The position numbers were made by a program, and so were the translations under genes. From contig DAIDGU010000005.1 in the NCBI GenBank assembly GCA_027459785.1, positions 1-64,000 on the forward strand: 64,000 nucleotides of DNA, written 5' to 3'. Of the stretch, positions 1-64,000 are shown one piece after another; positions within the stretch are counted from its first letter, which is position 1; every line of letters starts with the position of its first letter. The notes under the pieces are model-generated. The model searched no databases. It was not told the origin of the DNA and saw only the letters and a list, made by a program, of their open reading frames with translations. This stretch comes from Ktedonobacteria bacterium (GTDB lineage Bacteria > Chloroflexota > Ktedonobacteria > Ktedonobacterales > JACDGC01).

Positions 1-121
1 GCGGGCGGTTGAAACCGCGCCTAAGCGCCTGGCGGCGACGAAGTCCGCCGTCGCGGACTGGAGCTAGTCCACGTAGGTGGACTTCGTGGCGTAGCCCCTA
101 GGCGCGGTTTCAACCGCCCGC
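1..121. repeat. Cloverleaf-like dispersed palindrome, copy 1
   Basis: Outer arms GCGGGCGGTTGAAACCGCGC and its complement close an interior that holds two smaller hairpins, one built on AGTCCGC/GCGGACT and one on AGTCCAC/GTGGACT, separated by GGAGCT. Two more copies lie at 18772 and 33276. The copy starts exactly at the window edge, so its left end may be cut. No reading frame is conserved between copies; it looks like a structural DNA/RNA repeat (REP or MITE type). Confidence 0.85.
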
Positions 122-199
122 CCGTCCCCGGCGCGATTGCAACCGCCCGCGTTTCCGCGCATACGAAAATTCCAAAGGCGAATCCAAAGGCGAAAGGGG

Positions 200-2029
200 G
201 TGGCAGGATTGGCACAAGCGAATGATCCGCTCTATGCGTATGTCGGCGCGTTTGTGGATGAACTGTGGCGCGCGAGGGTGCAGCATATCGTGATCTGCCC
301 CGGCTCGCGCTCCACGCCGCTCGCGCTCTCGTTCGCCATGCGCCAGGCAGACTTTAAACTGTGGCTGCACGTGGATGAGCGGTCGGCAGGTTTTTTTGCG
401 CTGGGCCTGGCGAAGCGCACGCGGCAGCCGGTGGTGTTGGTATGCTCTTCTGGCACGGCAGCAGCGAACTTTTTCCCCGCTGTGGTCGAAGCCAACCTGT
501 CGCATATCCCGCTGATCGTGCTGACCGCCGACCGTCCGCCGGAACTGCGCGACAACGGCGCGCCCCAGACCATCGATCAATTGCGCCTGTATGGCACGCA
601 CGCTAAGTGGTTCGCCGAGATCGCCCTGCCCGAAGGCACGCCCGCCGCGCTGCGCTACATCCGCGCGCAGGCCGCGCGCGCCGCCGCGACCGCCCGCGCC
701 GCTCCCGCCGGCCCGGTGCAGTTGAATATGCCCTTCCGTGAACCACTGGTGCCAAAGTTAGAACACGAAGGCCACGAAAACGACGCAAGCCACGAAAATA
801 GCAATGAAAGAAATACTTATCCGCAGGTCGCAGTCGCCGATGCGTTTGTCAGCCTCATCAATCCATTGGTTATCGAGCGGTTGGCAGAACAGTTGGTTGC
901 GACACGGCAGGGTGTGATCATCGTGGGACCACATCAGCATGGAGGGCTGCCGGCGGAAGTGCTGACGCTGGCCGAGTTGTTGGGCTACCCCATCCTGGCC
1001 GATCCCTTGTCGTGGCTGCGGGGGTTCGCGGATGAGCAGATCATCACGAGCTATGATGCGTTTTTGCGCGATCCCGCGTTTGTCCGTGCCGCCGCGCCGG
1101 AGATGATCGTGCGCTTCGGGGCGATGCCGACGGCCAAGCCGGTGCTGCAATATCTGCAACAATACGCGGGATGCCCGCTGATCGTCGTCGGCGACGCGAA
1201 CACGTGGGACGAGCCGACGCAATTGGCGAGCGAGATCGTGCGCGGCAGCCCGGTACAGGCGTGTGTTGCTTTGACCGCGGTGGCGCGGGCAATCATGGAA
1301 GAAGCGCCGCCGCGCCGGGAGCCGAACGCCTGGCTGGCGCGCTGGCGCGCGGCGAATCGCGCGACGATAGACGCCCTGCGCGCCGGCATCGCGGAGTTCA
1401 GCGACCCCTTCGAGGGGCGCGTTTTCACCGAACTGGCGGAAATCTTGCCGGAGCCAGCGACGCTCTTTGTAGGCAATAGCATGCCGGTGCGGGATTGCGA
1501 CACGTTCTTCTGGGGCGCGACGGGCGTGGGGATCATGGGCAATCGCGGGGCGAACGGCATAGACGGCATCATCTCGACGGCGCTGGGCGTCAGCGCGGCC
1601 CAGCCGGATCACCCCGTCGTGCTGGTCATCGGCGACCTCTCGTTCTATCATGACATGAACGGTCTGTTGGCGGCGAAGCTGCACAAGCTTAACCTGACTA
1701 TCGTGCTGGTCAACAATGACGGCGGCGGGATCTTCTCGTTCCTGCCACAAGCCGACCACCCCGATCATTTCGAGCAGCTTTTCGGCACGCCGACCGGCCT
1801 GGATTTCGCGCCAGCGGTGGCGATGTATGGCGGGCGCTTCACGCGGGCAACGGACTGGGCGCAGTTCCGCGAGGCCGTGACGCAGGGCATCACCAGGGGT
1901 GGGCTGCACGTGGTCGAGGTGCGCAGCGACCGTGTCCGCAACGTGGCCCAGCACCGCGCCCTGTGGCAGCGCGTGCATGCCGCACTGAGCGAGCGTGGCG
2001 TCATCCCGCCGGAAGGCGGCGAGGCATAA
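200..2029 (+). CDS. menD: 2-succinyl-5-enolpyruvyl-6-hydroxy-3-cyclohexene-1-carboxylate synthase
   Basis: ThDP-dependent enzyme that joins isochorismate and 2-oxoglutarate in menaquinone synthesis. About 609 aa. N-terminal CPGSRSTPLAL and DERSAGFFALG are typical MenD motifs; the C-terminal ThDP/Mg site is GDLSFYHD followed by NNDGGG. The GTG at 200 was chosen because AAAGG lies 9 nt upstream and the protein then begins just before the conserved NDPLYAYV; a TTG at 209 is the alternative, and an ATG at 137 would add an unlikely basic leader next to repeat DNA. Residues about 188-204 (LEHEGHENDASHEN...) are encoded by CACGAA-type repeat sequence and are not expected in the family. First gene of the men operon; menH follows after 1 nt. 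Confidence 0.95.
   Translation: MAGLAQANDPLYAYVGAFVDELWRARVQHIVICPGSRSTPLALSFAMRQADFKLWLHVDERSAGFFALGLAKRTRQPVVLVCSSGTAAANFFPAVVEANLSHIPLIVLTADRPPELRDNGAPQTIDQLRLYGTHAKWFAEIALPEGTPAALRYIRAQAARAAATARAAPAGPVQLNMPFREPLVPKLEHEGHENDASHENSNERNTYPQVAVADAFVSLINPLVIERLAEQLVATRQGVIIVGPHQHGGLPAEVLTLAELLGYPILADPLSWLRGFADEQIITSYDAFLRDPAFVRAAAPEMIVRFGAMPTAKPVLQYLQQYAGCPLIVVGDANTWDEPTQLASEIVRGSPVQACVALTAVARAIMEEAPPRREPNAWLARWRAANRATIDALRAGIAEFSDPFEGRVFTELAEILPEPATLFVGNSMPVRDCDTFFWGATGVGIMGNRGANGIDGIISTALGVSAAQPDHPVVLVIGDLSFYHDMNGLLAAKLHKLNLTIVLVNNDGGGIFSFLPQADHPDHFEQLFGTPTGLDFAPAVAMYGGRFTRATDWAQFREAVTQGITRGGLHVVEVRSDRVRNVAQHRALWQRVHAALSERGVIPPEGGEA
761..810. repeat. CACGAA-type repeat arm inside menD
   Basis: A 50-bp purine-rich stretch with three spaced CACGAA units (GAACACGAAG, GCCACGAAAA, GCCACGAAAA). 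It matches one arm of the inverted repeats at 3776, 5448 and 26604. It keeps the menD frame and encodes the His/Glu-rich peptide HEGHENDASHEN. No matching TTCGTG arm is seen nearby, so this is a solo arm. Confidence 0.75.
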
Positions 2030-2030
2030 G

Positions 2031-2866
2031 ATGACATTCGTGGGTGTACAGGTCAATGATGTACGGTTAGGGGCGGAATTGTTCGGCGACCAGCGGGCCG
2101 GGCAGCGGACGCTGGTGCTGGTGCATGGTTTCACCGGCAGCGCCCGCAATTGGCTGCCGCACAAACCTGCCTTTAATGCGGCTGGTTGGCGTGTCATCGC
2201 GCTGGATATGCTGGGGCATGGGCGTTCGGAAGCACCGTATGAGGCCGAGCGTTACAGTATCGAACACTGCCGCGACGACATCCTGGCGGCGCTGGATCAG
2301 CTGGGCGTGCCGGCGGGAAGCGCGATCCTGCTGGGCTATTCGATGGGCGGGCGCATCGCGCTGTATACCGCGCTCACCGGCTATTTTCGTGGGCTGATCC
2401 TGGAAAGCGCATCGCCGGGCATCGCGGACGAGGCCGAGCGCGCGGCCCGCCGCGCCAGCGATGAAGCGCTGGCTGAGCGCATCGAGCGCGAGGGCGTGCC
2501 GGCCTTCGTCGCTTACTGGGAGAATCTGCCTTTGTTCGCGTCGCAGCGCGCCCTGCCGGATGCGGTACAATCAGCAGTGCGGGCGCAACGCTTGCGCAAC
2601 CACGCGCGCGGCCTGGCGAACAGCTTGCGGGGCATGGGAACGGGATCACAGCCGGCCCTGCATGCTCGCTTGCCGTCGCTCACCACGCCAACCCTGCTCA
2701 TCGCCGGCGCGCAGGACGCGAAATACGTCGCCATCGCGCGTGAGATGGCGCAGGCCATCCCTACCAGCACGTTACATATCGTCCCCGACGCGGGACATAC
2801 CGTTCACCTGGAACAACCTCAAGTTTTCGAGCAACTCGTCATCCAATTCTGTCAAGAGGTGCAAGC

Positions 2867-2870
<4 letters not shown>
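2031..2870 (+). CDS. menH: MenH-type alpha/beta hydrolase (SHCHC synthase)
   Basis: Expected to eliminate pyruvate from the MenD product (SEPHCHC) to give SHCHC. About 279 aa, alpha/beta-hydrolase fold: oxyanion loop [12 protein letters not shown], nucleophile elbow GYSMGGR, acid in IAGAQD, and histidine in DAGHTVHLE. The ATG at 2031 comes 1 nt after the menD stop; an in-frame start at 1995 would lie inside menD. Its position between menD and menB supports MenH over a generic hydrolase. The final TGA overlaps the menB ATG (ATGA). Confidence 0.9.
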
Positions 2871-3769
<899 letters not shown>

Positions 3770-3775
3770 AGTTTC

Positions 3776-3961
3776 GAGAGGGTTTCGAGCGAACACGAAA
3801 GCCACGAAAAGACCACGAAGAACACGAAAAAAAAGAAAAGTTGTTCGTAGGGAAGCTTGACAGCGATCCTGTAAAGGTGAAACCGGCTACAGGGAGGCTG
3901 CATTTCAAAAATTTTCGTGGCTTTCGTGAAACTTTTCGTGGCTTTCGTGTTCCCGTCTTTG
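3776..3961. repeat. CACGAA-type inverted-repeat element between menB and menC
   Basis: Left arm at about 3790-3838 carries CACGAAAGCCACGAAAAGAC and further CACGAA units. Right arm at about 3912-3956 carries the complement (TTTTCGTGGCTTTCGTG twice). The centre is unrelated DNA. The arms could form a long imperfect hairpin in the menBC transcript. Same family as the copies in menE and at 26604. It fills nearly the whole 209-bp menB-menC gap. Confidence 0.85.
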
Positions 3962-3978
3962 CCACTGGGAGTGAAACA

Positions 3979-5100
3979 ATGATCATCGCCGACATCCGCG
4001 TCCATCCCTACCACATTCCGTTTCGCCAGCCCTTTGCTACGGCGCATGGCACGCTGGCGGCGCGGGAAGGGGCCATCGTGGAGTTGGTGACAGATGGCGG
4101 GATCGTCGGGCTGGGCGAGATGGCGGCGGTGACGGAGTTTGATGCGCCAGATGTGGCGACGCTGGTGGCGGCGGCACGCGAGGCGGCAGCGCAGATTCGT
4201 GGCCGCTCCTTCTTTGCGCCTGATTGGCGTGCCACCCTATCGCCCTTGCCGCCACCCCTTGACTTCGCCCTCGAACGAGCCCATTTCGATGCTTTCGTAC
4301 GTGAGGGCATCACAAACGGTCATCGACATGATGAGCGCCTCTATCCGCCTGTGCGCGTGAATGCGACCGTCAGCGCGCCGGTGGTGGAGCAGGCGGTGGC
4401 CGATGCCCGGCGTGCCGTTACCGCCGGTTTTCAATGTATCAAGCTCAAAGTCGGTATGCTCGGTGATCCTTCCCTGGAGAGCGGACGCATTTGGGCAGTG
4501 CGCGCCGCTATCGGCCCTGATAGCCAGTTGCGCCTGGACGCCAATGAAGCCTGGACGCTGGATCAAGCGGAAACCATACTGCGCCAGGTACGCGAAGTGG
4601 ATATTCAATTCGTGGAACAACCGCTCGCGCGCACGCATCTGGCAGATATGCGGACGTTACGGCAGCAGACAGGGATACCCATTGCCGTTGATGAAGCGCT
4701 CACTGATCCGGCGAGCTTGCAACGCATCTGGGATGCAGACGCCGCCGATGTGCTGGTGCTGAAGCCGCAATTGTTGGGCGGCATCAATGGAATTCATCCT
4801 GCCGTCGCCCAAGCTATGCTCCGCAAGAAAAGTATCGTTATAACCACCACCCTGGAAGCGGGAGTTGGCGTCGCCGCGACGCTGGCAATCGTGCAACATC
4901 CCATTTTTGCGTTGCCTGGCATGCGTCCCCTTGTGTTGGCCTGTGGGCTGGCAACCTTACCACTTTTGGAAGATGACCTGATCAACGAGACTTTGCCCGT
5001 TGAAAACGGCTGGATTCATGGCGCGAACACGCCCTTTCAACTGGTGACGCTGGACCGCGCCGCCCTGGATCGCTATCGGCTGGAGGTGCCGGAATGCTGA
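3979..5100 (+). CDS. menC: o-succinylbenzoate synthase
   Basis: Enolase-superfamily dehydratase turning SHCHC into o-succinylbenzoate. About 373 aa from the ATG at 3979, which has GGAGTG 5 nt upstream and gives the usual N-terminus (IADIRVHPYHIPFRQPF). Catalytic elements: KLKV (lysines), metal ligands in DANEAW, VEQPL and VDEAL, and LKPQLLGG before the C-terminal cap. The longer frame from 3841 runs through the repeat element and is rejected. Ends 7 nt inside menE. Some homologues also racemise N-acylamino acids, but the operon favours MenC. Confidence 0.93.
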   Translation: MIIADIRVHPYHIPFRQPFATAHGTLAAREGAIVELVTDGGIVGLGEMAAVTEFDAPDVATLVAAAREAAAQIRGRSFFAPDWRATLSPLPPPLDFALERAHFDAFVREGITNGHRHDERLYPPVRVNATVSAPVVEQAVADARRAVTAGFQCIKLKVGMLGDPSLESGRIWAVRAAIGPDSQLRLDANEAWTLDQAETILRQVREVDIQFVEQPLARTHLADMRTLRQQTGIPIAVDEALTDPASLQRIWDADAADVLVLKPQLLGGINGIHPAVAQAMLRKKSIVITTTLEAGVGVAATLAIVQHPIFALPGMRPLVLACGLATLPLLEDDLINETLPVENGWIHGANTPFQLVTLDRAALDRYRLEVPEC

Positions 5101-6728
5101 CGACCTTGCCGGATTGGCTGGCGCGGGCGGCGGAGAACTACCCCGCTAAGCTGGCGCTGCGCTGCGACGGAACCGATTGGAGCTTCGCCGAACTGGATCG
5201 CCAGGCGACGGAATTGGCGCACCGGCTGGCGGCGCAAGGTGTGCGGGCGGGCGACCGCGTGGCGCTGCTGGCGCAGAACGGCTTGCCCTTCGCCGCGCTG
5301 GTGCATGCGCTCACGCGCCTGGGCGCGATCCTCGTTCCCCTGAACACGCGCCTGACCCCGGCAGAGCTGGCCTGGCAACTGGCTGATGTGCGCGCCACCT
5401 GGCTGCTGGCGGATACCCACTATACTGAACTCGCTAGGGAGATCAGGACGCGACACGAAGGGCACGAAGGAACAGAAGGACACGAAAATCATGAGGGATT
5501 GAAAGGACATAAAAGATCGGCTGCACCTTATCCATTAGCTACCGATGAAATCGTTTTGGCAATGGCCTTTTCCGATCCCTTCGTGCTCTTCACATCCTTC
5601 GCGGCCTTCGTGTCGAGTCCTAACATCGAATTTGCCGCTCAGGCAGGGGCATTACGCACCGAGATCGACCTCGATGCGCCCCAGGCAATCATCTTTACCT
5701 CCGGCACGACGGGCCAGCCGAAGGGCGCGATCATCACGTATGGCATGCAGTGGTGGGGCGCGGTCGGCTCCGCGCTGAACCTGGGCCACGATCCGGCGGA
5801 TCGCTGGCTGGCCTGCATGCCGTTCTTTCACGTCAGCGGCCTGTCGATCCTGTTCCGCAGCGTGATCTACGGCATCGGTGTGGTCGTGCATCCGCGCTTC
5901 GACGCCGCCGCGATCAACCGCTCGATCCAGGAGGACGGCGTGACGATCATTTCCGTCGTCGCCGCGATGGTCGGGCGCATGCTGACCGATCTGGGGGAGG
6001 GTCGCTATCCACCGGCTTTCCGCTGCCTGCTGCTGGGCGGCGGACCCGCGCCCGTGCCGCTGCTAGAAACGTGTGCCGCGCGCGCCATCCCCGTGGTGCA
6101 GACGTATGGCATGACCGAGACGTGTGCGCAAGCCGTCACCCTCGCCCCCGCCGACGCGCTGCGCAAGATCGGTTCCGCCGGCAAGCCGCTGGCGGCAGTG
6201 CAACTGCGCATCATGGGCGATGACGGCATAGCTGGCCCGGACGAAGCCGGCGAGATCCAGCTACGCGGCCCGACGCTCACGCCCGGTTATGCCGAACGGC
6301 CCGACGCCACCGCCCGCGCCTACACGCCCGATGGCTGGTTCGCCACCGGCGACATCGGCTATCTGGATGCCGAGGGTTATCTCTATGTGCTGGATCGGCG
6401 CTCCGATCTGATCATCTCCGGCGGCGAAAACGTCTATCCGGCGGAGATCGAGGCCGCCTTGCTGGCGCACCCCGCCGTGCAGGAAGCCGGCGTCTGTGGC
6501 GCGCCGGATGCCGCGTGGGGCCAGGTGCCGGTCGCCTTCGTCGTGTTGCACGCCGGCGCGGCGGCTGCGCCCGCTGAGTTGCGCGCGTTCCTCGCGGATC
6601 GCCTGGCGCGCTACAAAGTGCCAGGCGCGATCTATCTCGTCGCCACGCTGCCGCGCAACGCCGCCGGCAAGCTGCTCCGGCGCGACCTGCCGCGCCTGCT
6701 GCCGGACAATGATCCGATGGCCCCTTGA
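5094..6728 (+). CDS. menE: o-succinylbenzoate-CoA ligase with in-frame repeat insertion
   Basis: Adenylate-forming enzyme that activates o-succinylbenzoate to its CoA thioester, feeding MenB. About 544 aa, longer than typical MenE. Motifs: phosphate loop IIFTSGTTGQPKGA, MTETCA, GWFATGDIGYLD, RRSDLIISGGENVYPAEIE and the C-terminal catalytic lysine in RNAAGKLLRRDL. Residues about 119-177 (HEGHEGTEGHENHEG... to AFVSS) come from an inserted repeat with inverted ends, still in frame. The ATG overlaps the menC stop by 7 nt. Whether the insert is tolerated cannot be told from sequence; all catalytic motifs lie downstream of it and are intact. Confidence 0.92.
   Translation: MLTTLPDWLARAAENYPAKLALRCDGTDWSFAELDRQATELAHRLAAQGVRAGDRVALLAQNGLPFAALVHALTRLGAILVPLNTRLTPAELAWQLADVRATWLLADTHYTELAREIRTRHEGHEGTEGHENHEGLKGHKRSAAPYPLATDEIVLAMAFSDPFVLFTSFAAFVSSPNIEFAAQAGALRTEIDLDAPQAIIFTSGTTGQPKGAIITYGMQWWGAVGSALNLGHDPADRWLACMPFFHVSGLSILFRSVIYGIGVVVHPRFDAAAINRSIQEDGVTIISVVAAMVGRMLTDLGEGRYPPAFRCLLLGGGPAPVPLLETCAARAIPVVQTYGMTETCAQAVTLAPADALRKIGSAGKPLAAVQLRIMGDDGIAGPDEAGEIQLRGPTLTPGYAERPDATARAYTPDGWFATGDIGYLDAEGYLYVLDRRSDLIISGGENVYPAEIEAALLAHPAVQEAGVCGAPDAAWGQVPVAFVVLHAGAAAAPAELRAFLADRLARYKVPGAIYLVATLPRNAAGKLLRRDLPRLLPDNDPMAP
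5448..5624. repeat. CACGAA-type inverted-repeat element inside menE
   Basis: Left end CGACACGAAGGGCACGAAGG and right end CCTTCGCGGCCTTCGTGTCG are near-complementary. Element length is about 177 bp, a multiple of three, and it contains no stop in the menE frame. The interior (about 5500-5580) resembles neither arms nor adenylating enzymes. MITE-like; no transposase is present. Confidence 0.85.
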
Positions 6729-6754
6729 CGCCGCCCACCTTCATGCGCTATACT
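6725..6754 (+). promoter_or_regulatory. Sigma70-type promoter of tRNA-Leu
   Basis: TTGACG (6725-6730) and TATACT (6749-6754) separated by 18 bp, placing the start point about 6760, a few bases before the tRNA. The -35 hexamer overlaps the menE stop codon. Confidence 0.7.
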
Positions 6755-6764
6755 ACCCATACCA

Positions 6765-6847
6765 GCCGATGTGGCGAAATGGCAGACGCGGAGGTCTCAA
6801 AAACCTCTATCCGAAAGGATGTGTGGGTTCGAGTCCCACCATCGGCA
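6765..6847 (+). tRNA. tRNA-Leu(CAA)
   Basis: Acceptor stem GCCGATG/CATCGGC with discriminator A. Anticodon arm GAGGT-CTCAAAA-ACCTC gives anticodon CAA (codon UUG). Long class II variable arm TATCC-GAAA-GGATG. T arm GTGGG-TTCGAGT-CCCAC. CCA is not encoded (ACCT follows). A diverged 3' piece of a tRNA-Leu lies at 8759-8814. Confidence 0.95.
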
Positions 6848-6873
6848 CCTGTGGCCCTATCTAGAGAAATGCC

Positions 6874-6915
6874 AAGCGCCCCTAGAGTATCGAAGGAAGT
6901 TCTAGGGGCGCTTTT
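6874..6915 (+). terminator. Rho-independent terminator after tRNA-Leu
   Basis: Perfect 12-bp stem AGCGCCCCTAGA / TCTAGGGGCGCT with a 14-nt loop, followed by TTTT. Confidence 0.85.
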
Positions 6916-7075
6916 GACGCCAATTGATAGCAGATGACACCCTCTCACGGCAATATGTGTATGATAGCAATACGATGGTGAGCATCATCTTGATGTAAGA
7001 TGGGTTTTGCCACACTGGAAAAAAGAGCCTTGCTGTTCACCTTCCTCAATCGCCAAGGTTGGCATGGTGAACCGT

Positions 7076-7459
7076 TCACTCAGATGGGGCCGCTTGTGAG
7101 TCATCCATCAAAGCCATCCGGTACTCCAACATCCGATGCAGTGTTCCTAGCATCTGATCATATTCATCCTTTTTCCGTTCAATCTCCCCGATCTTGTGGC
7201 GAATCCAGTCGATCACTTCGAGATTGGTCCGCGTATGAGTATCCTGGTCTTGCAAGATATCCTTCATTTCGGCAAGCGAGCATCCTATGCCCTGAAACTT
7301 CTTGATGAGTTTCAGTCGTTCAAGCGCCTCGTCGGTATACGTGCGATAGTTATTTGCCTCTCTGCGGACATGCCGACTGTCCAACAAGCCTTCCTGTTCA
7401 TAAAACCGAATGGTATAGACGGATAACCCCGTCTGTTCGGCTAACTCGTGAATCATCAT
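7076..7459 (-). CDS. MerR-family transcriptional regulator
   Basis: About 127 aa. N-terminal winged helix typical of MerR (IHELAEQTGLSVYTIRFYEQEGLL, then NYRTYTDEALERLKLIKKFQGIGCSLAEMKDIL), followed by a dimerisation helix. There is no clear cysteine-rich metal-binding C-terminus, so a metal sensor is unlikely. Divergent from the epimerase gene at 7562, with a MerR-type operator between them, so that gene is the probable target. Lies in the segment between the intact tRNA-Leu and the tRNA-Leu fragment. Confidence 0.85.
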   Translation of the reverse strand: MMIHELAEQTGLSVYTIRFYEQEGLLDSRHVRREANNYRTYTDEALERLKLIKKFQGIGCSLAEMKDILQDQDTHTRTNLEVIDWIRHKIGEIERKKDEYDQMLGTLHRMLEYRMALMDDSQAAPSE

Positions 7460-7481
7460 TTCCTGTTCTCCTCACAAGGAC

Positions 7482-7512
7482 TTGCCTTAGAGTCCACTCT
7501 ATAGTTTACGCT
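7482..7512 (+). promoter_or_regulatory. MerR-type promoter/operator
   Basis: TTGCCT (-35) and TACGCT (-10) are separated by 19 bp, and the 14-bp palindrome TAGAGTCCACTCTA (7488-7501) fills most of the spacer. Overlong spacers with a centred dyad are the hallmark of MerR-activated promoters. It reads toward the epimerase gene. Confidence 0.65.
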
Positions 7513-7561
7513 CTTATTGCGCAAGTTGCGCAACAACCCAACAGCGTAGGAGAACATCACC

Positions 7562-8401
7562 ATGCGTGTTTTCGTCACAGGAGCACCAGGCTTCATCGGG
7601 TCCGCCGTCGTCCGCGAACTCACCAATGCCGGTCATACGGTCGTCGGTCTGACCCGTTCAGACACCGGTGCCGAGATTCTGAAGAAAGCTGGGGCCGAGG
7701 TGCAACGTGGCTCTCTTGACGACCTCGACAGCCTTCACCGCGGCGCTGCGGCTGCCGACGGCGTCATTCACCTGGCGTTTAATCATGGTTTTTCGGACTT
7801 TGCCGCCGCGCTGAGCGCCGATCTGCGTGCGGTCGAGACAATGGGGGCGGCGCTGGAAAGCACCGGCAAGCCGTTCATCATCACCGCTCACTTACGCGGG
7901 GAAGTCTCGGCGAACGCAGCGCTCAGCCTGGCAGGAGTGCGATCATTAGTCGTCTCGCTCTCCCTGTCCGTGCATGGCGAGGGCGACCACCACGGCTTCG
8001 TGCCGAGACTGATCTCCATCGCCCGTGAGAAGGGAATCTCTGCCTACATCGGCGACGGGTCCAACCGCTGGACAGCGGTCCATCGCCTCGATGCGGCGCA
8101 CCTGTACCGCCTGGCGCTGGAAGCCGCCCCGGCGCGGTCGCAGCTTGATGGAGTCGGCGACGAGGGGGTGGCCTTCCGCGACATTGCCAGCGTCATTGGT
8201 CGCCATCTGAACCTGCCGGTGGTCAGCATTGCTCCTGACGAGGCAGGCACCCACTTCGGCGCTTTTCTTGGTGCCGTGGCGGCACGTGACCTTCCGAGGT
8301 CGAGCGCGCGAACCCAAGAACTTCTGGGATGGCGGCCTGTGCATCCCGGCCTGATCGCGGACATAGAACAGCACTACTTCAACAACGGAAACGAGGCTTA
8401 G
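7562..8401 (+). CDS. NAD(P)-dependent SDR epimerase/dehydratase family protein
   Basis: About 279 aa, extended/atypical SDR. The Rossmann motif GAPGFIGSAVV is at the N-terminus (variant of GxxGxxG), followed by DLDSLHRGAAAADGVIHLAF. The YxxxK active site is not recognisable, as in several atypical SDRs. AGGAG sits 9 nt before the ATG. Downstream of a MerR-type promoter, suggesting induction by a small molecule or stress; substrate unknown. Confidence 0.8.
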   Translation: MRVFVTGAPGFIGSAVVRELTNAGHTVVGLTRSDTGAEILKKAGAEVQRGSLDDLDSLHRGAAAADGVIHLAFNHGFSDFAAALSADLRAVETMGAALESTGKPFIITAHLRGEVSANAALSLAGVRSLVVSLSLSVHGEGDHHGFVPRLISIAREKGISAYIGDGSNRWTAVHRLDAAHLYRLALEAAPARSQLDGVGDEGVAFRDIASVIGRHLNLPVVSIAPDEAGTHFGAFLGAVAARDLPRSSARTQELLGWRPVHPGLIADIEQHYFNNGNEA

Positions 8402-8859
8402 GGGCACACTTCACGACAACGAGTCTTGAGGAACGGACCGGAAGACGACGCGAAACGCGTCACGATAACTTCCAGTCCGTTGCGCAAGGACTTCATGCGC
8501 TTCTTTTTACGGCGTTGGGAATTTCCCGCTGCTAGGAATCGTTGAGGCAAGGAGGAAAATCACCTCACATGCACCTCATCGGGCATCTAGATAGATACAT
8601 TCTCTTATTATATCAACCATGTGGCAATACATATTGTACTGCAATTGTACTGCAACGCGGAGCAAACTCCTGTATGTTGTGGTACAATAGTCGATGGATG
8701 AACTCGCTCTGCGCCCACCTTTCTGGCCTATGCAACGTCTAGCGAGGTAGCTGATTAAGTCTCAAAAACCTTTGCCTGAAAGGGCGTGTGGGTTCGAGTC
8801 CCACCATCGGCACCCCAATACCTGTTCATCCCTTTCTCTACAACAGAGAGGATGCCTGT
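8402..8859. other. Intergenic region around tRNA fragment
   Basis: About 460 bp without a supported protein gene. It holds the 3' tRNA-Leu fragment at 8759-8814. AT content at 8580-8700 is visibly higher than in the neighbours. Nothing else recognised. Confidence 0.6.
8759..8814 (+). pseudogene. Detached 3' part of a tRNA-Leu gene
   Basis: GTCTCAAAAACCT (anticodon loop and stem) and the last 29 nt, covering the T arm and acceptor 3' strand, are identical to the intact gene at 6765. The variable arm differs and no pairing 5' acceptor strand is present upstream. It is either the displaced half of an attachment site or a decayed tRNA copy. Confidence 0.75.
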
Positions 8860-9675
8860 ATGGATCAGTACATTCAGGGCAATCAACGGTTATGGGACGA
8901 GTACGCGGACATCAATTTCCAGTCGGGCCTTTACGATGTCGCCGGCTTCAAATCCTCGCCTGATCCCCTATCTCCTCTCATCCTTTCCGGAGTCGGCGAT
9001 GTGAGCGGCAAATCTTTGCTGCACCTGCAATGCCACTTCGGCAAGGATACGTTACGCTGGGCGCTCGCTGGCGCGACGGTGACGGGGATCGACTTTTCCG
9101 CCAAGGCTATCCAGTACGCTCAGCAGTTAGCCACCGACATGCAGATTCCCGCGACCTTCATCCAGACGAACCTCTATGATCTGCCCCAGGTACTCGAAGG
9201 GGCGTTCGATGTCGTTTTCACCTCGTATGGTGTCTTAGGCTGGCTGCCCGATCTGCAACAATGGGGAGCTATCATCGCGCACTTCCTCAAGCCAGGCGGG
9301 ATCTTTTATATCATCGAAGCGCATCCCACCATGAGGATCTTCGATGACAATGATCCCCAGGAACTGCGCGTCAAGTATCCCTATTTCCATGAGGACACGC
9401 CGGAGGTTATCGAACCACAGGGGGGCAACTATGCCGACCCCCACGCGGTGGTGACGCAGACCGAATATTTCTGGCAGCACAGTCTGGCTGATATCCTCAA
9501 CGCTTTGCTGGATGCCGGCTTGCAGGTGGAGTTCTTTCAGGAGTATCCGCATATCATCTGGCAAGCGTTGCCCTTCCTTGTGCAAGACGAGCAGGGCTAT
9601 TGGCGGCTGCCGCCAGCGTATCCTCAGTTGCCACTGACCTTCGCATTGCGCGCCAGCCAACCAGAGGTGCGCTGA
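8860..9675 (+). CDS. Class I SAM-dependent methyltransferase
   Basis: About 271 aa. SAM-binding motif I is LLHLQCHFGKDTLRWA, followed by GATVTGIDFS (acidic motif II) and DVVFTSYGVLGWLPDL. The C-terminal half (EYFWQHSLADILNALLDAGLQVEFFQEY) is typical of small-molecule methyltransferases of the UbiE/Methyltransf_25 type. The ATG at 8860 has AGAGAGGA 7 nt upstream; the frame opening at 8788 would read through the tRNA fragment and is rejected. Substrate unknown. Confidence 0.85.
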   Translation: MDQYIQGNQRLWDEYADINFQSGLYDVAGFKSSPDPLSPLILSGVGDVSGKSLLHLQCHFGKDTLRWALAGATVTGIDFSAKAIQYAQQLATDMQIPATFIQTNLYDLPQVLEGAFDVVFTSYGVLGWLPDLQQWGAIIAHFLKPGGIFYIIEAHPTMRIFDDNDPQELRVKYPYFHEDTPEVIEPQGGNYADPHAVVTQTEYFWQHSLADILNALLDAGLQVEFFQEYPHIIWQALPFLVQDEQGYWRLPPAYPQLPLTFALRASQPEVR

Positions 9676-10046
9676 AGCGGGCGGAGAGCGCGATACATCG
9701 CGCCCGTACAATGACCAAGGGCGAGGCAGGTTGCCGCCTTTTATTATGCGCGCATGCAAAGTTCCCGCCCCGATGCCTGAGCGCCGGATTGATTCAGCAT
9801 ACCGCCCTGAGCGTGCAAGCATGCTCGCTGATCCCTAGCATGCACATCTGGTCGGGACGATTCGCGCCACCCGGAAGGACGATCATCCTTCATTTTCTGA
9901 ACAATTGCGCTACCTCTTGCATTTCTCACTGGTTTAGTGCTAAACATATACATGAAGGCGATGTACGACCGGCAGAGTGGTACCGTTGGCCCGCTGTATG
10001 CGGACATCGCTCCCAACATCGTTGCATTACAAATGGAGGCACTACC
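9676..10046. other. Intergenic region upstream of the YceI gene
   Basis: About 370 bp. Contains the short palindrome GCGCGATACATCGCGC near 9689. No gene or clear promoter recognised. Confidence 0.5.
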
Positions 10047-10598
10047 TTGGCTACCCCACAGACGCAAACCGGCCAGACCACATGGGAACTCGATCCCGCG
10101 CATTCGCTGGTTGAATTCTCAGTCAAACATATGATGGTTGCGACGGTCAAAGGCCGCTTCAGCGGCGTGAAAGGGACCGTCGTCACCGATCCCGCCGATT
10201 ACAGCAAGGCATCGGTCGATGTCACTATCGACGCCAGCACCATCGACACGCGCGACGAGAAGCGTGACGGCCACCTGAAATCGCCGGACTTCCTCGACGT
10301 GGCGACGTATCCGACGATCACCTACAAAAGCACGAAGGTTGTCAGCGAAGACCAAACGCACCTGACGGTGGTCGGTGATCTGACGATTCATGGCGTCACG
10401 AAGTCCGTAGAACTCAAGACGGAGATCAACGGCCAGGGCAAGAATCCCTATGGTAAGACCATCGCCGGCTTTTCGGCCACCACGACCATCAACCGCAAGG
10501 ATTTCGGCCTGAACTGGAACGTCGCCCTCGAAGCTGGCGGCTTTTTGGTCAGCGACGACATCAAGATCGCTATCGAAGGCGAACTGATCCTGAATTAG
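10047..10598 (+). CDS. YceI family lipocalin-like protein
   Basis: About 183 aa. YceI-like domain over nearly the whole length: WELDPAHSLVEFSVKHMMVATVKGRFSG at the start, then SPDFLDVATYPTITYKS, VVGDLTIHGVTKSVEL and the closing strand ending IEGELILN. Members bind polyisoprenoids or amphiphiles. No signal peptide is seen, so it is probably cytoplasmic, unlike E. coli YceI. The start is TTG at 10047 because GGAGG lies 7 nt upstream; the longer frame from 9600 overlaps the methyltransferase gene. A strong terminator follows. Confidence 0.9.
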   Translation: MATPQTQTGQTTWELDPAHSLVEFSVKHMMVATVKGRFSGVKGTVVTDPADYSKASVDVTIDASTIDTRDEKRDGHLKSPDFLDVATYPTITYKSTKVVSEDQTHLTVVGDLTIHGVTKSVELKTEINGQGKNPYGKTIAGFSATTTINRKDFGLNWNVALEAGGFLVSDDIKIAIEGELILN

Positions 10599-10614
10599 AC
10601 ATCAGCGCGCCACG

Positions 10615-10651
10615 ACCGCCGGTTGAGTAAAGCTCAGCCGGTGGTTTTTTT
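10615..10651 (+). terminator. Rho-independent terminator after the YceI gene
   Basis: Stem ACCGCCGGTTGAG / CTCAGCCGGTGGT with a TAAAG-like loop, then seven T. Confidence 0.85.
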
Positions 10652-10711
10652 GTGCGCACGACCATCGAGCGGACGGTTGTCATACGCTTTGCGGATAATC
10701 AATATTGGTTA

Positions 10712-11218
10712 ACGGAGGACAGACATTCCTGCCGGTCATTACGATCTCCCGGAAGACAGCCATTCCCATAACACCGGAGGACAGCCATTCCTGTCTGTCC
10801 GGCCCCGCTGACCACCGTCTATACCCGAAATTGGTATCAGTGCATCGGAGACGCGGGCGGTTGCAATAGCGATTGGGACGGGGGATGGTTGATGGGGTTT
10901 TACCAAATCGGGCAGATAGTATCACATCCGCCGCCCGCCGGGGGCGGCATCCCAGCCGCCGCCCGCCCGCCGGGGGCAGGAGCATCGTTGCCGTGCGGTC
11001 GCCGGGGGCTGAACCCCCCGGCTCGGAAAGGGAACCCCTCCGGGCTGCGGGCAAACGTGTCCGCGCTTACTTGTAAAACTCCATCAACCACGCCTAATAT
11101 CCCTTTTGGGTAAAGACGGTGGTTATCGGGGCCGGACAGACAGGAATGTCTGTCCTCCGTGGTTATGGAGAATGGTTGTCCTTCGTTATTGCCAGAATGG
11201 CTGTCCTCCGTCACCTAT
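10712..11218. repeat. Large imperfect palindrome of GGACAGACATTCC units
   Basis: The left half (10712-10920) and right half (11040-11218) are reverse complements over long stretches: the GGAGGACAG...CATTCC units, CCGGCCCCG, ACCACCGTCT and GGTTGATGGGGTTTTAC versus its complement. The centre (about 10925-11035) is extremely GC-rich with repeated CCGCCCGCCGGGGGC. No transposase frame. Related units lie at 51375-51525 and 58061. Together with 10652-10711 and 11219-11436 this fills the whole gap between the YceI and S1 genes. Confidence 0.8.
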
Positions 11219-11386
11219 ATGGATCACCCGCAACGGGAATTGCATATCGTGCGCGCTACGGGCCTTCTTCTGGCAAAGAAACCGGCATGTGATGCTAGCT
11301 GCCTGGCGGCGATTATTGCAGCCGCCCTCACAAAAAGCCTATTCATGGTCAGAAGGGGCAATCCATTGTGGTTGCCAACGCCATAA

Positions 11387-11411
11387 TGCCGGATGCTGGC
11401 TGCATCCGGCA
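11387..11411 (-). terminator. Hairpin downstream of the S1 gene
   Basis: Perfect 9-bp stem GCCGGATGC / GCATCCGGC with a 5-nt loop, 27 nt past the S1-protein stop. No T tract on the minus strand, so it may be a 3' stabiliser rather than an intrinsic terminator. Confidence 0.45.
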
Positions 11412-11436
11412 CGGGGGGTGATAAGCTTAGCGCGGG

Positions 11437-12837
11437 TTAGGCGTCGTTGTCGCCCGATGTCTCGCCGTCCGCTGCGCGCCCGTTGGGGCTGGATTCCACC
11501 ATGCGGCGGGCTTGGGCGAAGGCGGCTCCGAAGGCGGTCGTGGGCGCGTCCTCTGCCTGGCGTGCGCTCGCGTTGCCGTTGCTGGCGACGACGGGCGCGG
11601 CCTCCGGCGTTGGGGCGGCAGGCGTGGGCGTCTCCGGAGGCATCTGCTGGTACGCTTGCTCCAACAGGTCGTCCGACATGCCGACAGCGGCGGTGGGTTC
11701 GGCCACGGCGCGCATGCTCAGGCCCAGGCGGCGGCGGTCGCTTTCGATACGCAACACGCGCACCTGCACCTCCTGGCCCTCGCGCAGCGACGTTTTCGCG
11801 TCGTTCGTCGGCGGATAGATCTCCGTCACGTGGATCAAGCCTTCGATGCCGTTTTCGATGCGCGCGAAGGCACCGAACGGCGCGATCTTCGTGATGGTCC
11901 CCGTCACAAGCTGGCCGACGTAATAGCGCTGCTCGACCGTGGACCACGGATCGACCTCGGCGCGTTTGATCGACAGGGCGATCTTCTTGCGGTCCTTGTC
12001 GATGCTCAGCACCTGCACCTCGACCTCCTGGCCGACATGCAGCACCTCGCTGGGGTGGTTCACGCGGCTCCAGGCGAGCTGGCTGATATGCACCAGGCCG
12101 TCCGCGCCGCCGAGATCGATGAACGCGCCGAAATGCGCCAGGTTACTGACGATGCCATGCCGGACCTCGCCGACTTGCAGTTCGGCGAGCAATTCGTCGC
12201 GCCGCCGCGCCCGCCATTCCTGCATCGCCAGGCGCTCCGAGAGGATCAGCCGGTTGCGGTTGCGATTGATCTCGATGATCTTGAGTTTGAGGGTCTTGCC
12301 GACCATCGCTTGCAGCTTGCTGAGTGTCTCGGCGTTCTCGGCGCTATCCTCGCGCTTGAGGTTCATGATCTGCGAGATCGGCACGAAACCGCGCACGCCG
12401 TCGAGGTTGACGATCAAGCCGCCCTTGTTGCTCTCGATGACCTCGGCGTCGATGATATCGCCGCGCTCGAACATCTCATGCGCGACGCGCCACTGGCGCT
12501 CTTGCCGCGCCTTGCGGATCGAGACGATGGCATGCCCCTCCGGCGTTTCCGGCTGCAACACATACACCAGCAGCGTATCATTGCGATGGATCTCGTCCAG
12601 GGAGCCATACCCGCTGGAAGAAAGTTCTTTGAGTGGCAACACCGCTTCAGATTTCAGACCAATATCGACTAAAATCTCATCGCGGTCGATCGACACCACG
12701 GTCCCCTCGACGACATCGCCGCGCTTGACGGTTTTCATCGCGTGCTCGGCTTCGTCCAGGTACGCCGCCATGCTGTTCTCGAAAGAATCTTCGGCGTCGT
12801 CGTGGTCTGTCATACGATTGTCATCCATTGTTTTCAT
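11437..12837 (-). CDS. rpsA: 30S ribosomal protein S1-like protein with four S1 domains
   Basis: About 466 aa. Four S1 RNA-binding domains in order, beginning with KRGDVVEGTVVSIDRDEILV, RGDIIDAEVIESNKGGLIV, VGEVRHGIVSNLAHFGAFI and VGQLVTGTITKIAPFGAFA, then an Ala/Pro-rich acidic tail. Short S1 proteins of this type serve as S1 outside Proteobacteria. The ATG at 12837 was chosen because the acidic family-like N-terminus (DSFENSMAAYLDEAEHA) starts soon after; in-frame ATGs at 12825 and 12813 are alternatives. The upstream extension to 13098 is Arg/Ala-rich and not credible. Confidence 0.9.
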   Translation of the reverse strand: MKTMDDNRMTDHDDAEDSFENSMAAYLDEAEHAMKTVKRGDVVEGTVVSIDRDEILVDIGLKSEAVLPLKELSSSGYGSLDEIHRNDTLLVYVLQPETPEGHAIVSIRKARQERQWRVAHEMFERGDIIDAEVIESNKGGLIVNLDGVRGFVPISQIMNLKREDSAENAETLSKLQAMVGKTLKLKIIEINRNRNRLILSERLAMQEWRARRRDELLAELQVGEVRHGIVSNLAHFGAFIDLGGADGLVHISQLAWSRVNHPSEVLHVGQEVEVQVLSIDKDRKKIALSIKRAEVDPWSTVEQRYYVGQLVTGTITKIAPFGAFARIENGIEGLIHVTEIYPPTNDAKTSLREGQEVQVRVLRIESDRRRLGLSMRAVAEPTAAVGMSDDLLEQAYQQMPPETPTPAAPTPEAAPVVASNGNASARQAEDAPTTAFGAAFAQARRMVESSPNGRAADGETSGDNDA

Positions 12838-13304
12838 TACCCGCCCGCTCAGGTTGTTTTGCGGCGCGTTAAACGCTGCCGCTCGCCATGCCCTTGTGGT
12901 GACGGCATGGCCCGCTGTGCCAGCTAGCCCCCTCGTTGCAGTCGAAAATCTCGCGCGAGCCAGGCTACGAGCGCGAGGCAGAGTGGGTTGCGCGGAGCGC
13001 GCACAGGGAGTCCCTAGGGCGCATGAAACAGCGTTGGTCATGCGCCGACCGTGCAGCAGTCCTCTACGTTGTCGGTGCGTTGTGGCGCGCAAACACACGG
13101 CTCACCCGTCATCCTGAACGCAGTGGCGATCAGTCGAGTGCGTGGTTGCGCGTGCCCCCACTTCGTGGACTCATTATAGCAAACATGTCATGATTTGGCA
13201 AGCCAAATTTCCCATTTCCCCCCTCAATCGCGTAATATTCGTCCAAATGATGGTACTATACAAGGTGTCGGGGTACTATGCCGACAAGCGAGAGGAACAA
13301 CACG
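12838..13304. other. Divergent intergenic region S1 / Nudix
   Basis: About 467 bp between divergent genes. It should hold both promoters; an AT-rich stretch at about 13170-13260 is the likely site, but no convincing -35/-10 pair stands out. No gene seen. Confidence 0.5.
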
Positions 13305-13916
13305 ATGGCGGACCACGCCGCGCTTTTGCATGATCTGAATGCGCTGGTGGCGCATCTGCGCGTGGCCCTCAGCGCCCCCCCACCGCCGACCGATCCGGCG
13401 GCACTGGCCGCGCGCCCCTCCGCAGTGCTGCTGCCCCTGCATGCTGGTGCGGATGGCACCCCCCACGTGATCTTCACCGAACGCTCGCGCGCCCTCCGCC
13501 GCCACAGCGGCGAGATCTCCTTCCCCGGCGGCAGGCAGGATGCTGGCGACGGGTCGCTCTGGGCGACGGCGCTGCGCGAGGCACAGGAAGAGATCGGCCT
13601 TGCTCCCGCGCGCGTGACACCGCTGGGCGAGTTGCCCGCTGTCTTCACCGTCGTCAGCAATTACCTGATCGTGCCACAGGTGGGCCTGGTGGCAGGGACG
13701 CTGGCTGAGATCGCCCCGGCGATCAATCCCGCCGAGGTGGCGCTGGTTATCGACGCGCCGCTGGCCGCGCTGGCCGATCCCGCCATCCACCACACAGAAG
13801 AGTGGACGCGCGGAGGCCGGTCACATCTGGTCTATTTCTATCAGTATGGACCCCACCGCATCTGGGGCGCGACTGCACGCATTCTGGCCGATCTTTTGCA
13901 GCGTATCCCCCATTAG
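13305..13916 (+). CDS. Nudix hydrolase, CoA pyrophosphatase type
   Basis: About 203 aa. The UPF0035/CoAse signature VIFTERSRALRRHSGEISFP directly precedes the Nudix box (GGRQDAGDGSLWATALREAQ then EEIGL), with all catalytic Glu residues present. Members cleave CoA and its derivatives to phosphopantetheine and 3',5'-ADP. The ATG at 13305 has AGAGGA 8 nt upstream; ATG 13278 is in frame but lacks a site. Confidence 0.88.
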   Translation: MADHAALLHDLNALVAHLRVALSAPPPPTDPAALAARPSAVLLPLHAGADGTPHVIFTERSRALRRHSGEISFPGGRQDAGDGSLWATALREAQEEIGLAPARVTPLGELPAVFTVVSNYLIVPQVGLVAGTLAEIAPAINPAEVALVIDAPLAALADPAIHHTEEWTRGGRSHLVYFYQYGPHRIWGATARILADLLQRIPH

Positions 13917-14343
13917 TACTTGCAACGTCTTCTACTTCACATCTGTGTTACCAAACCAAAGGGCATCCGTCTCGAATGATAGACACCGCCTTGACGATCA
14001 TGCCTTTGCGATTCGGCAGAGGCGCCACCAATAGCAGGAACATGGCCACCGCCGACCCTCGGCGCGCTGGCTGCCCCACTTCGTTCTGGTGTTCCAGTTT
14101 GCCCCCTGGAATGCCCGGTGCTGGTTTAATGGCACCGCACACCGCTCAGGTTGTGAGCTATTTCCCCCTCTGCGCCCTGCATGGTGGAAGCGATCGTTGG
14201 TCGATGGTGTTTCGGGTCGTTCTCGTAGCGCGATGTAGCTGTAGTGTGTTCCTCGTAGTCATCGTCCCCCATTTTAGAGAGCGAGGCTTGCCCCTGCCGC
14301 GTGCCGCCACGGCTCAGCCACGCGTGGTACTGCGTTGTTGCTG
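13917..14343. other. Intergenic region, no gene seen
   Basis: 427 bp. Short open frames on both strands lack ribosome-binding sites and family features. No repeat or terminator recognised. Confidence 0.5.
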
Positions 14344-15102
14344 ATGTGGATTGATGTCGTTTACACTCCAACTGAATTACCCGCCGCTTTGCGCGAGCAT
14401 CCCGGCGCGGCCTGTGCCGTCATCGACGTGGTGCGCGCAACGACCACGCTCGTCGTCTGTGGCGAGCGCCAGGTCGCGCGCGTGCTGGTGACGGCGGATG
14501 TCGCCGCCGCGCGGGCGCTGGCCCAGGCGCAGCCTGGCACGCTGTTGGCCGGCGAGGTCGGGGGCCAGGCACCTGCCGGTTTCGACTTCGGCAATTCCCC
14601 TACGGATCTGCTGCACGCCGATCTCGCCGGTCGGCAATTCGCCTTCGCCACGACGAACGGCACGCGGGCGTTGCGCGCGGCCCAGGCGGGCCAGGCGGGC
14701 GCGATCTATGCGGCGGCGTTGCGCAACGCTGCTGCCGTCGCCGAGCTGGCGCTCCGCCAGCCACCGGAGCGCGCGTTCCTGCTCGTCTGTGCCGGGCGCG
14801 GGGACCGTGTGGCACTGGACGATCTCTATACCGCCGGCATCATCGTCGGCTTGATCGCGGCGCGCACCGCGCCGGACATCCCTCACCTGGCCCTCACCGA
14901 GGGCGCGCTGATCGCGCGCGATCTGGCGCACACCGCCGGCCCGCCGCTGGACGTGCTGCGCCGGTCGGACGCTGGCCGCGCCGTCAGCGCGATCGGGCTG
15001 GGGGCGGACCTGGACGCCTGTGCCGCCGTAAATGCCAGTAACGTCATCCCACGTGTGTCCGCCAGCGGTCACGCCGGTGAACTCGTCATCACTTTCGCGT
15101 GA
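14344..15102 (+). CDS. comB: ComB-family 2-phosphosulfolactate phosphatase
   Basis: About 252 aa. ComB family motifs: AVIDVVRATTTLV, LLAGEVGGQAPAGFDFGNSP, FATTNGTRAL and VCAGRGDRVALDDLYTAG. In methanogens the Mg-dependent enzyme dephosphorylates 2-phosphosulfolactate for coenzyme M synthesis; in bacteria lacking that pathway the substrate is uncertain. No other sulfolactate gene is nearby. The ATG at 14344 gives MWIDVVYTPTEL; no clear Shine-Dalgarno site is visible. Confidence 0.85.
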   Translation: MWIDVVYTPTELPAALREHPGAACAVIDVVRATTTLVVCGERQVARVLVTADVAAARALAQAQPGTLLAGEVGGQAPAGFDFGNSPTDLLHADLAGRQFAFATTNGTRALRAAQAGQAGAIYAAALRNAAAVAELALRQPPERAFLLVCAGRGDRVALDDLYTAGIIVGLIAARTAPDIPHLALTEGALIARDLAHTAGPPLDVLRRSDAGRAVSAIGLGADLDACAAVNASNVIPRVSASGHAGELVITFA

Positions 15103-15104
15103 GG

Positions 15105-15311
15105 TTACGCGGCGCGGCGCGTTGTCGCCGCATCGCTGCGTCGCTCCGGCCAGCGCAGGATCGCGGCTTGCCGGCCTCGGCCTCGTCGCTGCCAGACCCC
15201 ACCGGCAGCGAGCGTGAGCGCGCCGACGAGCAGCAGTTCAGCCAGCAGCCGCAACGGTGCCTGCAACCGCGCCGCCAGGTAGAGCAGCAAATGAGCATAC
15301 AACGCGACCAT
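15105..15311 (-). CDS. Small membrane protein candidate
   Basis: 68 aa, not recognised. It begins MVALYAHLLLYLAARLQAPL and continues with a second hydrophobic run (LLAELLLVGALTLAAGGVW), then an Arg-rich tail: two membrane segments with positive ends. GGGAGG lies 8 nt before the ATG. Convergent with comB (stops 2 nt apart). The rest of the 390-bp gap between comB and the nuclease gene is empty. The tail could be GC-biased read-through, so only moderately sure. Confidence 0.45.
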   Translation of the reverse strand: MVALYAHLLLYLAARLQAPLRLLAELLLVGALTLAAGGVWQRRGRGRQAAILRWPERRSDAATTRRAA

Positions 15312-15492
15312 ACCCCGATCCTCCCGCAAACCTACCCTTTCAACATAGCGCGCGGCCCCAAGCGCGGGCGGGCCAGGGCCGGCGAGTGTGGCAGGCCATA
15401 CGGCACTAGCCCAAATAACCTCTGTCGCTTTTCGACCAGATGTGCTATCCTATCTTCATCACCCCACCCCAGGTAGAGGATGGTATTGCCGT

Positions 15493-17610
15493 ATGGCCGC
15501 TGATGATCGGGATGAGGCGCTCCCCGCGCTGGAAGGCGACGCGGGCGGGCAGGGCGCGCTGCTGCGCCGGGCGCATGCCGCGCTGGTGGCGGCGGGTGCG
15601 CCGTTGGGCGCAGCGCAGCTCGTGCCGGCGGTCTTCGGCGTGGCTGGCGACCTGACGGAGCGTTCGCCCTGGCACGGCTTGCTGGCGCGGCTGCTGGGCG
15701 GCATGGACATCTTTCAGGCTGGCCCGGACGGCACATGGGCGCTGCGCGAGTGGAGCGCGGACGATCTGGCGCTGGACGCCGTCGAGTTCGCCGTGCTGGA
15801 TGTCGAGACCACCGGCCTTTCGCCCAGCCGCAACCGGATCATCGAGATCGGCGCGCTGATCGTGCAGGGCGATGCCACGCGCGGCACCTTCGCCGAATTG
15901 GTCAATCCGGGCCGTAAAATCCCTGATTTCATCGCGCGTTTCACCGGCATCGCGTCGGAAATGGTGGTGCGCGCGCCCAAAGCGGAAAAGGTGCTACCCG
16001 ATCTGGTGGACTTCTTGGGCAGGCGACCTGTGGTGGGCCACAACGTCAGCTTCGACCTGAACTTTCTGGGCTATGAGGCGCAACGGCTGGGCGGCAACCT
16101 CTTTTTCCCCACGGAGGGCATCGACACGATCGTGCTGGCGCGGCGCTTTTTGCCGGGGGTGCGGCGCGTGAAGCTGGACGTGCTGGCGAGCCGGCTGGGC
16201 GTGCAGGCACACGAGCGCCATCGCGCGCTGGGCGATGCGCAAACCACAGCGGACATCCTGCGCCTGTTGCTGGCGCGGGCCAAGGCTGAGGGGTGCCGCA
16301 CGCTGGCGGATCTGCGCGCGGCGCTGGCGGAATTCGCTGGCAAAGCGCCCCCCGCGCGGGGCATGGTGGGCGAGGCGCGGCCCACCGGCAGCATGTACCT
16401 GAATCCCGCCTGGCGACGCGACTTCCCGACCCAGCCGGGCGTGTATCTGATGCGCGACGAACTGGGCAAGGTGATCTATGTCGGCAAGGCCAAGTGCCTG
16501 CGTGACCGGCTGGCATCGTACTATAATCATCCCCTTGGTTACACGCGCAAGATGGACGGCCTCTTGCAGAACGTGCAGGCCATCGAAACGCGCGTGCTCG
16601 GCTCCGAACTGGAGGCGCTGCTGGTGGAATCGCGGCTGATCAAGGAGTTGCAGCCGCGCTATAACGTGCAACTGCGCAACTATGAGCAGTATCCCTTCAT
16701 CAAGATCGATGTGAAAGCAGACTTTCCGCGCGTCTTTGCCACGCGCGAGGTGCGCGCCGACGGCGGGCGTTATTTCGGCCCCTTCAGCTCGCGCCGCGCG
16801 GTAGATGCCACGATTGAGGTCATCCAAAAGCTGTTTCCCATCCGCACCTGCACCCGCGCCCTGCCGCCCGCCGCCAAGCCCAGCGATCCCTGCCTGCGCT
16901 ACCACATGGGGCGCTGTGCCGCGCCCTGCAAGGGGGTGGCGTCGCGGGAGGCATATCGGGCTATGATCGACGAGGTGGTGGACTTCCTGGCGCGCAGTCG
17001 GGGCGATATGATGGATGCGCTGCGCAATAAGATGTGGGAGGCGGCGGCCCGCGATGACTTCGAGCGCGCTGCCGCTTTGCGCGATGTGATCCGCCATGCC
17101 GACAGCGTGTTGCTGGGCCAGAAGCTCATCACCGGCGCGATTGAGGCGAACAACCTGCTGCTGCTCTACCCCTCCGCCCAGCCGGCGCACGCCGAGATGT
17201 ATCTGGTACGTCACGGTCGCCTGGTGGAACAACGCTGTGTGGCGTGCGATCCCGCCGCCATCGCCGCCGACTTCGAGGATCTGATGCGCCGCGCCATCTG
17301 GCTTGGGCCGCCACCCACCAAAGTGGGCAAGGCAGAGGTCGATCAGATCAACATCATCGCGCGCTGGGTCCACAGCCACAGCCGCGAGCATGGCCGCGCT
17401 TTCTTCACGTTGCCGGCGAACCTGGACGATGCTGACGCAGTGGCGGCGCTGCGCACGGCGGTGGTGACGCGCACCATCGCCATCGCTCGTGGTGAAGCCG
17501 ATGACGCGCTCGCCGTTGCCACGGACGCCGAAGCCCCAGAGAATGCTACCGAACAGCCGGCGGAGGTGACGGCGCGACTGGGGGCGGATGACGCGCACGC
17601 GCCTGAGTGA
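15493..17610 (+). CDS. DnaQ-like exonuclease fused to UvrC-type GIY-YIG nuclease
   Basis: About 705 aa. Residues about 102-265: DEDDh 3'-5' exonuclease (DVETTGLSPSRNRIIEIGAL, VGHNVSFDLNFL, HRALGDAQTT). Residues about 312-392: GIY-YIG endonuclease (GVYLMRDELGKVIYVGKAKC). Then a UvrC-like region with CLRYHMGRCAAPC and a UVR motif near residue 520 (DDFERAAALRDVIRH). The RNase-H-like and helix-hairpin-helix C-terminus of full UvrC is not recognisable. Exonuclease/GIY-YIG fusions are known in actinobacteria and Cho-like proteins help incise 3' to lesions. Start ATG 15493 is provisional. Confidence 0.88.
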   Translation: MAADDRDEALPALEGDAGGQGALLRRAHAALVAAGAPLGAAQLVPAVFGVAGDLTERSPWHGLLARLLGGMDIFQAGPDGTWALREWSADDLALDAVEFAVLDVETTGLSPSRNRIIEIGALIVQGDATRGTFAELVNPGRKIPDFIARFTGIASEMVVRAPKAEKVLPDLVDFLGRRPVVGHNVSFDLNFLGYEAQRLGGNLFFPTEGIDTIVLARRFLPGVRRVKLDVLASRLGVQAHERHRALGDAQTTADILRLLLARAKAEGCRTLADLRAALAEFAGKAPPARGMVGEARPTGSMYLNPAWRRDFPTQPGVYLMRDELGKVIYVGKAKCLRDRLASYYNHPLGYTRKMDGLLQNVQAIETRVLGSELEALLVESRLIKELQPRYNVQLRNYEQYPFIKIDVKADFPRVFATREVRADGGRYFGPFSSRRAVDATIEVIQKLFPIRTCTRALPPAAKPSDPCLRYHMGRCAAPCKGVASREAYRAMIDEVVDFLARSRGDMMDALRNKMWEAAARDDFERAAALRDVIRHADSVLLGQKLITGAIEANNLLLLYPSAQPAHAEMYLVRHGRLVEQRCVACDPAAIAADFEDLMRRAIWLGPPPTKVGKAEVDQINIIARWVHSHSREHGRAFFTLPANLDDADAVAALRTAVVTRTIAIARGEADDALAVATDAEAPENATEQPAEVTARLGADDAHAPE

Positions 17611-17640
17611 CAGCAAGCGATGCAAGTGATAGCAAGCAGA

Positions 17641-18747
17641 TCAATAATACATCGTGCGCGTGCGGTGGTAGGGGCGATCCTGGGCGTGCGTCTGTTGGCC
17701 GGCCAGCCACAGGCGATAGTCGATGGCGGCGGGGGCGACGGCCATGCCACGCGCGGCCAACGCGCGGCGCAGCCACTCCACACCCCAGACCGTCGCGGCA
17801 CGAATGGCGATCTCGTCCGGCGACCCCGGTGGGATGAGTTCCAGCCGGTCGATGCGCGCGGCGAGGTCCGGCGCGTAATCCAGGATGCCCAGGCGGCGCA
17901 ACAGTTGTGGCACCTTGTAATCGGCGAAGGCCGTCAGCTCGGCCAGGTTCGTGAACGCGCCCCAGCCCTGGCCCGCGAAGGCGCTGGCGATGTCGGCCAC
18001 CAGGATTTGCGCGCGCTTGAGCAACGCGACGGTCTGCGGCGGATCGCTGCCGGCGGGACCGCGCCACGTGGCCACGTCGTCGAACGAAGGGAAGTGCGCC
18101 GCGATGTGGAGCGCCAGCGCCACGGCGTCGCCTTGCGCGGCGGTGATGACGTTGGCGAACTGGCCGTCGTACTGCGCCAGCAACACCCGCCCAACCTCGC
18201 GCGCGTTCGCCAGGCGCTCCGCGAAGAGCGGGATCGGCACGGCGGTGCCATTAGCATCGGGATCAGGTTGCAGGATCGCGGCCAGCGTCGCTTCGTCCAG
18301 CCGCGCCAGATAGCCGGCGTCCCAGAGCGGCATGCCGGCTTCCACCGCGCGGCGCAGCGCCACGGCCAGCGCGTTATAGCCGTTGTACCACGTGCCGCGC
18401 CATTGCACGCGCCAGCGCGGAATGCTATCGGGGTCGGGCGGTGCGGCGGGAACCGTGCCGCGTTCCAAGGCGCGCGGCCTGGGCGATTCGCCCCAAAAGC
18501 AGAAGTTCAGCGCATCCAGCAAGGCCATCCAATTCAGCGTGCGCTCGGTGCCGTCGAAGAAGTGGATGCGTCGATCCCACCCCTCGTGCGGCCACGGTTC
18601 TGCCGCCCACACCTCCGCCACCGTCGCCACACGGTCGCCGTGCAGCACCACCTGCGGCGCGGCCAGCACCACCGGCAGCGTGGACGACAATACTCCCAGG
18701 CGATCCTGCGCGGGTGGCGCGAGATTGATAGCAGGCGGCGTGAGCAT
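17641..18747 (-). CDS. Queuosine 5'-phosphate N-glycosylase/hydrolase (Q salvage, DUF2419)
   Basis: About 368 aa. Family features: LNWMALLDALNFCFWGE near the N-terminus, GTWYNGYNALAVALRRA, LAELTAFADYKVPQLLRRLG, IRAATVWGVEWL and the C-terminal DYRLWLAGQ plus PYHRTRTMYY. The family (QNG1) releases queuine from queuosine monophosphate for tRNA reuse; a bacterial member from the Chloroflexota species Sphaerobacter thermophilus has been studied. The ATG at 18747 has AAAGGA about 10 nt upstream. Convergent with the nuclease gene; a repeat copy lies directly upstream. Confidence 0.88.
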   Translation of the reverse strand: MLTPPAINLAPPAQDRLGVLSSTLPVVLAAPQVVLHGDRVATVAEVWAAEPWPHEGWDRRIHFFDGTERTLNWMALLDALNFCFWGESPRPRALERGTVPAAPPDPDSIPRWRVQWRGTWYNGYNALAVALRRAVEAGMPLWDAGYLARLDEATLAAILQPDPDANGTAVPIPLFAERLANAREVGRVLLAQYDGQFANVITAAQGDAVALALHIAAHFPSFDDVATWRGPAGSDPPQTVALLKRAQILVADIASAFAGQGWGAFTNLAELTAFADYKVPQLLRRLGILDYAPDLAARIDRLELIPPGSPDEIAIRAATVWGVEWLRRALAARGMAVAPAAIDYRLWLAGQQTHAQDRPYHRTRTMYY

Positions 18748-18771
18748 AGGACATCGATCCTTTCTGCGATA

Positions 18772-18893
18772 GCGGGCGGTTGAAACCGCGCCTAGGGGCG
18801 TGCCGCCACGAAGTCCACCTACGTGGACTAGCTCCAGTCCGCGACGGCGGACTTCGTAGCCGAAGGCTCTTAGGCGCGGTTTCAACCGCCCGC
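18772..18893. repeat. Cloverleaf-like dispersed palindrome, copy 2
   Basis: Same outer arms as copy 1. The inner 48-bp core is the exact reverse complement of the core of copy 1: the AGTCCAC hairpin comes first, AGCTCC in the middle, the AGTCCGC hairpin second. Sits 25 bp upstream of the queuosine-salvage gene start. Confidence 0.88.
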
Positions 18894-18957
18894 TCGTTCC
18901 CCCGCCCACCGACCTCCGCCCGCTCGTTCCCCCGCCCACCGACCTCCGCCCGCCGTT
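18891..18957. repeat. 30-bp tandem repeat, two copies plus a remnant
   Basis: A unit beginning CGCTCGTTCCCCCGCCCACC at 18891 is repeated exactly at 18921, followed by a partial third unit. It abuts the end of palindrome copy 2, suggesting slippage or amplification at its edge. Confidence 0.8.
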
Positions 18958-19018
18958 CCCCCAGACATGCTACAATACAGCAGATTGACTCATCCATCAT
19001 CGCGGCTGGAGGAAGACT

Positions 19019-19918
19019 ATGACATCATTGTATCGCACCGATGCACCCGGCGACTGGGGCGTGATGCAGGCGCCAGAAGGCGGCGAGGCCGGCGCGGCGC
19101 GGCTGACCCACGCGGGGCGGCCCGACATCTTTTATCGCTATTGGCACGCCAACGCGCCCGCGACGCTGCTGATCCTGCACGGGCTGGGCGCGCACAGCGG
19201 CTGGTTCGTGGATATGGCGAACGAGATCGCCACGCGCGGCGTCAACGTGTACGCGATGGATCACCAGGGCTTCGGGCGCTCGGCGGGGGCGCGCGGTCAT
19301 GTCGTGCGCTGGCAAACGTACCTGGACGACATCGATCATATGGTGGACAAGATCGCGCAGGATCAGCCTGGCGGCAAGATCGTCGTGCTGGGCCACAGCA
19401 TGGGGGGCGTCTTCGCGGTCCATTATACGGCGGCCCACCAGGCGAAGTTGGCGGGGATGGTATTGCTCAACCCGTGGATCGGCGACACGGCGAAAGTGCC
19501 GCTGCGCCAGGTGTTGTCAATCCTGCTGGGCGGCATGCGCGGCTCGCAGGAGGTCGTCGCCCTGCAAGATCCCCAGACGACCGCAGCCATGACGAGCAAT
19601 CCCGAAGCCTCGGCTTTCTTGCTGAACGATACCTATTGGGTCTTCGCGCGCACCAAGGGCTTTTATTGGCAGATCACGCAGATGCGCGGGCGCACGCTGG
19701 CGCTCGCCGGCAAGATCACGATCCCCACGCTGGTGTTACAAGCAGAACGCGATCTTTCCGTCACCCCCAAAGATACACGCCGCGCCTACGACCGCATTCC
19801 CAGCCCGGATAAAACCTACCGAACGTATCCCGAATATGAGCACGACAGCGAGTTCCAGCCGGATCGCAAGCAGATGGACGACGACATCGCGGCGTGGGTG
19901 ACGCAGCACGCGCAGTAG
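19019..19918 (+). CDS. Monoacylglycerol lipase-like alpha/beta hydrolase
   Basis: About 299 aa, serine hydrolase of the Hydrolase_4/lysophospholipase type. Motifs: LLILHGLGAHSGWF (oxyanion), DHQGFGRSAGARGHV (characteristic of this group), nucleophile GHSMGGVFA, acid in VLQAERDLSV, and histidine in YPEYEHDSEF. GGAGGAAG precedes the ATG. Likely acts on membrane-derived monoglycerides or lysolipids. Convergent with the trehalose synthase gene. Confidence 0.85.
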   Translation: MTSLYRTDAPGDWGVMQAPEGGEAGAARLTHAGRPDIFYRYWHANAPATLLILHGLGAHSGWFVDMANEIATRGVNVYAMDHQGFGRSAGARGHVVRWQTYLDDIDHMVDKIAQDQPGGKIVVLGHSMGGVFAVHYTAAHQAKLAGMVLLNPWIGDTAKVPLRQVLSILLGGMRGSQEVVALQDPQTTAAMTSNPEASAFLLNDTYWVFARTKGFYWQITQMRGRTLALAGKITIPTLVLQAERDLSVTPKDTRRAYDRIPSPDKTYRTYPEYEHDSEFQPDRKQMDDDIAAWVTQHAQ

Positions 19919-19962
19919 CACGTGAGCGAGCAGTAGCGGGGGCGCTCGTCGCCCGTCGTCAC

Positions 19963-21579
19963 CTACCCGCTGGCGGAGGTCACGTGCGCCGGCGCATCCG
20001 GTTGGCTGCCAGCAACGACGGGGGCCGGTGTGGGCGCAGCGGGGCGGTGGCGGGCAGGCCATTTGGCCATATGGCGGGCGTCCACGAGTTGATCTTCCAG
20101 CCAGGCGAAAACGTCATGGTCCTCCACGCGATGGCAGGCTTCCTCAGCCAGCGCCGCGCGCTCCGCCTGGGGCAGCGTCAGCGCGTGATAGAGCGCGTCC
20201 GCCGTCGCTTGCACGTCCAGCGGCGACACGCCCAGCGCCGCGCCATCGCCCAATTGCTGATATACCCCAGCCGTGCGCGAGATGACCAACACGCCTTGCT
20301 TCTCATTCACCACGGCGGCTTCTTTCGCGCCCAGGTGCATGCCGTCGATGACCGAATTCACCAGCAGCACATCGCAGACGCGCATCGCGGCCAGCGCGCG
20401 GGCCTGGTCGTTGCCCGCCACATGCACCACGGCGGGATCGTCCGGCGTTCCATACTTCGCGTTGATCTTCTGCACGAGCTTGTTGACCCGGCGCGCGTAG
20501 TCGCGGTAGCGTCGCACGCCCTCGCGGCTCGGCACCAGCATCATCACGAAGCGCACCTTGCCGCGCAGTTCCGCGTGCTGCTCCAGCAGCGTCTCGAACG
20601 CTTCCAGTCCCCGAATGATATTTTTCGTCGGTTCCAGGCGATCAACGCGCAGGATGGTCTGGCGGTCGGCGAAGTAGCGCGCGATGCCCGCGAAGCCGCT
20701 TTTCGCCGCGCGGCTGTGGGCCAGCGTGCGGATATGATCAGCATTGATGCCGATGGGATACGCCTTCACCAGCAGCCGATGGCCGTGCCAGGTGATGTAA
20801 TTCGCATCGTCCGCGCTCGTGATCGTCGCCTGGGGCTGCACCTCGGCCACGCACGCCAAAAAGTTCTTGACATCCTGCATCGTTTGCAAGCCGACGACAT
20901 TATTCGCAAGCATGCTTGCGATAATCTGCCCGTAAATCTCTTGGGGCAGCATCTGCCAGTAGCGCAGGGCCGGCCAGGGGATATGCACGAAGTGGGACTG
21001 CGTGACGCCTGGCAGCGCTTCGCGCAGCATGCCGGGGACGAGGTAGAGCTGATAGTCCTGGATCATCACGACGGCCTGGGCCTGTTCGGCGGGCGTTAAT
21101 CCCTGGATTTCCGCGACAATCGCGTCGGCCACCATGCGGTTCACGGTGACGTATCCCTCGTGCCATGCCTGGCGCTCGGCCAGCCCGAAATCGGGCGAGA
21201 GGTCGGGATGGAAGAGGTAATGTTGGGCGAACCACAGAGTACTATTGCTGATATCGTCGTAGTATAATTTATAGATACGGTCGGGAACAGCCACATAACG
21301 TGTATCCACTCGTGCCGGACCGATGCGTACAACGCGATGGGGCTTTTCCTCGAAGGCACGGCGCTCGACCTCCGTGCCAGCCACAGCGATCCAGGAAAGA
21401 TCACTGCCGGCGGCGAGCGAGACAAAGGCGGTGGCAAGGCCGCCGCTGGCCTGGCGGGCGACGAATTTGCCATCGGCGCGCTGATAAAATTGGGCCGGGC
21501 CACGATTCGCGGCGACAATCAGACGTGTGCTAGTCGCGGCATGTGTCAAGCCGGTTGGTCCATGATCTCCGTTTTGCAC
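19963..21579 (-). CDS. otsA: Trehalose-6-phosphate synthase (GT20)
   Basis: Retaining GT20 transferase expected to join UDP-glucose and glucose-6-phosphate. About 538 aa. Features: RLIVAANRGPAQF at the N-terminus, IQDYQLYLVPGML, FVHIPWPALRYWQMLP, VDRLEPTKNIIRGLEAFE, NEKQGVLVISRTAGVYQQLG and the C-terminal helix. About 40 residues of Pro/Ala-rich tail follow. The GTG at 21579 is a provisional start (GAGAG upstream). No OtsB-type phosphatase is in the window. Divergent from a GH15 gene that may act on the product. Confidence 0.9.
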   Translation of the reverse strand: MQNGDHGPTGLTHAATSTRLIVAANRGPAQFYQRADGKFVARQASGGLATAFVSLAAGSDLSWIAVAGTEVERRAFEEKPHRVVRIGPARVDTRYVAVPDRIYKLYYDDISNSTLWFAQHYLFHPDLSPDFGLAERQAWHEGYVTVNRMVADAIVAEIQGLTPAEQAQAVVMIQDYQLYLVPGMLREALPGVTQSHFVHIPWPALRYWQMLPQEIYGQIIASMLANNVVGLQTMQDVKNFLACVAEVQPQATITSADDANYITWHGHRLLVKAYPIGINADHIRTLAHSRAAKSGFAGIARYFADRQTILRVDRLEPTKNIIRGLEAFETLLEQHAELRGKVRFVMMLVPSREGVRRYRDYARRVNKLVQKINAKYGTPDDPAVVHVAGNDQARALAAMRVCDVLLVNSVIDGMHLGAKEAAVVNEKQGVLVISRTAGVYQQLGDGAALGVSPLDVQATADALYHALTLPQAERAALAEEACHRVEDHDVFAWLEDQLVDARHMAKWPARHRPAAPTPAPVVAGSQPDAPAHVTSASG

Positions 21580-21770
21580 CAGGGACGCTCTCTTTCTAGC
21601 TGCATTTGAGAAACTGGCGGTGGATATGCGTAGATTGCCCATACCAGGGCGTTACGGGGGGCGCGTCACACACGTTTTACTGTCATCACCGGCATGACAA
21701 GGGTGCGCGACGCACGCCTGCATCTCGGTTTGTTCCGCATAAACTATACCATTCCGACCAAGAAGGTGCC

Positions 21771-23699
21771 ATGGTCGAACACATCTCACTCATCTCGCCG
21801 CAATCTGCGGCACGCGGCTATTTGCCGCTCGGCAATTATAGTCTCATCGGCGATTGTCGCACCGCCGCGCTGGTGGCCAACGACGCTTCGATCGATTGGT
21901 GTTGCCTGCCGGATTTTGATTCACACGCCGCCCTCTCGCGCATCATCGGTGCGCCGCGTGGTGGCTTTCTGGCGCTGACGGAACCGACAACGGGGGAAAC
22001 TCCGCGCCCGCTCGTGCAGCATTACCAACCGGATACGGCCATTCTAGAGACGGAGATCGGCCTGGCGACGGGCCGGTTGCGTGTGGTGGACTTTATGCCC
22101 ATGCACGAGAGCGTGTCATTTGACGGCCACATTCCCGACCCGTGCATCGTGCGGCGCATCGAGGCGCTGGAAGGCGATTGTCGCTTCGCCGTGCGCTTCA
22201 AAGTCGCGCCGGACTATGGCCGCACCGATCCGCGCGTGACGACCAACGACGAGGGTGTCATCGTCACTGGCGGCTACGGCGCGGTGCTCCTCAGCTTCGC
22301 GGACACCACCCCCGAAGCGCTGCTCCTGGAACATATCATCAACGGCCCCGTCGCCAGCCTGCATACCCTGCGCGCGGGCGAACGGTTGACGCTGGTGCTG
22401 GGCTGGGCGGAGCATCCCTTTCTGGCCAGCAAACTGCGCCGCGCCTTCCGCCGCGACTGGACGCCGGAGTATGAGGCGACGCGCCGTTTTTGGCAGAACT
22501 GGAATACCGCGACGGCCTATGAAGGACCGTACCGCGAGGCCGTGGTGCGCAGCGCCATCACGCTGAAACTGCTCACCTTTGCTGAGACGGGCGCGATGGT
22601 GGCCGCGCCAACGACTTCCCTGCCGGAGCGCATCGGCGGCACGCGCAACTGGGACTATCGCTATACCTGGATCCGCGATGGCTCGCTGGCGGCGGGTGCG
22701 CTGGCCTCGCTGAGCCATCTGGACGAGGCGCGCGAGTTCATCCGCTGGGTGGAACACCGCGAACGCCGCTCGGACCGTGAACTGCGCGTGATGTATAGTA
22801 TTCGTGGCGACCGCGACCTGCCGGAATTGGAGATATTGCCGCTGGAAGGCTATTGTTCTTCTGGTCCGGTGCGCATCGGCAACGGCGCGGTTGAGCAATT
22901 GCAGATGGACATCTACGGCGAGTGGCTGGACTGCGTGGCGCGCGTGTACTTGCACCCCGACGCCCCCCCGCCGGACCGCTGGCTGTGGACACTTATCGAC
23001 GCCACCGTTACCTATGTGTGTGATCACTGGATGGACCCGGATGCCGGCATCTGGGAGATGCGCTCTGGCGCGCACCACTTCGTCTATTCCAAAGTGCTGT
23101 GTTGGGCGGCGGTCGATCGCGGTGTCGCGCTGGCTGAACGCTTCGATTGGTCGGTGGATCTGCCGCGCTGGCGGCAGGTGCGCGAAACGATTCACGCCGA
23201 CGTGTGCGCCAACGGGGTCGATCCGGTGACGGGAACCTTCAAGATCGCGTATGACTGCGATGGTCTCGACGCCGCCACCCTGATGATCCCGCTCGTCGGC
23301 TTCTTGCCGCCGCGCGACCCGCGTGTCATCGCCACGACGAACGCCATCGCCCGCGACCTGACGGACGAGCGGGGCTTCGTGTATCGCTATCGCGCCTTCG
23401 ATGACGGCGTGGGCGGCGAGGAAGGCACCTTCATCATGTGCTCCTATTGGCTGGCGGAAAATCTGGCGCTGCAAGGTCGCCGTGGCGCGGCGAATGAGCT
23501 ATTCCGGCGCATCCTGGAGCATGCCAGCCCCACCGGCCTGCTGAGCGAGATGATCGATTCCAACAGTGGCGCGCTGCTGGGCAATTATCCCCAGGCATTC
23601 TCGCACCTCGGCCTGATCCGCACCGCCCTGGTGCTGGGCCAGCACACTGAGGAGCAACGCGACCAATGGGCGCACAGCCAGCCATCCGAAGTGGCGTAG
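21771..23699 (+). CDS. GH15 glycoside hydrolase (glucoamylase/trehalase type)
   Basis: About 642 aa. N-terminal beta-sandwich begins LPLGNYSLIGDCRTAALVA; the (alpha/alpha)6 barrel carries GGTRNWDYRYTWIRDGSLAA, ILPLEGY and C-terminal TFIMCSYWLAENLALQGR with LLSEMID near the catalytic base region. GH15 enzymes cleave alpha-glucosidic bonds; actinobacterial relatives include trehalases. Being divergent from otsA favours trehalose or alpha-glucan turnover (inference). The ATG at 21771 has AGAAGG just upstream; the frame from 21606 lies in the intergenic region. Confidence 0.9.
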   Translation: MVEHISLISPQSAARGYLPLGNYSLIGDCRTAALVANDASIDWCCLPDFDSHAALSRIIGAPRGGFLALTEPTTGETPRPLVQHYQPDTAILETEIGLATGRLRVVDFMPMHESVSFDGHIPDPCIVRRIEALEGDCRFAVRFKVAPDYGRTDPRVTTNDEGVIVTGGYGAVLLSFADTTPEALLLEHIINGPVASLHTLRAGERLTLVLGWAEHPFLASKLRRAFRRDWTPEYEATRRFWQNWNTATAYEGPYREAVVRSAITLKLLTFAETGAMVAAPTTSLPERIGGTRNWDYRYTWIRDGSLAAGALASLSHLDEAREFIRWVEHRERRSDRELRVMYSIRGDRDLPELEILPLEGYCSSGPVRIGNGAVEQLQMDIYGEWLDCVARVYLHPDAPPPDRWLWTLIDATVTYVCDHWMDPDAGIWEMRSGAHHFVYSKVLCWAAVDRGVALAERFDWSVDLPRWRQVRETIHADVCANGVDPVTGTFKIAYDCDGLDAATLMIPLVGFLPPRDPRVIATTNAIARDLTDERGFVYRYRAFDDGVGGEEGTFIMCSYWLAENLALQGRRGAANELFRRILEHASPTGLLSEMIDSNSGALLGNYPQAFSHLGLIRTALVLGQHTEEQRDQWAHSQPSEVA

Positions 23700-23716
23700 A
23701 TTGGGCTTTTTGCTCC

Positions 23717-23752
23717 GGCGGACGATGCATCCCCTGCGTCGCCCGCTTTTTT
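23717..23752 (+). terminator. Rho-independent terminator after the GH15 gene
   Basis: Stem GGCGGACGA / GTCGCCCGC with a 13-nt loop followed by six T. Confidence 0.65.
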
Positions 23753-23954
23753 GTGTGGGCGCTGCGATCTGCTCAGCCTCCCAACGGCGTTCCCACTTTC
23801 CATCCCCGCTCGCAGAATGATTGAATGGATAACCAGGAGGCAGCACACCCCGTACACAAACAGGAGAAACGGGCGGGGACGTGCAGGGCGACGGCAGGGC
23901 GTGATATACTGAAAGTGCATGCCTGTATGCCTGTTGCAGTGAAAGAGAGGACCA

Positions 23955-25058
23955 GTGGTGGCCATTCGCGTCGGCTATCGCGCGCTGATCGTTGATGACG
24001 AGCGGCCCGCGTATCAACTCGCGCAATTCTTGATGCGCCCAGATCTCAATGGCAAAGTCATTCAAAGTTTCTTCATCAGCGATAAGCTCAACGAGGCATA
24101 CATTCAGGCGGAACAGAGCGATTTCATCTATATCGATCCCTTCTCCTTCGGCCTGGCGGAAGCGGTGAACTTCATCGCCGAAGTGCAGGCGCACTGGCCG
24201 GTGAAGGCGTTTACGCTCTTGCGCAGTGGTCGCCAATGGCAGAATCGCCAGCGCGACATCGAGGGGCTGGCGCTGACGCCCGCCCGCCTGCGCACGATGC
24301 TAGCCCTGGACAAAGACATGATGGGCGACGCCGCCTTCGCGCAGGCCGTGCGCAACAACATCGCCAGCATGGAGCGCGAGTTCCAGCAAGAGTTGCAGCG
24401 TACCGGCTTCGATCCGGCGCGTTCCGGCCTGGTGGACCCCGGTGTGCCACGGGTCGGCATGACGGACCCACAGCTGCCGCGCGCTGGCACCTGGTACACG
24501 GTGCCAGATTACGCCGCACCACCCCCATACCGCCCGCTGCCCGGCATGGATTATGGTGGCGCTCCCGGTTATGGTGTAGGGAACTTGGGACAACTGACGA
24601 CGGCGCAGTTGCAGGCGATGATCGAGCAGGCGGTGGCAGCGGCAGCCCGTCCTTCACCTACCCCGACGCATCCGGTGGGCGCGCCCCCCGGCACGCCGCT
24701 CCTGCCCGCGCCAGAGACGGCGCAGTGGCAGCAGATCGCGCCGCAATTGCAGCAAAACGTGACGACGCTGCAACAGAACATGAGCACATTGCAGAGCGCC
24801 GTGGCGGCGCTGCAAGGCACGCAGACGCGCGTGCAAGAGCAAGTGACCGCGACGGGGCGCGAACTGCGCGACTATAGCCGCACCACCAGCAGCATCGAGC
24901 AGCGCGTGCGCGATACGGAAACGCGCCTGCCGCGCCTGGACGAGCAGCAAGCACGCCTGCAAAAGAACCAGCGCCTCGCGCTCATCCTGGCTATCGTCGC
25001 GTTGGTGCTGGGACTTGCCGGCCTGGCATTCGGCTTGCTGGCCTACCTGCGCGGCTAA
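23955..25058 (+). CDS. Receiver-like, coiled-coil, tail-anchored protein
   Basis: About 367 aa, not a known family to me. Residues 8-95 look like a response-regulator receiver fold: ALIVDDE (D14, D15), FIYIDPFSFG (D61 at the phospho-site position), AFTLLRSG; the conserved lysine is not evident. Residues 150-240 are Pro/Gly-rich. Residues about 255-340 are Gln-rich coiled coil (LQQNVTTLQQNMSTLQSAVA). A single C-terminal membrane segment (LALILAIVALVLGLAGLAFG) ends the protein. GTG 23955 or 23958 follows AGAGAGG; TATACT at 23905 may be a -10. It precedes the GT4/GH57 pair. Confidence 0.7.
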   Translation: MVAIRVGYRALIVDDERPAYQLAQFLMRPDLNGKVIQSFFISDKLNEAYIQAEQSDFIYIDPFSFGLAEAVNFIAEVQAHWPVKAFTLLRSGRQWQNRQRDIEGLALTPARLRTMLALDKDMMGDAAFAQAVRNNIASMEREFQQELQRTGFDPARSGLVDPGVPRVGMTDPQLPRAGTWYTVPDYAAPPPYRPLPGMDYGGAPGYGVGNLGQLTTAQLQAMIEQAVAAAARPSPTPTHPVGAPPGTPLLPAPETAQWQQIAPQLQQNVTTLQQNMSTLQSAVAALQGTQTRVQEQVTATGRELRDYSRTTSSIEQRVRDTETRLPRLDEQQARLQKNQRLALILAIVALVLGLAGLAFGLLAYLRG

Positions 25059-25274
25059 CGCGGACGAGAAAATGCCGTAGGCGCATGACTATTGGCCCTA
25101 TCAAGGTTCGGTATCATAAGGATGATCACCGTCAGCACCGGTGGATTTCGGCGCGGCACGCTTTTGCGCGCGAGGTTCAGCGGCGGCATGTCGGCACGAT
25201 TTCGCGCACTGTCGTGCGCTGGGTGACTAACCAGCAAGGGATACAGTTGTGGAAAGTGGGAGGGGGTCTGCACG

Positions 25275-26594
25275 ATGACGGACGCGGCACGCGGCCACGG
25301 CATCACGCCTGACAATACGATTTTCGTTTCGTTGTGTTTCGAGGGACCAGATACGCGCTATTCGCTTGCCGGTGGGCTGGGGACGCGCGTCACCGAATTG
25401 ACCGAATCGTTGGCCCAGTTGGGCTACGAAACGCACCTGATCTTCATCGGCGATCCCAATGAGCCAGCCGAAGAGCGGCGCGTGGAGGGTCGCTTGATCT
25501 TGAAGCGCTGGTCGCAATGGATCTCACGCTATTATCCGAACGGCGTTTATGACGGCGAGGAGCATAAGCTCTACGATTATAACGAGACGGTGCCGCACCA
25601 CGTGCGCACGCAGATCGTTGAACCAGCGGTGGCGCAGGGTAAGATCGTCGTCATTCTGGGCGAAGACTGGCACACGGCGGAGGTCATCTGTCGCATCTCC
25701 GACGAGTTGCACTGGCACGGGCTGCGCGACCGCGCGCTGCTGATGTGGAACAACAACAGCCTGATGTCGATGCATCGCATCAACTGGGGCCGCTTGAATT
25801 ACGTCAGCGCCATCACGACGGTCAGCCGTTACATGAAGCACCGCATGTGGGAATGGAACATCAACCCGCTGGTGATCCCGAACGGCATCCCGCGCCGCTA
25901 TCTCGATCCGGTCGATCCGCAAGGGGTGGAGGAACTGCGCGCCAGCGTGACGGCGGGCCAACCAGACCGCCAGATGCTATTCAAGATCGGGCGCTTCGAT
26001 CCCGACAAGCGGTGGGTGATGGCGATGGAGGCGGCGGCCCGGCTGAAATATACCGGCCAGCCGATGCGGATGCTGATTCGCGGGGGCTTGGAGCCGCATG
26101 GCGGCGAGGTACTCAGTCGCGCGCGCCACCTGGGGCTGAACGTGCGCGATGTCGAAGCGCGCCGCCCGACGGTGGCCGAATGCCTGCAACTCATCCGCGA
26201 TGCTGGCGACGCGGACATCTATAATCTGCGCTTCTTCGTGCCGGAAGAGTTCGTGCGCCTGTGCTATGCCGGCGCGGACGCCGTGCTGGCCAACTCCGGT
26301 CATGAGCCGTTTGGCCTGGTGGGGCTGGAAGTCATGGCGGCGGGCGGCATCGCCTTCACTGGTTCGACCGGCGAAGATTACGTCGTCAGCTTCGAAAACG
26401 CTGTCGCGCTGGAAACCGATGATCCCGACGAGATCGTCGGCTACCTGACACATTTGGCCCGCCATCCGCAGGATCGCCAGAAGATCCGCCGCGCCGGCCA
26501 CCGCACCGCCTGCGAATTCCTCTGGGATGAGGTCATCGCTAACCTCATCGGCAAGCTGGAATACCTGGGCCGCAAACAAAGCCTGATCCTGTAG
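25275..26594 (+). CDS. GT4-type glycosyltransferase (glycogen synthase-like)
   Basis: About 439 aa, GT-B fold. N-terminal glycine loop SLAGGLGTRVTELTESLAQL; linker ITTVSRYMKHRM and VIPNGIPRRYL; donor site FKIGRFDPDKRW and the C-terminal acidic motif region LANSGHEPFGLVGLEVMAAG typical of GT4. Resembles the NDP-glucose glycosyltransferases that accompany GH57 enzymes in thermophiles and archaea. A purine-rich GGGAGGGGG site precedes the ATG. Product probably an alpha-glucan or glucosylated solute (inference). Confidence 0.85.
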   Translation: MTDAARGHGITPDNTIFVSLCFEGPDTRYSLAGGLGTRVTELTESLAQLGYETHLIFIGDPNEPAEERRVEGRLILKRWSQWISRYYPNGVYDGEEHKLYDYNETVPHHVRTQIVEPAVAQGKIVVILGEDWHTAEVICRISDELHWHGLRDRALLMWNNNSLMSMHRINWGRLNYVSAITTVSRYMKHRMWEWNINPLVIPNGIPRRYLDPVDPQGVEELRASVTAGQPDRQMLFKIGRFDPDKRWVMAMEAAARLKYTGQPMRMLIRGGLEPHGGEVLSRARHLGLNVRDVEARRPTVAECLQLIRDAGDADIYNLRFFVPEEFVRLCYAGADAVLANSGHEPFGLVGLEVMAAGGIAFTGSTGEDYVVSFENAVALETDDPDEIVGYLTHLARHPQDRQKIRRAGHRTACEFLWDEVIANLIGKLEYLGRKQSLIL

Positions 26595-26603
26595 ATGGGA
26601 CGG

Positions 26604-26775
26604 GGACACGGAGGACACGAAAAGGCCACGAAATGACGCGAGGTTGTGGGGAAGGTGCGTTTGTCACCAGAACCAGCCTGCGATTGATACGTTAGCAGCG
26701 GGTGTCGTCCCGCGTGCCATTCAGCAGTATTTCGCGTGATCTCGCGGAGTATTCGTGTCATTTCGTGTTCCGTAT
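26604..26775. repeat. CACGAA-type inverted-repeat element
   Basis: Left arm GGACACGAAAAGGCCACGAA near 26613 and right arm ending ATTCGTGTCATTTCGTG near 26750-26768 are complementary. The spacer of about 110 bp is unrelated to the other copies. Fills most of the gap between the GT4 and GH57 genes. Confidence 0.75.
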
Positions 26776-26852
26776 CTCCCTGGCAAATATGCCAGCACAA
26801 CCCTCCTGGGCAAGGACGCGCCCATAGTTTTTGTGATAAGGAAACGATCGCC

Positions 26853-28154
26853 ATGACAACCCAGGCCATCGTCTACACCGTCGTGCATCAGCCGCGCCGG
26901 CTCAAGTTGCCCGCGCAGCCGATCCCGCACGGCGCGAGCATCGCCGATATCATCCATTGCACCTTCGACGAGGCGATGAACGAGCGCTACTTCCGCCAGG
27001 TCGCCGCGAAGTGCTACTATCCCGCTACCGAACGCTTTTTAAAGCTGGTACGCGGCGCTGATTTCAAGCTGGCGATTGGCTTTTCAATCTCATTCCTCCG
27101 CCAAGCGGAAAGGTGGGATCCGACGCTGCTGGCGATGTTCAAAGAACTGGTGGCGGAAGAGAATGTGGAACTGATCGGCGTCGAGCCGTACCACAACTTC
27201 GTCTTCATGCTGGATATGCCAACGTTCGTGCTGCGTATGCGGTGGATGCGTGAGGAACTGCTGCGCATCTTCGGCAAGGAGCCAACCATCACCGACACGA
27301 CGGAGATGTGTATGTCGGCAGCGGTCTATGACGGACTGGAAAAAGCCGGTTTCACGGGCGCGCTGTTGGACGGGCGTGAATGGGTGATGGGGTGGCGCTC
27401 GCCTGCGCATCTCTACCATTACGATGGGGCGCTGCGCCTTTTCACGCGCCACCTGAAGCTGAGCGACGACGTGGGCTATCGCTTCTCGAATCGCTCGTGG
27501 TCCAGTTATCCCCTCTTCGCCGATACCTACGCCCAGTGGATTCGTGACAACGAGGGCGATTTCACCTTCCTGGCGTGGGACTACGAGACGTTCGGCGAAC
27601 ACCATTGGGCCGATTCGGGCATCTTCCAGTTCTTGGAGGCGTTGCCCCGCGAGTGCGCGCGGCGTGGGGTGCGCTTCGCGCTGCCTTCGGAGGCGGTGGC
27701 CCAGTTCCGCGACCGCGCTTACCACCTGCCGTTGCCGATCTTCCCGACGACCTGGGCGGGGTCCGGTGGGATGGAGTTTTTCCTGGGCAACAAAGCGCAA
27801 CAAGCGATCTTCCAATTGATGATGCACTGCTACGCCGTCGCCCAACTGACCGGCAAAGCAGAGTTGGTCGATCTCGCCCTATGGCTGCTACAATCCGACA
27901 ACCTGCACCTGATCCAGTGGTTCGGCACGGCGGGCGGCAGCGAGGCGGAGGTCTCGGCCTACTTTACGCCGCGCGAGTGGTGGGGCTTGGGGCCGGATAC
28001 CATTATCGTCGAGCAGCAGCGCGTGTATCAAAACGTTCTGCGCGCGATGGAATGCTTCTTGCCGACGCGCAAGCCGAAGGTCGAGCGCAAGCGCCCGACG
28101 AAGCGCGAGCGCGAGGCGCTGCTACCGGGACCGGGCATCGAGCAGCGTTATTAG
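26853..28154 (+). CDS. GH57 family glycoside hydrolase
   Basis: About 433 aa. GH57 conserved regions: VVHQPRRLKLP (region 1 HQP) at the start, FKLAIGFSISF, TDTTEMCMSAAVY (near the expected nucleophile Glu) and FLAWDYETFGEHHW (region 4, catalytic Asp). Family members are alpha-amylases, 4-alpha-glucanotransferases or branching enzymes; this short form resembles the alpha-amylase-like group found beside GT4 enzymes. AAGGA precedes the ATG at 26853; the frame from 26736 reads through the repeat element. Co-directional with the GT4 gene. Confidence 0.88.
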   Translation: MTTQAIVYTVVHQPRRLKLPAQPIPHGASIADIIHCTFDEAMNERYFRQVAAKCYYPATERFLKLVRGADFKLAIGFSISFLRQAERWDPTLLAMFKELVAEENVELIGVEPYHNFVFMLDMPTFVLRMRWMREELLRIFGKEPTITDTTEMCMSAAVYDGLEKAGFTGALLDGREWVMGWRSPAHLYHYDGALRLFTRHLKLSDDVGYRFSNRSWSSYPLFADTYAQWIRDNEGDFTFLAWDYETFGEHHWADSGIFQFLEALPRECARRGVRFALPSEAVAQFRDRAYHLPLPIFPTTWAGSGGMEFFLGNKAQQAIFQLMMHCYAVAQLTGKAELVDLALWLLQSDNLHLIQWFGTAGGSEAEVSAYFTPREWWGLGPDTIIVEQQRVYQNVLRAMECFLPTRKPKVERKRPTKREREALLPGPGIEQRY

Positions 28155-28164
28155 CAGGGAATGG

Positions 28165-28187
28165 GCGCGACGCATGTCGCGCTTTTT
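28165..28187 (+). terminator. Rho-independent terminator after the GH57 gene
   Basis: Perfect 7-bp stem GCGCGAC / GTCGCGC, loop GCAT, then TTTTT. Confidence 0.85.
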
Positions 28188-28372
28188 CCACGGCACCTTG
28201 CATCCTTGCGCGCCCAACATTTTAGCCACAATCCCTCCATGCCGTCGATAAGAATTGATAAGACAATGGTCCCCCCCTTGACTGGTACGGCTTGTTCAAC
28301 GGCGACGGCTGTGCTAGACTAGAGCGCGACAGACCAAGAGCAATCATCAGCAGCTGGGGGAGAGCGGGAGCC

Positions 28373-31300
28373 GTGGGAAAGCAAGACGAACAGCGCAAGG
28401 GCCAATTCAAACCACTGATGGGCTTACCCGCGAGCCGCGCAGCACGGCAACCGGATGATCCCCCCCCTGCCAGCGACCGCGCTGCATCTGTGCCGCCGGG
28501 CCGGCCAACGCCTGGCAAACGCGGCGGCCAATTCCACGGCCTGCCACGCCTGGGTGCGCGCCGCGACCGTTCCGCCGATGATAGCCCCGCCCAGGCAGAT
28601 GCTGGTGTTGAAAGTGATGTCGGTTGGGATGACCGCTTCGCGGCGCGGCACGCGCCGGAGCGCAGTTACGATACGCCGCCACGCCGCCGTATAGCCAGTG
28701 GCAGCGATGGACGCAATTCCAACGACAGCGGACGCGCAGGTGACGGCGGACGCCGCTATGATGACCAGCGTGGCTATACTGACGACACGCCCAGCTATGA
28801 CGACCGGCGCGGCTATACCGACGATGGACGTAGCTCTGATGACCGGCGGGGCAATGCCGACGGCGGGCGCAGCAATGGCCCGCGCGGCACGGATGCCTGG
28901 GCAGCGGATGAACGCGCCAGACGCGATGACGCCTGGGACGAAGAATTTGAAGCGTCCGCCCCCAAGCGCGATCCCTGGCGACGCGACTGGGTGCAGTGGA
29001 CTTCGACCGACCTTGCCGTCGATGACATCATGAACTATCGCGGCGACGAGTATGGCGCGGACGACTATGGCGTGCGCAGCCGCGACGCTTGGGGCGGCGA
29101 ACCCGATCCGTATACGATGGCCTCTGTCGCCCTGGAAGTGGAGTTGCCGCGCCCCGGCGCAGCCAGCAGTAAGGCGCACGGGAGTAAAAATCAAGCCAAG
29201 GTCAACGGCCATCTGAATCGTAAGGGCAAAGAGCAAGCTGCGATCCCGCAGTTCATCAACTGGGCGCAACACAAGTTCGCCAAGAACGCGCAGCCGACGC
29301 AACGGGCGATGCGCGTGCTGGTGGTGCTGTGCCTGCTGGGTGTCGTCTTGCTGACAAGCCTGGGGACGGGCCTGACCGGCCTGGCGGATTACCTGGCCGT
29401 CAAGGGGCTGGCGACGGATGCTTTGTCCTCGTTGAACCACCTGAGCTATGATCTTGGTCTGGCCAAAGGCGCGCCGCAGATGACCGATGCCCAGCGTTCA
29501 GCCGCCGCACGCAGCGATGTTGAGCATGCGCTCTATGACATGCAATCGTTGCATGACCGCATCGCGCATCCCGACTTCATCCTGTCGCTGGCAGGTAGCG
29601 TACCCCAGGTCGCGCCGAAGTTGCAGAGCGGCCTGGCGCTGAGCGATGTGGGCATCGTGGGCATGCAGATGTTGCTGTCGCTGGTGCCGACGCTGGTGAG
29701 CGTCTCGAAGGTGCTGACTGCCTCGCCCATCGCCACTTCCAGCACCACGGATAACACGCCCCTCCTGGGGGCCGACGATCTCGCCCAGATCGCCAGCAGC
29801 ATCCAGCAGATCCAGCCGCAACTCGCCACGATGATCAGCCTGATCCATAATACGCCGCCAAACATCCTGGTGGCCGCGCTCTCCGCCAAACAACAGGGTG
29901 AGATTTTACCGTTATTGCAAGACGCGCAATACTTGCCCAACGCGCTCAACATCATCACGCAGTTCCTGAACCTGCCGGATTCGACGGCGGCGACGATGCT
30001 TGGCATCACCCACGGCCCGGTCGGCTACCTGCTGATGACGCTGGACAACGCCGAGATTCGCCCCGTCGGCGGCTTCCAAGGCCAGTTCGCCGTCATCGGC
30101 GTCAACGGTGGTCGCGTCAGCCACATCGCCCTGCAAGATGTGTATAACTATCTCGAACCGCTGGTTTCCAGTGGTCCTAGTGGCCAGGGTTTTTATGTAT
30201 CTGATTTGGGGTTGCCAAATGAAGGATGGTTCCCGGCGGTGAACCCCAAAACTGGTCAACCTGAACTGGGGTGGGCGATGCGCAACTCCGGCCTCTCGCC
30301 AGAATTTACGCAGTCAGCCCGATATGCTCTCTGGTATCTGCATAACGAAGAGTTGTGTCAATTTAAAGATCCTAACCAACGGGCAGGCGTTAATGGCGTT
30401 TTTTGCACTGTCTGCCCCAATTATTTTACCGGTGACGGCGGCATCGCACAGTGTTATGCGGGCGGGGATCGGTTGCCGATTGTCAATAGTAAAGGGGTCA
30501 TCACCGGCTTCGAGCAAAAACCGATCCCGATGGCGGGTGTGATCATGATCCAATCTAACATCATTAGTCAGTTTCTCGATATCACCGGGCCGATTAAGAT
30601 CGGATGTCCATACAATCAAGAGGTGAGCGGCGGCGATCTAGAATATTTGATTCACTATTATCAGGAAACGCCCGAAGGACGCAAAATCAGTGCGCGGCCT
30701 TGTTCAACGCAGGTGTCTGATACCACCAAGCGCTTTACGGGGCTTGTGACCCAGGCCTTGCAGGCCAAGATCAAAGTTCTGCCCAAAACGGAACTGCTGA
30801 AGTTCGTGGGCGACATCGTGCAAGATCTGCATAACAAAGATATCCAGATTTACTTCACCGACCCTACGCGCAACCAGGTTGGCAATGGTCCGAGTGCCTT
30901 AGATGGCGGCTACGATCCCGCCACGCTCTATCCCCCTGAGGTCGATGCCGAAGGCTTCTTGCAACACTATCAGGTCTCCAGCGAACTGTACGAAGGGGGC
31001 GTCGATGATATCCTCGCGCTGAACCGTGCGGATATCGCCGGTTGGAAACTGGAGCCGTATGTCAAGATCAAGCTGGTCGATAACATTCAACTGGACAACA
31101 GTGGGAACGCGACCCATAATTTCCAGGCACTCTATACCTTCAACATTCCACCGATCTCAATCAAGAACTCGGACGGCAGCCTGATGACAACGACGCAGAT
31201 TCAAAATGCTGTCTATAAAACCGTGTATGATGCCTCATTCGGCCAACAATACCAGGAATTCTGGCGTATTTATACGAACCCCAATGCTCGTTCGAACGGC

Positions 31301-31621
31301 AACGGCTATCCGATCCAATCGGATGTGCCGAACCTGGATGAGATTGGCAATTACCTTTACTATCGCTGGCAAATCGACTACAACACAGGCATGATTGATT
31401 GGACTTCCGATTACACGATGAACCCGCAACGGTCGTGGGTGGTGCCGAATGTGGTGCAGGCGAACGGCAAGTATATCCTCCACGTGCAGCCACAGTCCGG
31501 CGTGAATACCTCGGCAGAGGTCGTCATCACGCTGCCGAATGGCAAGACCTGCCAGATGCTGAACGGTTCGCTGACGCAGAACGTGGTGCTGTCGGTGAAC
31601 GCGACGACGGGAACGTGCTAG
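28373..31621 (+). CDS. DUF4012 domain-containing envelope protein
   Basis: About 1082 aa. N-terminal about 300 residues are charged and disordered (Arg/Asp/Gly-rich) with degenerate repeats such as YDDRRGYTDDG. One membrane segment at about 312-335 (LVVLCLLGVVLLTSLGTGLT). The extracellular part carries the DUF4012 signature GPVGYLLMTLDNAEIRPVGG and FAVIGVNGGRVSHIAL, and ends with TCQMLNGSLTQNVVLSVNA. DUF4012 proteins occur near exopolysaccharide genes in Gram-positive and Chloroflexota genomes; role unknown. Start GTG 28373 has a GGGAGAGCGGGAG tract upstream. The 30150-31450 part is more AT-rich than its neighbours. Confidence 0.8.
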   Translation: MGKQDEQRKGQFKPLMGLPASRAARQPDDPPPASDRAASVPPGRPTPGKRGGQFHGLPRLGARRDRSADDSPAQADAGVESDVGWDDRFAARHAPERSYDTPPRRRIASGSDGRNSNDSGRAGDGGRRYDDQRGYTDDTPSYDDRRGYTDDGRSSDDRRGNADGGRSNGPRGTDAWAADERARRDDAWDEEFEASAPKRDPWRRDWVQWTSTDLAVDDIMNYRGDEYGADDYGVRSRDAWGGEPDPYTMASVALEVELPRPGAASSKAHGSKNQAKVNGHLNRKGKEQAAIPQFINWAQHKFAKNAQPTQRAMRVLVVLCLLGVVLLTSLGTGLTGLADYLAVKGLATDALSSLNHLSYDLGLAKGAPQMTDAQRSAAARSDVEHALYDMQSLHDRIAHPDFILSLAGSVPQVAPKLQSGLALSDVGIVGMQMLLSLVPTLVSVSKVLTASPIATSSTTDNTPLLGADDLAQIASSIQQIQPQLATMISLIHNTPPNILVAALSAKQQGEILPLLQDAQYLPNALNIITQFLNLPDSTAATMLGITHGPVGYLLMTLDNAEIRPVGGFQGQFAVIGVNGGRVSHIALQDVYNYLEPLVSSGPSGQGFYVSDLGLPNEGWFPAVNPKTGQPELGWAMRNSGLSPEFTQSARYALWYLHNEELCQFKDPNQRAGVNGVFCTVCPNYFTGDGGIAQCYAGGDRLPIVNSKGVITGFEQKPIPMAGVIMIQSNIISQFLDITGPIKIGCPYNQEVSGGDLEYLIHYYQETPEGRKISARPCSTQVSDTTKRFTGLVTQALQAKIKVLPKTELLKFVGDIVQDLHNKDIQIYFTDPTRNQVGNGPSALDGGYDPATLYPPEVDAEGFLQHYQVSSELYEGGVDDILALNRADIAGWKLEPYVKIKLVDNIQLDNSGNATHNFQALYTFNIPPISIKNSDGSLMTTTQIQNAVYKTVYDASFGQQYQEFWRIYTNPNARSNGNGYPIQSDVPNLDEIGNYLYYRWQIDYNTGMIDWTSDYTMNPQRSWVVPNVVQANGKYILHVQPQSGVNTSAEVVITLPNGKTCQMLNGSLTQNVVLSVNATTGTC

Positions 31622-31985
31622 CGGCATCGCGCACGCGAGCAAGACGAGCAAGTGCCGCGAGGGGCTGAAGCGCCCTCGCTCGAAAAAGACGCCCTAGCGG
31701 GCTACCGGCACATGGACGATCCAGTTCGGATGATTCCTTTCGCATTTACGCATGTTGGTTCATTTGAATCACAATAGTTGCCACTATCTCCAATAGGCGC
31801 GCGATAAAAATAGACTTCGGCTACTACCTGACTGAACAGAACCATAACCATCGCAATTGCTGTAGTTAGTAATCGCTCTTGAATTCGCCTCAATTGTCGG
31901 CTATCATACTACCAACCGCAAAGTGAGCATGTCATGGAACCAAGCAGCAATCTTTTACTCGTCTTTATAAGAGGAAGGTGCCATC
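31622..31985. other. Intergenic region with one weak small frame
   Basis: 364 bp, more AT-rich than average. On the minus strand (31893-31702) a 63-codon frame from TTG encodes a hydrophobic leader (AIAMVMVLFSQVVAEVYFY) and three cysteines, but there is no ribosome-binding site. Not called as a gene. Confidence 0.4.
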
Positions 31986-33206
31986 GTGACGCCGAATCCA
32001 CCGCAAGGGCAGCCGCCGTCGCAGCCCGCGCCCAGCGGCCCGCCGCCCGTGCCGCCGAATAGCCGCGCCGTGCCTCCGCCCACCCCAGCCGCGCCGCTGG
32101 CACCGGCATCCTCGCAGATGCCGCCTGTCGGACCGCCGCCCGTGGCTCCGTCGGGCCAGGTTGCGTATCCGCCGCCCATGCCGCCGCCCGCCGGACCACC
32201 GCCAGTGGCCCCATTGGGAACGCCGGTGCCACCAGCGTATCGACCACCCCTCGGTGGATCGCCGCCTGGTCCGCCGGCAGCACTACCGCCGTTTCCGATG
32301 CCGCCGGGCTACGCGGCCATCCGCGCCGCGCCGCCACCGGGACCAGGACCGCAGGGCAACCGCGCGCAGGCGTGGGTGCTGGGCGGGATCGCGGTGATGG
32401 TGATCGTGGTGCTGCTGGCGCTGTTGCTACATAACGTCACGGTGCGCCCGACGAACACGACGACGACCGGAGGCATCGGCGCGGCCACGCCGCCACCACG
32501 CCTGACAGGGCTGCCGGGAACGGCCCAGCCGCTCTATCCCTTCGCCGCGCAAGACCCACTGCCGGGCTGCGATAACGACGGCACTACGCCGACGGAAAGC
32601 GGCGACTGGCAGCTTTTCAATTTGACGCAAGGTGAGGCGGATTGCAACTTTGGCCAGAATGCGCTCTTGCGCGTCGCCACGCCCACCCCACCGCCGGATC
32701 ACCATATCGTCGGCGTAAAGTTCCTGGGTGTCAAAGACGCCAGTGGGAACTTGCACTTCCCCAATACCTTCCAGGCCAGCATCAACGTCTTCGTCAGCCA
32801 AGCGAACCATGCGTGCGCCGGACTGGCGGCGCGGCCCAACAGCCTCGGCTATCCGCAGGTCGGCTACTTCCTCTGCAATAATACCGGCTGCGATCTGCAA
32901 CCGGCCAGCCAGACGGTGTGGGCGCTGGTAGATCTTTCCAGCGGCACCGCCGCGCGCATCATCGACAACGACTGCCAGCCGATCCCCGAAGGTAAAAAGG
33001 GGGGGTATTTCATGTCGTTGAGTGATAACGGCAGCGCCATCGCCATCTACGATGATTCGCACCGGCTCGCCACGGTTAGCAACATCCCGACGACCCCCGT
33101 GGGGGCGACACCCTATGTCGGGTTGGCCGTCTTCGCGCCGGAAACGACGCCGGGCGTTGACACCGTCAACTTCCTCAACTTCTCGTTCAGCCAGCTATCA
33201 TCCTGA
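31986..33206 (+). CDS. Proline-rich single-pass membrane protein
   Basis: About 406 aa, no family recognised. Residues 1-125 are almost wholly Pro/Ala/Gly (PPPVPPNSRAVPPP style). A membrane segment spans about 129-151 (AWVLGGIAVMVIVVLLALLL). The outer part (about 160-406) is globular with paired cysteines (LPGCDND, EADCNFG, HACAGL, LCNNTGCDL, DNDCQP) and resembles lectin/glucanase-like sandwich folds in its WxLxNLT...VGVKFLG pattern, but this is a guess. GTG 31986 has AAGAGGAAGG upstream. Same strand and topology as the preceding DUF4012 gene. Confidence 0.75.
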   Translation: MTPNPPQGQPPSQPAPSGPPPVPPNSRAVPPPTPAAPLAPASSQMPPVGPPPVAPSGQVAYPPPMPPPAGPPPVAPLGTPVPPAYRPPLGGSPPGPPAALPPFPMPPGYAAIRAAPPPGPGPQGNRAQAWVLGGIAVMVIVVLLALLLHNVTVRPTNTTTTGGIGAATPPPRLTGLPGTAQPLYPFAAQDPLPGCDNDGTTPTESGDWQLFNLTQGEADCNFGQNALLRVATPTPPPDHHIVGVKFLGVKDASGNLHFPNTFQASINVFVSQANHACAGLAARPNSLGYPQVGYFLCNNTGCDLQPASQTVWALVDLSSGTAARIIDNDCQPIPEGKKGGYFMSLSDNGSAIAIYDDSHRLATVSNIPTTPVGATPYVGLAVFAPETTPGVDTVNFLNFSFSQLSS

Positions 33207-33275
33207 TGGGCGCATGCATGCCGGCGGCGGGTGGGGGACGGCGGGCGAGGTGATGGGCGGGCGGCGCGGGGAACG

Positions 33276-33398
33276 GCGGGCGGTTGAAACCGCGCCTAAG
33301 GGCGTGCCGCCACGAAGTCCACCTACGTGGACTGGAGCTAGTCCGCGACGGCGGACTTCGTCGCCGCCAGGCGCTTAGGCGCGGTTTCAACCGCCCGC
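33276..33398. repeat. Cloverleaf-like dispersed palindrome, copy 3
   Basis: Outer arms as in copies 1 and 2. Core hairpins are in the order of copy 2, but the central hexamer is GGAGCT instead of AGCTCC, so only the hexamer is flipped. Lies between the proline-rich protein and the dUTPase gene. Confidence 0.88.
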
Positions 33399-33449
33399 CG
33401 TCCCCCCGCTCGCCGGGACGACCTATTTTTCTGTGAGGTAACACACCTG

Positions 33450-33845
33450 ATGTCCGACCGCCTGGATACGCTCTTGGCCCTGCAAGCGGCTCTCGCGGCG
33501 ATGTATCGCCAGCGCCGTCCGGCGGGCTTTTACGCGCTGCCGCCACAGGAACGTTGCACCACCTGGACGCGCGCCTTGCTGCACGAGGTCTGTGAGCTTG
33601 ACGACGAGTTGAACTGGAAGCCCTGGAAAAATCCCCAGGATCTCGAGCAAAATCGGGACCGCCGCCTCGACGAAATGGCCGATATCTTGCATTTCTTCCT
33701 GCAACTGGCCCTTGATCAGGGTTTCAGCGCAGATGATCTGTTCGCCGCCTATCAGCGCAAACATGAGGAAAACCGCCGGCGGCAAGAACACGATCCCCAG
33801 TACCGGCCTACGGATGCGCCGGAGGAGGATCAGTCCCCCTCATAA
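33450..33845 (+). CDS. Dimeric all-alpha dUTP diphosphatase
   Basis: About 131 aa, all-alpha NTP pyrophosphatase superfamily (dimeric dUTPase type). Metal-binding motifs: LLHEVCELDDELNWKPWK (ExxxE plus KxWK) and RRLDEMADILHFFLQLALDQ (ExxD), then FSADDLFAAYQRKHEENRRR. Hydrolyses dUTP (and dUDP) to dUMP, protecting DNA from uracil. TGAGGTAAC lies upstream of the ATG. Confidence 0.85.
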   Translation: MSDRLDTLLALQAALAAMYRQRRPAGFYALPPQERCTTWTRALLHEVCELDDELNWKPWKNPQDLEQNRDRRLDEMADILHFFLQLALDQGFSADDLFAAYQRKHEENRRRQEHDPQYRPTDAPEEDQSPS

Positions 33846-34101
33846 CAAAGCGACAAGTTCACGGGACGATCAGGCTATTGAAGATTGTTCCCCATGTTGC
33901 CGATGGTACACTAAATAAATACCATCCTACATACGTCGCATCACACCTTATCCTGTACGGATATCGTGCCTTCACATTTCATCTTTGAATGGGCGCGATG
34001 AGGCGCTCACGCACAACATTTCTTGTCGGGCGACAGGCCCGCGCCTCCTATCCTCGGCAGCGGGGATAGTGGATCACCTTTTTTCGTGCGCAGGTGCTAG
34101 T

Positions 34102-35244
34102 ATGGATAGACGGCTTGTTGAACGCTTGGCCACGACCACGGACCACCTGGTCGGTTTCCCGACGGTCGAGCATAATCCCCAGGCGCTGCATGGCTGCGTC
34201 GAGTGGACGCGCGCCCACGTGTATAAGCACAAACCACGCTTGCATGTCAAATCGTTTCTCTCGAACAACAAGCCTTCGATCCTATTCAGCGCGGGCGATG
34301 GACCGCCGCGCGTCCTCTTTTTCGGCCACCTGGATGTCGTTGAAGCCGTGCACCAAAGCGCCTTCAAGACGACACAAGAAGACAGTCTGCGCCTGAAAGG
34401 GCGTGGCACGGCGGATATGAAAGGGCCGATTGCGGCCATGCTGGACGTGATGGAGCAAGACACGATCACGGGCATGGGCCTCTTGCTGACGACGGACGAG
34501 GAGATCGGCGGGCAAGACGGCATCGGCCACGTGCTGCACAGCATCGACTGGCGCCCGGAAGTGGTCGTACTGCCAGATGGCGGCGCGAATATGCATCTGG
34601 TGACGGAGCAAAAGGGCATGCTGCGCGTGCGGCTGGATGCCGACGGGCGGGCGGCGCACGGTTCGCGGCCCTGGCTGGGCGACAACGCCATTGAGCGCGT
34701 CTATAAAGCCTATCAGAAGCTGATGCGCGCGTATCCGATTCCCCAGGGCGAGGAAGACTGGCGCGTCTCGATCACCCTGAGCGAACTGCATGGCGGCCTC
34801 GCACCGAATTCGGTCCCCTGCAAGGCCGCGGCCACCCTCGACATCCGTTACCCACAAGCCGCCGTAGCGAACGTAGACGCCCTCCTGCGCGACCTCCAGC
34901 GGCGCGTGCAGCCACTGGGCGTGACGGCGACCGTCCTCAATCGCGCGCCGGCCTATAAGCTGGACGAAGCGGCGGCGAGCGTGCGCCAGTTGCAAGCCGT
35001 CGCCCAGTGCGTGCGCCAGCGCCCGCTGGATCTGGTGCGCGAGGCGGGGGCCTCCGACGCGCATTATTTCGCCGACGACCACGTGCCGGTGCTGATGTTC
35101 CAGCCGGAGTGCGCGGAATGGCATGGCGCGAACGAGTGGGTCAACCTCGAAAGCCTGGCCGTTTTCCGCACGATGTGCGCCGCCTTCGCCAAGAGCTACC
35201 TCAGCCGCGCCACCGCGCGCCCCGCCCGCCGCGTCATGCCGTAA
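34102..35244 (+). CDS. M20-family metallopeptidase/deacylase
   Basis: About 380 aa. Zinc-site motifs: FFGHLDVVE (His, Asp), GRGTADMKGPIAAM (bridging Asp), TTDEEIGGQDG (base Glu plus ligand), LPDGG, and a C-terminal His in EWHGANEWV. Dimerisation-domain histidine in DGRAAHGSRPW. Resembles ArgE/DapE/CPG2-type enzymes; substrate not assignable. ATG 34102 with CAGGTG upstream gives a compact N-terminus; the extra 39 codons from 33985 lack family similarity. Confidence 0.85.
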   Translation: MDRRLVERLATTTDHLVGFPTVEHNPQALHGCVEWTRAHVYKHKPRLHVKSFLSNNKPSILFSAGDGPPRVLFFGHLDVVEAVHQSAFKTTQEDSLRLKGRGTADMKGPIAAMLDVMEQDTITGMGLLLTTDEEIGGQDGIGHVLHSIDWRPEVVVLPDGGANMHLVTEQKGMLRVRLDADGRAAHGSRPWLGDNAIERVYKAYQKLMRAYPIPQGEEDWRVSITLSELHGGLAPNSVPCKAAATLDIRYPQAAVANVDALLRDLQRRVQPLGVTATVLNRAPAYKLDEAAASVRQLQAVAQCVRQRPLDLVREAGASDAHYFADDHVPVLMFQPECAEWHGANEWVNLESLAVFRTMCAAFAKSYLSRATARPARRVMP

Positions 35245-35282
35245 GCTGAGCGAACGGGGCAGTACGGCGGACGGCTATAGTT

Positions 35283-36671
35283 TCACCCCAGCCGCGCCTT
35301 CGCCGCGTCCGCTTTCACGAAGCGCGCGCCCCAGATGCCGACGATACCCGCCGCCAGCAACACCGGCACGCCGGTGATCAAGAAAGCGTAGCCGGGGGCA
35401 TTGTTGTGATCGATGGCGAAGCCCAGCAGCATGTGATTTTGCAGCAGATCGCTCAAACCACCGGCGATGGTTGGCGCGAACAGATCGCCCAGGAAGTGCG
35501 AGAGCAAGAGCGTCAGGCCCACCGAGGCCGCACGCTTGATCGGCGTCACCACATCCTGCGACACCGCCGTCAACGGCCCGCTATTCACTTCCAGCAACGC
35601 CACGGTGATGATGAACAGCGGCAAGAAGATGCCGAAGACACGCACGTTCTGCGACAAGCCGAAGTTGAAGATCACGAAGAGGATCGAGAGGACGAAGAAC
35701 GGCACCGACAACAGCAGTCCCCAGCCGCTGACCAGGATGCGTGCGCCGGGATAACGCTTGAGCAGCGCATCCGCCACCGCGCCGCCGCCCAGCAAGCCGG
35801 CGATGCCGCCGATGACCGTTCCCACGCCCACCAGCGTCGTCGGTGACACCGCCAAGCCCGGAAACTCGTTTGTAAAGAGCGGCACGATGAAAACCAATGT
35901 CGAACCGAAGACGAAGAAACTCAGCGCCTGAATCGCCACGGTCACACGCAAGGTGGGAATCTGCCAGAGTTCGCGGATGTTGCGCCAGATGCCCGCGATG
36001 CCTTCACGCGCGAGGGCCGTTTCGGGGCTGGCCGTTTCATCATCCGCCTGGCGCGGCGGCTCTTTCACCAGATAGATCAAGCCAGCCAGGATCAAGCCGG
36101 GGATGCCGAACACCAGGAAGATCGGACGCCACTGATCGTGAAACGCGCTGAACAAAATGCCCGCACCGACAAAGCCGACCGCCAGCCCGGCGAGCAAACC
36201 GGTGTTCCAGCGGCTCATCACGTTCGCGCGCCGGTTGCTAGGATAGCATGACGCCAACATCGAGGTGCTGGCGGGGAAATAGCTGGCCTCGCCGAGGCCC
36301 AGCGCGGCGCGCGTCGCAAACAACGTCCCGAAGGTCGGGGCGACATACGTGACGGCGGTCGCCAGGCTCCAAAAAGTGATGCCACCGGCGACGACGAATT
36401 TGCGTTTGATACGATCAGCCAGCAAGCCCATCGGCAAGATGCCGAAGGTGTAGACGAACAGAAACGCCGTGGTGAGCAAGCCATACACGGTGTAGGAGAG
36501 ATTGAAATCCTTGATGATGGCCGGCCCGACCGCCAAAAAAGCGTAACGGTCGGCATAGTTGATGAAATTCGCCAACCAGAGCAACCAAAAGACATACCCG
36601 ACATAGCGCCGATTGGTTGTGGATGGTGTCGCCGGGGTTGGGGTGACAGTCGATTCGAGTGCTTGACTCAT
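35283..36671 (-). CDS. Major facilitator superfamily transporter
   Basis: About 462 aa with about 12 membrane segments. N-terminal FWLLWLANFINYADRYAF is typical of the spinster/anion-cation symporter branch, followed by the loop motif MGLLADRIKRKFVV (motif A) and GLGEASYFPASTSML. Substrate unknown. The ATG at 36671 has GGAGGGGG 6 nt upstream on the minus strand. Convergent with the M20 gene 38 bp away, which could supply a peptide or acyl-amino acid substrate (weak inference). Confidence 0.9.
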   Translation of the reverse strand: MSQALESTVTPTPATPSTTNRRYVGYVFWLLWLANFINYADRYAFLAVGPAIIKDFNLSYTVYGLLTTAFLFVYTFGILPMGLLADRIKRKFVVAGGITFWSLATAVTYVAPTFGTLFATRAALGLGEASYFPASTSMLASCYPSNRRANVMSRWNTGLLAGLAVGFVGAGILFSAFHDQWRPIFLVFGIPGLILAGLIYLVKEPPRQADDETASPETALAREGIAGIWRNIRELWQIPTLRVTVAIQALSFFVFGSTLVFIVPLFTNEFPGLAVSPTTLVGVGTVIGGIAGLLGGGAVADALLKRYPGARILVSGWGLLLSVPFFVLSILFVIFNFGLSQNVRVFGIFLPLFIITVALLEVNSGPLTAVSQDVVTPIKRAASVGLTLLLSHFLGDLFAPTIAGGLSDLLQNHMLLGFAIDHNNAPGYAFLITGVPVLLAAGIVGIWGARFVKADAAKARLG

Positions 36672-36796
36672 GGATCCCCCTCCGCTGGCGCGGCATAGAT
36701 CAGCCGGCACCGTTGCCAGCCGTCACCGCGCGCAGTTTCCCCTATTGTGCCATCCTTCCACCCAATCGGCAAGCCCCAAAAGCGAGAATCGGCGGG

Positions 36797-37144
36797 TTAG
36801 CTTTGGTCGAAGTCGTGGATCTCCTTATTTTCCTCCACGCCTGCCACGCGCTCTTCTTCGGCGACGTTCGTATCCCAGCGTCCGGGGGCAGGACCGGCGG
36901 CGAGGGGATCGCTGAACTGGCCGGTAGCACGTTCCAGGTTGTCGAGCACGCCGCTCATGGCGTCGACGGCGTTTTGCAGATAGCGCAGGCCGTCCGGCAG
37001 GGTATGCGCGAAAGCTGTCAGCGCCTGGGTGATCTGCTGCTCGGCGATCATACGGTCGCGCGTGATTTGATAGCGTTCAACCGGCGGTGTGGGCTGGCTG
37101 GCAGCGTTCCCCGCCGGCGTGGGGACTGGATTTTGTGGTTCCAT
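36797..37144 (-). CDS. Hypothetical protein
   Basis: 115 aa, unknown. Pro/Ala-rich first 20 residues, then a helical stretch (RDRMIAEQQITQALTAFAHT, then RYLQNAVDAMSGVLDNLERA) and an acidic C-terminus. No membrane segment. AAAGGAG 7 nt before the ATG is a strong ribosome-binding site and supports the call. Divergent from the Roadblock gene. Confidence 0.7.
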   Translation of the reverse strand: MEPQNPVPTPAGNAASQPTPPVERYQITRDRMIAEQQITQALTAFAHTLPDGLRYLQNAVDAMSGVLDNLERATGQFSDPLAAGPAPGRWDTNVAEEERVAGVEENKEIHDFDQS

Positions 37145-37316
37145 GGTAAGGCTCCTTTCGTCTGTACGCTTTTTCGCTACCCACGCTCCGTGCATAATCC
37201 GTGCCGTTGTTCATCGCACACGGGTCGCAGCCTGGCGCTTATCAAGAAGCACAAGTACCCAGGTGGTATACTACACCCAGGTCGCGTTATGCTCATCTTG
37301 GACAAAGGAACCACCT

Positions 37317-37676
37317 GTGACACTCCCTTCCATCTTGAATCGGCTGACGGCGCTGGACGGCGTGAAGGCCGTCGTCATCACCGGGCGCGAGGGGCTGGTC
37401 GTCGCCCAGACCGATCTGCCCCTGCCGGACGCCGAGGCGCTAGCGGCCTTCGGGGCTGCCGCGCTGGCGGCGGCGGAGGCGCTGGGCGCGGAGACTCGCC
37501 GTGCCGCGCTGGTCGGCCTCGTCATCGAATATGGCGACACGCTCATCAGCATCGATCCGCTGGGCGACCTGGCCGCGACCGTCACCCGCCTGGATGCCGC
37601 CGCCACCCTTGTGCCGCTGCGCGTGACGTTGCGCCAGGTGCGCGGCGACCTGCTGGCGGCGCTGGACGCGATGTGA
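37317..37676 (+). CDS. Roadblock/LC7 domain protein
   Basis: About 119 aa, one Roadblock/LC7 domain: SILNRLTALDGVKAVVITGR, EGLVVAQTDLP, then EYGDTLISIDPLGDLAATVT. In bacteria such proteins often work with small MglA-type GTPases in polarity or signalling; no GTPase is nearby. GTG 37317 has AAAGGA 7 nt upstream; TATACT at 37267 may be a -10. Its stop is 12 nt before purM, so it appears to head the pur/isp operon. Confidence 0.8.
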   Translation: MTLPSILNRLTALDGVKAVVITGREGLVVAQTDLPLPDAEALAAFGAAALAAAEALGAETRRAALVGLVIEYGDTLISIDPLGDLAATVTRLDAAATLVPLRVTLRQVRGDLLAALDAM

Positions 37677-37688
37677 GACACTATCATC

Positions 37689-38762
37689 ATGCAAGATAAC
37701 ACTCCTGCCGCTCCTGGCGGCGCATATGCCGCCGCTGGCGTCGATATTGACGCGCTGAATCGCGCCAAACACCTGATCGGCGTTGCCGTGCGTTCCACGC
37801 GCCGCCCCGAAGTGCTGGCGGATGCTGGCGCGTTCGGCGGCATGTTCGCCGTCGGTGCCTTGGGCGTGCCTGATCCGGTGCTGGTGGCGTCGGTCGATGG
37901 CGTCGGCACCAAGCTCAAGGTCGCGTTCGCGCTTGGGCGGCACGGCACCGTCGGCGCGGACCTCGTCGCGCACTGCGTCGATGACATCCTCACCTGCGGC
38001 GCGCGACCCCTCTTCTTTCTGGATTACTTGGGGCTGGGTGATTTGCCGCCGGAGACCATCGCCGAGGTCGTGACGGGCGTCGCCGCTGGCTGCCGCGCGG
38101 CAGGCTGTGCGCTCATCGGCGGCGAAACGGCGCAGCTACCGGGCTTTTACCCGCCGGGCGAATATGATCTCGCCGGCACCATCATCGGCATCGTAGCGCG
38201 CGACCGCATCGTCTCCGGCCAGGCGATGCGCGCCGGCGATGTCGTCATCGGCCTGCCAGCCGTCGGGTTGCATACCAACGGCTATTCCCTCGCGCGCAAA
38301 GTCTTCGCCGAGCGCGATTGGGCCGTGCCGGTGCCGGAACTGGGCCTGAGCATCGGCGACGCGCTGCTGCTGCCGCACCCCTCGTATGCTGCGCCCGTCC
38401 GTCGCGTGCTGGACGATCCGGCGCTGGGCGACGTTGTGACCGGCATGGCGCATATCACCGGCGGCGGCTTGATCGAAAATATCCCTCGCGTCGTGCCGGC
38501 AGGATTGGGCGTGGACCTGGATGCGCGCCGCTGGGAGATTCTGCCGATCTTCCGGCTGATTCAGGGGCATGGCAGAGTGCCGTGGGATGAGATGCTGCGC
38601 GTCTTTAACCTGGGCATCGGTTATGTGCTGACCGTGCGCGAAGAGCAAGCGGATGCTATACTCGCCGCCTTGCAGGCGACGGAGCCAGGCGCGCGGCGGA
38701 TCGGTGCCGTGGTAGACCGGCCCGCCGGCGAGGTTGTGCGGGTGGAGGGTTTGCCAGGATGA
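37689..38762 (+). CDS. purM: Phosphoribosylformylglycinamidine cyclo-ligase
   Basis: AIR synthase of purine biosynthesis, closing FGAM to AIR with ATP. About 357 aa. Motifs: VASVDGVGTKLKVAF, HCVDDILTCGARPLFFLDYL, ALIGGETAQLPGFY, GLPAVGLHTNGYSLAR and MAHITGGGLIENIPRV. Overlaps purN by 4 nt (ATGA). Confidence 0.97.
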   Translation: MQDNTPAAPGGAYAAAGVDIDALNRAKHLIGVAVRSTRRPEVLADAGAFGGMFAVGALGVPDPVLVASVDGVGTKLKVAFALGRHGTVGADLVAHCVDDILTCGARPLFFLDYLGLGDLPPETIAEVVTGVAAGCRAAGCALIGGETAQLPGFYPPGEYDLAGTIIGIVARDRIVSGQAMRAGDVVIGLPAVGLHTNGYSLARKVFAERDWAVPVPELGLSIGDALLLPHPSYAAPVRRVLDDPALGDVVTGMAHITGGGLIENIPRVVPAGLGVDLDARRWEILPIFRLIQGHGRVPWDEMLRVFNLGIGYVLTVREEQADAILAALQATEPGARRIGAVVDRPAGEVVRVEGLPG

Positions 38763-39415
38763 AGGCGCTTCCCCGCATCGGCGTCCTCGTCTCCGGGCGC
38801 GGCTCCAACCTGGCCGCGCTGATCAGCGCCTGTGCGTGCGGCGACCTGCCGGCGCAGATCGCGCTGGTCATTTCCAGCAAACCGGATGTTCCCGCGCTGG
38901 CGATTGCAGCGACGACGGGCATTCCGACGCGGGTGGTCGCGCCGAAAAGCTATGCCTCGCGGCAGGCGGAGGGCGCAGCCATCGTGGCGGCGTTACAAGA
39001 GGCCGGCGTGGAACTGGTGGTGCTGGCCGGCTATGCGCGCCTCTTCGATCCGGGCGTTATCGCGGCCTATCGCTGGCGCATCATCAACATCCATCCCTCG
39101 CTGCTGCCGGCCTTCGCGGGCAGCATGGCACCGGGGCCGCAAGCGGCGGCGCTGGCGGCGGGCGTGAAGTTCGCCGGCTGTACCACGCATTTCGTCACCG
39201 AAGCGACGGATGCCGGGCCGATCATCGACCAGGCCGTCGTGCCGGTGCGCGACGATGACACCGTAGCTTCGCTCGCTGATCGTATCCTGGCGGCGGAACA
39301 TCGGCTGCTGCCGGCGAGCGTGGCGGCGGTGCTGGCCGGCGCAGTCACGGTCATCGACGGGCGGCGCACCCAGCGGCGCGTGACGCAAGGGAGCGGAGCG
39401 GATGCGCGCGATTGA
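38759..39415 (+). CDS. purN: Phosphoribosylglycinamide formyltransferase
   Basis: 10-formyl-THF-dependent formylation of GAR. About 218 aa. Motifs: VLVSGRGSNLAALISA, LAGYARLFDPGVI, the catalytic Asn-His segment INIHPSLLPAF, and THFVTEATDAGPII with the catalytic Asp. A C-terminal tail of about 15 residues overlaps the next gene by 14 nt. Confidence 0.96.
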   Translation: MKALPRIGVLVSGRGSNLAALISACACGDLPAQIALVISSKPDVPALAIAATTGIPTRVVAPKSYASRQAEGAAIVAALQEAGVELVVLAGYARLFDPGVIAAYRWRIINIHPSLLPAFAGSMAPGPQAAALAAGVKFAGCTTHFVTEATDAGPIIDQAVVPVRDDDTVASLADRILAAEHRLLPASVAAVLAGAVTVIDGRRTQRRVTQGSGADARD

Positions 39416-39647
39416 CGATCCCACGCCAGCCTATCTGGACGTGCTACGGCGGTTACACCAATGGGGGCCGCTGCCCGAAAGCGACATCGTGCGCATGCTG
39501 CCGCATTGGCTGCTGACCATCAATGATTTCCGTGAGATGGAAGAGCATGGCTACGTTGATCTCGCCTTCGCCGGCGATGAATACGTCGTCACAATGTCGC
39601 TGCTGGGCCGGCTGTTTCTGGAACAGGAAGAGCGCGCCGGCAACTAA
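39402..39647 (+). CDS. Small winged-helix-like hypothetical protein
   Basis: 81 aa. The pattern AYLDVLRRLHQWGPLPESDI then INDFREMEEHGYVDLAFAGD and YVVTMSLLGRLFL resembles a minimal winged helix (helix, helix, beta wing), but no named family is recognised. Overlaps purN by 14 nt and lies 15 nt before ispD, so it is translated within the operon. Could be a regulator or a chaperone-like partner. Confidence 0.7.
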   Translation: MRAIDDPTPAYLDVLRRLHQWGPLPESDIVRMLPHWLLTINDFREMEEHGYVDLAFAGDEYVVTMSLLGRLFLEQEERAGN

Positions 39648-39662
39648 GAAGGAAGATCGCCC

Positions 39663-40406
39663 ATGAACGCAGCGACAAGCGCGACCACCGGGCGCGTCGT
39701 AGCCGTCGTGCTGTGCGCCGGCCAGGGAACGCGCATGGGGGCCGCACAGAATAAAGTGTTTTTGCCGTTGGCCGGCCAACCATTATTCCTCTATTCCGTC
39801 ACGACACTGCACGCCATGCCGGAGATCGCCGCCTTGCTGCTGGTGGCGCACCCCCAGGAGGTGGCGCAGTGCGCCGATTTCGTCGCGGCACACCTGACGG
39901 TGACGAAACCGCTCAGCGTCATCGCTGGTGGCACCACCCGCCACGGCTCAGAATATCAGGCGCTCAATCATTTGCGCGCGGCGATCAGTGCTGGGCAGAT
40001 TGCGCTGGTGCTGATTCACGATGGCGCGCGACCCCTGCTGGGGGCGGAGGATGTGCGCCGGCTGCTCGCGGTGGCGCGGGCCACCGGTGGCGCGCTGCTG
40101 GCCGCGCCGGTGCTGGCGGGCGAACGCATTGTGCGCTCTGTCGGCGACCAGATCGCCGCCGATCTACCAACCGGCTCGCTCTGGCGGGCGCAGACACCCC
40201 AGGCATTCCACGCCGATCTGCTGCTGGCGGCCTATGACCAAGCGCAGGCAGACGGCTTCGACGGCACCGACACTGCCGCGTCCTTTGAGCGGGCGGGCCA
40301 TGCCGTGCGCGTGGTCGCGGGGCAGGGGACGAATCTGAAGGTGACGACCCCCGACGACCTCGCCCTGGCGGAACATCTGCTGCGCCAACGCGATCAGGTT
40401 TCCTGA
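39663..40406 (+). CDS. ispD: 2-C-methyl-D-erythritol 4-phosphate cytidylyltransferase
   Basis: MEP-pathway enzyme making CDP-ME for isoprenoids. About 247 aa. N-terminal nucleotide loop VVLCAGQGTRMGAAQNKVFL, then IAGGTTRHGS, LVLIHDGARPLL, LWRAQTPQAFHADLL, FDGTDTAASFERAG and GTNLKVTTPDDLALAE. The usual second Ala of the LAAG motif is Cys here (LCAG). AAGGAAG precedes the ATG. Supplies precursors for menaquinone side chains and carotenoids. Confidence 0.95.
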   Translation: MNAATSATTGRVVAVVLCAGQGTRMGAAQNKVFLPLAGQPLFLYSVTTLHAMPEIAALLLVAHPQEVAQCADFVAAHLTVTKPLSVIAGGTTRHGSEYQALNHLRAAISAGQIALVLIHDGARPLLGAEDVRRLLAVARATGGALLAAPVLAGERIVRSVGDQIAADLPTGSLWRAQTPQAFHADLLLAAYDQAQADGFDGTDTAASFERAGHAVRVVAGQGTNLKVTTPDDLALAEHLLRQRDQVS

Positions 40407-40517
40407 TGTTGTGCTAGTCAACACGGTGCAAGCATGTAATCTGGCAAGGGAAATGTGGGATCAATGCTGGATCGCCGGTTGAGGGCGAGGTGCGAGCAGA
40501 AGGGAGTAGCGAGCGGG

Positions 40518-41810
40518 ATGGCGACGACGATGGTGCGGGCGACGGAACACGCCGTGCAGACGAGTCTGGAATTGCTTGATGAGATCTTGGGGGCGTATCA
40601 GCCGCGCGCTTTCGCGGTGCGCTTGTGGGATGGCACGCTTTGGCCGCCGGCACCGGGTCAGCCGACAGTCTTCACCTTGGTGCTGCGCCACCCCGGCGCG
40701 CTACGGGCGATGTTCCTGCCGCCCAGCGAGATGCACCTGGCCGAAGCGTATATCTTTGACGATTTCGACATCGAAGGCGACATCACGGCGATCTTTCCCG
40801 TGGCAGATTATGTGATGGCGCAGACGTGGGGACCGGCGGAACAAGTGCGCATCGGCAGCCGCTTGCTGAGTTTGCCACGCCATGACCACGCCCACGTGGC
40901 GGCGCACCTGCACGGCACACGCCATAGCCGCGCCCGCGACCGTCAAGCTATCGCCTACCACTATGATCGCTCGAATGCCTTCTACGCGCTTTTCCTGGAT
41001 CGCCGCATGGTCTATTCCTGCGCGTATTTCCAGACGCCGGACGACGACCTCGACACCGCCCAGGCACAGAAACTGGACTATATCTGCCGCAAGCTGCGCT
41101 TGCAGCCGGGCGAGCGCCTACTGGATATCGGTTGCGGCTGGGGTGGCCTGGTCATGTTTGCCGCGCAGCACTACGGCGTGACGGCGCACGGCATCACGCT
41201 CAGCCAGCAACAGGCCGAACTGGCCCAGCAGCGCATCCGCGCCGCCGGCTTGCAGGATCGCTGCACGGTCGAGATCCGTGATTACCGCGAGGTGGACACG
41301 CCGGCAGCCTATGACAAGCTGGTGAGCGTGGGGATGTTCGAGCATGTCGGAGCCGCGCGCTTGCCGGACTATTTCCGCCAGGCATACCGGCTGCTGAAGC
41401 CGGGCGGGGTCTTCCTGAACCACGGCATCGCCAGCAGTGCGGATGAGCCGTCCGCGAAAGGCGAAAACTTCATCTTCCGCTACGTCTTCCCCGATGGCGA
41501 ACTGGTGCCGCTCAACGTCACGCTGCACGCCGCCGAGGAGCGCCACTTCGAGGTGCGCGACGTGGAGAGCTTGCGCGAGCATTACGCCTTGACGCTGCAT
41601 CATTGGGTGCGCAATCTGGAAGCCCACGCGCACGCAGCGCGCCGCCTGACCGACGACGTGACGTATCGCATTTGGCGGCTGTATATGTCCGCCTCGCTCC
41701 ACGGCTTCATGACGCGCCGCCACAATCTTTATCAAACGCTGCTGGTGAAGGCCGGCCACGGCCTCAGCGGCCTACCCCTGTCGCGTGCCGACTGGTATGC
41801 AGGCGGGTGA
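40518..41810 (+). CDS. cfa: Cyclopropane-fatty-acyl-phospholipid synthase family protein
   Basis: About 430 aa. An N-terminal lipid-binding region is followed by a SAM methyltransferase core: HYDRSNAFYALFLDRRMVYS, LDIGCGWGGLVMFAA, HGITLSQQQAELAQQRI, GMFEHVGAARLPDYF and FLNHGIASS. Expected to methylate or cyclopropanate membrane lipids using the bicarbonate-type active site of the family. ATG 40518 is preceded by AGGGAG at 11 nt; an earlier in-frame ATG (40464) is possible. Confidence 0.92.
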   Translation: MATTMVRATEHAVQTSLELLDEILGAYQPRAFAVRLWDGTLWPPAPGQPTVFTLVLRHPGALRAMFLPPSEMHLAEAYIFDDFDIEGDITAIFPVADYVMAQTWGPAEQVRIGSRLLSLPRHDHAHVAAHLHGTRHSRARDRQAIAYHYDRSNAFYALFLDRRMVYSCAYFQTPDDDLDTAQAQKLDYICRKLRLQPGERLLDIGCGWGGLVMFAAQHYGVTAHGITLSQQQAELAQQRIRAAGLQDRCTVEIRDYREVDTPAAYDKLVSVGMFEHVGAARLPDYFRQAYRLLKPGGVFLNHGIASSADEPSAKGENFIFRYVFPDGELVPLNVTLHAAEERHFEVRDVESLREHYALTLHHWVRNLEAHAHAARRLTDDVTYRIWRLYMSASLHGFMTRRHNLYQTLLVKAGHGLSGLPLSRADWYAGG

Positions 41811-41885
41811 GCGCGCCGTAAGTGCCGGCGCATTCATGGGTAAGGGGGACGGTGGGCGGCTGCAACCGCCCACGCCTTGGTCTGG

Positions 41886-42179
41886 CTATGATCGCTGCCA
41901 GCTTTTGGGGAGGAAGGTCTTCGCGCCGCATATCACCACGATCATTGCCGTGTAGCCCCAGGCGACATAGGCGGGGATGGTGCCGCCGATGTTCGTCAGC
42001 AGCGGCGAGGCGCGTAACGCGAACAGGCTGACATCAATATACGCCGCGCCCAAACAGATCACCCAAAAAAAGAATTTCTCACGATAGCTATCGTGCCGAT
42101 AGCGCCGGCTGCCCCAAAACCCCACAATAAACAGGGCCACGCCCAATGCCGCGGCCACATAGGTGCTCGGATTCGTCAA
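41886..42179 (-). CDS. Small three-helix membrane protein with start disrupted by the TnpB element
   Basis: About 97 aa, unknown. Three hydrophobic helices: YVAAALGVALFIVGFWG, EKFFFWVICLGAAYIDVSLF and AYVAWGYTAMIVVICG. The present frame can begin only at TTG 42179, which belongs to the right end of the TnpB element; the next codon is ACG. If the C is element-derived, the original start would have been ATG at that codon (MNPSTYVAA...). Expression now would depend on sequence inside the element. Possibly inactivated. Confidence 0.6.
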   Translation of the reverse strand: MTNPSTYVAAALGVALFIVGFWGSRRYRHDSYREKFFFWVICLGAAYIDVSLFALRASPLLTNIGGTIPAYVAWGYTAMIVVICGAKTFLPKSWQRS

Positions 42180-42330
42180 TACACCCCATGCCTGAAAGGC
42201 AGGGGCTTGTCACTGAGGGCAGGGGGTACCCGCACCCGCGACCATCGGTTGATTGACAGCAACCGTTTGGATATTCCTGGCACCGACAAAATCAGCATTG
42301 GCGGTATAGCCGCATGCTTGGCACAGGAAC
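42175..42330 (-). ncRNA. Probable omega-RNA (TnpB guide RNA)
   Basis: By analogy with ISDra2 and other IS200/IS605 elements, the 3' end of tnpB plus the right end is processed to an omega-RNA whose guide is the flanking DNA. Here the scaffold would end with the CCCCTGCC/GGCATGGGG hairpin and TTGAC, and the guide would begin GAATCCGAGCACC from the membrane-protein gene. The 5' limit is a guess; inferred, not directly seen. Confidence 0.4.
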
Positions 42331-43328
42331 TCCGCTTGCGAACGTCGATTGGCCTTGGCACAGTGGCCACATTCCGGACACGTCACCGACGTGTAGGCCG
42401 GATTCACCAAGGTGACCCGCACCCCCGCATTGTCCGCTTTGTACTGGATGTAGGTACGCAGTTGATAGAAGGCCCAGGAATGCCGTTCGTAGCGGTGCAC
42501 ACGCCGAACCGTGATCCGGTCTCGAATCCCCGTCAGGTCTTCGAGCGCCAGTGCCTTGCGTGCGCTGGTTGCCTTGGCGACCAAGGCTTTGCTGATGCAG
42601 TGGTTGACATCGGATTGAAAGCGCGCTTCCCTGCCGGAGAGGCGTTTGGCCTTGCGTTTGGCCGACTTCGTGCCGACCTTCTGCAAGCCTTCCCGTTGTG
42701 TTTTGTAGTGCGCCCTGACTTTGCGCACCTGTTCACCAGTAAACACCTGCCCGTCGCTATCCACGGCCACGTTGACGATGCCCAGGTCCACCCCGATCAC
42801 GTCCGGTGTCGCCGTGACATCCGGTGCCTGGCGGCTTTGGGTGACGTGCAGATAGTAGCGGTGATGACGCCAGACGAGATCCGCCCCGCCACTTGCCCAG
42901 GCGGGATCGGTCAACATAGCGTGCTGGCGCGGCCCCAAGAGCATGCGACAGGTGACGCGGCCAGCCACGGTCAAGAGGGAGACGTGATCCAGGGGCGTGA
43001 AGCTGAAGCAGCGGGCATCGTAGCGCACGCTGCCCCGCGCCCCAAATTGGGGGCAGGTCTCCCGTTTCTTCGCTTTGACCGATTTGACGGCCTCCACGGC
43101 TTTGGCACGGGCGTTGATGGCCAGTTGCGCCGCCAGGCCAAACCGCTCGCGGGTCGCACCATACACCCGATGATGAGCGGTGTTGGTGTTGGTGATGGCC
43201 TCATCCCAGCACACGCGCGCAATCCACGATGCCGCCGCGTTACACGTCTGCATGGTGGCGGTCAACACGGCGTCATGCGCGGATGCATCCAGCTTAATGC
43301 AGATGGTGCGGGTGAGGTTTGTGTTCAT
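42210..43328 (-). CDS. tnpB: TnpB RNA-guided endonuclease
   Basis: About 372 aa, ancestor-like relative of Cas12. RuvC catalytic residues look intact: Asp in VIGVDLGIVNVAVD (about 180), Glu in LALEDLTGI (about 261), Asp in ANADFVGARN (about 346). The zinc ribbon CPECG ... CQACG is complete. The ATG at 43328 gives the usual NTNLTRTICIKL start; the frame from 43367 overlaps the promoter. Nearly 400 aa with all motifs suggests a functional nuclease. Confidence 0.92.
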   Translation of the reverse strand: MNTNLTRTICIKLDASAHDAVLTATMQTCNAAASWIARVCWDEAITNTNTAHHRVYGATRERFGLAAQLAINARAKAVEAVKSVKAKKRETCPQFGARGSVRYDARCFSFTPLDHVSLLTVAGRVTCRMLLGPRQHAMLTDPAWASGGADLVWRHHRYYLHVTQSRQAPDVTATPDVIGVDLGIVNVAVDSDGQVFTGEQVRKVRAHYKTQREGLQKVGTKSAKRKAKRLSGREARFQSDVNHCISKALVAKATSARKALALEDLTGIRDRITVRRVHRYERHSWAFYQLRTYIQYKADNAGVRVTLVNPAYTSVTCPECGHCAKANRRSQAEFLCQACGYTANADFVGARNIQTVAVNQPMVAGAGTPCPQ

Positions 43329-43334
43329 AAAAGC

Positions 43335-43363
43335 AGAATGGCACATCCGTTGCAGGATGTCAA
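43335..43363 (-). promoter_or_regulatory. Promoter of tnpB
   Basis: On the minus strand TTGACA (43363-43358) and CATTCT (43340-43335) with a 17-bp spacer containing the dyad CATCC TGCAAC GGATG. The start point would fall almost at the ATG, giving a very short leader. Confidence 0.55.
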
Positions 43364-43396
43364 GCAACGAGAAAGGACGGTGCGCCTACGGGCGCG

Positions 43397-43440
43397 TGGC
43401 ACTTCCTCCCCATTGCTAAAAGCAAGGGGTATCCACGCCA
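43397..43440 (-). repeat. Long hairpin at the left end of the TnpB element
   Basis: Inner stem CCCCTTGCT / AGCAATGGGG with loop TTTT; outer stem GCGTGG / CCACGC with an asymmetric bulge. The inner hairpin mirrors the right-end hairpin in shape and sequence, so it may be a left-end recognition structure or a relic of another right end. Confidence 0.65.
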
Positions 43441-43535
43441 CTTCTTTTGATGATCGTCCTTTCGCTGTCTGCTCTCCACTCCGGGAAAGCGTTTGCGACC
43501 ATTGTACTATGCCACGCACCCCCCCCATTCCGATA

Positions 43536-45041
43536 TCACACCGCCATTGTATCCCTGGCGACCAACTCCGCGACGATCTTGCCGGAAAGCATCACCAGCG
43601 GCAAGCCACCGCCGGGATGCACGCTGCCGCCGACGAAGTAGAGGCCGGGCAGGTCGCGGGCGCGGTTCTGGGGCCGCGTGAAGGGCGCGAAGAGCGAGTT
43701 GGACGAGAAGCCGTAGATGGCACCGTGCTGCGCGCCATAGCGTGTCGCCAGATCCTCCGGCGTGATGACCTGCTCGTAAACGATATGTTCGCGCAGCCCC
43801 GCCAGGCCCATGCGTTCCAGCTTGTCTAGCACCAGATCGCGGTAGCCGTCCCGTTCGGCGGCCCAACTGAACTCCGGCGTCAGGTAGGGCGCGTTGACCA
43901 GCACGAACAGGTTTTCGCCGCCGCTGGGCGCTTGCGTCGGGTCCGTTCTGCTGGTGGCGCAGACGTAGATCGTCGGGTCGCGCGGGGCCACCAGGCGCGT
44001 GAAGATATCATAGAACTCTTGCTGATAGTTATCGGAAAAATAGATATTGTGGTGCAAAAGATGCGCGTAGCGGCAATCGGTTCCCAGCAACAGCACGAAG
44101 CCGGAGAGCGACGGCTCCAGCCGCGCCAGGCGCTCGACCACCGCGCGCGGGCGAAAGTCCGGCGGAATCAAATAACGGTAGGTCGTGGCGATATCCACGT
44201 TCGAGATCACCACGTCCGCCGGCACGATCTCGCCGCTGACCAGTTCCACGCCCGTCGCGCCCTTGTCGCTGCACGTGATGGCGCGGACGGGGGTATCGGT
44301 ATGCACCTGCGCGCCGACTTTATCCAGCAAGCCCGCCAGCGCCTCGGCCAGCCGATACATGCCCCCCCGAGGATACCAGGCACCATAGCTGTATTCGACA
44401 TAGGGGATGATCGCGTAGACCGCCGGCGCGCGATACGGCGACGAGCCATTATACGTGGCGTAACGGTCGAAGATTTGGCGCATGTGCGGATCGCGGAAAT
44501 AGCGGCTGACGAGCGTGTGCAGCGAGATCGGTGCCATGACGCGCGCCAGGTCCAGCGGGCGGTTCAGCCGGCGCAGCAGCGCGCCCCCCACTGTGCCGAA
44601 GTCGCCCAGTTCGCTGAACAGAAACGGTTCAGCGGTAATGTCAAATACGCGCCGACCATAATCTAAAAACTTGGGGAAGTTGTCGGCATCGCGCTCACTG
44701 AATTCCGAGATCGCCGCCTGCATCTGCTCGGTGTCGGCGACCGCGTCGAAGATGATGCCATCGGGATAGACATAGCGACAGATCGGGTCGAGCGGCACCA
44801 GATCCAGCACGTCATCCAGCGATGCCCCGGCGGCGGCGAACAGATCGCGGGCGACATCGGGCATCGTCAGCAGCGACGGCCCCGTGTCGAAGCGCCAACC
44901 GTCCTGCTCCACCAGATTCAGTTTGCCGCCCACCTGGGCATTGCGCTCGAAGATCTGCACCTGCCAGCCCTGCGCGGCCAGGCGAATCCCCGCCGCCATG
45001 CCACCCACGCCCGCGCCGATGATCGCTACCGTCTTATCCAC
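43536..45041 (-). CDS. crtI: Phytoene desaturase family oxidoreductase
   Basis: FAD-dependent carotenoid desaturase/isomerase. About 501 aa. N-terminal dinucleotide fold AIIGAGVGGMAAGIRLAAQG, then FDTGPSLLTMPDV, RYATYNGSSPYRAPAVYAII, YPRGGMYRLAEALAGLL and the C-terminal CrtI signature LYFVGGSVHPGGGLPLVMLS. GTG 45041 has GAGGGGA 6 nt upstream. No phytoene synthase (crtB) is in the window, so the exact desaturation product is open. Divergent from a lipoprotein phosphoesterase. Confidence 0.92.
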   Translation of the reverse strand: MDKTVAIIGAGVGGMAAGIRLAAQGWQVQIFERNAQVGGKLNLVEQDGWRFDTGPSLLTMPDVARDLFAAAGASLDDVLDLVPLDPICRYVYPDGIIFDAVADTEQMQAAISEFSERDADNFPKFLDYGRRVFDITAEPFLFSELGDFGTVGGALLRRLNRPLDLARVMAPISLHTLVSRYFRDPHMRQIFDRYATYNGSSPYRAPAVYAIIPYVEYSYGAWYPRGGMYRLAEALAGLLDKVGAQVHTDTPVRAITCSDKGATGVELVSGEIVPADVVISNVDIATTYRYLIPPDFRPRAVVERLARLEPSLSGFVLLLGTDCRYAHLLHHNIYFSDNYQQEFYDIFTRLVAPRDPTIYVCATSRTDPTQAPSGGENLFVLVNAPYLTPEFSWAAERDGYRDLVLDKLERMGLAGLREHIVYEQVITPEDLATRYGAQHGAIYGFSSNSLFAPFTRPQNRARDLPGLYFVGGSVHPGGGLPLVMLSGKIVAELVARDTMAV

Positions 45042-45255
45042 TGCCGTCCCCTCGCTTGAGATGGTTCATTGCTCTTTCGCCTGAGATGGCTCGTTGCTCT
45101 CTCTATTGTACATGACACAAGAGGGCCGATGGTAGCGCGCGGGAAAAATGGCGGTCCCGACTCAGCGGCAAAAAGTTCGGGCGGCATCTGAAACCAAAAT
45201 ACCATGTGTCGCGTGTTAGGCACGTAGCATTCCGGCGCAAGGGAGATACTCAACG

Positions 45256-46761
45256 ATGCGCTTTCCCCAAACCTGGCGTAGCGTGCGCGGTGGTGTGGCC
45301 TCCGGTGCGGTGGCGCTGTTCGCGCTGCTGGCCGCGTGTGGCAATTCGAGCACGAGTGCCACCACCGGCTTCAGCACGGCCCCACCATATACCATCGACC
45401 CCAACATCCACAAGATTCAGCATGTCATCGTGATCATGCAGGAAAACCGCTCCTTCGATAGCTACTTCGGCACCTATCCTGGCGCGGATGGCATTCCGAT
45501 GCAGAACGGCGTTCCGACGGTCTGTGTGAACGACCCGCACACCAACCAGTGCGTGAAGCCCTACCACGATCCGACGGACCTCAACCACGGTGGCCCACAT
45601 CAGGAATCCAGCGCCGTCAACGACATCGACGGTGGCAAAATGGATGGCTTCATCCAGACGGCGGAGGCCGGCAAGAAAAACGGCTGCATTAACCATCCGA
45701 ACGATCCTTCCTGCACCACCGGTACAGGAACTACCGATGTCATGGGCTACAAGACCCAACAAGACATCCCGAATTATTGGTCCTATGCACAGCACTTCGT
45801 TTTGCAGGATCACATGTTCGAGCCGAACCGCTCGTGGAGCCTGCCGTCGCACCTTTTCATGGTATCGGCGTGGTCGGCCACCTGCCCCTCCGCTGATCCG
45901 ATGAGTTGCCAGGACGCCCCCAATGGCCCGTCCGGCGGCCTACGCGTGAATAAGCAGATCTATGCCTGGACGGATCTCACCTGGCTCATGCATAAGAACA
46001 ACATCAGTTGGGGCTATTACCTCTCGAACGGCACGCAACCCGACTGCGCCGACGACGCGGAGATCTGCGCCAGCACGAAACAAAACGTGAATGTTCCCGG
46101 CATCTGGAATCCTTTGCCGCGCTTCACGGATGTGCAGCAAGATAATCAACTGGGCAACATCCAGGATGTCTCGAACTTCTTCGCGGCGGCAAAAAGCGGC
46201 ACCCTGCCAGCCGTCTCGTGGGTCGTCCCCAACGGCACGGTGAGCGAGCATCCGCCGGCGCTGGTGAGTACCGGCCAAGCCTATGTCACCAACGTGATCA
46301 ATGCCGTCATGCAGAGTCCCGAATGGAACAGCACGGCGATCTTCCTATCGTGGGATGATTGGGGCGGCTTTTACGACCACGTCAACCCGCCGACAGTGGA
46401 CCAGAACGGCTATGGGCTGCGCGTGCCGGGTCTGGTGATCAGCCCCTATGCCAAGCAGGGCTACATCGACCACCAGACGCTGACCTTCGATGCCTATCTC
46501 AAGTTCATCGAAGACGACTTCCTGGGCGGCGCGCGCATCGATCCGCAGACGGATGGCCGGCCCGATCCGCGCCCGGATGTGCGCGAGAATGCGGCGCAAT
46601 TGGGCAACCTGATGAGCGACTTCGACTTCAGTCAAGCTCCGCGCGCGCCCCTGACACTGCCCCTGCTGGCACCGATCCCGCTTGACGCGACCGCCGCCGC
46701 GCCGCACGAGACCGCCGCCACTGATAGCGCGCTCGCCGCCGCCGTGAGCGACGACAACTAG
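45256..46761 (+). CDS. Lipoprotein phosphoesterase (phospholipase C/acid phosphatase family)
   Basis: About 501 aa. Lipoprotein signal peptide ending LFALLAACG (lipobox LAAC). Phosphoesterase-family signature [20 protein letters not shown] near residue 60, plus [52 protein letters not shown] and [19 protein letters not shown], which carry the metal-site residues. Exported and membrane-anchored; likely hydrolyses phospholipids or phosphomonoesters for phosphate supply. Ala-rich C-terminus. Confidence 0.88.
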
Positions 46762-46817
46762 CCCCGGCGGCCCCACCCCCAACCCCTCCCCATCTGCGGA
46801 TGGAGAGGGGCGATGAG

Positions 46818-46889
46818 ATCGAACACGAAAGCCACGAAAGGTTCACGAAGATTACGACAGGTTCATGAAGCTACGGAAGGCTAAGAAGA
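46818..46889. repeat. CACGAA-type solo arm
   Basis: GAACACGAAAGCCACGAAAG followed by degrading units (TCACGAAG, TTACGACAGG, TTCATGAAG). One arm only, between convergent genes. Fifth member of the family in the window. Confidence 0.65.
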
Positions 46890-48203
46890 TTATGAGGGGG
46901 GCTGGAGCGGAGCGAGGGTGCGCGAGTTTACCTGCTGGCTGGCCTCTTCCACGATCAGGCGGGCGCTGCGCTGAAAGGTGCCATAGGCCCAGGCCCATTG
47001 AAACAGCACCACCAAGCGGTTGCGGAAGTCGATCAAGAAGTAAAGATGCACCACCAGCCAGGTGAGCCACGCGAAGAAGCCGGTGAAGCGAAAACGTGGC
47101 ATGGCGACGATGGCAAAGGCACGCCCTACCGTGGCCATGTTGCCTTTGTCGCGGTAGTGAAATGCTGCTTGCTCTGGCTGCCGGCGGAGGCGCTGCTGAA
47201 GCGTGCGCGCGACATAGCGCCCTTCCTGGATCGCCACCTGCGCCACACCCGGCAGCGGTGCGCTGCACTCTTCCAGATGCGCTGTGTCGCCGATGACAAA
47301 GATTTCCGGATGGTCGGGCAAGGTCAGGTCCGGCTGGACGATGACACGCCCCTGGCGGTCGGTGGCCGCGCCCAGCCAGGCACCCGCCGGGGAGGCCTGT
47401 ACGCCGGCAGCCCAGATGACCGTGCGCGCTGGCAAGCGTTCCCCCGCCGCCATGATGCCATCCGCATCGACCCTTGCCACGGCGGTATGCGTCAGCACGC
47501 TCACGCCCAGGTGTTCCAGGTGGGCCTGTGCGCGGGCGGCGAGATCCTCCGGGAAAGCGCCCAGCAGGCGCGGCATCGCCTCCACCAGCACGATGCGCGC
47601 CGCCGTCGGGTCGATGCGCCGGAAGTCGCGTGCCAGCGCCATGTGCGCCAGTTCGGCGATGGCTCCCGCCAACTCCACGCCCGTCGGCCCGCCGCCGACG
47701 ATGACGAAGGTCAGCAGCGCCGCCCGCTCGGCGGCATCATCCGTGCGTTCCGCCGCCTCGAAGGCCAGCAGCACCTTGCGGCGGATGTGAGTCGCGTCGG
47801 CGATGGTCTTCAGGCCAGGGGCAAATGGCTCCCAGTCATCATGACCAAAATAGCTATGCCGCGCCCCCGTCGCCACCACCAGATAGTCATATGGCATGGC
47901 CTCATCGCCCAGCAGCACGCGCCGCCCGGCCACATCCACGCCCGTCACCTCGGCCATGAAGACCTCGGCATTCGCCTGGTCGCGTAGCACGGCGCGGATC
48001 GGCGCGCTGATCTCCGCCGGCGAAAGGCCCGCCGTCGCCACTTGATAGAGCAGCGGCTGAAACAGGTGATGGTTGCTGCGGTCGATGAGCGTGACCTGCA
48101 CGGGCGCGTGCCGCAAACCGCGCGCCGCCTCTAACCCGCCGAAACCGCCGCCGATGATCACCACCTGCGGGCGCGTGTCCAATGTCTCTGCATATCCTGC
48201 CAT
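46890..48203 (-). CDS. ndh: Type II NADH dehydrogenase (NDH-2)
   Basis: Single-subunit, non-proton-pumping NADH:quinone oxidoreductase. About 437 aa. FAD site VVIIGGGFGGLEAARGL; quinone/FAD region NHHLFQPLLYQVATAGLSP; NAD site FVIVGGGPTGVELAGAIAEL; second FAD motif PEIFVIGDTAHLEE; and the C-terminal membrane-associated stretch FTGFFAWLTWLVVHLYFLID. GAGGTGAG precedes the ATG at 48203. Menaquinone from the men operon is the likely electron acceptor. Confidence 0.93.
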   Translation of the reverse strand: MAGYAETLDTRPQVVIIGGGFGGLEAARGLRHAPVQVTLIDRSNHHLFQPLLYQVATAGLSPAEISAPIRAVLRDQANAEVFMAEVTGVDVAGRRVLLGDEAMPYDYLVVATGARHSYFGHDDWEPFAPGLKTIADATHIRRKVLLAFEAAERTDDAAERAALLTFVIVGGGPTGVELAGAIAELAHMALARDFRRIDPTAARIVLVEAMPRLLGAFPEDLAARAQAHLEHLGVSVLTHTAVARVDADGIMAAGERLPARTVIWAAGVQASPAGAWLGAATDRQGRVIVQPDLTLPDHPEIFVIGDTAHLEECSAPLPGVAQVAIQEGRYVARTLQQRLRRQPEQAAFHYRDKGNMATVGRAFAIVAMPRFRFTGFFAWLTWLVVHLYFLIDFRNRLVVLFQWAWAYGTFQRSARLIVEEASQQVNSRTLAPLQPPS

Positions 48204-48557
48204 AACTCACCTCTGTGCGGTAGGCTCACCGCGTTCATGCAGCACTATCCTGCATCTCTGTTCGCTTGCGCCCTCCCGCTTCACCTGCGCGCTTTCATTA
48301 AAATTATAGTCCTTCGGTGTCGCCGTGAGCCGCACCAGCTATTCGTCGCGTCGCGCCCGCGAATGTTACATTTCCAACGGGGCGGCAGCGGTGTGATTTT
48401 TCCACACCGACGGCGTCGCCCTCTGGTGTTTCCGCCCGCTCATGGTATAGTAAAAACACACGATGTTGCTTGATGCATTCACGGAGGCACTGCTACGAAT
48501 ACCGCACCGCGCCCTGTCGCCCGGAGTCCGAGGAAGCCAACTACGTCCGCCTTTGCC
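48204..48557. promoter_or_regulatory. Upstream region of the glycosidase-like gene with -10 and strong SD
   Basis: TATAGT at 48446-48451 is a good -10; no clear -35. GGAGG at 48483-48487 is an excellent Shine-Dalgarno sequence, yet the codon at the ideal distance in the frame of the downstream gene is ACG (48495), not ATG/GTG/TTG. The remaining 240 bp towards ndh hold no gene. Confidence 0.5.
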
Positions 48558-50159
48558 GTGACCGCGCCGCAGGCGGTGCCACGCTTTTCCCCGGAACAGC
48601 AGCGCCAGCGGACCCTCCGCCGGCAGTCGATCCGGTTCACGCTCTTCGTGTTGCTGGTCTTCAACATCCAACGCTTTATCACCACGCCGGGGATTTTGGC
48701 CGCGGTCGTGTGTCCCACGTCGCAAGACAGCGTCACCGTCCCCTTGCGCGCCAATGCCACGCCGCTGAACTTGCGCGTCAGTACGAACGTGGACGATCCG
48801 ACTGAATTAGATCCGGCGACCGGTGGAGGGAATGCCGTCACCAACCTGGCGTATCTGCAACAGTGGAATCCGCCGCTGATGCGGCTGCACTTCGGCTTTC
48901 GCGGCCATGTCATTTCGCTGCCAGAAGAGACGCGCGGCGATTGGAACTTCAGCTATCCCGATGCCGCCATCGGCCACCTGCGCGCCCAAGGCACCAGTTT
49001 CTTCCTGAACGTGCGCTCCTCGCCGCCCTGGATGTTCGATGCCAGCGGCCACCTGCCGCGCCAAAACTTCCCGCTCTTCGCGCAATATATGGCTCGCCTG
49101 GTCGGTTGGTATAACAAAGGCGGCTTCACCGACGACAGCGGCAGATACCATGCCTCCGGCCACAGCGAGTGGGTGCATACCTGGGAGATCTGGAACGAAC
49201 CGAGTTCTGGCAGCGAGATCCCCGTGCCAGTGGCCAATCGCAATGCGCTGTGGATGTCGCCGCAGGACTACGCGCTGATGTTCAGCGAGGTCGTCGCGGC
49301 GATGCGCGCGGTCGATCCCACCGTCGCCGTGGGGGGGCCGGCGCTATCCGGCTACAACGCGCATGCGTTTACCTGGTATCTCAGCAACTTTCTTTTGAAT
49401 GTGACCCAGCCCGTTAGCTTCGTCTCGTTCCACTTTTATCCCACCGGAAACATCAAAGAGCCGGATCAAGCGGTTCTACAAAATCTTTCGCAGAGCTACG
49501 GGCAGTATATCAATGCTGTGCAACGAATGATGCAGCAGATTCACAAGAGCATTCCTCTTTGGATCGATGAATTAGGGTTTAACGCCTATTCGCGGTTGCC
49601 TATTGACCCGCGTGGCACATCCCTCATCGGCTATGCCTTCGTGGCGGATGTCTTCGCGCAATCTGTGGCGAGCGGCGTGGCGCAAGTGAACGAATTCCCC
49701 TTGGTCGGCGATGCGCAACTGGGTTTGATCGACATGAAATCCGGCGCACCCTTTCGCACCTATTGGCTGTACACGATGCTGGCGCAGGCGTTTCCCCTTG
49801 GCTCCCAAGTGGTGCTGAACACGCGCTTACCCTCCGGCGTGGTCGCTATCGCTGCCATCTCGCCTGACCGGCGCACCCTGCATATGCTGCTGGGCAACAT
49901 GCGCGCCGCGACCGCCAAGGATGTCAACGGCAACGGCGTACCTCACACTGTCTGCATCAATCTGGTAAATGAACACGCCGGCGTGGGCTTGCCCTTCGGC
50001 GCACCAGCCACCGCCTGGTCCTTCGACGCCAGCACGCCCATCAACGATCTGCCAACCTCCTCGACCCAATGGCTGATCAATGCCGGCCAGGATCACCTCA
50101 TCTTTCAGGAACAACTTGCCGGCTATAGCGCCACCATCGTCGCCTTGCCCTTGAACTGA
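48558..50159 (+). CDS. Membrane-anchored clan GH-A glycosidase-like protein
   Basis: About 533 aa from GTG 48558, the only canonical start; the frame stays open to 48474 and a strong SD suggests translation from ACG 48495 (21 more residues). A membrane anchor spans FTLFVLLVFNIQRFITTPGI. TIM-barrel catalytic residues: acid/base Glu in TWEIWNEPSS and a nucleophile Glu in IPLWIDELGFNAY, as in GH39/GH5-type enzymes. The C-terminal beta domain (VALPLN end) is typical. Probably acts on extracellular polysaccharide; substrate unknown. Confidence 0.75.
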   Translation: MTAPQAVPRFSPEQQRQRTLRRQSIRFTLFVLLVFNIQRFITTPGILAAVVCPTSQDSVTVPLRANATPLNLRVSTNVDDPTELDPATGGGNAVTNLAYLQQWNPPLMRLHFGFRGHVISLPEETRGDWNFSYPDAAIGHLRAQGTSFFLNVRSSPPWMFDASGHLPRQNFPLFAQYMARLVGWYNKGGFTDDSGRYHASGHSEWVHTWEIWNEPSSGSEIPVPVANRNALWMSPQDYALMFSEVVAAMRAVDPTVAVGGPALSGYNAHAFTWYLSNFLLNVTQPVSFVSFHFYPTGNIKEPDQAVLQNLSQSYGQYINAVQRMMQQIHKSIPLWIDELGFNAYSRLPIDPRGTSLIGYAFVADVFAQSVASGVAQVNEFPLVGDAQLGLIDMKSGAPFRTYWLYTMLAQAFPLGSQVVLNTRLPSGVVAIAAISPDRRTLHMLLGNMRAATAKDVNGNGVPHTVCINLVNEHAGVGLPFGAPATAWSFDASTPINDLPTSSTQWLINAGQDHLIFQEQLAGYSATIVALPLN

Positions 50160-50288
50160 ACGTGCGTCAGGCTCAAAGTTCAGCCAATTGGGGCAACAGG
50201 ATGTACAATCGGCGCGTCCTATGGCATACTGCAACCTGTGCTTCTCCTTCCCGCACGGCATGTTTCCTGAAAGGATCATCTCACGCTT

Positions 50289-51365
50289 ATGCATGCATCG
50301 CTGAAGCCCGTTGGCGCGCACCGCCGTCGGTGTCCCTCGGCACGCTATATGGGGTGGCTCGGCGTCATCCTGGCGTTATTCGTCGCGGGCTGTGCCGCCA
50401 CGTCATCGTCTGTGACCGTCGCGCCCACGAATGTCCCGCCCTCCACGATCCCCGGCACGATCAGCGAATTCACGCTGCCGACCGCTGGGGGCAGCCCGGA
50501 GGCCATCGCGCTCGACGCCGCCGGCAATCTCTGGTTTACGGAGTTGAATAAAGCGAAGATCGGTTTCTTCACGCCCAAAACCACGACCTTCACGGAATAT
50601 GCCTTTCCGCTGTTGAATACGGCGTCCTATGGCATCACCGCCGGCCCCGATGGCAACATCTGGTTCACCGAATGGAATCAGGGCAAGGTCGGTTTTGTGA
50701 CACCGCAAGGCAAGTTCACCGAATATACGATCACGGATGCCAATAACCAGCCGATCCCCGGCGCGCGCCCATTTGGCATCGTCAAGGGGCCGGATGGTAA
50801 TCTTTGGTTCGCGGAAGGCGGCAACGCGACCATCGCCAAGATCACGCCGAGCGGAGCGATCACCGCCTATGCGCTCCCCAACCCACTGAGCATCCCACAG
50901 GAGATCACCGTCGGGCCGGATGGCAACCTCTGGTTCACCGATCCTGGCACGAACAGCATTGGGCGCTGCACACCCGCCGGCGTGATCCAAGAATTTGCGC
51001 TCAAGCTGCCGCATAGCGCGCCGTTCGGCATCACCACCGGACCGGATGGCAACCTCTGGTTCACGCAGGAAGGCGCAGTCGGGCGCATCGCGCCGGACGG
51101 CACCGGCCTCACCGAATATCCACTCACCGCCGGGCAGGCGGCAGGGCGCGGCATCGTTGCCGGGCCGGATGGCAACCTCTGGTTCACCGAGTTTGCGGCG
51201 AACATCATCGGCAGCATCACGCCGACCGGCACCTTCACCGCCTATCCCCTTGCTCACGATGCCAGTCGTCCCAGCCAGATCATCGTCGGTCCGGATAAAA
51301 ACCTGTGGTTCACCGAGATCAGTGCTAATCGCCTCGGCTTGTTGATCCCGCCGGCATCCTCATAG
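50289..51365 (+). CDS. Vgb-like seven-bladed beta-propeller lipoprotein
   Basis: About 358 aa. Lipoprotein signal (LGVILALFVAGCAAT). Seven blades, each marked by the motif GPDGNLWFTE or a close variant, followed by IGxxTPxG...EYPL. This is the virginiamycin B lyase-like propeller family; most members are not antibiotic lyases, and here the lipobox suggests a surface or periplasmic binding role. No resistance claim is supported. The ATG at 50289 follows GAAAGGATC; same strand as the glycosidase-like gene 129 nt upstream. Confidence 0.82.
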   Translation: MHASLKPVGAHRRRCPSARYMGWLGVILALFVAGCAATSSSVTVAPTNVPPSTIPGTISEFTLPTAGGSPEAIALDAAGNLWFTELNKAKIGFFTPKTTTFTEYAFPLLNTASYGITAGPDGNIWFTEWNQGKVGFVTPQGKFTEYTITDANNQPIPGARPFGIVKGPDGNLWFAEGGNATIAKITPSGAITAYALPNPLSIPQEITVGPDGNLWFTDPGTNSIGRCTPAGVIQEFALKLPHSAPFGITTGPDGNLWFTQEGAVGRIAPDGTGLTEYPLTAGQAAGRGIVAGPDGNLWFTEFAANIIGSITPTGTFTAYPLAHDASRPSQIIVGPDKNLWFTEISANRLGLLIPPASS

Positions 51366-51374
51366 GGCAGGCAC

Positions 51375-51525
51375 GTGATGATGGGGCGGACAGCAATCAG
51401 CGTGGGGCGGCCATTCCTGTCCGCCGTGGTGACAGACAGGAATGTCTGTCCTCCAGGTGGTCGTGGGGCGGACATTCCTGTCCGCCGTATGGCCAACAAA
51501 AATGGCTGTCCCCCAGGTGGTCAAA
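51375..51525. repeat. Cluster of GGACAGACATTCC-type units
   Basis: Four to five alternating units (GGGCGGCCATTCCTGTCCGC, ACAGACAGGAATGTCTGTCC, GGGCGGACATTCCTGTCCGC, AAAATGGCTGTCCCCCAGGT), direct and inverted. Same family as 10712-11218 and 58061. Between convergent genes. Confidence 0.8.
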
Positions 51526-51530
51526 GAGGA

Positions 51531-52829
51531 TTATCCGCGCTCACGGCGAACCTGCCGGCGGGCGCGCAGGTACGTGCGTGGTCCCGCACGTAGCCCCTGC
51601 CGGCGCAGGTGTTGCAGTTCGCGCAGCGCCGCCATCGTCTCATCCGCGAGGATCTGCGGGCGTTGCGTGGGGCGCGCGGCCAGCCCCCCGTTGAGCACGG
51701 CGCGCAGCCACAACGGCGCAAAGCGCGGATAGTCGAGCAACATCTTAAGCAGATAGGCCGTATAGCCCAGACCGTACCCATAGATCTGGGTTTTCAGTTC
51801 GTCGAAGTCGCGGCGATGGCGGTGATACAGCAGCGCGGCGGGCGCATAAACAACTTGCTGACCCAGCAAGATCACCTGGCAAAACACCGCCATATCCTGC
51901 CCACTGCTCAGCGCCGGATCGAAGCCACCAATCCGTTGCAGCAACTCCTTACGGAAGGCACAATTCGCGCCGGTGCCATACTTGCCCGCCGCGAAGGGAT
52001 ACGTCGGCCAGGCGCGCCGATGTGGCCCCAGGTCATAGATTTGCGGCGTGAAGTCCTTGGTGAAGCTAGCAAACTCCTCGAACCAAAATTGCGGCGGCGT
52101 CTCTAATTCACGCGGAAGCACCTGGCCCGTGACCGACGCTACCTGCGTGCCGCGCGCGAAGCCGCGCATCAATTCCAGCAGCCACCAGCGATCCACCACC
52201 ACATCATCATCCGTGATAGCGATATAGTCGGTCTGCGCGGCGTGCAGCCCGCAATTTTCGGCGTGGGCTACGCCCAGGCGGTCTTCGCGCAGATAGCGGA
52301 GGTGCGGCGCTAGCCCATAACGCTCCCGCACCAGATCGTGCGTGGCCGACGAAGAGGGCGCGTTATCGACAACGAGGATCTCGAAGTGAGGATATTCCAG
52401 TGCCAGCAAGGAGTCCAGGCACTGCGCCAGCAAGGCGGGACGGTCGTGGGTGGCGACGACGACGGAGACGGGCGGCGCGGTCGCCAGGAACTGCGCACGG
52501 GCGCGCTGGCAGGGCGCATCCCCTGCGATGCCCGCTGGCGTCAGCGCACTTCGTTCGGCCAGGCCGTCCGCAGCCAGGTGCGCGTTGATCGCCGCTCCTA
52601 GCCGCTGCCAGATCGTCGCAACGTACTCGTCCGCTGGCGCTTGGCCGTGCCATAGTGGCACCTCGACGATACCCAGAGGGATGTCGTGCAGCCGCACGAC
52701 AACCAGCGCCCGCTGATAACGCGCCGGGTCCACCTGAAGAGGGTGCAGGGGCCGACTCAGCTCCACTTCGGTGATCGTGAGCGGAGCCAGAGTGGGCGAG
52801 ATCGCGCGAATGAGTTTATAGAATTGCAT
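51531..52829 (-). CDS. Glycosyltransferase family 2
   Basis: About 432 aa. Central GT-A domain: PPVSVVVATHDRPALLAQCL, EILVVDNAPSSSAT, YIAITDDDVVVDRWWL (metal-binding acidic motif) and NCAFRKELLQRIGGFDPALS. About 120 N-terminal residues precede it. C-terminal helical, basic. Likely extends a surface glycan. Start is uncertain: ATG 52829 or GTG 52853, neither with ideal SD spacing. Confidence 0.85.
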   Translation of the reverse strand: MQFYKLIRAISPTLAPLTITEVELSRPLHPLQVDPARYQRALVVVRLHDIPLGIVEVPLWHGQAPADEYVATIWQRLGAAINAHLAADGLAERSALTPAGIAGDAPCQRARAQFLATAPPVSVVVATHDRPALLAQCLDSLLALEYPHFEILVVDNAPSSSATHDLVRERYGLAPHLRYLREDRLGVAHAENCGLHAAQTDYIAITDDDVVVDRWWLLELMRGFARGTQVASVTGQVLPRELETPPQFWFEEFASFTKDFTPQIYDLGPHRRAWPTYPFAAGKYGTGANCAFRKELLQRIGGFDPALSSGQDMAVFCQVILLGQQVVYAPAALLYHRHRRDFDELKTQIYGYGLGYTAYLLKMLLDYPRFAPLWLRAVLNGGLAARPTQRPQILADETMAALRELQHLRRQGLRAGPRTYLRARRQVRRERG

Positions 52830-52921
52830 AAATCGCGTGCCGTCTCCCTTCACGGCCCCTAGTATCGCCTAGTCGCGCGCTTTATGCAACTCTTTCCTGC
52901 CGATAGTCCCCTACCTGAATG

Positions 52922-53947
52922 TTAGCGGGCCAGTTTCACCGCTTTGATGAAGTTAGCGGCCAGCGTCGTGAACTCCGCGCTCTGATAGTCTTCGATCTTT
53001 CCGTCATCGCAGAGCTTGGCGATCTGGGGGTCGATGGGCAACTGGGCCAGCAGTGGCGCGCCGGTCGTCACCACCAACTCCGCGCCCTGGCTGGGGCCGA
53101 AGATCTCCATGTGCGCGCCGTCCGGTTGCGGCAAATAGGCCATGTTCTCGACGATGCCGATGATCTTGCCTTTGAGCCGTTGCACCATCTTAATGCACTT
53201 TTTGACGATATCAATCGCCAGCAATTGCGGCGACGACACGATCACCACGCCATCCACCGGCAGGGATTGCATCACCGTCAGCGGGGCATCCGACGTTCCC
53301 GGCGGCAGGTCGATTAACAAGTAATCCAACTGGCCCCAATCCGTATCGCCCCAATATTGCTTGATGGCCGTGCCGATCATCGGCCCGCGCATGATGACGG
53401 GATCAGTCGTGTTCGAGAGGAACATGTTGGTCGAGATAATCTTGATGCCCAACTGGCTGCGTGGTGGCTCCATGCCCGTCGCGCCCTTCGTCGGCACGGC
53501 GCTGATGCCGAACATGCGCGTGATGCTGGGACCGGTGATGTCACCGTCCAGGATGCCCACCTTCATGCCCTGGCGTTGCAGTGCGATGGCCAGCAGGCCC
53601 GTCACCAACGACTTGCCCACGCCGCCCTTGCCGCTCATCACCGCGACCACGTTGCGGATCTTGCCGCCCGTCTGGCCGGCCATTTGCAGGGGAATGCCCT
53701 TGCCGGTGGGCATCTTGCGCTCCGGCTTCAGTCCCACCACCGGCTCGCCGTTCGCCGCGCGGTTCAGGTCCGCGAGCAGCGGCTCAACCGCCAGGCTATG
53801 GGTGCGCGCGCCGCCCGCCACGCTTTCGCGCGCGCCGACCTCGCACGCCGTACACGGCAATCCATGCCCCTGAAACACCTTCACCGTCTCAGGATATGTG
53901 CTGACAACGTCATGAATGATCATGTCCGCTGTGATCTGGTTCGCCAT
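52922..53947 (-). CDS. Mrp/ApbC-type P-loop ATPase with N-terminal DUF1858 domain, CXXC missing
   Basis: Fe-S carrier family ATPase, about 341 aa. Residues 1-65: DUF1858-like domain (ITADMIIHDVVSTYPETVKV, with PCTAC at 31-35). Deviant Walker A SGKGGVGKS at 105-113, then GILDGDITGPSITRMFG and YLLIDLPPGTSDAPLT. After GIVENMAYL, where most Mrp proteins carry a CXXC that binds a bridging cluster, this protein reads PQPDGAHMEIFG, with no cysteine. GAGGAAAG precedes the ATG. Fe-S or other cargo role is inferred. Confidence 0.88.
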   Translation of the reverse strand: MANQITADMIIHDVVSTYPETVKVFQGHGLPCTACEVGARESVAGGARTHSLAVEPLLADLNRAANGEPVVGLKPERKMPTGKGIPLQMAGQTGGKIRNVVAVMSGKGGVGKSLVTGLLAIALQRQGMKVGILDGDITGPSITRMFGISAVPTKGATGMEPPRSQLGIKIISTNMFLSNTTDPVIMRGPMIGTAIKQYWGDTDWGQLDYLLIDLPPGTSDAPLTVMQSLPVDGVVIVSSPQLLAIDIVKKCIKMVQRLKGKIIGIVENMAYLPQPDGAHMEIFGPSQGAELVVTTGAPLLAQLPIDPQIAKLCDDGKIEDYQSAEFTTLAANFIKAVKLAR

Positions 53948-54143
53948 GAGTTCTTTCCTCCAGCGCCGCCTGACGAGGCCAGCTCGCCTCGGCGCACCTG
54001 TGCAATTTCATTCCCTAGAATTGTACCACAGTTGGGGCGTGCATTCGCCCTGCCGAACACGCGGAAAATTGCGGCGCGTGGCTAGCCAAGGCAACCCTGA
54101 TGTGGTATAATGAGGGCAACTGTTGCGGAAAGGGGAAGCCGCC

Positions 54144-54683
54144 ATGGCGCTCAGCGACGACGACTTCGAGAAACTCGGCAAGCTCATCGAGAACGCGATT
54201 GATCGTCGCATCTCACGTTTCGAGCAAACTACCAATGCTTCATTAGTTGCAATCGTACAAGAGATGCAGGCGATGGAGCAGCGCCTGAACGCGCGGATTG
54301 ATCGGGTCGAACAAAAGTTGAATGCGCGTATCGATGCTGTCGAACAACGGTTGGATGCGCGTATCGATGCTGTCGAACAAAAGTTGGGTACACGTATCGA
54401 TGGTGTCGAACAACGGTTAGATGCGCGCATCAAGGGCGTTGAACAACGGCTGGATGCGCGTATCAATGGCGTTGAACAACGGCTGCAAGGTCAGATCGAT
54501 GGGCTGCGGGCGCTTTTGCTTGACGTGCAAAAGACCCTCAACGAACATGGTGCCTTCATGGAGCAAATCTTTGATGGCTTGACCGGCTTATATAAACGCG
54601 AACACCTGCTCGAACAGCGCACCGAGCGTCTCGAAACGCTGTACCGCCAACGGTTTCCCCCCGCACCGCCAACGGCTCCCTGA
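54144..54683 (+). CDS. Hendecad coiled-coil protein
   Basis: About 179 aa, no enzyme motif. Residues about 45-121 are seven exact-length 11-residue repeats, consensus EQRLDARIDGV, encoded by 33-bp units; this predicts a long right-handed coiled coil. The C-terminal part (YKREHLLEQRTERLETLYRQ) stays helical and ends Pro-rich. Start ATG 54144 follows AAAGGGGAAG. Similar short repeat proteins are often annotated as hypothetical or apolipoprotein-like; role unknown. Confidence 0.75.
   Translation: MALSDDDFEKLGKLIENAIDRRISRFEQTTNASLVAIVQEMQAMEQRLNARIDRVEQKLNARIDAVEQRLDARIDAVEQKLGTRIDGVEQRLDARIKGVEQRLDARINGVEQRLQGQIDGLRALLLDVQKTLNEHGAFMEQIFDGLTGLYKREHLLEQRTERLETLYRQRFPPAPPTAP
54276..54506. repeat. 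33-bp tandem repeat, seven units
   Basis: Units begin GAGCAG/GAACAA at 54276, 54309, 54342, 54375, 54408, 54441 and 54474, exactly 33 bp apart, within the coiled-coil gene. Units at 54342 and 54375 share long identical stretches, so recent duplication is likely. Confidence 0.9.
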
Positions 54684-54743
54684 TGGGAACATCAGTCCAG
54701 CTTTGTACACAACATATACTACCTACGAAAAGGAACACCACAC

Positions 54744-54929
54744 ATGGCTAAAAAAGGTGAACTCTCGAAAACCGCGAAAGCCTCCCTGGCACAGAAGGAT
54801 GACCGCAACCATCTCACCGAGCGCGTCTGCGCGAAGTGCGGCGAGCGCATCATGCTGAAAGAACTCTTCCCCGTGAAGATCGCCAGCAAGGGCATGGTGT
54901 ATTACCACAAGGCCCATTACCAGGTCTAA
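54744..54929 (+). CDS. Small zinc-ribbon-like basic protein
   Basis: 61 aa, not assigned. It begins MAKKGELSKTAKASLAQKDD and carries one CAKCGE pair at about 29-34; the partners for a zinc site could be the two histidines in YYHKAHYQV. Lysine-rich, ribosomal-protein-like composition. AAGGAACACC lies upstream of the ATG and a terminator follows, so it seems a real monocistronic gene. Confidence 0.75.
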   Translation: MAKKGELSKTAKASLAQKDDRNHLTERVCAKCGERIMLKELFPVKIASKGMVYYHKAHYQV

Positions 54930-54981
54930 GCGCCGTTGCCGGCTTCCCCGCCGGAAGGCTACCGCACGACATGATCGCGCG

Positions 54982-55019
54982 ACCGCTGCTTACCTTATCC
55001 GGGTAGGCGGCGGTTTTTT
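54982..55019 (+). terminator. Rho-independent terminator after the zinc-ribbon gene
   Basis: Stem ACCGCTGCTTACC / GGTAGGCGGCGGT with loop TTATCCG, then six T. The rest of the 54930-55269 gap (to the next start) holds a shorter GC hairpin near 54940 and nothing else recognised. Confidence 0.75.
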
Positions 55020-55269
55020 GGTGGCCCAGCCATCCACTCCTGTAAAAATGGTGTAAAGTGACCATCCCCAGCGACTATCCCTATTTAGCTGCCGCGTAAC
55101 CATTGTTGACTCCCTCTCGTTTCTAGTTCTCAGAGTGAACTGTCAATCACACAAGACAGGCATGTGCGACATCGGAGCCACGTTGTTATGGCCGCGCGCC
55201 ACGGTTAGGTGCGCACTATCGTTCGTCACATGCCCCTGAAACGGTAAATTGCTTGAGGAGCACGGCACT

Positions 55270-56760
55270 ATGATCTTGCAGACTCAGACGCTACGCACAA
55301 TGGCTTCATGGCTACGCGACCAGGCAGCGACGCTGCTTTGCCCTTCCTGGCGCTGGATGACCCTGATTGCTGGCACCGCGCTGTTATTTGAGGCGACGCG
55401 CGCCGGGGAACCCTCACAAGGCGCACTACTGTTTTGGCAAGGAAGTGCCAGTGTCGCGTGTATGTTGCTGGCTTTTGGCTGCTTTTGGGTGGCATCGCGC
55501 CCAGCGCAGCCGGTTTGGTATGCCGATTTTTGGCAGCGCCTCCCCCGCTGGTTACACTGGCGCGGCTGGCGCGGCATGCTGACGCTGCTGCTGGTCTGCA
55601 ATGCCTGGATTGCGATGACCTGGCACATCAGCGATCTCTTCGATGGCAATTATCATACGGATGCCATCGCGTATATCCATATGGATGCTGATCTCGTTTT
55701 GCATGGACAGAACCCTTTCACGGCAGATAGCGCCTTCTGGACGGCGGCCCTCCGCTGGCCGAACGCGACGGCGACGCCCCTGCTCGGCAGCAAAACTTTT
55801 GGCAGCAACCCCCGCCATTACCCCTACTTCAATACGATGCAAGATACCCAGATTCTGGAAGCCATGTATCCCGCTTTGCGCGGTAATGACTATGACACCG
55901 GCATCGTCCACAACTATCCGGCGGGGATCATCTGGCTGGCGTTGCCCTTTGTGTGGGCTGGCCTGCCCTCGATCCTCTGGCTCAATATCATGATGTTCGC
56001 GGTGATGATCGGCCTGGTGCTGGCGCGCGCGCCCAAGGAGGATCGCCTGCCCGTGGGTCTGTTGCTTATTGCCAGCCCGGCGTTGATGGATCGCGGTCTT
56101 TTCGTCGAATTCGATGTCGATTGCCTGGTGTTTGTGCTGGCGGCTTGGATGTGGCTGGATAAGCGCGTCACCTCCGCCTTGCTGTTCGGCTTCGCCTGCG
56201 CCGTTAAACAGCTTGCCTGGTTCCTGGCACCCTTCTATCTGCTCGAAGTCTGGCGGCGCTATGGCTGGCAAGAAGCGGCGAAACGCAGCGGCATCGCGGC
56301 GATCGCTTTCTTCGTTCCCAACCTGCCGTTCATCATCCAGGCTCCCGGTGCCTGGCTGCATAGCGTGCTGATCCCGATGACCGACCCCAATTTCCCGCTG
56401 GGCTACGGGCCGATCTCGCTGGCGCTCAGCGGGAACATCCCGTTTGGCGCGTCGCACTTCTGGCTGGGCCTGGTCGTGCTGACCTTCTTGGCCTTCTTCG
56501 TCTACCAGTGGCGTCGTCCCACCATCACCGCAGACGGCCTGCTCTTCGGCCTGATGCCACTCTTCATGTCGTGGCGCAGCCCGATGAATTATTTCAACAT
56601 GATCCCGTTCTTTGCGGCGTGGATCGCCCTGACGCACATCGCCGCGCAGCGCGCCGCCCGCCGGGCGGAGCATATCGCCGCTGACGAGCCAACGGCGGAT
56701 CTCATCACACAGATCAATGCGCTGCCCGAACCGGAACCAGAATTGGCTGGCGTGCGCTAA
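55270..56760 (+). CDS. Polytopic membrane protein, GT-C glycosyltransferase-like
   Basis: About 496 aa with roughly ten membrane segments. The loop after the second helix pair (DAIAYIHMDADLVLHGQNPF) resembles the acidic loop and GxNPY motif of GT87/DUF2029-type polyprenyl-sugar mannosyltransferases; later FVEFDVDCLVFVLAAWMWLD and KQLAWFLAPFYLLEVWRRYG fit that group. ATG 55270 has GAGGAG 9 nt upstream. Function inferred only at family level. Confidence 0.7.
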   Translation: MILQTQTLRTMASWLRDQAATLLCPSWRWMTLIAGTALLFEATRAGEPSQGALLFWQGSASVACMLLAFGCFWVASRPAQPVWYADFWQRLPRWLHWRGWRGMLTLLLVCNAWIAMTWHISDLFDGNYHTDAIAYIHMDADLVLHGQNPFTADSAFWTAALRWPNATATPLLGSKTFGSNPRHYPYFNTMQDTQILEAMYPALRGNDYDTGIVHNYPAGIIWLALPFVWAGLPSILWLNIMMFAVMIGLVLARAPKEDRLPVGLLLIASPALMDRGLFVEFDVDCLVFVLAAWMWLDKRVTSALLFGFACAVKQLAWFLAPFYLLEVWRRYGWQEAAKRSGIAAIAFFVPNLPFIIQAPGAWLHSVLIPMTDPNFPLGYGPISLALSGNIPFGASHFWLGLVVLTFLAFFVYQWRRPTITADGLLFGLMPLFMSWRSPMNYFNMIPFFAAWIALTHIAAQRAARRAEHIAADEPTADLITQINALPEPEPELAGVR

Positions 56761-56983
56761 CCGCCTACCGCGCCAGGATGGGGCAAGCACCAGGCCTTGC
56801 CCCTCCATGTGGTCGTCCTGGCCCTCTTACGGTCGCCAGGGCGCTCCACGTTCCCGCTGTGGGCGATGCCACGCGAGCAAAGTGCCATCCGCCCTATCCT
56901 TGCCGGCCCCGCACACGTTATAATAAAGGTGTTCTTTGGGTATCGTCCTGACAGGCACGGAAAACAAACGAGGGGTGGCTGGC

Positions 56984-57940
56984 ATGTGGGCGGCATTGGC
57001 GGGTGGTGTCGGCGGCGCGAAGCTGGCGCGGGGACTGGCGGCGATCACACCGGAGCGCATTGACGATCTGCGCATCATCATCAATACCGGCGACGATTTC
57101 GTGCAGCATGGGCTGCGCATCGCGCCGGATATCGATACCGTCGTGTATACCCTGGCCGGCATCGCTAACCCGGAGACGGGCTGGGGCATCACCGGCGACA
57201 CAACCAACACGCTCGATCAACTGCGCAGGCTGGGCGCGGATGCCTGGTTCTGGCTGGGCGACCGCGACCTGGCGACGCACATCCTGCGCACCGAATGGCT
57301 GCGCCAGGGGCGCACGCTCAGCGCCTTCACCGCGCGCATGGCGCACAACCTGGGCATCCCGGAACACATTCACCTGTTGCCGATGACGGACGCGCCCGTC
57401 GCCACCGAGATTCTGACGCCGGGCGGCTGGCGCGCGTTTCAGGACTACTTCGTGCGCCGCCACCACGCAGATCCCGTTCGCGCGGTGCGCTTTGTCGGCA
57501 GCGCCACGGCCCAACCGCAGCTCCAGGCGTTGGCAGCCTTGCGCCAGGCGGATGTCGTCGTCTTCTGTCCCTCGAATCCTATCGTCAGCATCGGCCCCAT
57601 CCTGGCCTTAAAGGGCATGCGCCAGGCCATTGAGCATCGTGGCACCGACGGTGGGGCGCGTTGCTGCCGGGTCGCCGTCAGCCCGATTATCGGCGGGCAG
57701 GCGCTGAAAGGGCCGGCGGATATGATGCTGCGCGGGCTGGGCCACGAGGTTTCGGCGCTGGGCGTGGCGCAACTGTATGCCGGCCTCATCGACATCTTCG
57801 TGTTGGATATCGCCGACGCCGCTCTGGCTCCGCAGATCGCCGATCTGGGCATGCGCCCCCTCGTCGCCGCCACGATCATGCGCTCGCCGGACGACAGCCG
57901 CGCCCTGGCGGAGACCATCGCCGCCGCCGTAGCAGAATAA
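56984..57940 (+). CDS. cofD: 2-phospho-L-lactate transferase
   Basis: Transfers the lactyl phosphate (or PEP-derived) moiety to the deazaflavin FO, forming F420-0 or its dehydro form. About 318 aa. Motifs: AGGVGGAKLARGLAAI at the start, IINTGDDFVQHGLRIAPDID, GWGITGDT, WFWLGDRDLATHI, VFCPSNPIVSIGPILAL and VAVSPIIGGQALKGPADMML. ATG 56984 has GAGGGG 8 nt upstream. First of cofD-cofC-cofE; FO synthase is not in the window. Confidence 0.95.
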   Translation: MWAALAGGVGGAKLARGLAAITPERIDDLRIIINTGDDFVQHGLRIAPDIDTVVYTLAGIANPETGWGITGDTTNTLDQLRRLGADAWFWLGDRDLATHILRTEWLRQGRTLSAFTARMAHNLGIPEHIHLLPMTDAPVATEILTPGGWRAFQDYFVRRHHADPVRAVRFVGSATAQPQLQALAALRQADVVVFCPSNPIVSIGPILALKGMRQAIEHRGTDGGARCCRVAVSPIIGGQALKGPADMMLRGLGHEVSALGVAQLYAGLIDIFVLDIADAALAPQIADLGMRPLVAATIMRSPDDSRALAETIAAAVAE

Positions 57941-58060
57941 CCTTTATCGTGATTGCTCGTTGCGCATCACGAACAATTCGACTTGTTGGAACGTTATATG
58001 GAGCAGAGACCGGACGATTATCCGGCAGACAGATCATCAACAGGCAGACAGATTATCACG

Positions 58061-58087
58061 CGGAGGACAGACATTCCTGTCTGTCCT
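58061..58087. repeat. Single GGACAGACATTCC-type palindrome upstream of cofC
   Basis: GGAGGACAGACATTCCTGTC continues into TGTCC, a near-perfect palindrome of about 22 bp. It sits in the 185-bp cofD-cofC gap, 39 bp before the cofC ATG, so it would be part of the transcript if cofDCE is one operon. Confidence 0.75.
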
Positions 58088-58125
58088 GGCAGCAAACAAC
58101 AAAATATGAAAGCGGAAGTGGTGGC

Positions 58126-58854
58126 ATGCGAACCTTGGCGGCGATTCCCTTGCGTGGCCTGGCGGATGGCAAAAGCCGCCTGCGCGATCTCTTGCCGGAC
58201 CGCGTGCGGCGGGCGCTGATCCTGGCGCTGCTCGAACGCACCGCACGCGCTGTGTTGGATGCCGGCGTGGTCGATCTGGCGCTGGCCGTTTCGCCCGACC
58301 CGGAGCTGTTGCGCCAGGCGCAGCAATTCGGTTTGCTGCCGCTGCCCCAGGCGAGCGATGGCTTGAACGCTGCCCTGGGGGAAGCGACCACCTGGGCGCG
58401 CGAACAGCACTACGACGCGCTGCTGGCGCTGCATGCCGACTTGCCGCTCATCACGGCGCAAGATGTGCGCGCGCTGGTCGCACAACTGGCCGTGCCGCCA
58501 GCCGCAACCACCCATGCGGGCGATCTGATCATCGTCGGCGACCGGCACAATCTGGGAACGACGGCGCTGCTGATGTCCCCGGTGGGCGTAGCCCCATTTC
58601 ACTTTGGCGACCAGAGCCTGACGCGGCATCTGGTGGCGGGCGAGGCCCACGGCCTGCGCACCGTGGCGCATGCCGCCCACGCGCTGGCCTTCGATCTGGA
58701 CACCCCGGCGGATATCGCCGCGCTCGCCGCCTGGCATCCGCTCGCCTTCGCCGCGCTCTGCCGCGACATCGGGCGCTGGCTGCCGCAGGTGCCGCAAGTC
58801 GCGCCCACCCCACCCACCGCGACGCCGCACCCGGCGGAGGAGAATTACCTGTGA
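58126..58854 (+). CDS. cofC: 2-phospho-L-lactate (or PEP) guanylyltransferase
   Basis: Activates phospholactate or phosphoenolpyruvate with GTP for F420 synthesis. About 242 aa, nucleotidyltransferase fold: AIPLRGLADGKSRLRDLLPD, LAVSPDPELLRQAQ, ASDGLNAALGEATTW, LLALHADLPLITAQDV, DRHNLGTTALLMSP and AFDLDTPADIAAL. ATG 58126 was taken; the longer open frame runs back through cofD and is not credible. GTGA overlap with cofE. Confidence 0.93.
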   Translation: MRTLAAIPLRGLADGKSRLRDLLPDRVRRALILALLERTARAVLDAGVVDLALAVSPDPELLRQAQQFGLLPLPQASDGLNAALGEATTWAREQHYDALLALHADLPLITAQDVRALVAQLAVPPAATTHAGDLIIVGDRHNLGTTALLMSPVGVAPFHFGDQSLTRHLVAGEAHGLRTVAHAAHALAFDLDTPADIAALAAWHPLAFAALCRDIGRWLPQVPQVAPTPPTATPHPAEENYL

Positions 58855-59606
58855 GCATGCCTGTTGCTGTACAGATCATCGGACTGAACGGCATCCCCGA
58901 AGTACATCCCGGCGACGACCTGGCCGCGCTGATCCGCGCCGCCGCTGCCCCCGTGCCGCTGGCCCCCGGCGACATCCTGGTGGTGACGCAGAAGGTCGTC
59001 TCGAAGGCTGAAGGCCGACTGGTCGATCTCGCTACCATCACGCCCAGTCCCCTCGCCCAGGAATTCGCCGCCCGCTGGGATAAAGACGCGCGCCAGGTCG
59101 AGGTGGTGCTGCGCGAGAGCCGGCGCATCGTGCGCATGGATCGCGGCATCCTGATCTGCGAGACCCGCCACGGCTTCATCTGCGCTAACGCGGGTGTTGA
59201 CGCCTCGAACGTCCCCGGCGCAGATGTCGTATGCTTGCTACCGGAAGACCCCGACGCCTCGGCGCAACGTCTGAGCGATGCGGTCGGCACCGCCAGCGGT
59301 TTCGCCGTGCCGGTCATCATCTCCGACAGCTTCGGGCGGCCCTGGCGCAACGGCATCACCAACATCGCCATCGGCGTCGCCGGCATGTCGCCCTTCGCCG
59401 ACTATCGCGGCCAAAATGACACTGAAGGCCGCGAACTGCACGTCACCATGCTGGCCATCGCCGACGAACTGGCCGCCGCCGCCGAACTCGTCCACGGCAA
59501 GCTGAACCACTGCCCGGTCGCCATCGTGCGCGGCGCAGCATGGGAGGCCGCCGCCGGTCGCGCGGCGGAACTCGTCATGGACCCCACCCGCGATCTGTTT
59601 CGCTAG
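58851..59606 (+). CDS. cofE: Coenzyme F420-0:L-glutamate ligase
   Basis: GTP-dependent addition of glutamate residues to F420-0. About 251 aa, matching the stand-alone CofE (no fused FMN-reductase domain like FbiB). Motifs: VVTQKVVSKAEGRLVDLATI, IRMDRGILICETRHGFICANAG version near residue 95, DASNVPG, IISDSFGRPWRNGITNIAIG and EAAAGRAAELVMDPTRDLFR. GTG 58851 overlaps the cofC TGA, with GGAGGAG upstream. Confidence 0.95.
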   Translation: MSMPVAVQIIGLNGIPEVHPGDDLAALIRAAAAPVPLAPGDILVVTQKVVSKAEGRLVDLATITPSPLAQEFAARWDKDARQVEVVLRESRRIVRMDRGILICETRHGFICANAGVDASNVPGADVVCLLPEDPDASAQRLSDAVGTASGFAVPVIISDSFGRPWRNGITNIAIGVAGMSPFADYRGQNDTEGRELHVTMLAIADELAAAAELVHGKLNHCPVAIVRGAAWEAAAGRAAELVMDPTRDLFR

Positions 59607-59854
59607 CTGGCAATCTTCACGCACAACCAGGGCGACCCGCCCAAGGACCAGGGCGACCACGTGTAGGGGCAATGCCCTGTGCTTGCCCTGTCCCTACGAA
59701 CTGGAGGGCAATGTCGTCGCAAAGTTAAACATCTTGTGCAAACTGTGCTTCCCCGATCCTTTGGACCTGTGGTTGCGGAAAGATGGTCGTGTGGCGTGTG
59801 GCGAACTGCACGCCGATGACAAGATCACCCGACAGGAAAGGAAAACGTAGCGCG

Positions 59855-60064
59855 ATGATGACCATCAATAACGTCAGTTATGACTTGCTGACGGTGTTAC
59901 AGAACAAGCTGGAAGGGCTGGCAGCCTATGATAAATACATTCAGGATAGCCAGAGCGACCAGCAAGTGCGCCAGATCTTCGAGCAACTCAAGCAGCAAGA
60001 CCAGCAGCAGGTCCAGAATCTGCGCGCGCAGATCGAGCGGCTGGTGAAAGACGGCAAATTCTAA
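59855..60064 (+). CDS. Small helical protein
   Basis: 69 aa, unknown. Predicted two-helix protein: YDLLTVLQNKLEGLAAYDKY and a Gln-rich second helix with QIFEQLKQQDQQQVQNLRAQ. The spacing recalls a half ferritin-like bundle, but no metal ligands stand out. AAAGGAAAACG before ATG 59855 supports it. Its stop directly abuts the stop of the convergent aldolase gene (no gap). Confidence 0.7.
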   Translation: MMTINNVSYDLLTVLQNKLEGLAAYDKYIQDSQSDQQVRQIFEQLKQQDQQQVQNLRAQIERLVKDGKF

Positions 60065-61099
60065 TCAGCGAATCCAGTCGTCGCCGCCGGTGCCAGGGGC
60101 AGGTTTCGAGTCCCACGGCTTGAACTCCGGCGGCTTCTCTGTGACGGCGGGTGGCACGCCCGGCTGTGAGGGTGCAAGGGGGTTAGGCGGCAACGGCGTA
60201 AGCGCGGCGGGATCGAAGGCTCCCGCACCCTTGCTGGCGGCGTAGGCCGGCGGCATTGATTGTGGCGGGATGGGCAGCGTCGGCGGATATGGCTGTGCGG
60301 CGGGGTACGGTGGCGGCGGAAGCGGCGGCGGTGGAAGTGGCGGCGGTGCATAGCTGGGCGGCGTGGGGATCGTCGCTTGCAGTGGTCGCGGCATCATGGT
60401 TGTATCACCCATCATCGGACGCCCGACGGCCACGTGGTGCATTGGTGCGCCCGTGTTTGCCGCCTCCCACGCCAGCGCCGCTTCCACGTAGCGGCGGGCG
60501 ATACTGGCGATGCTCACCCAGTCGCCGCCTTCTACCAGCGCGCGGGGCATCAGCGTACTCCCTAGCGCGATGGCGCGCACCGGCAGCGCCAGGTATTCCG
60601 GCAAGGTTTCCAGCGTGATGCCGCCCGCGGCCAACAGATTCAGGTTGGTGAACTGGCGGTAGAGCGCACGGAGGTAGTGGCTGCCCCCCAGCGCATTCGC
60701 GGGAAAGACCTTCACCATACCCGCGCCCGCCCGTTGCGCCGCGACGATCTCTGTCGGCGTCAGCGCCCCCAGGATGCACGTGATCATCTGATCATGGCAG
60801 GCTTGCAGAAGTTCCGGCGACATGATCGGCGAGACGATGAAGCGCGCGCCCGCCTGTGCTGCGGCCTCCGCTTCGTGTGGCTCCGTCACGCCGCCCGCGC
60901 CCACCATGATCTCCGTCTGGCTGGCGAAATGGTGCAAAATCTCGCTCGACCCTGGAATGGCGACGGAGATCTCGAAGACGGCGATGCCGCCGCGCGCCAG
61001 CGCCTCCACCGTGCCGAGTGCCTGCTGTGCCGTCTCGGTGCGGACCTCGGCGATGAAGCGGCGTCGCCCGATGATGGTCAATAACTCACTGGGGATCAT
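60065..61099 (-). CDS. KDPG/KHG-type aldolase with proline-rich C-terminal tail
   Basis: About 344 aa. Residues 1-205 form a class I aldolase barrel of the Eda family: FEISVAIPGSSEI (catalytic Glu), MVGAGGVTEPHEAEAAAQAG, GALTPTEIV, MVKVFPANALGGSHYLRAL (Schiff-base Lys) and LLAAGGITLETLPEYLAL. The remaining about 135 residues are mostly Pro with Tyr/Ala, unusual for the family. GGAGG precedes the ATG at 61099. Upstream of it, a membrane protein gene is co-directional. Confidence 0.85.
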   Translation of the reverse strand: MIPSELLTIIGRRRFIAEVRTETAQQALGTVEALARGGIAVFEISVAIPGSSEILHHFASQTEIMVGAGGVTEPHEAEAAAQAGARFIVSPIMSPELLQACHDQMITCILGALTPTEIVAAQRAGAGMVKVFPANALGGSHYLRALYRQFTNLNLLAAGGITLETLPEYLALPVRAIALGSTLMPRALVEGGDWVSIASIARRYVEAALAWEAANTGAPMHHVAVGRPMMGDTTMMPRPLQATIPTPPSYAPPPLPPPPLPPPPYPAAQPYPPTLPIPPQSMPPAYAASKGAGAFDPAALTPLPPNPLAPSQPGVPPAVTEKPPEFKPWDSKPAPGTGGDDWIR

Positions 61100-61117
61100 C
61101 GGGCTAACCTCCGAATC

Positions 61118-61522
61118 TCAGTTCACCCACTCGTCGCCCTCTTTGATGACGCGCACGCCGCCATCGGCGGCGGCCACATTGCCGGCGGCACTCGCGGGGC
61201 GGGGCGTCGGTGTGAAGCGGTCTTCCGGCGGCAAGTTGTTGCGTTCGATCGTCGCGGGCAACATCAGCGTGAGGCCCACGAAGATCGCCAGCGCCATGAA
61301 CAGGTAGATATATTTGCTGGTGCCGGTGACACCATAATTTGCCAACGCCAGGTTGTCGCTTTTGAACAGAATGATCCCTGCCGCTGCCAGGAAGCTGACG
61401 ATGCTGATGCCAATGCGCATGAGCATCATCATTGCATGCTTGCGGCGTAGCAGGCCGGTACCAAGATTGATCAAGCCGGCGATGATCGCCAGGGTGACGC
61501 CCAGGATCGCGAACAGCGACAT
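61118..61522 (-). CDS. Small membrane protein with three helices
   Basis: 134 aa, unknown. Hydrophobic helices: LFAILGVTLAIIAGLINLGT, IGISIVSFLAAAGIILF and YIYLFMALAIFVGLTLMLPA; then a Pro/Ala-rich cytosolic-type tail (PPEDRFTPTPRPASAAG) ending in an acidic EGDEW. GAGGAAAAAC before the ATG. 18 nt upstream of the aldolase gene, which also ends in a GGDDW motif, so they may share a partner or operon. Confidence 0.75.
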   Translation of the reverse strand: MSLFAILGVTLAIIAGLINLGTGLLRRKHAMMMLMRIGISIVSFLAAAGIILFKSDNLALANYGVTGTSKYIYLFMALAIFVGLTLMLPATIERNNLPPEDRFTPTPRPASAAGNVAAADGGVRVIKEGDEWVN

Positions 61523-61690
61523 ATGTTTTTCCTCTTCTACTGTGCCTATGCGACGATGGCGGTTCCCTTTATAGCAGTTGGTTGGTAGCGCGCATGGAAC
61601 CCGTCCTGTGTTGAGACATGCCTAGTCTATCATACACGGCAAGAGAATCATAGTCTGGGCTAGCCCATAGGAAAAATAGGCGCTTTGGGA

Positions 61691-62614
61691 TTAGCCGGCG
61701 ATCTCCCAGACGGTGACACGTTCGTCCAGCGACGCCGTCGCCAGATGTACGCTATCTGGCGCCCAGGCGACGGCGTGGATGATGCCGCCGTGCGCCGGAT
61801 CGTACTGGCCGACTTCCGCGCCGCGCAGGGGATCCCATAGCCGCAGCGAGCGATCTTGGGCGTCGGGATCGCCACTGCCGGATGCGACCAGCCGGCCATC
61901 GGGCGACCAGGCCACGGCATAGACCCAACTGGTGTGGCCATGCAGTTCACGCAACTCGCTGCGCGCGGCGATGTCCCAGATGGACACCTTGCCATCCAGC
62001 CCGCCCGTCGCCAACATACGCCCATCCGGCGACCACGAGAGCGACCAAGCGGCATCCTGGTGGCCGCGCAGCCGCACCAGCGGTTCGGTGGATTGTGGTG
62101 TCCAGCCGCGCACCATGCCGTCGTCCGCTGTCGCGGCGATCATGCGCCCATCCGGCGACCAGGCGATGGCCGTCAGGGGCGCGTCACCGCCGCCCAGCCG
62201 CACGATCTCCATGTTCGCACTGAGATCCCACACGTGGATGGTGGGATCATCCATGCCGCGCCCGGCCCAGGCTATGTAGCGCCCATCCGGCGACCAATCC
62301 AGGGCGACGACCGCGCCGAAAGGTGATGCGATGCGTGCGACCCCCCCCGACCCCCACGACCATATGGTTGACCCGGCAGCGGCAGCGATGCGGCTGCCAT
62401 CCGGCGACCAGGAGAGCGCGCTCACGGCCTCTGTCGGCCCGAAAAGATCATTGAGTTTCACCCCTTTGGGCGCATCCCACAAGTGTACGCCACGCTCATC
62501 CGCTGTCGCCAGTGTCGTGCCGTTGGCCGCCCAGGCCACTGCCAGCGCGCCGCCCGCGTGGTCCGCAAAGGAACAGATTGGTCGCAGACTCACGTGCGCC
62601 TGGGGGTTGGTCAT
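61691..62614 (-). CDS. Seven-bladed WD40 repeat protein
   Basis: 307 aa, composed almost entirely of seven WD40 repeats; typical units are AWSPDGRMIAATADDG followed by a WD-like end (HVWDLS, SIWDIA, RLWDPL). No signal peptide and no kinase or caspase domain, unlike many large bacterial WD40 proteins. Presumably a protein-binding scaffold. The ATG at 62614 is preceded by AAAGGGCGATGAG. Confidence 0.85.
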   Translation of the reverse strand: MTNPQAHVSLRPICSFADHAGGALAVAWAANGTTLATADERGVHLWDAPKGVKLNDLFGPTEAVSALSWSPDGSRIAAAAGSTIWSWGSGGVARIASPFGAVVALDWSPDGRYIAWAGRGMDDPTIHVWDLSANMEIVRLGGGDAPLTAIAWSPDGRMIAATADDGMVRGWTPQSTEPLVRLRGHQDAAWSLSWSPDGRMLATGGLDGKVSIWDIAARSELRELHGHTSWVYAVAWSPDGRLVASGSGDPDAQDRSLRLWDPLRGAEVGQYDPAHGGIIHAVAWAPDSVHLATASLDERVTVWEIAG

Positions 62615-62828
62615 CGCTCATCGCCCTTTCTTGAAAGCATCCTCGTCGCTGGCACCTGCCGCCGTCGCCTATTGTAGCACGCGCGGCAGCCGGTGGGAAC
62701 CACCCATTATTCATTCATCAGGGCTTTAGCAAAGTCGCAGTACCGCCCGGCAGGTTAACCCGCCAGCCAAGCGTGTCAGGCGCTCATATTATTTCTGTGT
62801 GATCTCCGCCTGCTGACGTACACCCCAT

Positions 62829-63473
62829 TTATCCGTCATCTCCATCACTCGCTGGTCGATCATTCACCCGCGCGTCAATGACCTGGAAATCGGTCACCAG
62901 GCACGCGATGTGATCATCCGCGTCGTAGCCCCAGAACGAGGCATAGATGCCGTCGCCCCAGCCGGAACTAAACATGATGCAATTAGCGTCAATTTCAGGC
63001 GTGAGCGCAAAGTTTGCATAAACGTATTGATTGGCGTTAAGCGCGTCTATCAAATTCTCGTGATACATTTCGTCGGCCCTCAATCGTGCATCCAAAACTT
63101 GGGCAGCGGCAACATCCATGAAACAACCCACGCCAGCATCGACGAAGTAAAGGTTAGCCAGGTTTTGCTCTGGACGCATCGCCATCTCCCAACGCACCGG
63201 CAACGCATCTGTGATCTTGAGCATGGCGCAGGCGTTGCGCTGATGGTTCGGCTCAATCGTGGCTCGGCTGAGGAAGACCGGATATTCCCCCGGCGGTATA
63301 GCGGCGACAAGTGGCGAAGCCTCGCTTTCCACGAAGGGATCGCATGCGACGATCCGACCCGTCTGCACCGTCAGATCGCCGATACGCATCGTCTGCATCG
63401 TAAACGTGTGTTTCCCAGCGGTGCATGTCGCGCCGTCTTGAAAAGCACGGGTGAAATCATACAACATCGGCAT
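62829..63473 (-). CDS. DUF4241 domain-containing protein
   Basis: About 214 aa. DUF4241 features: IGDLTVQTGRIVACDPFV, IPPGEYPVFLSRA, FVDAGVGCFMD, SSGWGDGIYASFWGYDADDH and CLVTDF at the C-terminus. DUF4241 proteins are often linked to immunity or toxin-related loci (SUKH-like contexts), but no toxin is seen here. ATG 63473 follows AAAGGGG; the frame from 63512 adds a dubious leader. Confidence 0.8.
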   Translation of the reverse strand: MPMLYDFTRAFQDGATCTAGKHTFTMQTMRIGDLTVQTGRIVACDPFVESEASPLVAAIPPGEYPVFLSRATIEPNHQRNACAMLKITDALPVRWEMAMRPEQNLANLYFVDAGVGCFMDVAAAQVLDARLRADEMYHENLIDALNANQYVYANFALTPEIDANCIMFSSGWGDGIYASFWGYDADDHIACLVTDFQVIDARVNDRPASDGDDG

Positions 63474-63624
63474 CGTACACCCCTTTCCTACCCAGGCCGC
63501 TTTGTGGTACACTGGCGCTCTGATACGTTGGCGTCATGCTACCCACGTTGCTATTCTGGCGCAGTTCGCCCGAATTGGCAAGGGAGAAGCTGTTTGCGCT
63601 GAGCGTTTGCCAGGAGGCCAGTCG

Positions 63625-64000
63625 ATGCAACTAGAAGTGATCGCGCAGCAGCCCACCACACCCACCGCGCGCCCGCCAGTGCTGTTTGTGCATGGTGCCT
63701 GGCACGGTGCCTGGTGCTGGATGTCGCATTTCGTGCCGTATTTCGTCGCGCAGGGCTATCCCGTGTTTGCGCTGAGTTTTCGCGCGCACGGTGCCAGTGA
63801 GGGCGCGAAGCACACAAGGGGCAAGCGCATCGCACAGTATGCGGCGGACGTGGCGCAGGTGGCGGCGCAGATCGATCAGCCGCCGATCCTCATCAGCCAT
63901 TCGATGGGGACGCTGGTAGCGCAAAAATATCTGGAACGCCAACCGGTGCGGGCGCACGTGATGCTGGCCCCGGTGCCGCCCGCTGGCGTCTGGGGGACGA
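63625..64000 (+). CDS. Alpha/beta hydrolase, truncated by the window edge
   Basis: First 125 residues only. Motifs: VLFVHGAWHGAWCW (oxyanion region), FALSFRAHGASEG and the nucleophile elbow LISHSMGTLVAQ. CAGGAGG lies 7 nt before the ATG. Resembles the esterase/lipase-like group with the HGAWHGAWCW motif. The rest lies beyond the window. Confidence 0.85.
   Translation, partial: MQLEVIAQQPTTPTARPPVLFVHGAWHGAWCWMSHFVPYFVAQGYPVFALSFRAHGASEGAKHTRGKRIAQYAADVAQVAAQIDQPPILISHSMGTLVAQKYLERQPVRAHVMLAPVPPAGVWGT

Follow-up and report, generated by a model that had tools for sequence, protein, structure and literature searches.

How does menE, a gene of the essential type in the vitamin K2 pathway, come to carry an inverted repeat inside its reading frame and still encode a full-length protein? 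The question was raised by a reading of the sequence alone (the sequence-only reading) of a window of 64,000 nucleotides, the whole stretch of Ktedonobacteria DNA analysed here. It described a MITE-like inverted repeat splitting the N-terminal part of MenE, and offered as explanations either selection for protein-coding frames or a splicing or processing event.

The inverted repeat within menE

The gene and the parts of the element are as follows.

5094..6728, + strand: menE, 2-succinylbenzoate--CoA ligase, 544 aa; the element keeps the frame, brings no stop and leaves the protein full length
5445..5486, + strand: left arm, CACGAAGGN units in degenerate tandem, spaced at 9 nt; encodes RTRHEGHEGTEGHE
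5487..5579, no strand: loop that separates the arms; the fold prediction pairs part of it
5580..5621, - strand: right arm, an inverted copy 81% complementary to the left arm; encodes FVLFTSFAAFVSSP

That the repeat lies in frame and leaves MenE unbroken was confirmed, as the open reading frame reads through it and the product is covered by the Pfam domains AMP-binding (4.7e-71) and AMP-binding_C (3.4e-22), its top match among solved structures (PDB) being 5buq, a 2-succinylbenzoate--CoA ligase. The element had been placed at 5448-5624; it is real, but the palindrome runs from 5445 to 5621, three bases upstream, with arms of 42 bp that stand 93 nt apart. The left arm reads CACGAAGGG CACGAAGGA ACAGAAGGA CACGAAAAT, in degenerate tandem units of nine bases. 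As DNA, the 193-nt menE stretch folds at -46.8 kcal/mol versus -23.0 in shuffles (z -7.1); as RNA, the element strand folds at z -7.7 versus shuffles, and none of 200 shuffles matched its fold.

The element occupies a length-variable linker of MenE ahead of the TSGTTG motif. From PLNxRL to TSGTTG there are 120 residues here versus 81-83 in Ktedonobacterales homologues (a range that leaves out L071, a Ktedonobacterales MAG with a separate long insertion in its MenE), so that this protein is longer by a net 37-38. The earlier figure of about 59 added residues thus describes what the element encodes (59-60) but not what the protein gained, and since the net gain is smaller than the element, about 22 ordinary linker residues either gave way to it or lie between its two arms. 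A search of the MenE homologues for the same peptide, HEGHEGTEGHENHEG, which might have been conserved where the repeat is lacking, did not find it. Modelling had been suggested as a way of seeing whether the insert loops out of the adenylation fold, and the AlphaFold2 model (23-sequence alignment, mean pLDDT 80.5) has it doing so: residues 126-179 fall below a pLDDT of 50 while most of the AMP-binding fold exceeds 85, which predicts a disordered surface loop on an intact AMP-binding core. The MenE that carries the element is probably active, and its linker peptide probably made.

A dispersed family of paired arms

When the menE element was compared with the genome by BLAST, its matches elsewhere were to the arms only and never to the central loop, of which about 5509-5560 is unique in the genome; nor did the loop match anything elsewhere in the nine genomes searched. 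The closest match is an intergenic copy, G000:C57:34010-34053, with 93% identity to the left arm over 44 bp. The window itself holds further copies, on which the sequence-only reading was silent.

757..799 (about), + strand: single arm inside menD (137-2029), encoding the peptide LEHEGHENDASHEN; same family as the menE arms
3789..3953, no strand: paired copy in the intergenic stretch that separates menB from menC, with + and - arms and a loop of 81 nt
26607..26770, no strand: intergenic paired copy, more degenerate; same family as the menE arms
46817..46863, + strand: intergenic single-arm copy; same family as the menE arms

An arm profile was built and run on 2.25 Mb of the genome, taken as stretches, with the reversed sequence as control. 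At E<0.01 it called 136 arms, versus 0 in the reversed sequence, which group into 96 elements and extrapolate to about 200 elements genome-wide; the menE copy is divergent and falls under this threshold. The simpler motif CACGAAN{3,5}CACGAA has 452 matches in the 4.84-Mb genome versus 0 in the reversed control. The arm, of about 42 bp, consists of four degenerate CACGAA units (consensus approximately CGAACACGAARGCCACGAAANNNYCACGAARRMCACGAAA), and the commonest copies are hairpins about 95 bp long whose loops measure 6-22 nt, with a tail of copies in which loops reach 128 nt. Polarity is fixed, since the arms run + then - in all 44 adjacent pairs and - then + in none. A consensus arm alone folds no better than its shuffles (RNA z +0.3), while the pair does fold (z -6.6).

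Gene calls came from our own ORF scorer, by which about 84% of the sequence is coding. Against that background 75 of the 96 elements are intergenic, 16 lie at gene edges and five were called intragenic (binomial p 6e-67). The median distance from a gene 3' end to an element is 21.5 bp, and divergent promoter gaps are avoided (4 of 66, p 0.0009).

The reading that we prefer, at a probability of roughly 0.85, is that the menE element belongs to a hairpin repeat, dispersed and non-autonomous, of a Ktedonobacterales genome, and that this copy landed and persisted in a length-tolerant linker of MenE. The repeats would spread by way of an enzyme acting in trans and would usually settle in intergenic spacers, often shortly downstream of genes; one copy would have landed in the MenE surface linker, ahead of TSGTTG. 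A mobilising enzyme for the CACGAA elements was not found, and direct repeats of at least 4 bp in the flanks are within the control range (0.32 versus 0.27 in shuffled pairings), although old copies may have lost their target-site duplications; we therefore infer the mobility of these elements from their dispersal. Searches of other kinds returned little: a canonical hairpin had no match in plasmid and phage collections, where low-complexity filtering may mask one, and a literal literature search for CACGAAGG gave just primers and unrelated papers.

A classic MITE derives from an insertion sequence by deletion, keeps the terminal inverted repeats and would here have been moved by a DDE transposase as a single unit of 177 bp. 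The shortness of the inverted-repeat structure, the many copies, the preference for intergenic sites and the fixed polarity of the arms would all suit it. Such a unit should nevertheless carry its interior along, and the loops of different copies share only short, chance-level matches and differ in both sequence and length (6-128 nt). Together with flanking repeats that are no commoner than in the shuffled pairings and a search, not exhaustive, that identified no parent insertion sequence, this makes a classic MITE unlikely. What stands of the original description as MITE-like is a repeat-derived, inverted-repeat insertion.

Origin of the 93-nt loop in menE

The loop itself can be argued in two directions. 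If the arms are deleted and the loop retained, the linker length of the homologues is restored, and the loop contains PLAT at an offset identical to that in two homologues; both observations favour, from sequence comparison, the loop as native linker. However, the loop core (5514-5561) has a GC3 of 0.25 versus about 0.75 in the flanking codons and a negative coding score, and against the family profile HMM 161 of 300 shuffles of the loop peptide score equally well as the peptide itself, all of which would favour the loop as sequence of the element.

The first set of observations allows a pathway in which the arms formed in place around native menE sequence, through tandem expansion and template switching, so that the arms alone would be foreign and the 93-nt loop would be the MenE linker. 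It is also in keeping with lone arms being common, a degenerate partner being detectable for just 8 of 44. We regard this pathway as improbable, for besides the composition of the loop core and a loop peptide that scores no better than its own shuffles, it has to account for the 93% identity over 44 bp with a distant copy. Arms that are nearly identical to distant copies are more readily understood as copied from elsewhere than as locally made, as the preferred reading of a dispersed repeat has it.

Other palindromic repeats in the same linker

The CACGAA element is not the only repeat in this part of MenE. In two Viridilinea genomes, L075 and L077, the corresponding MenE segment is 106-135 residues long and includes a CCCRCGTTGYGGGAG hairpin, a sequence counted 196 times in the L075 genome, 93 times in that of L077 and 0 times in controls. 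In L071 the MenE linker contains AGTCCGC-NNN-GGCGGACTTCG, of which, at no more than one mismatch, there are 48 copies in the L071 genome and 101 in the genome of the window. Copies of this palindrome lie in the window at 39-59, 18836-18856 and 33340-33360.

The same MenE linker has thus taken up unrelated palindromic repeats in separate lineages, namely in three other Chloroflexota genomes, which is most simply read as tolerance of repeats on the part of the linker. A stronger proposition would be that the linker before TSGTTG is a recurrent acceptor across Chloroflexota beyond tolerance (for CACGAA, CCCRCGTTGYGGGAG and AGTCCGC-GGCGGACT alike), either by targeted insertion at a site in the transcript or DNA or by some benefit from an mRNA hairpin or a longer linker. 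We hold this to be quite unlikely. In either event, one protein linker with different repeat families in separate lineages offers a natural series for the origin of disordered segments from non-coding repeats.

Spread among genomes

In a phylum sample of 301 Chloroflexota, most genomes have little of the CACGAA-pair motif and a few show an expansion. The genome of the window has 452 matches and the congener G001 has 24, and a distant genus of the family f24, g49, has genomes with about 420-780. Three genomes of that genus, G071, G079 and G131, have about 750-775 matches each, the top of the 301, and G103, from another genus of f24, has 0. Beyond Chloroflexota, a Gemmatimonadetes genome has paired copies in low number.

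This patchiness among genomes, along with the extragenic placement, often beside gene 3' ends, and the inverted pairs, is what one would look for in a REP/BIME-type element mobilised by a RAYT (a Y1 tyrosine transposase), and intragenic REPs have precedent (PMC3733652). But REP units are small stem-loops, and the lone CACGAA arm, as noted above, has no stem of its own. Moreover, no Y1_Tnp match was found in G071 and G079, which have 750-770 motif matches each, and nine were found in G000. With Y1 transposases missing from two of the genomes richest in copies, the family does not need a RAYT, and as the distribution of Y1_Tnp does not track copy number, mobilisation by RAYT was rejected; the REP/BIME explanation as a whole is very unlikely. 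A family that has expanded so patchily without an evident transposase makes the mode of spread a concrete question.

In-frame copies and reading frames

Members of the family are found in frame in other genes as well. The menD arm lies where a linker joins the N-terminal TPP-enzyme domain to the middle one, and homologues are without it. In carB, an in-frame arm encodes GNTKATKSHEGHEN ahead of the conserved VVVQFGGQ. At the same site the congener G001 has GGGAGCACGGAGGACACGGAAAAGGACGGAGGACACGGACAC, with 29 of 42 bases identical in an ungapped hand count; the site was not called by the arm profile, and judging by the sequences the carB insertion is likely, though not proven, to be common to G001 by descent. 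A further arm, G000:C45:19538-19579, lies in frame in an ORF for a 533-aa membrane protein (peptide ANTLTTKIHENHEM), with a weak inverted partner near it.

The same carB ORF (5174-8707; L271, G000:C73) has, at about residue 908, a second in-frame insertion, PRGVPPQSPPAGTGM, that relatives do not have. At DNA level the insertion, AAGTCCACCTGCGGGGACT, is similar to the palindromic repeat AGTCCGC-GGCGGACT, so that carB would be host to two repeat families.

Two of the five elements called intragenic, C10:72081 and C71:117057, were set aside as artefacts of 5' ORF extension, the true starts likely lying downstream of the element. With these removed and menE added, about 4 of 97 elements (~4%) are intragenic, in menE, menD, carB and the C45 membrane-protein ORF, all of them in frame.

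Selection for protein-coding frames, proposed in the sequence-only reading, is not borne out by the family, about 96% of which lies outside genes. The lengths of the compact hairpin elements fall 11/5/12 into classes 0/1/2 mod 3, with no bias towards multiples of three. Of 6 frames, 5.28 are open in the arms and 4.02 in ordinary intergenic sequence, but dinucleotide shuffles of the arms, at 5.15, lack stops to the same degree; for whole hairpins the figures are 3.43 open frames and, in shuffles, 2.21. The repeat is therefore easily read through, and nothing shows selection for coding frames. Given lengths without a multiple-of-three bias, the in-frame copies look like survivorship: insertions that broke the frame presumably destroyed the host gene and hence were lost. 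The menE copy would have persisted because the total length change kept the frame, because the arms have few stops in any frame and because the peptide, predicted to be a disordered loop, stays clear of the catalytic fold.

Removal of the element from RNA or protein, by splicing or cutting, is hardly credible, and so is its selection as a coding domain: an essential-type gene, an in-frame element and a His/Glu-rich repeat peptide might suggest either, but no intein, intron or other RNA family matched the region (AMP-binding domains only in Pfam; tRNA-Leu only in Rfam, window 1-30000, E<=1), the family is overwhelmingly non-genic with unbiased lengths, and processing is unneeded where the predicted fold accommodates the insert.

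Comparison with known systems

The CACGAA repeats, dispersed and palindromic, are new as a family, and tolerated in-frame copies of such repeats are a known phenomenon. The best known are the Rickettsia palindromic elements (RPEs; Ogata et al. 2000, 2002). As far as they are described in PMC10969869 and PMC3733652, these dispersed palindromes measure about 100-150 bp, enter ORFs unusually often and occur in frame in conserved metabolic genes, where they add a peptide and leave the protein unbroken. The CACGAA family likewise has in-frame copies in conserved protein genes (menE, menD and carB). It differs from RPEs in that only about 4% of its copies are intragenic, in its arms of tandem CACGAA units and in belonging to another phylum, a separation that we make by description.

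REP units are self-palindromes of 20-40 bp with a GTAG or CGTC tag, the GTAG types having RAYT genes, and for intragenic REPs of both families the authors attribute the in-frame copies to flexible linkers or loops (PMC3733652). CACGAA elements resemble them in being mostly extragenic, near gene 3' ends, in forming inverted dimers and in occasionally lying in frame, but the CACGAA arm is not self-palindromic and its copy number does not follow Y1 transposases. MITEs, exemplified by QMITE1/2 of Coxiella (PMC5896051) and by the enterobacterial RU elements found intragenically (PMC2759123), are similarly short, inverted-repeat elements of tens to hundreds of copies with occasional in-frame insertions; unlike them, the CACGAA family has been found with neither a target-site duplication nor a conserved interior nor a parent insertion sequence. 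Because neither the target-site duplication and shared interior of MITEs nor the self-palindromic unit and Y1 association of REPs was found, we treat the CACGAA repeats as a separate family. With them, in-frame capture of palindromic repeats, for which Rickettsia and the REPs are the best-known cases, reaches free-living Chloroflexota, where core enzymes of one genome, MenE, MenD and CarB, are affected.
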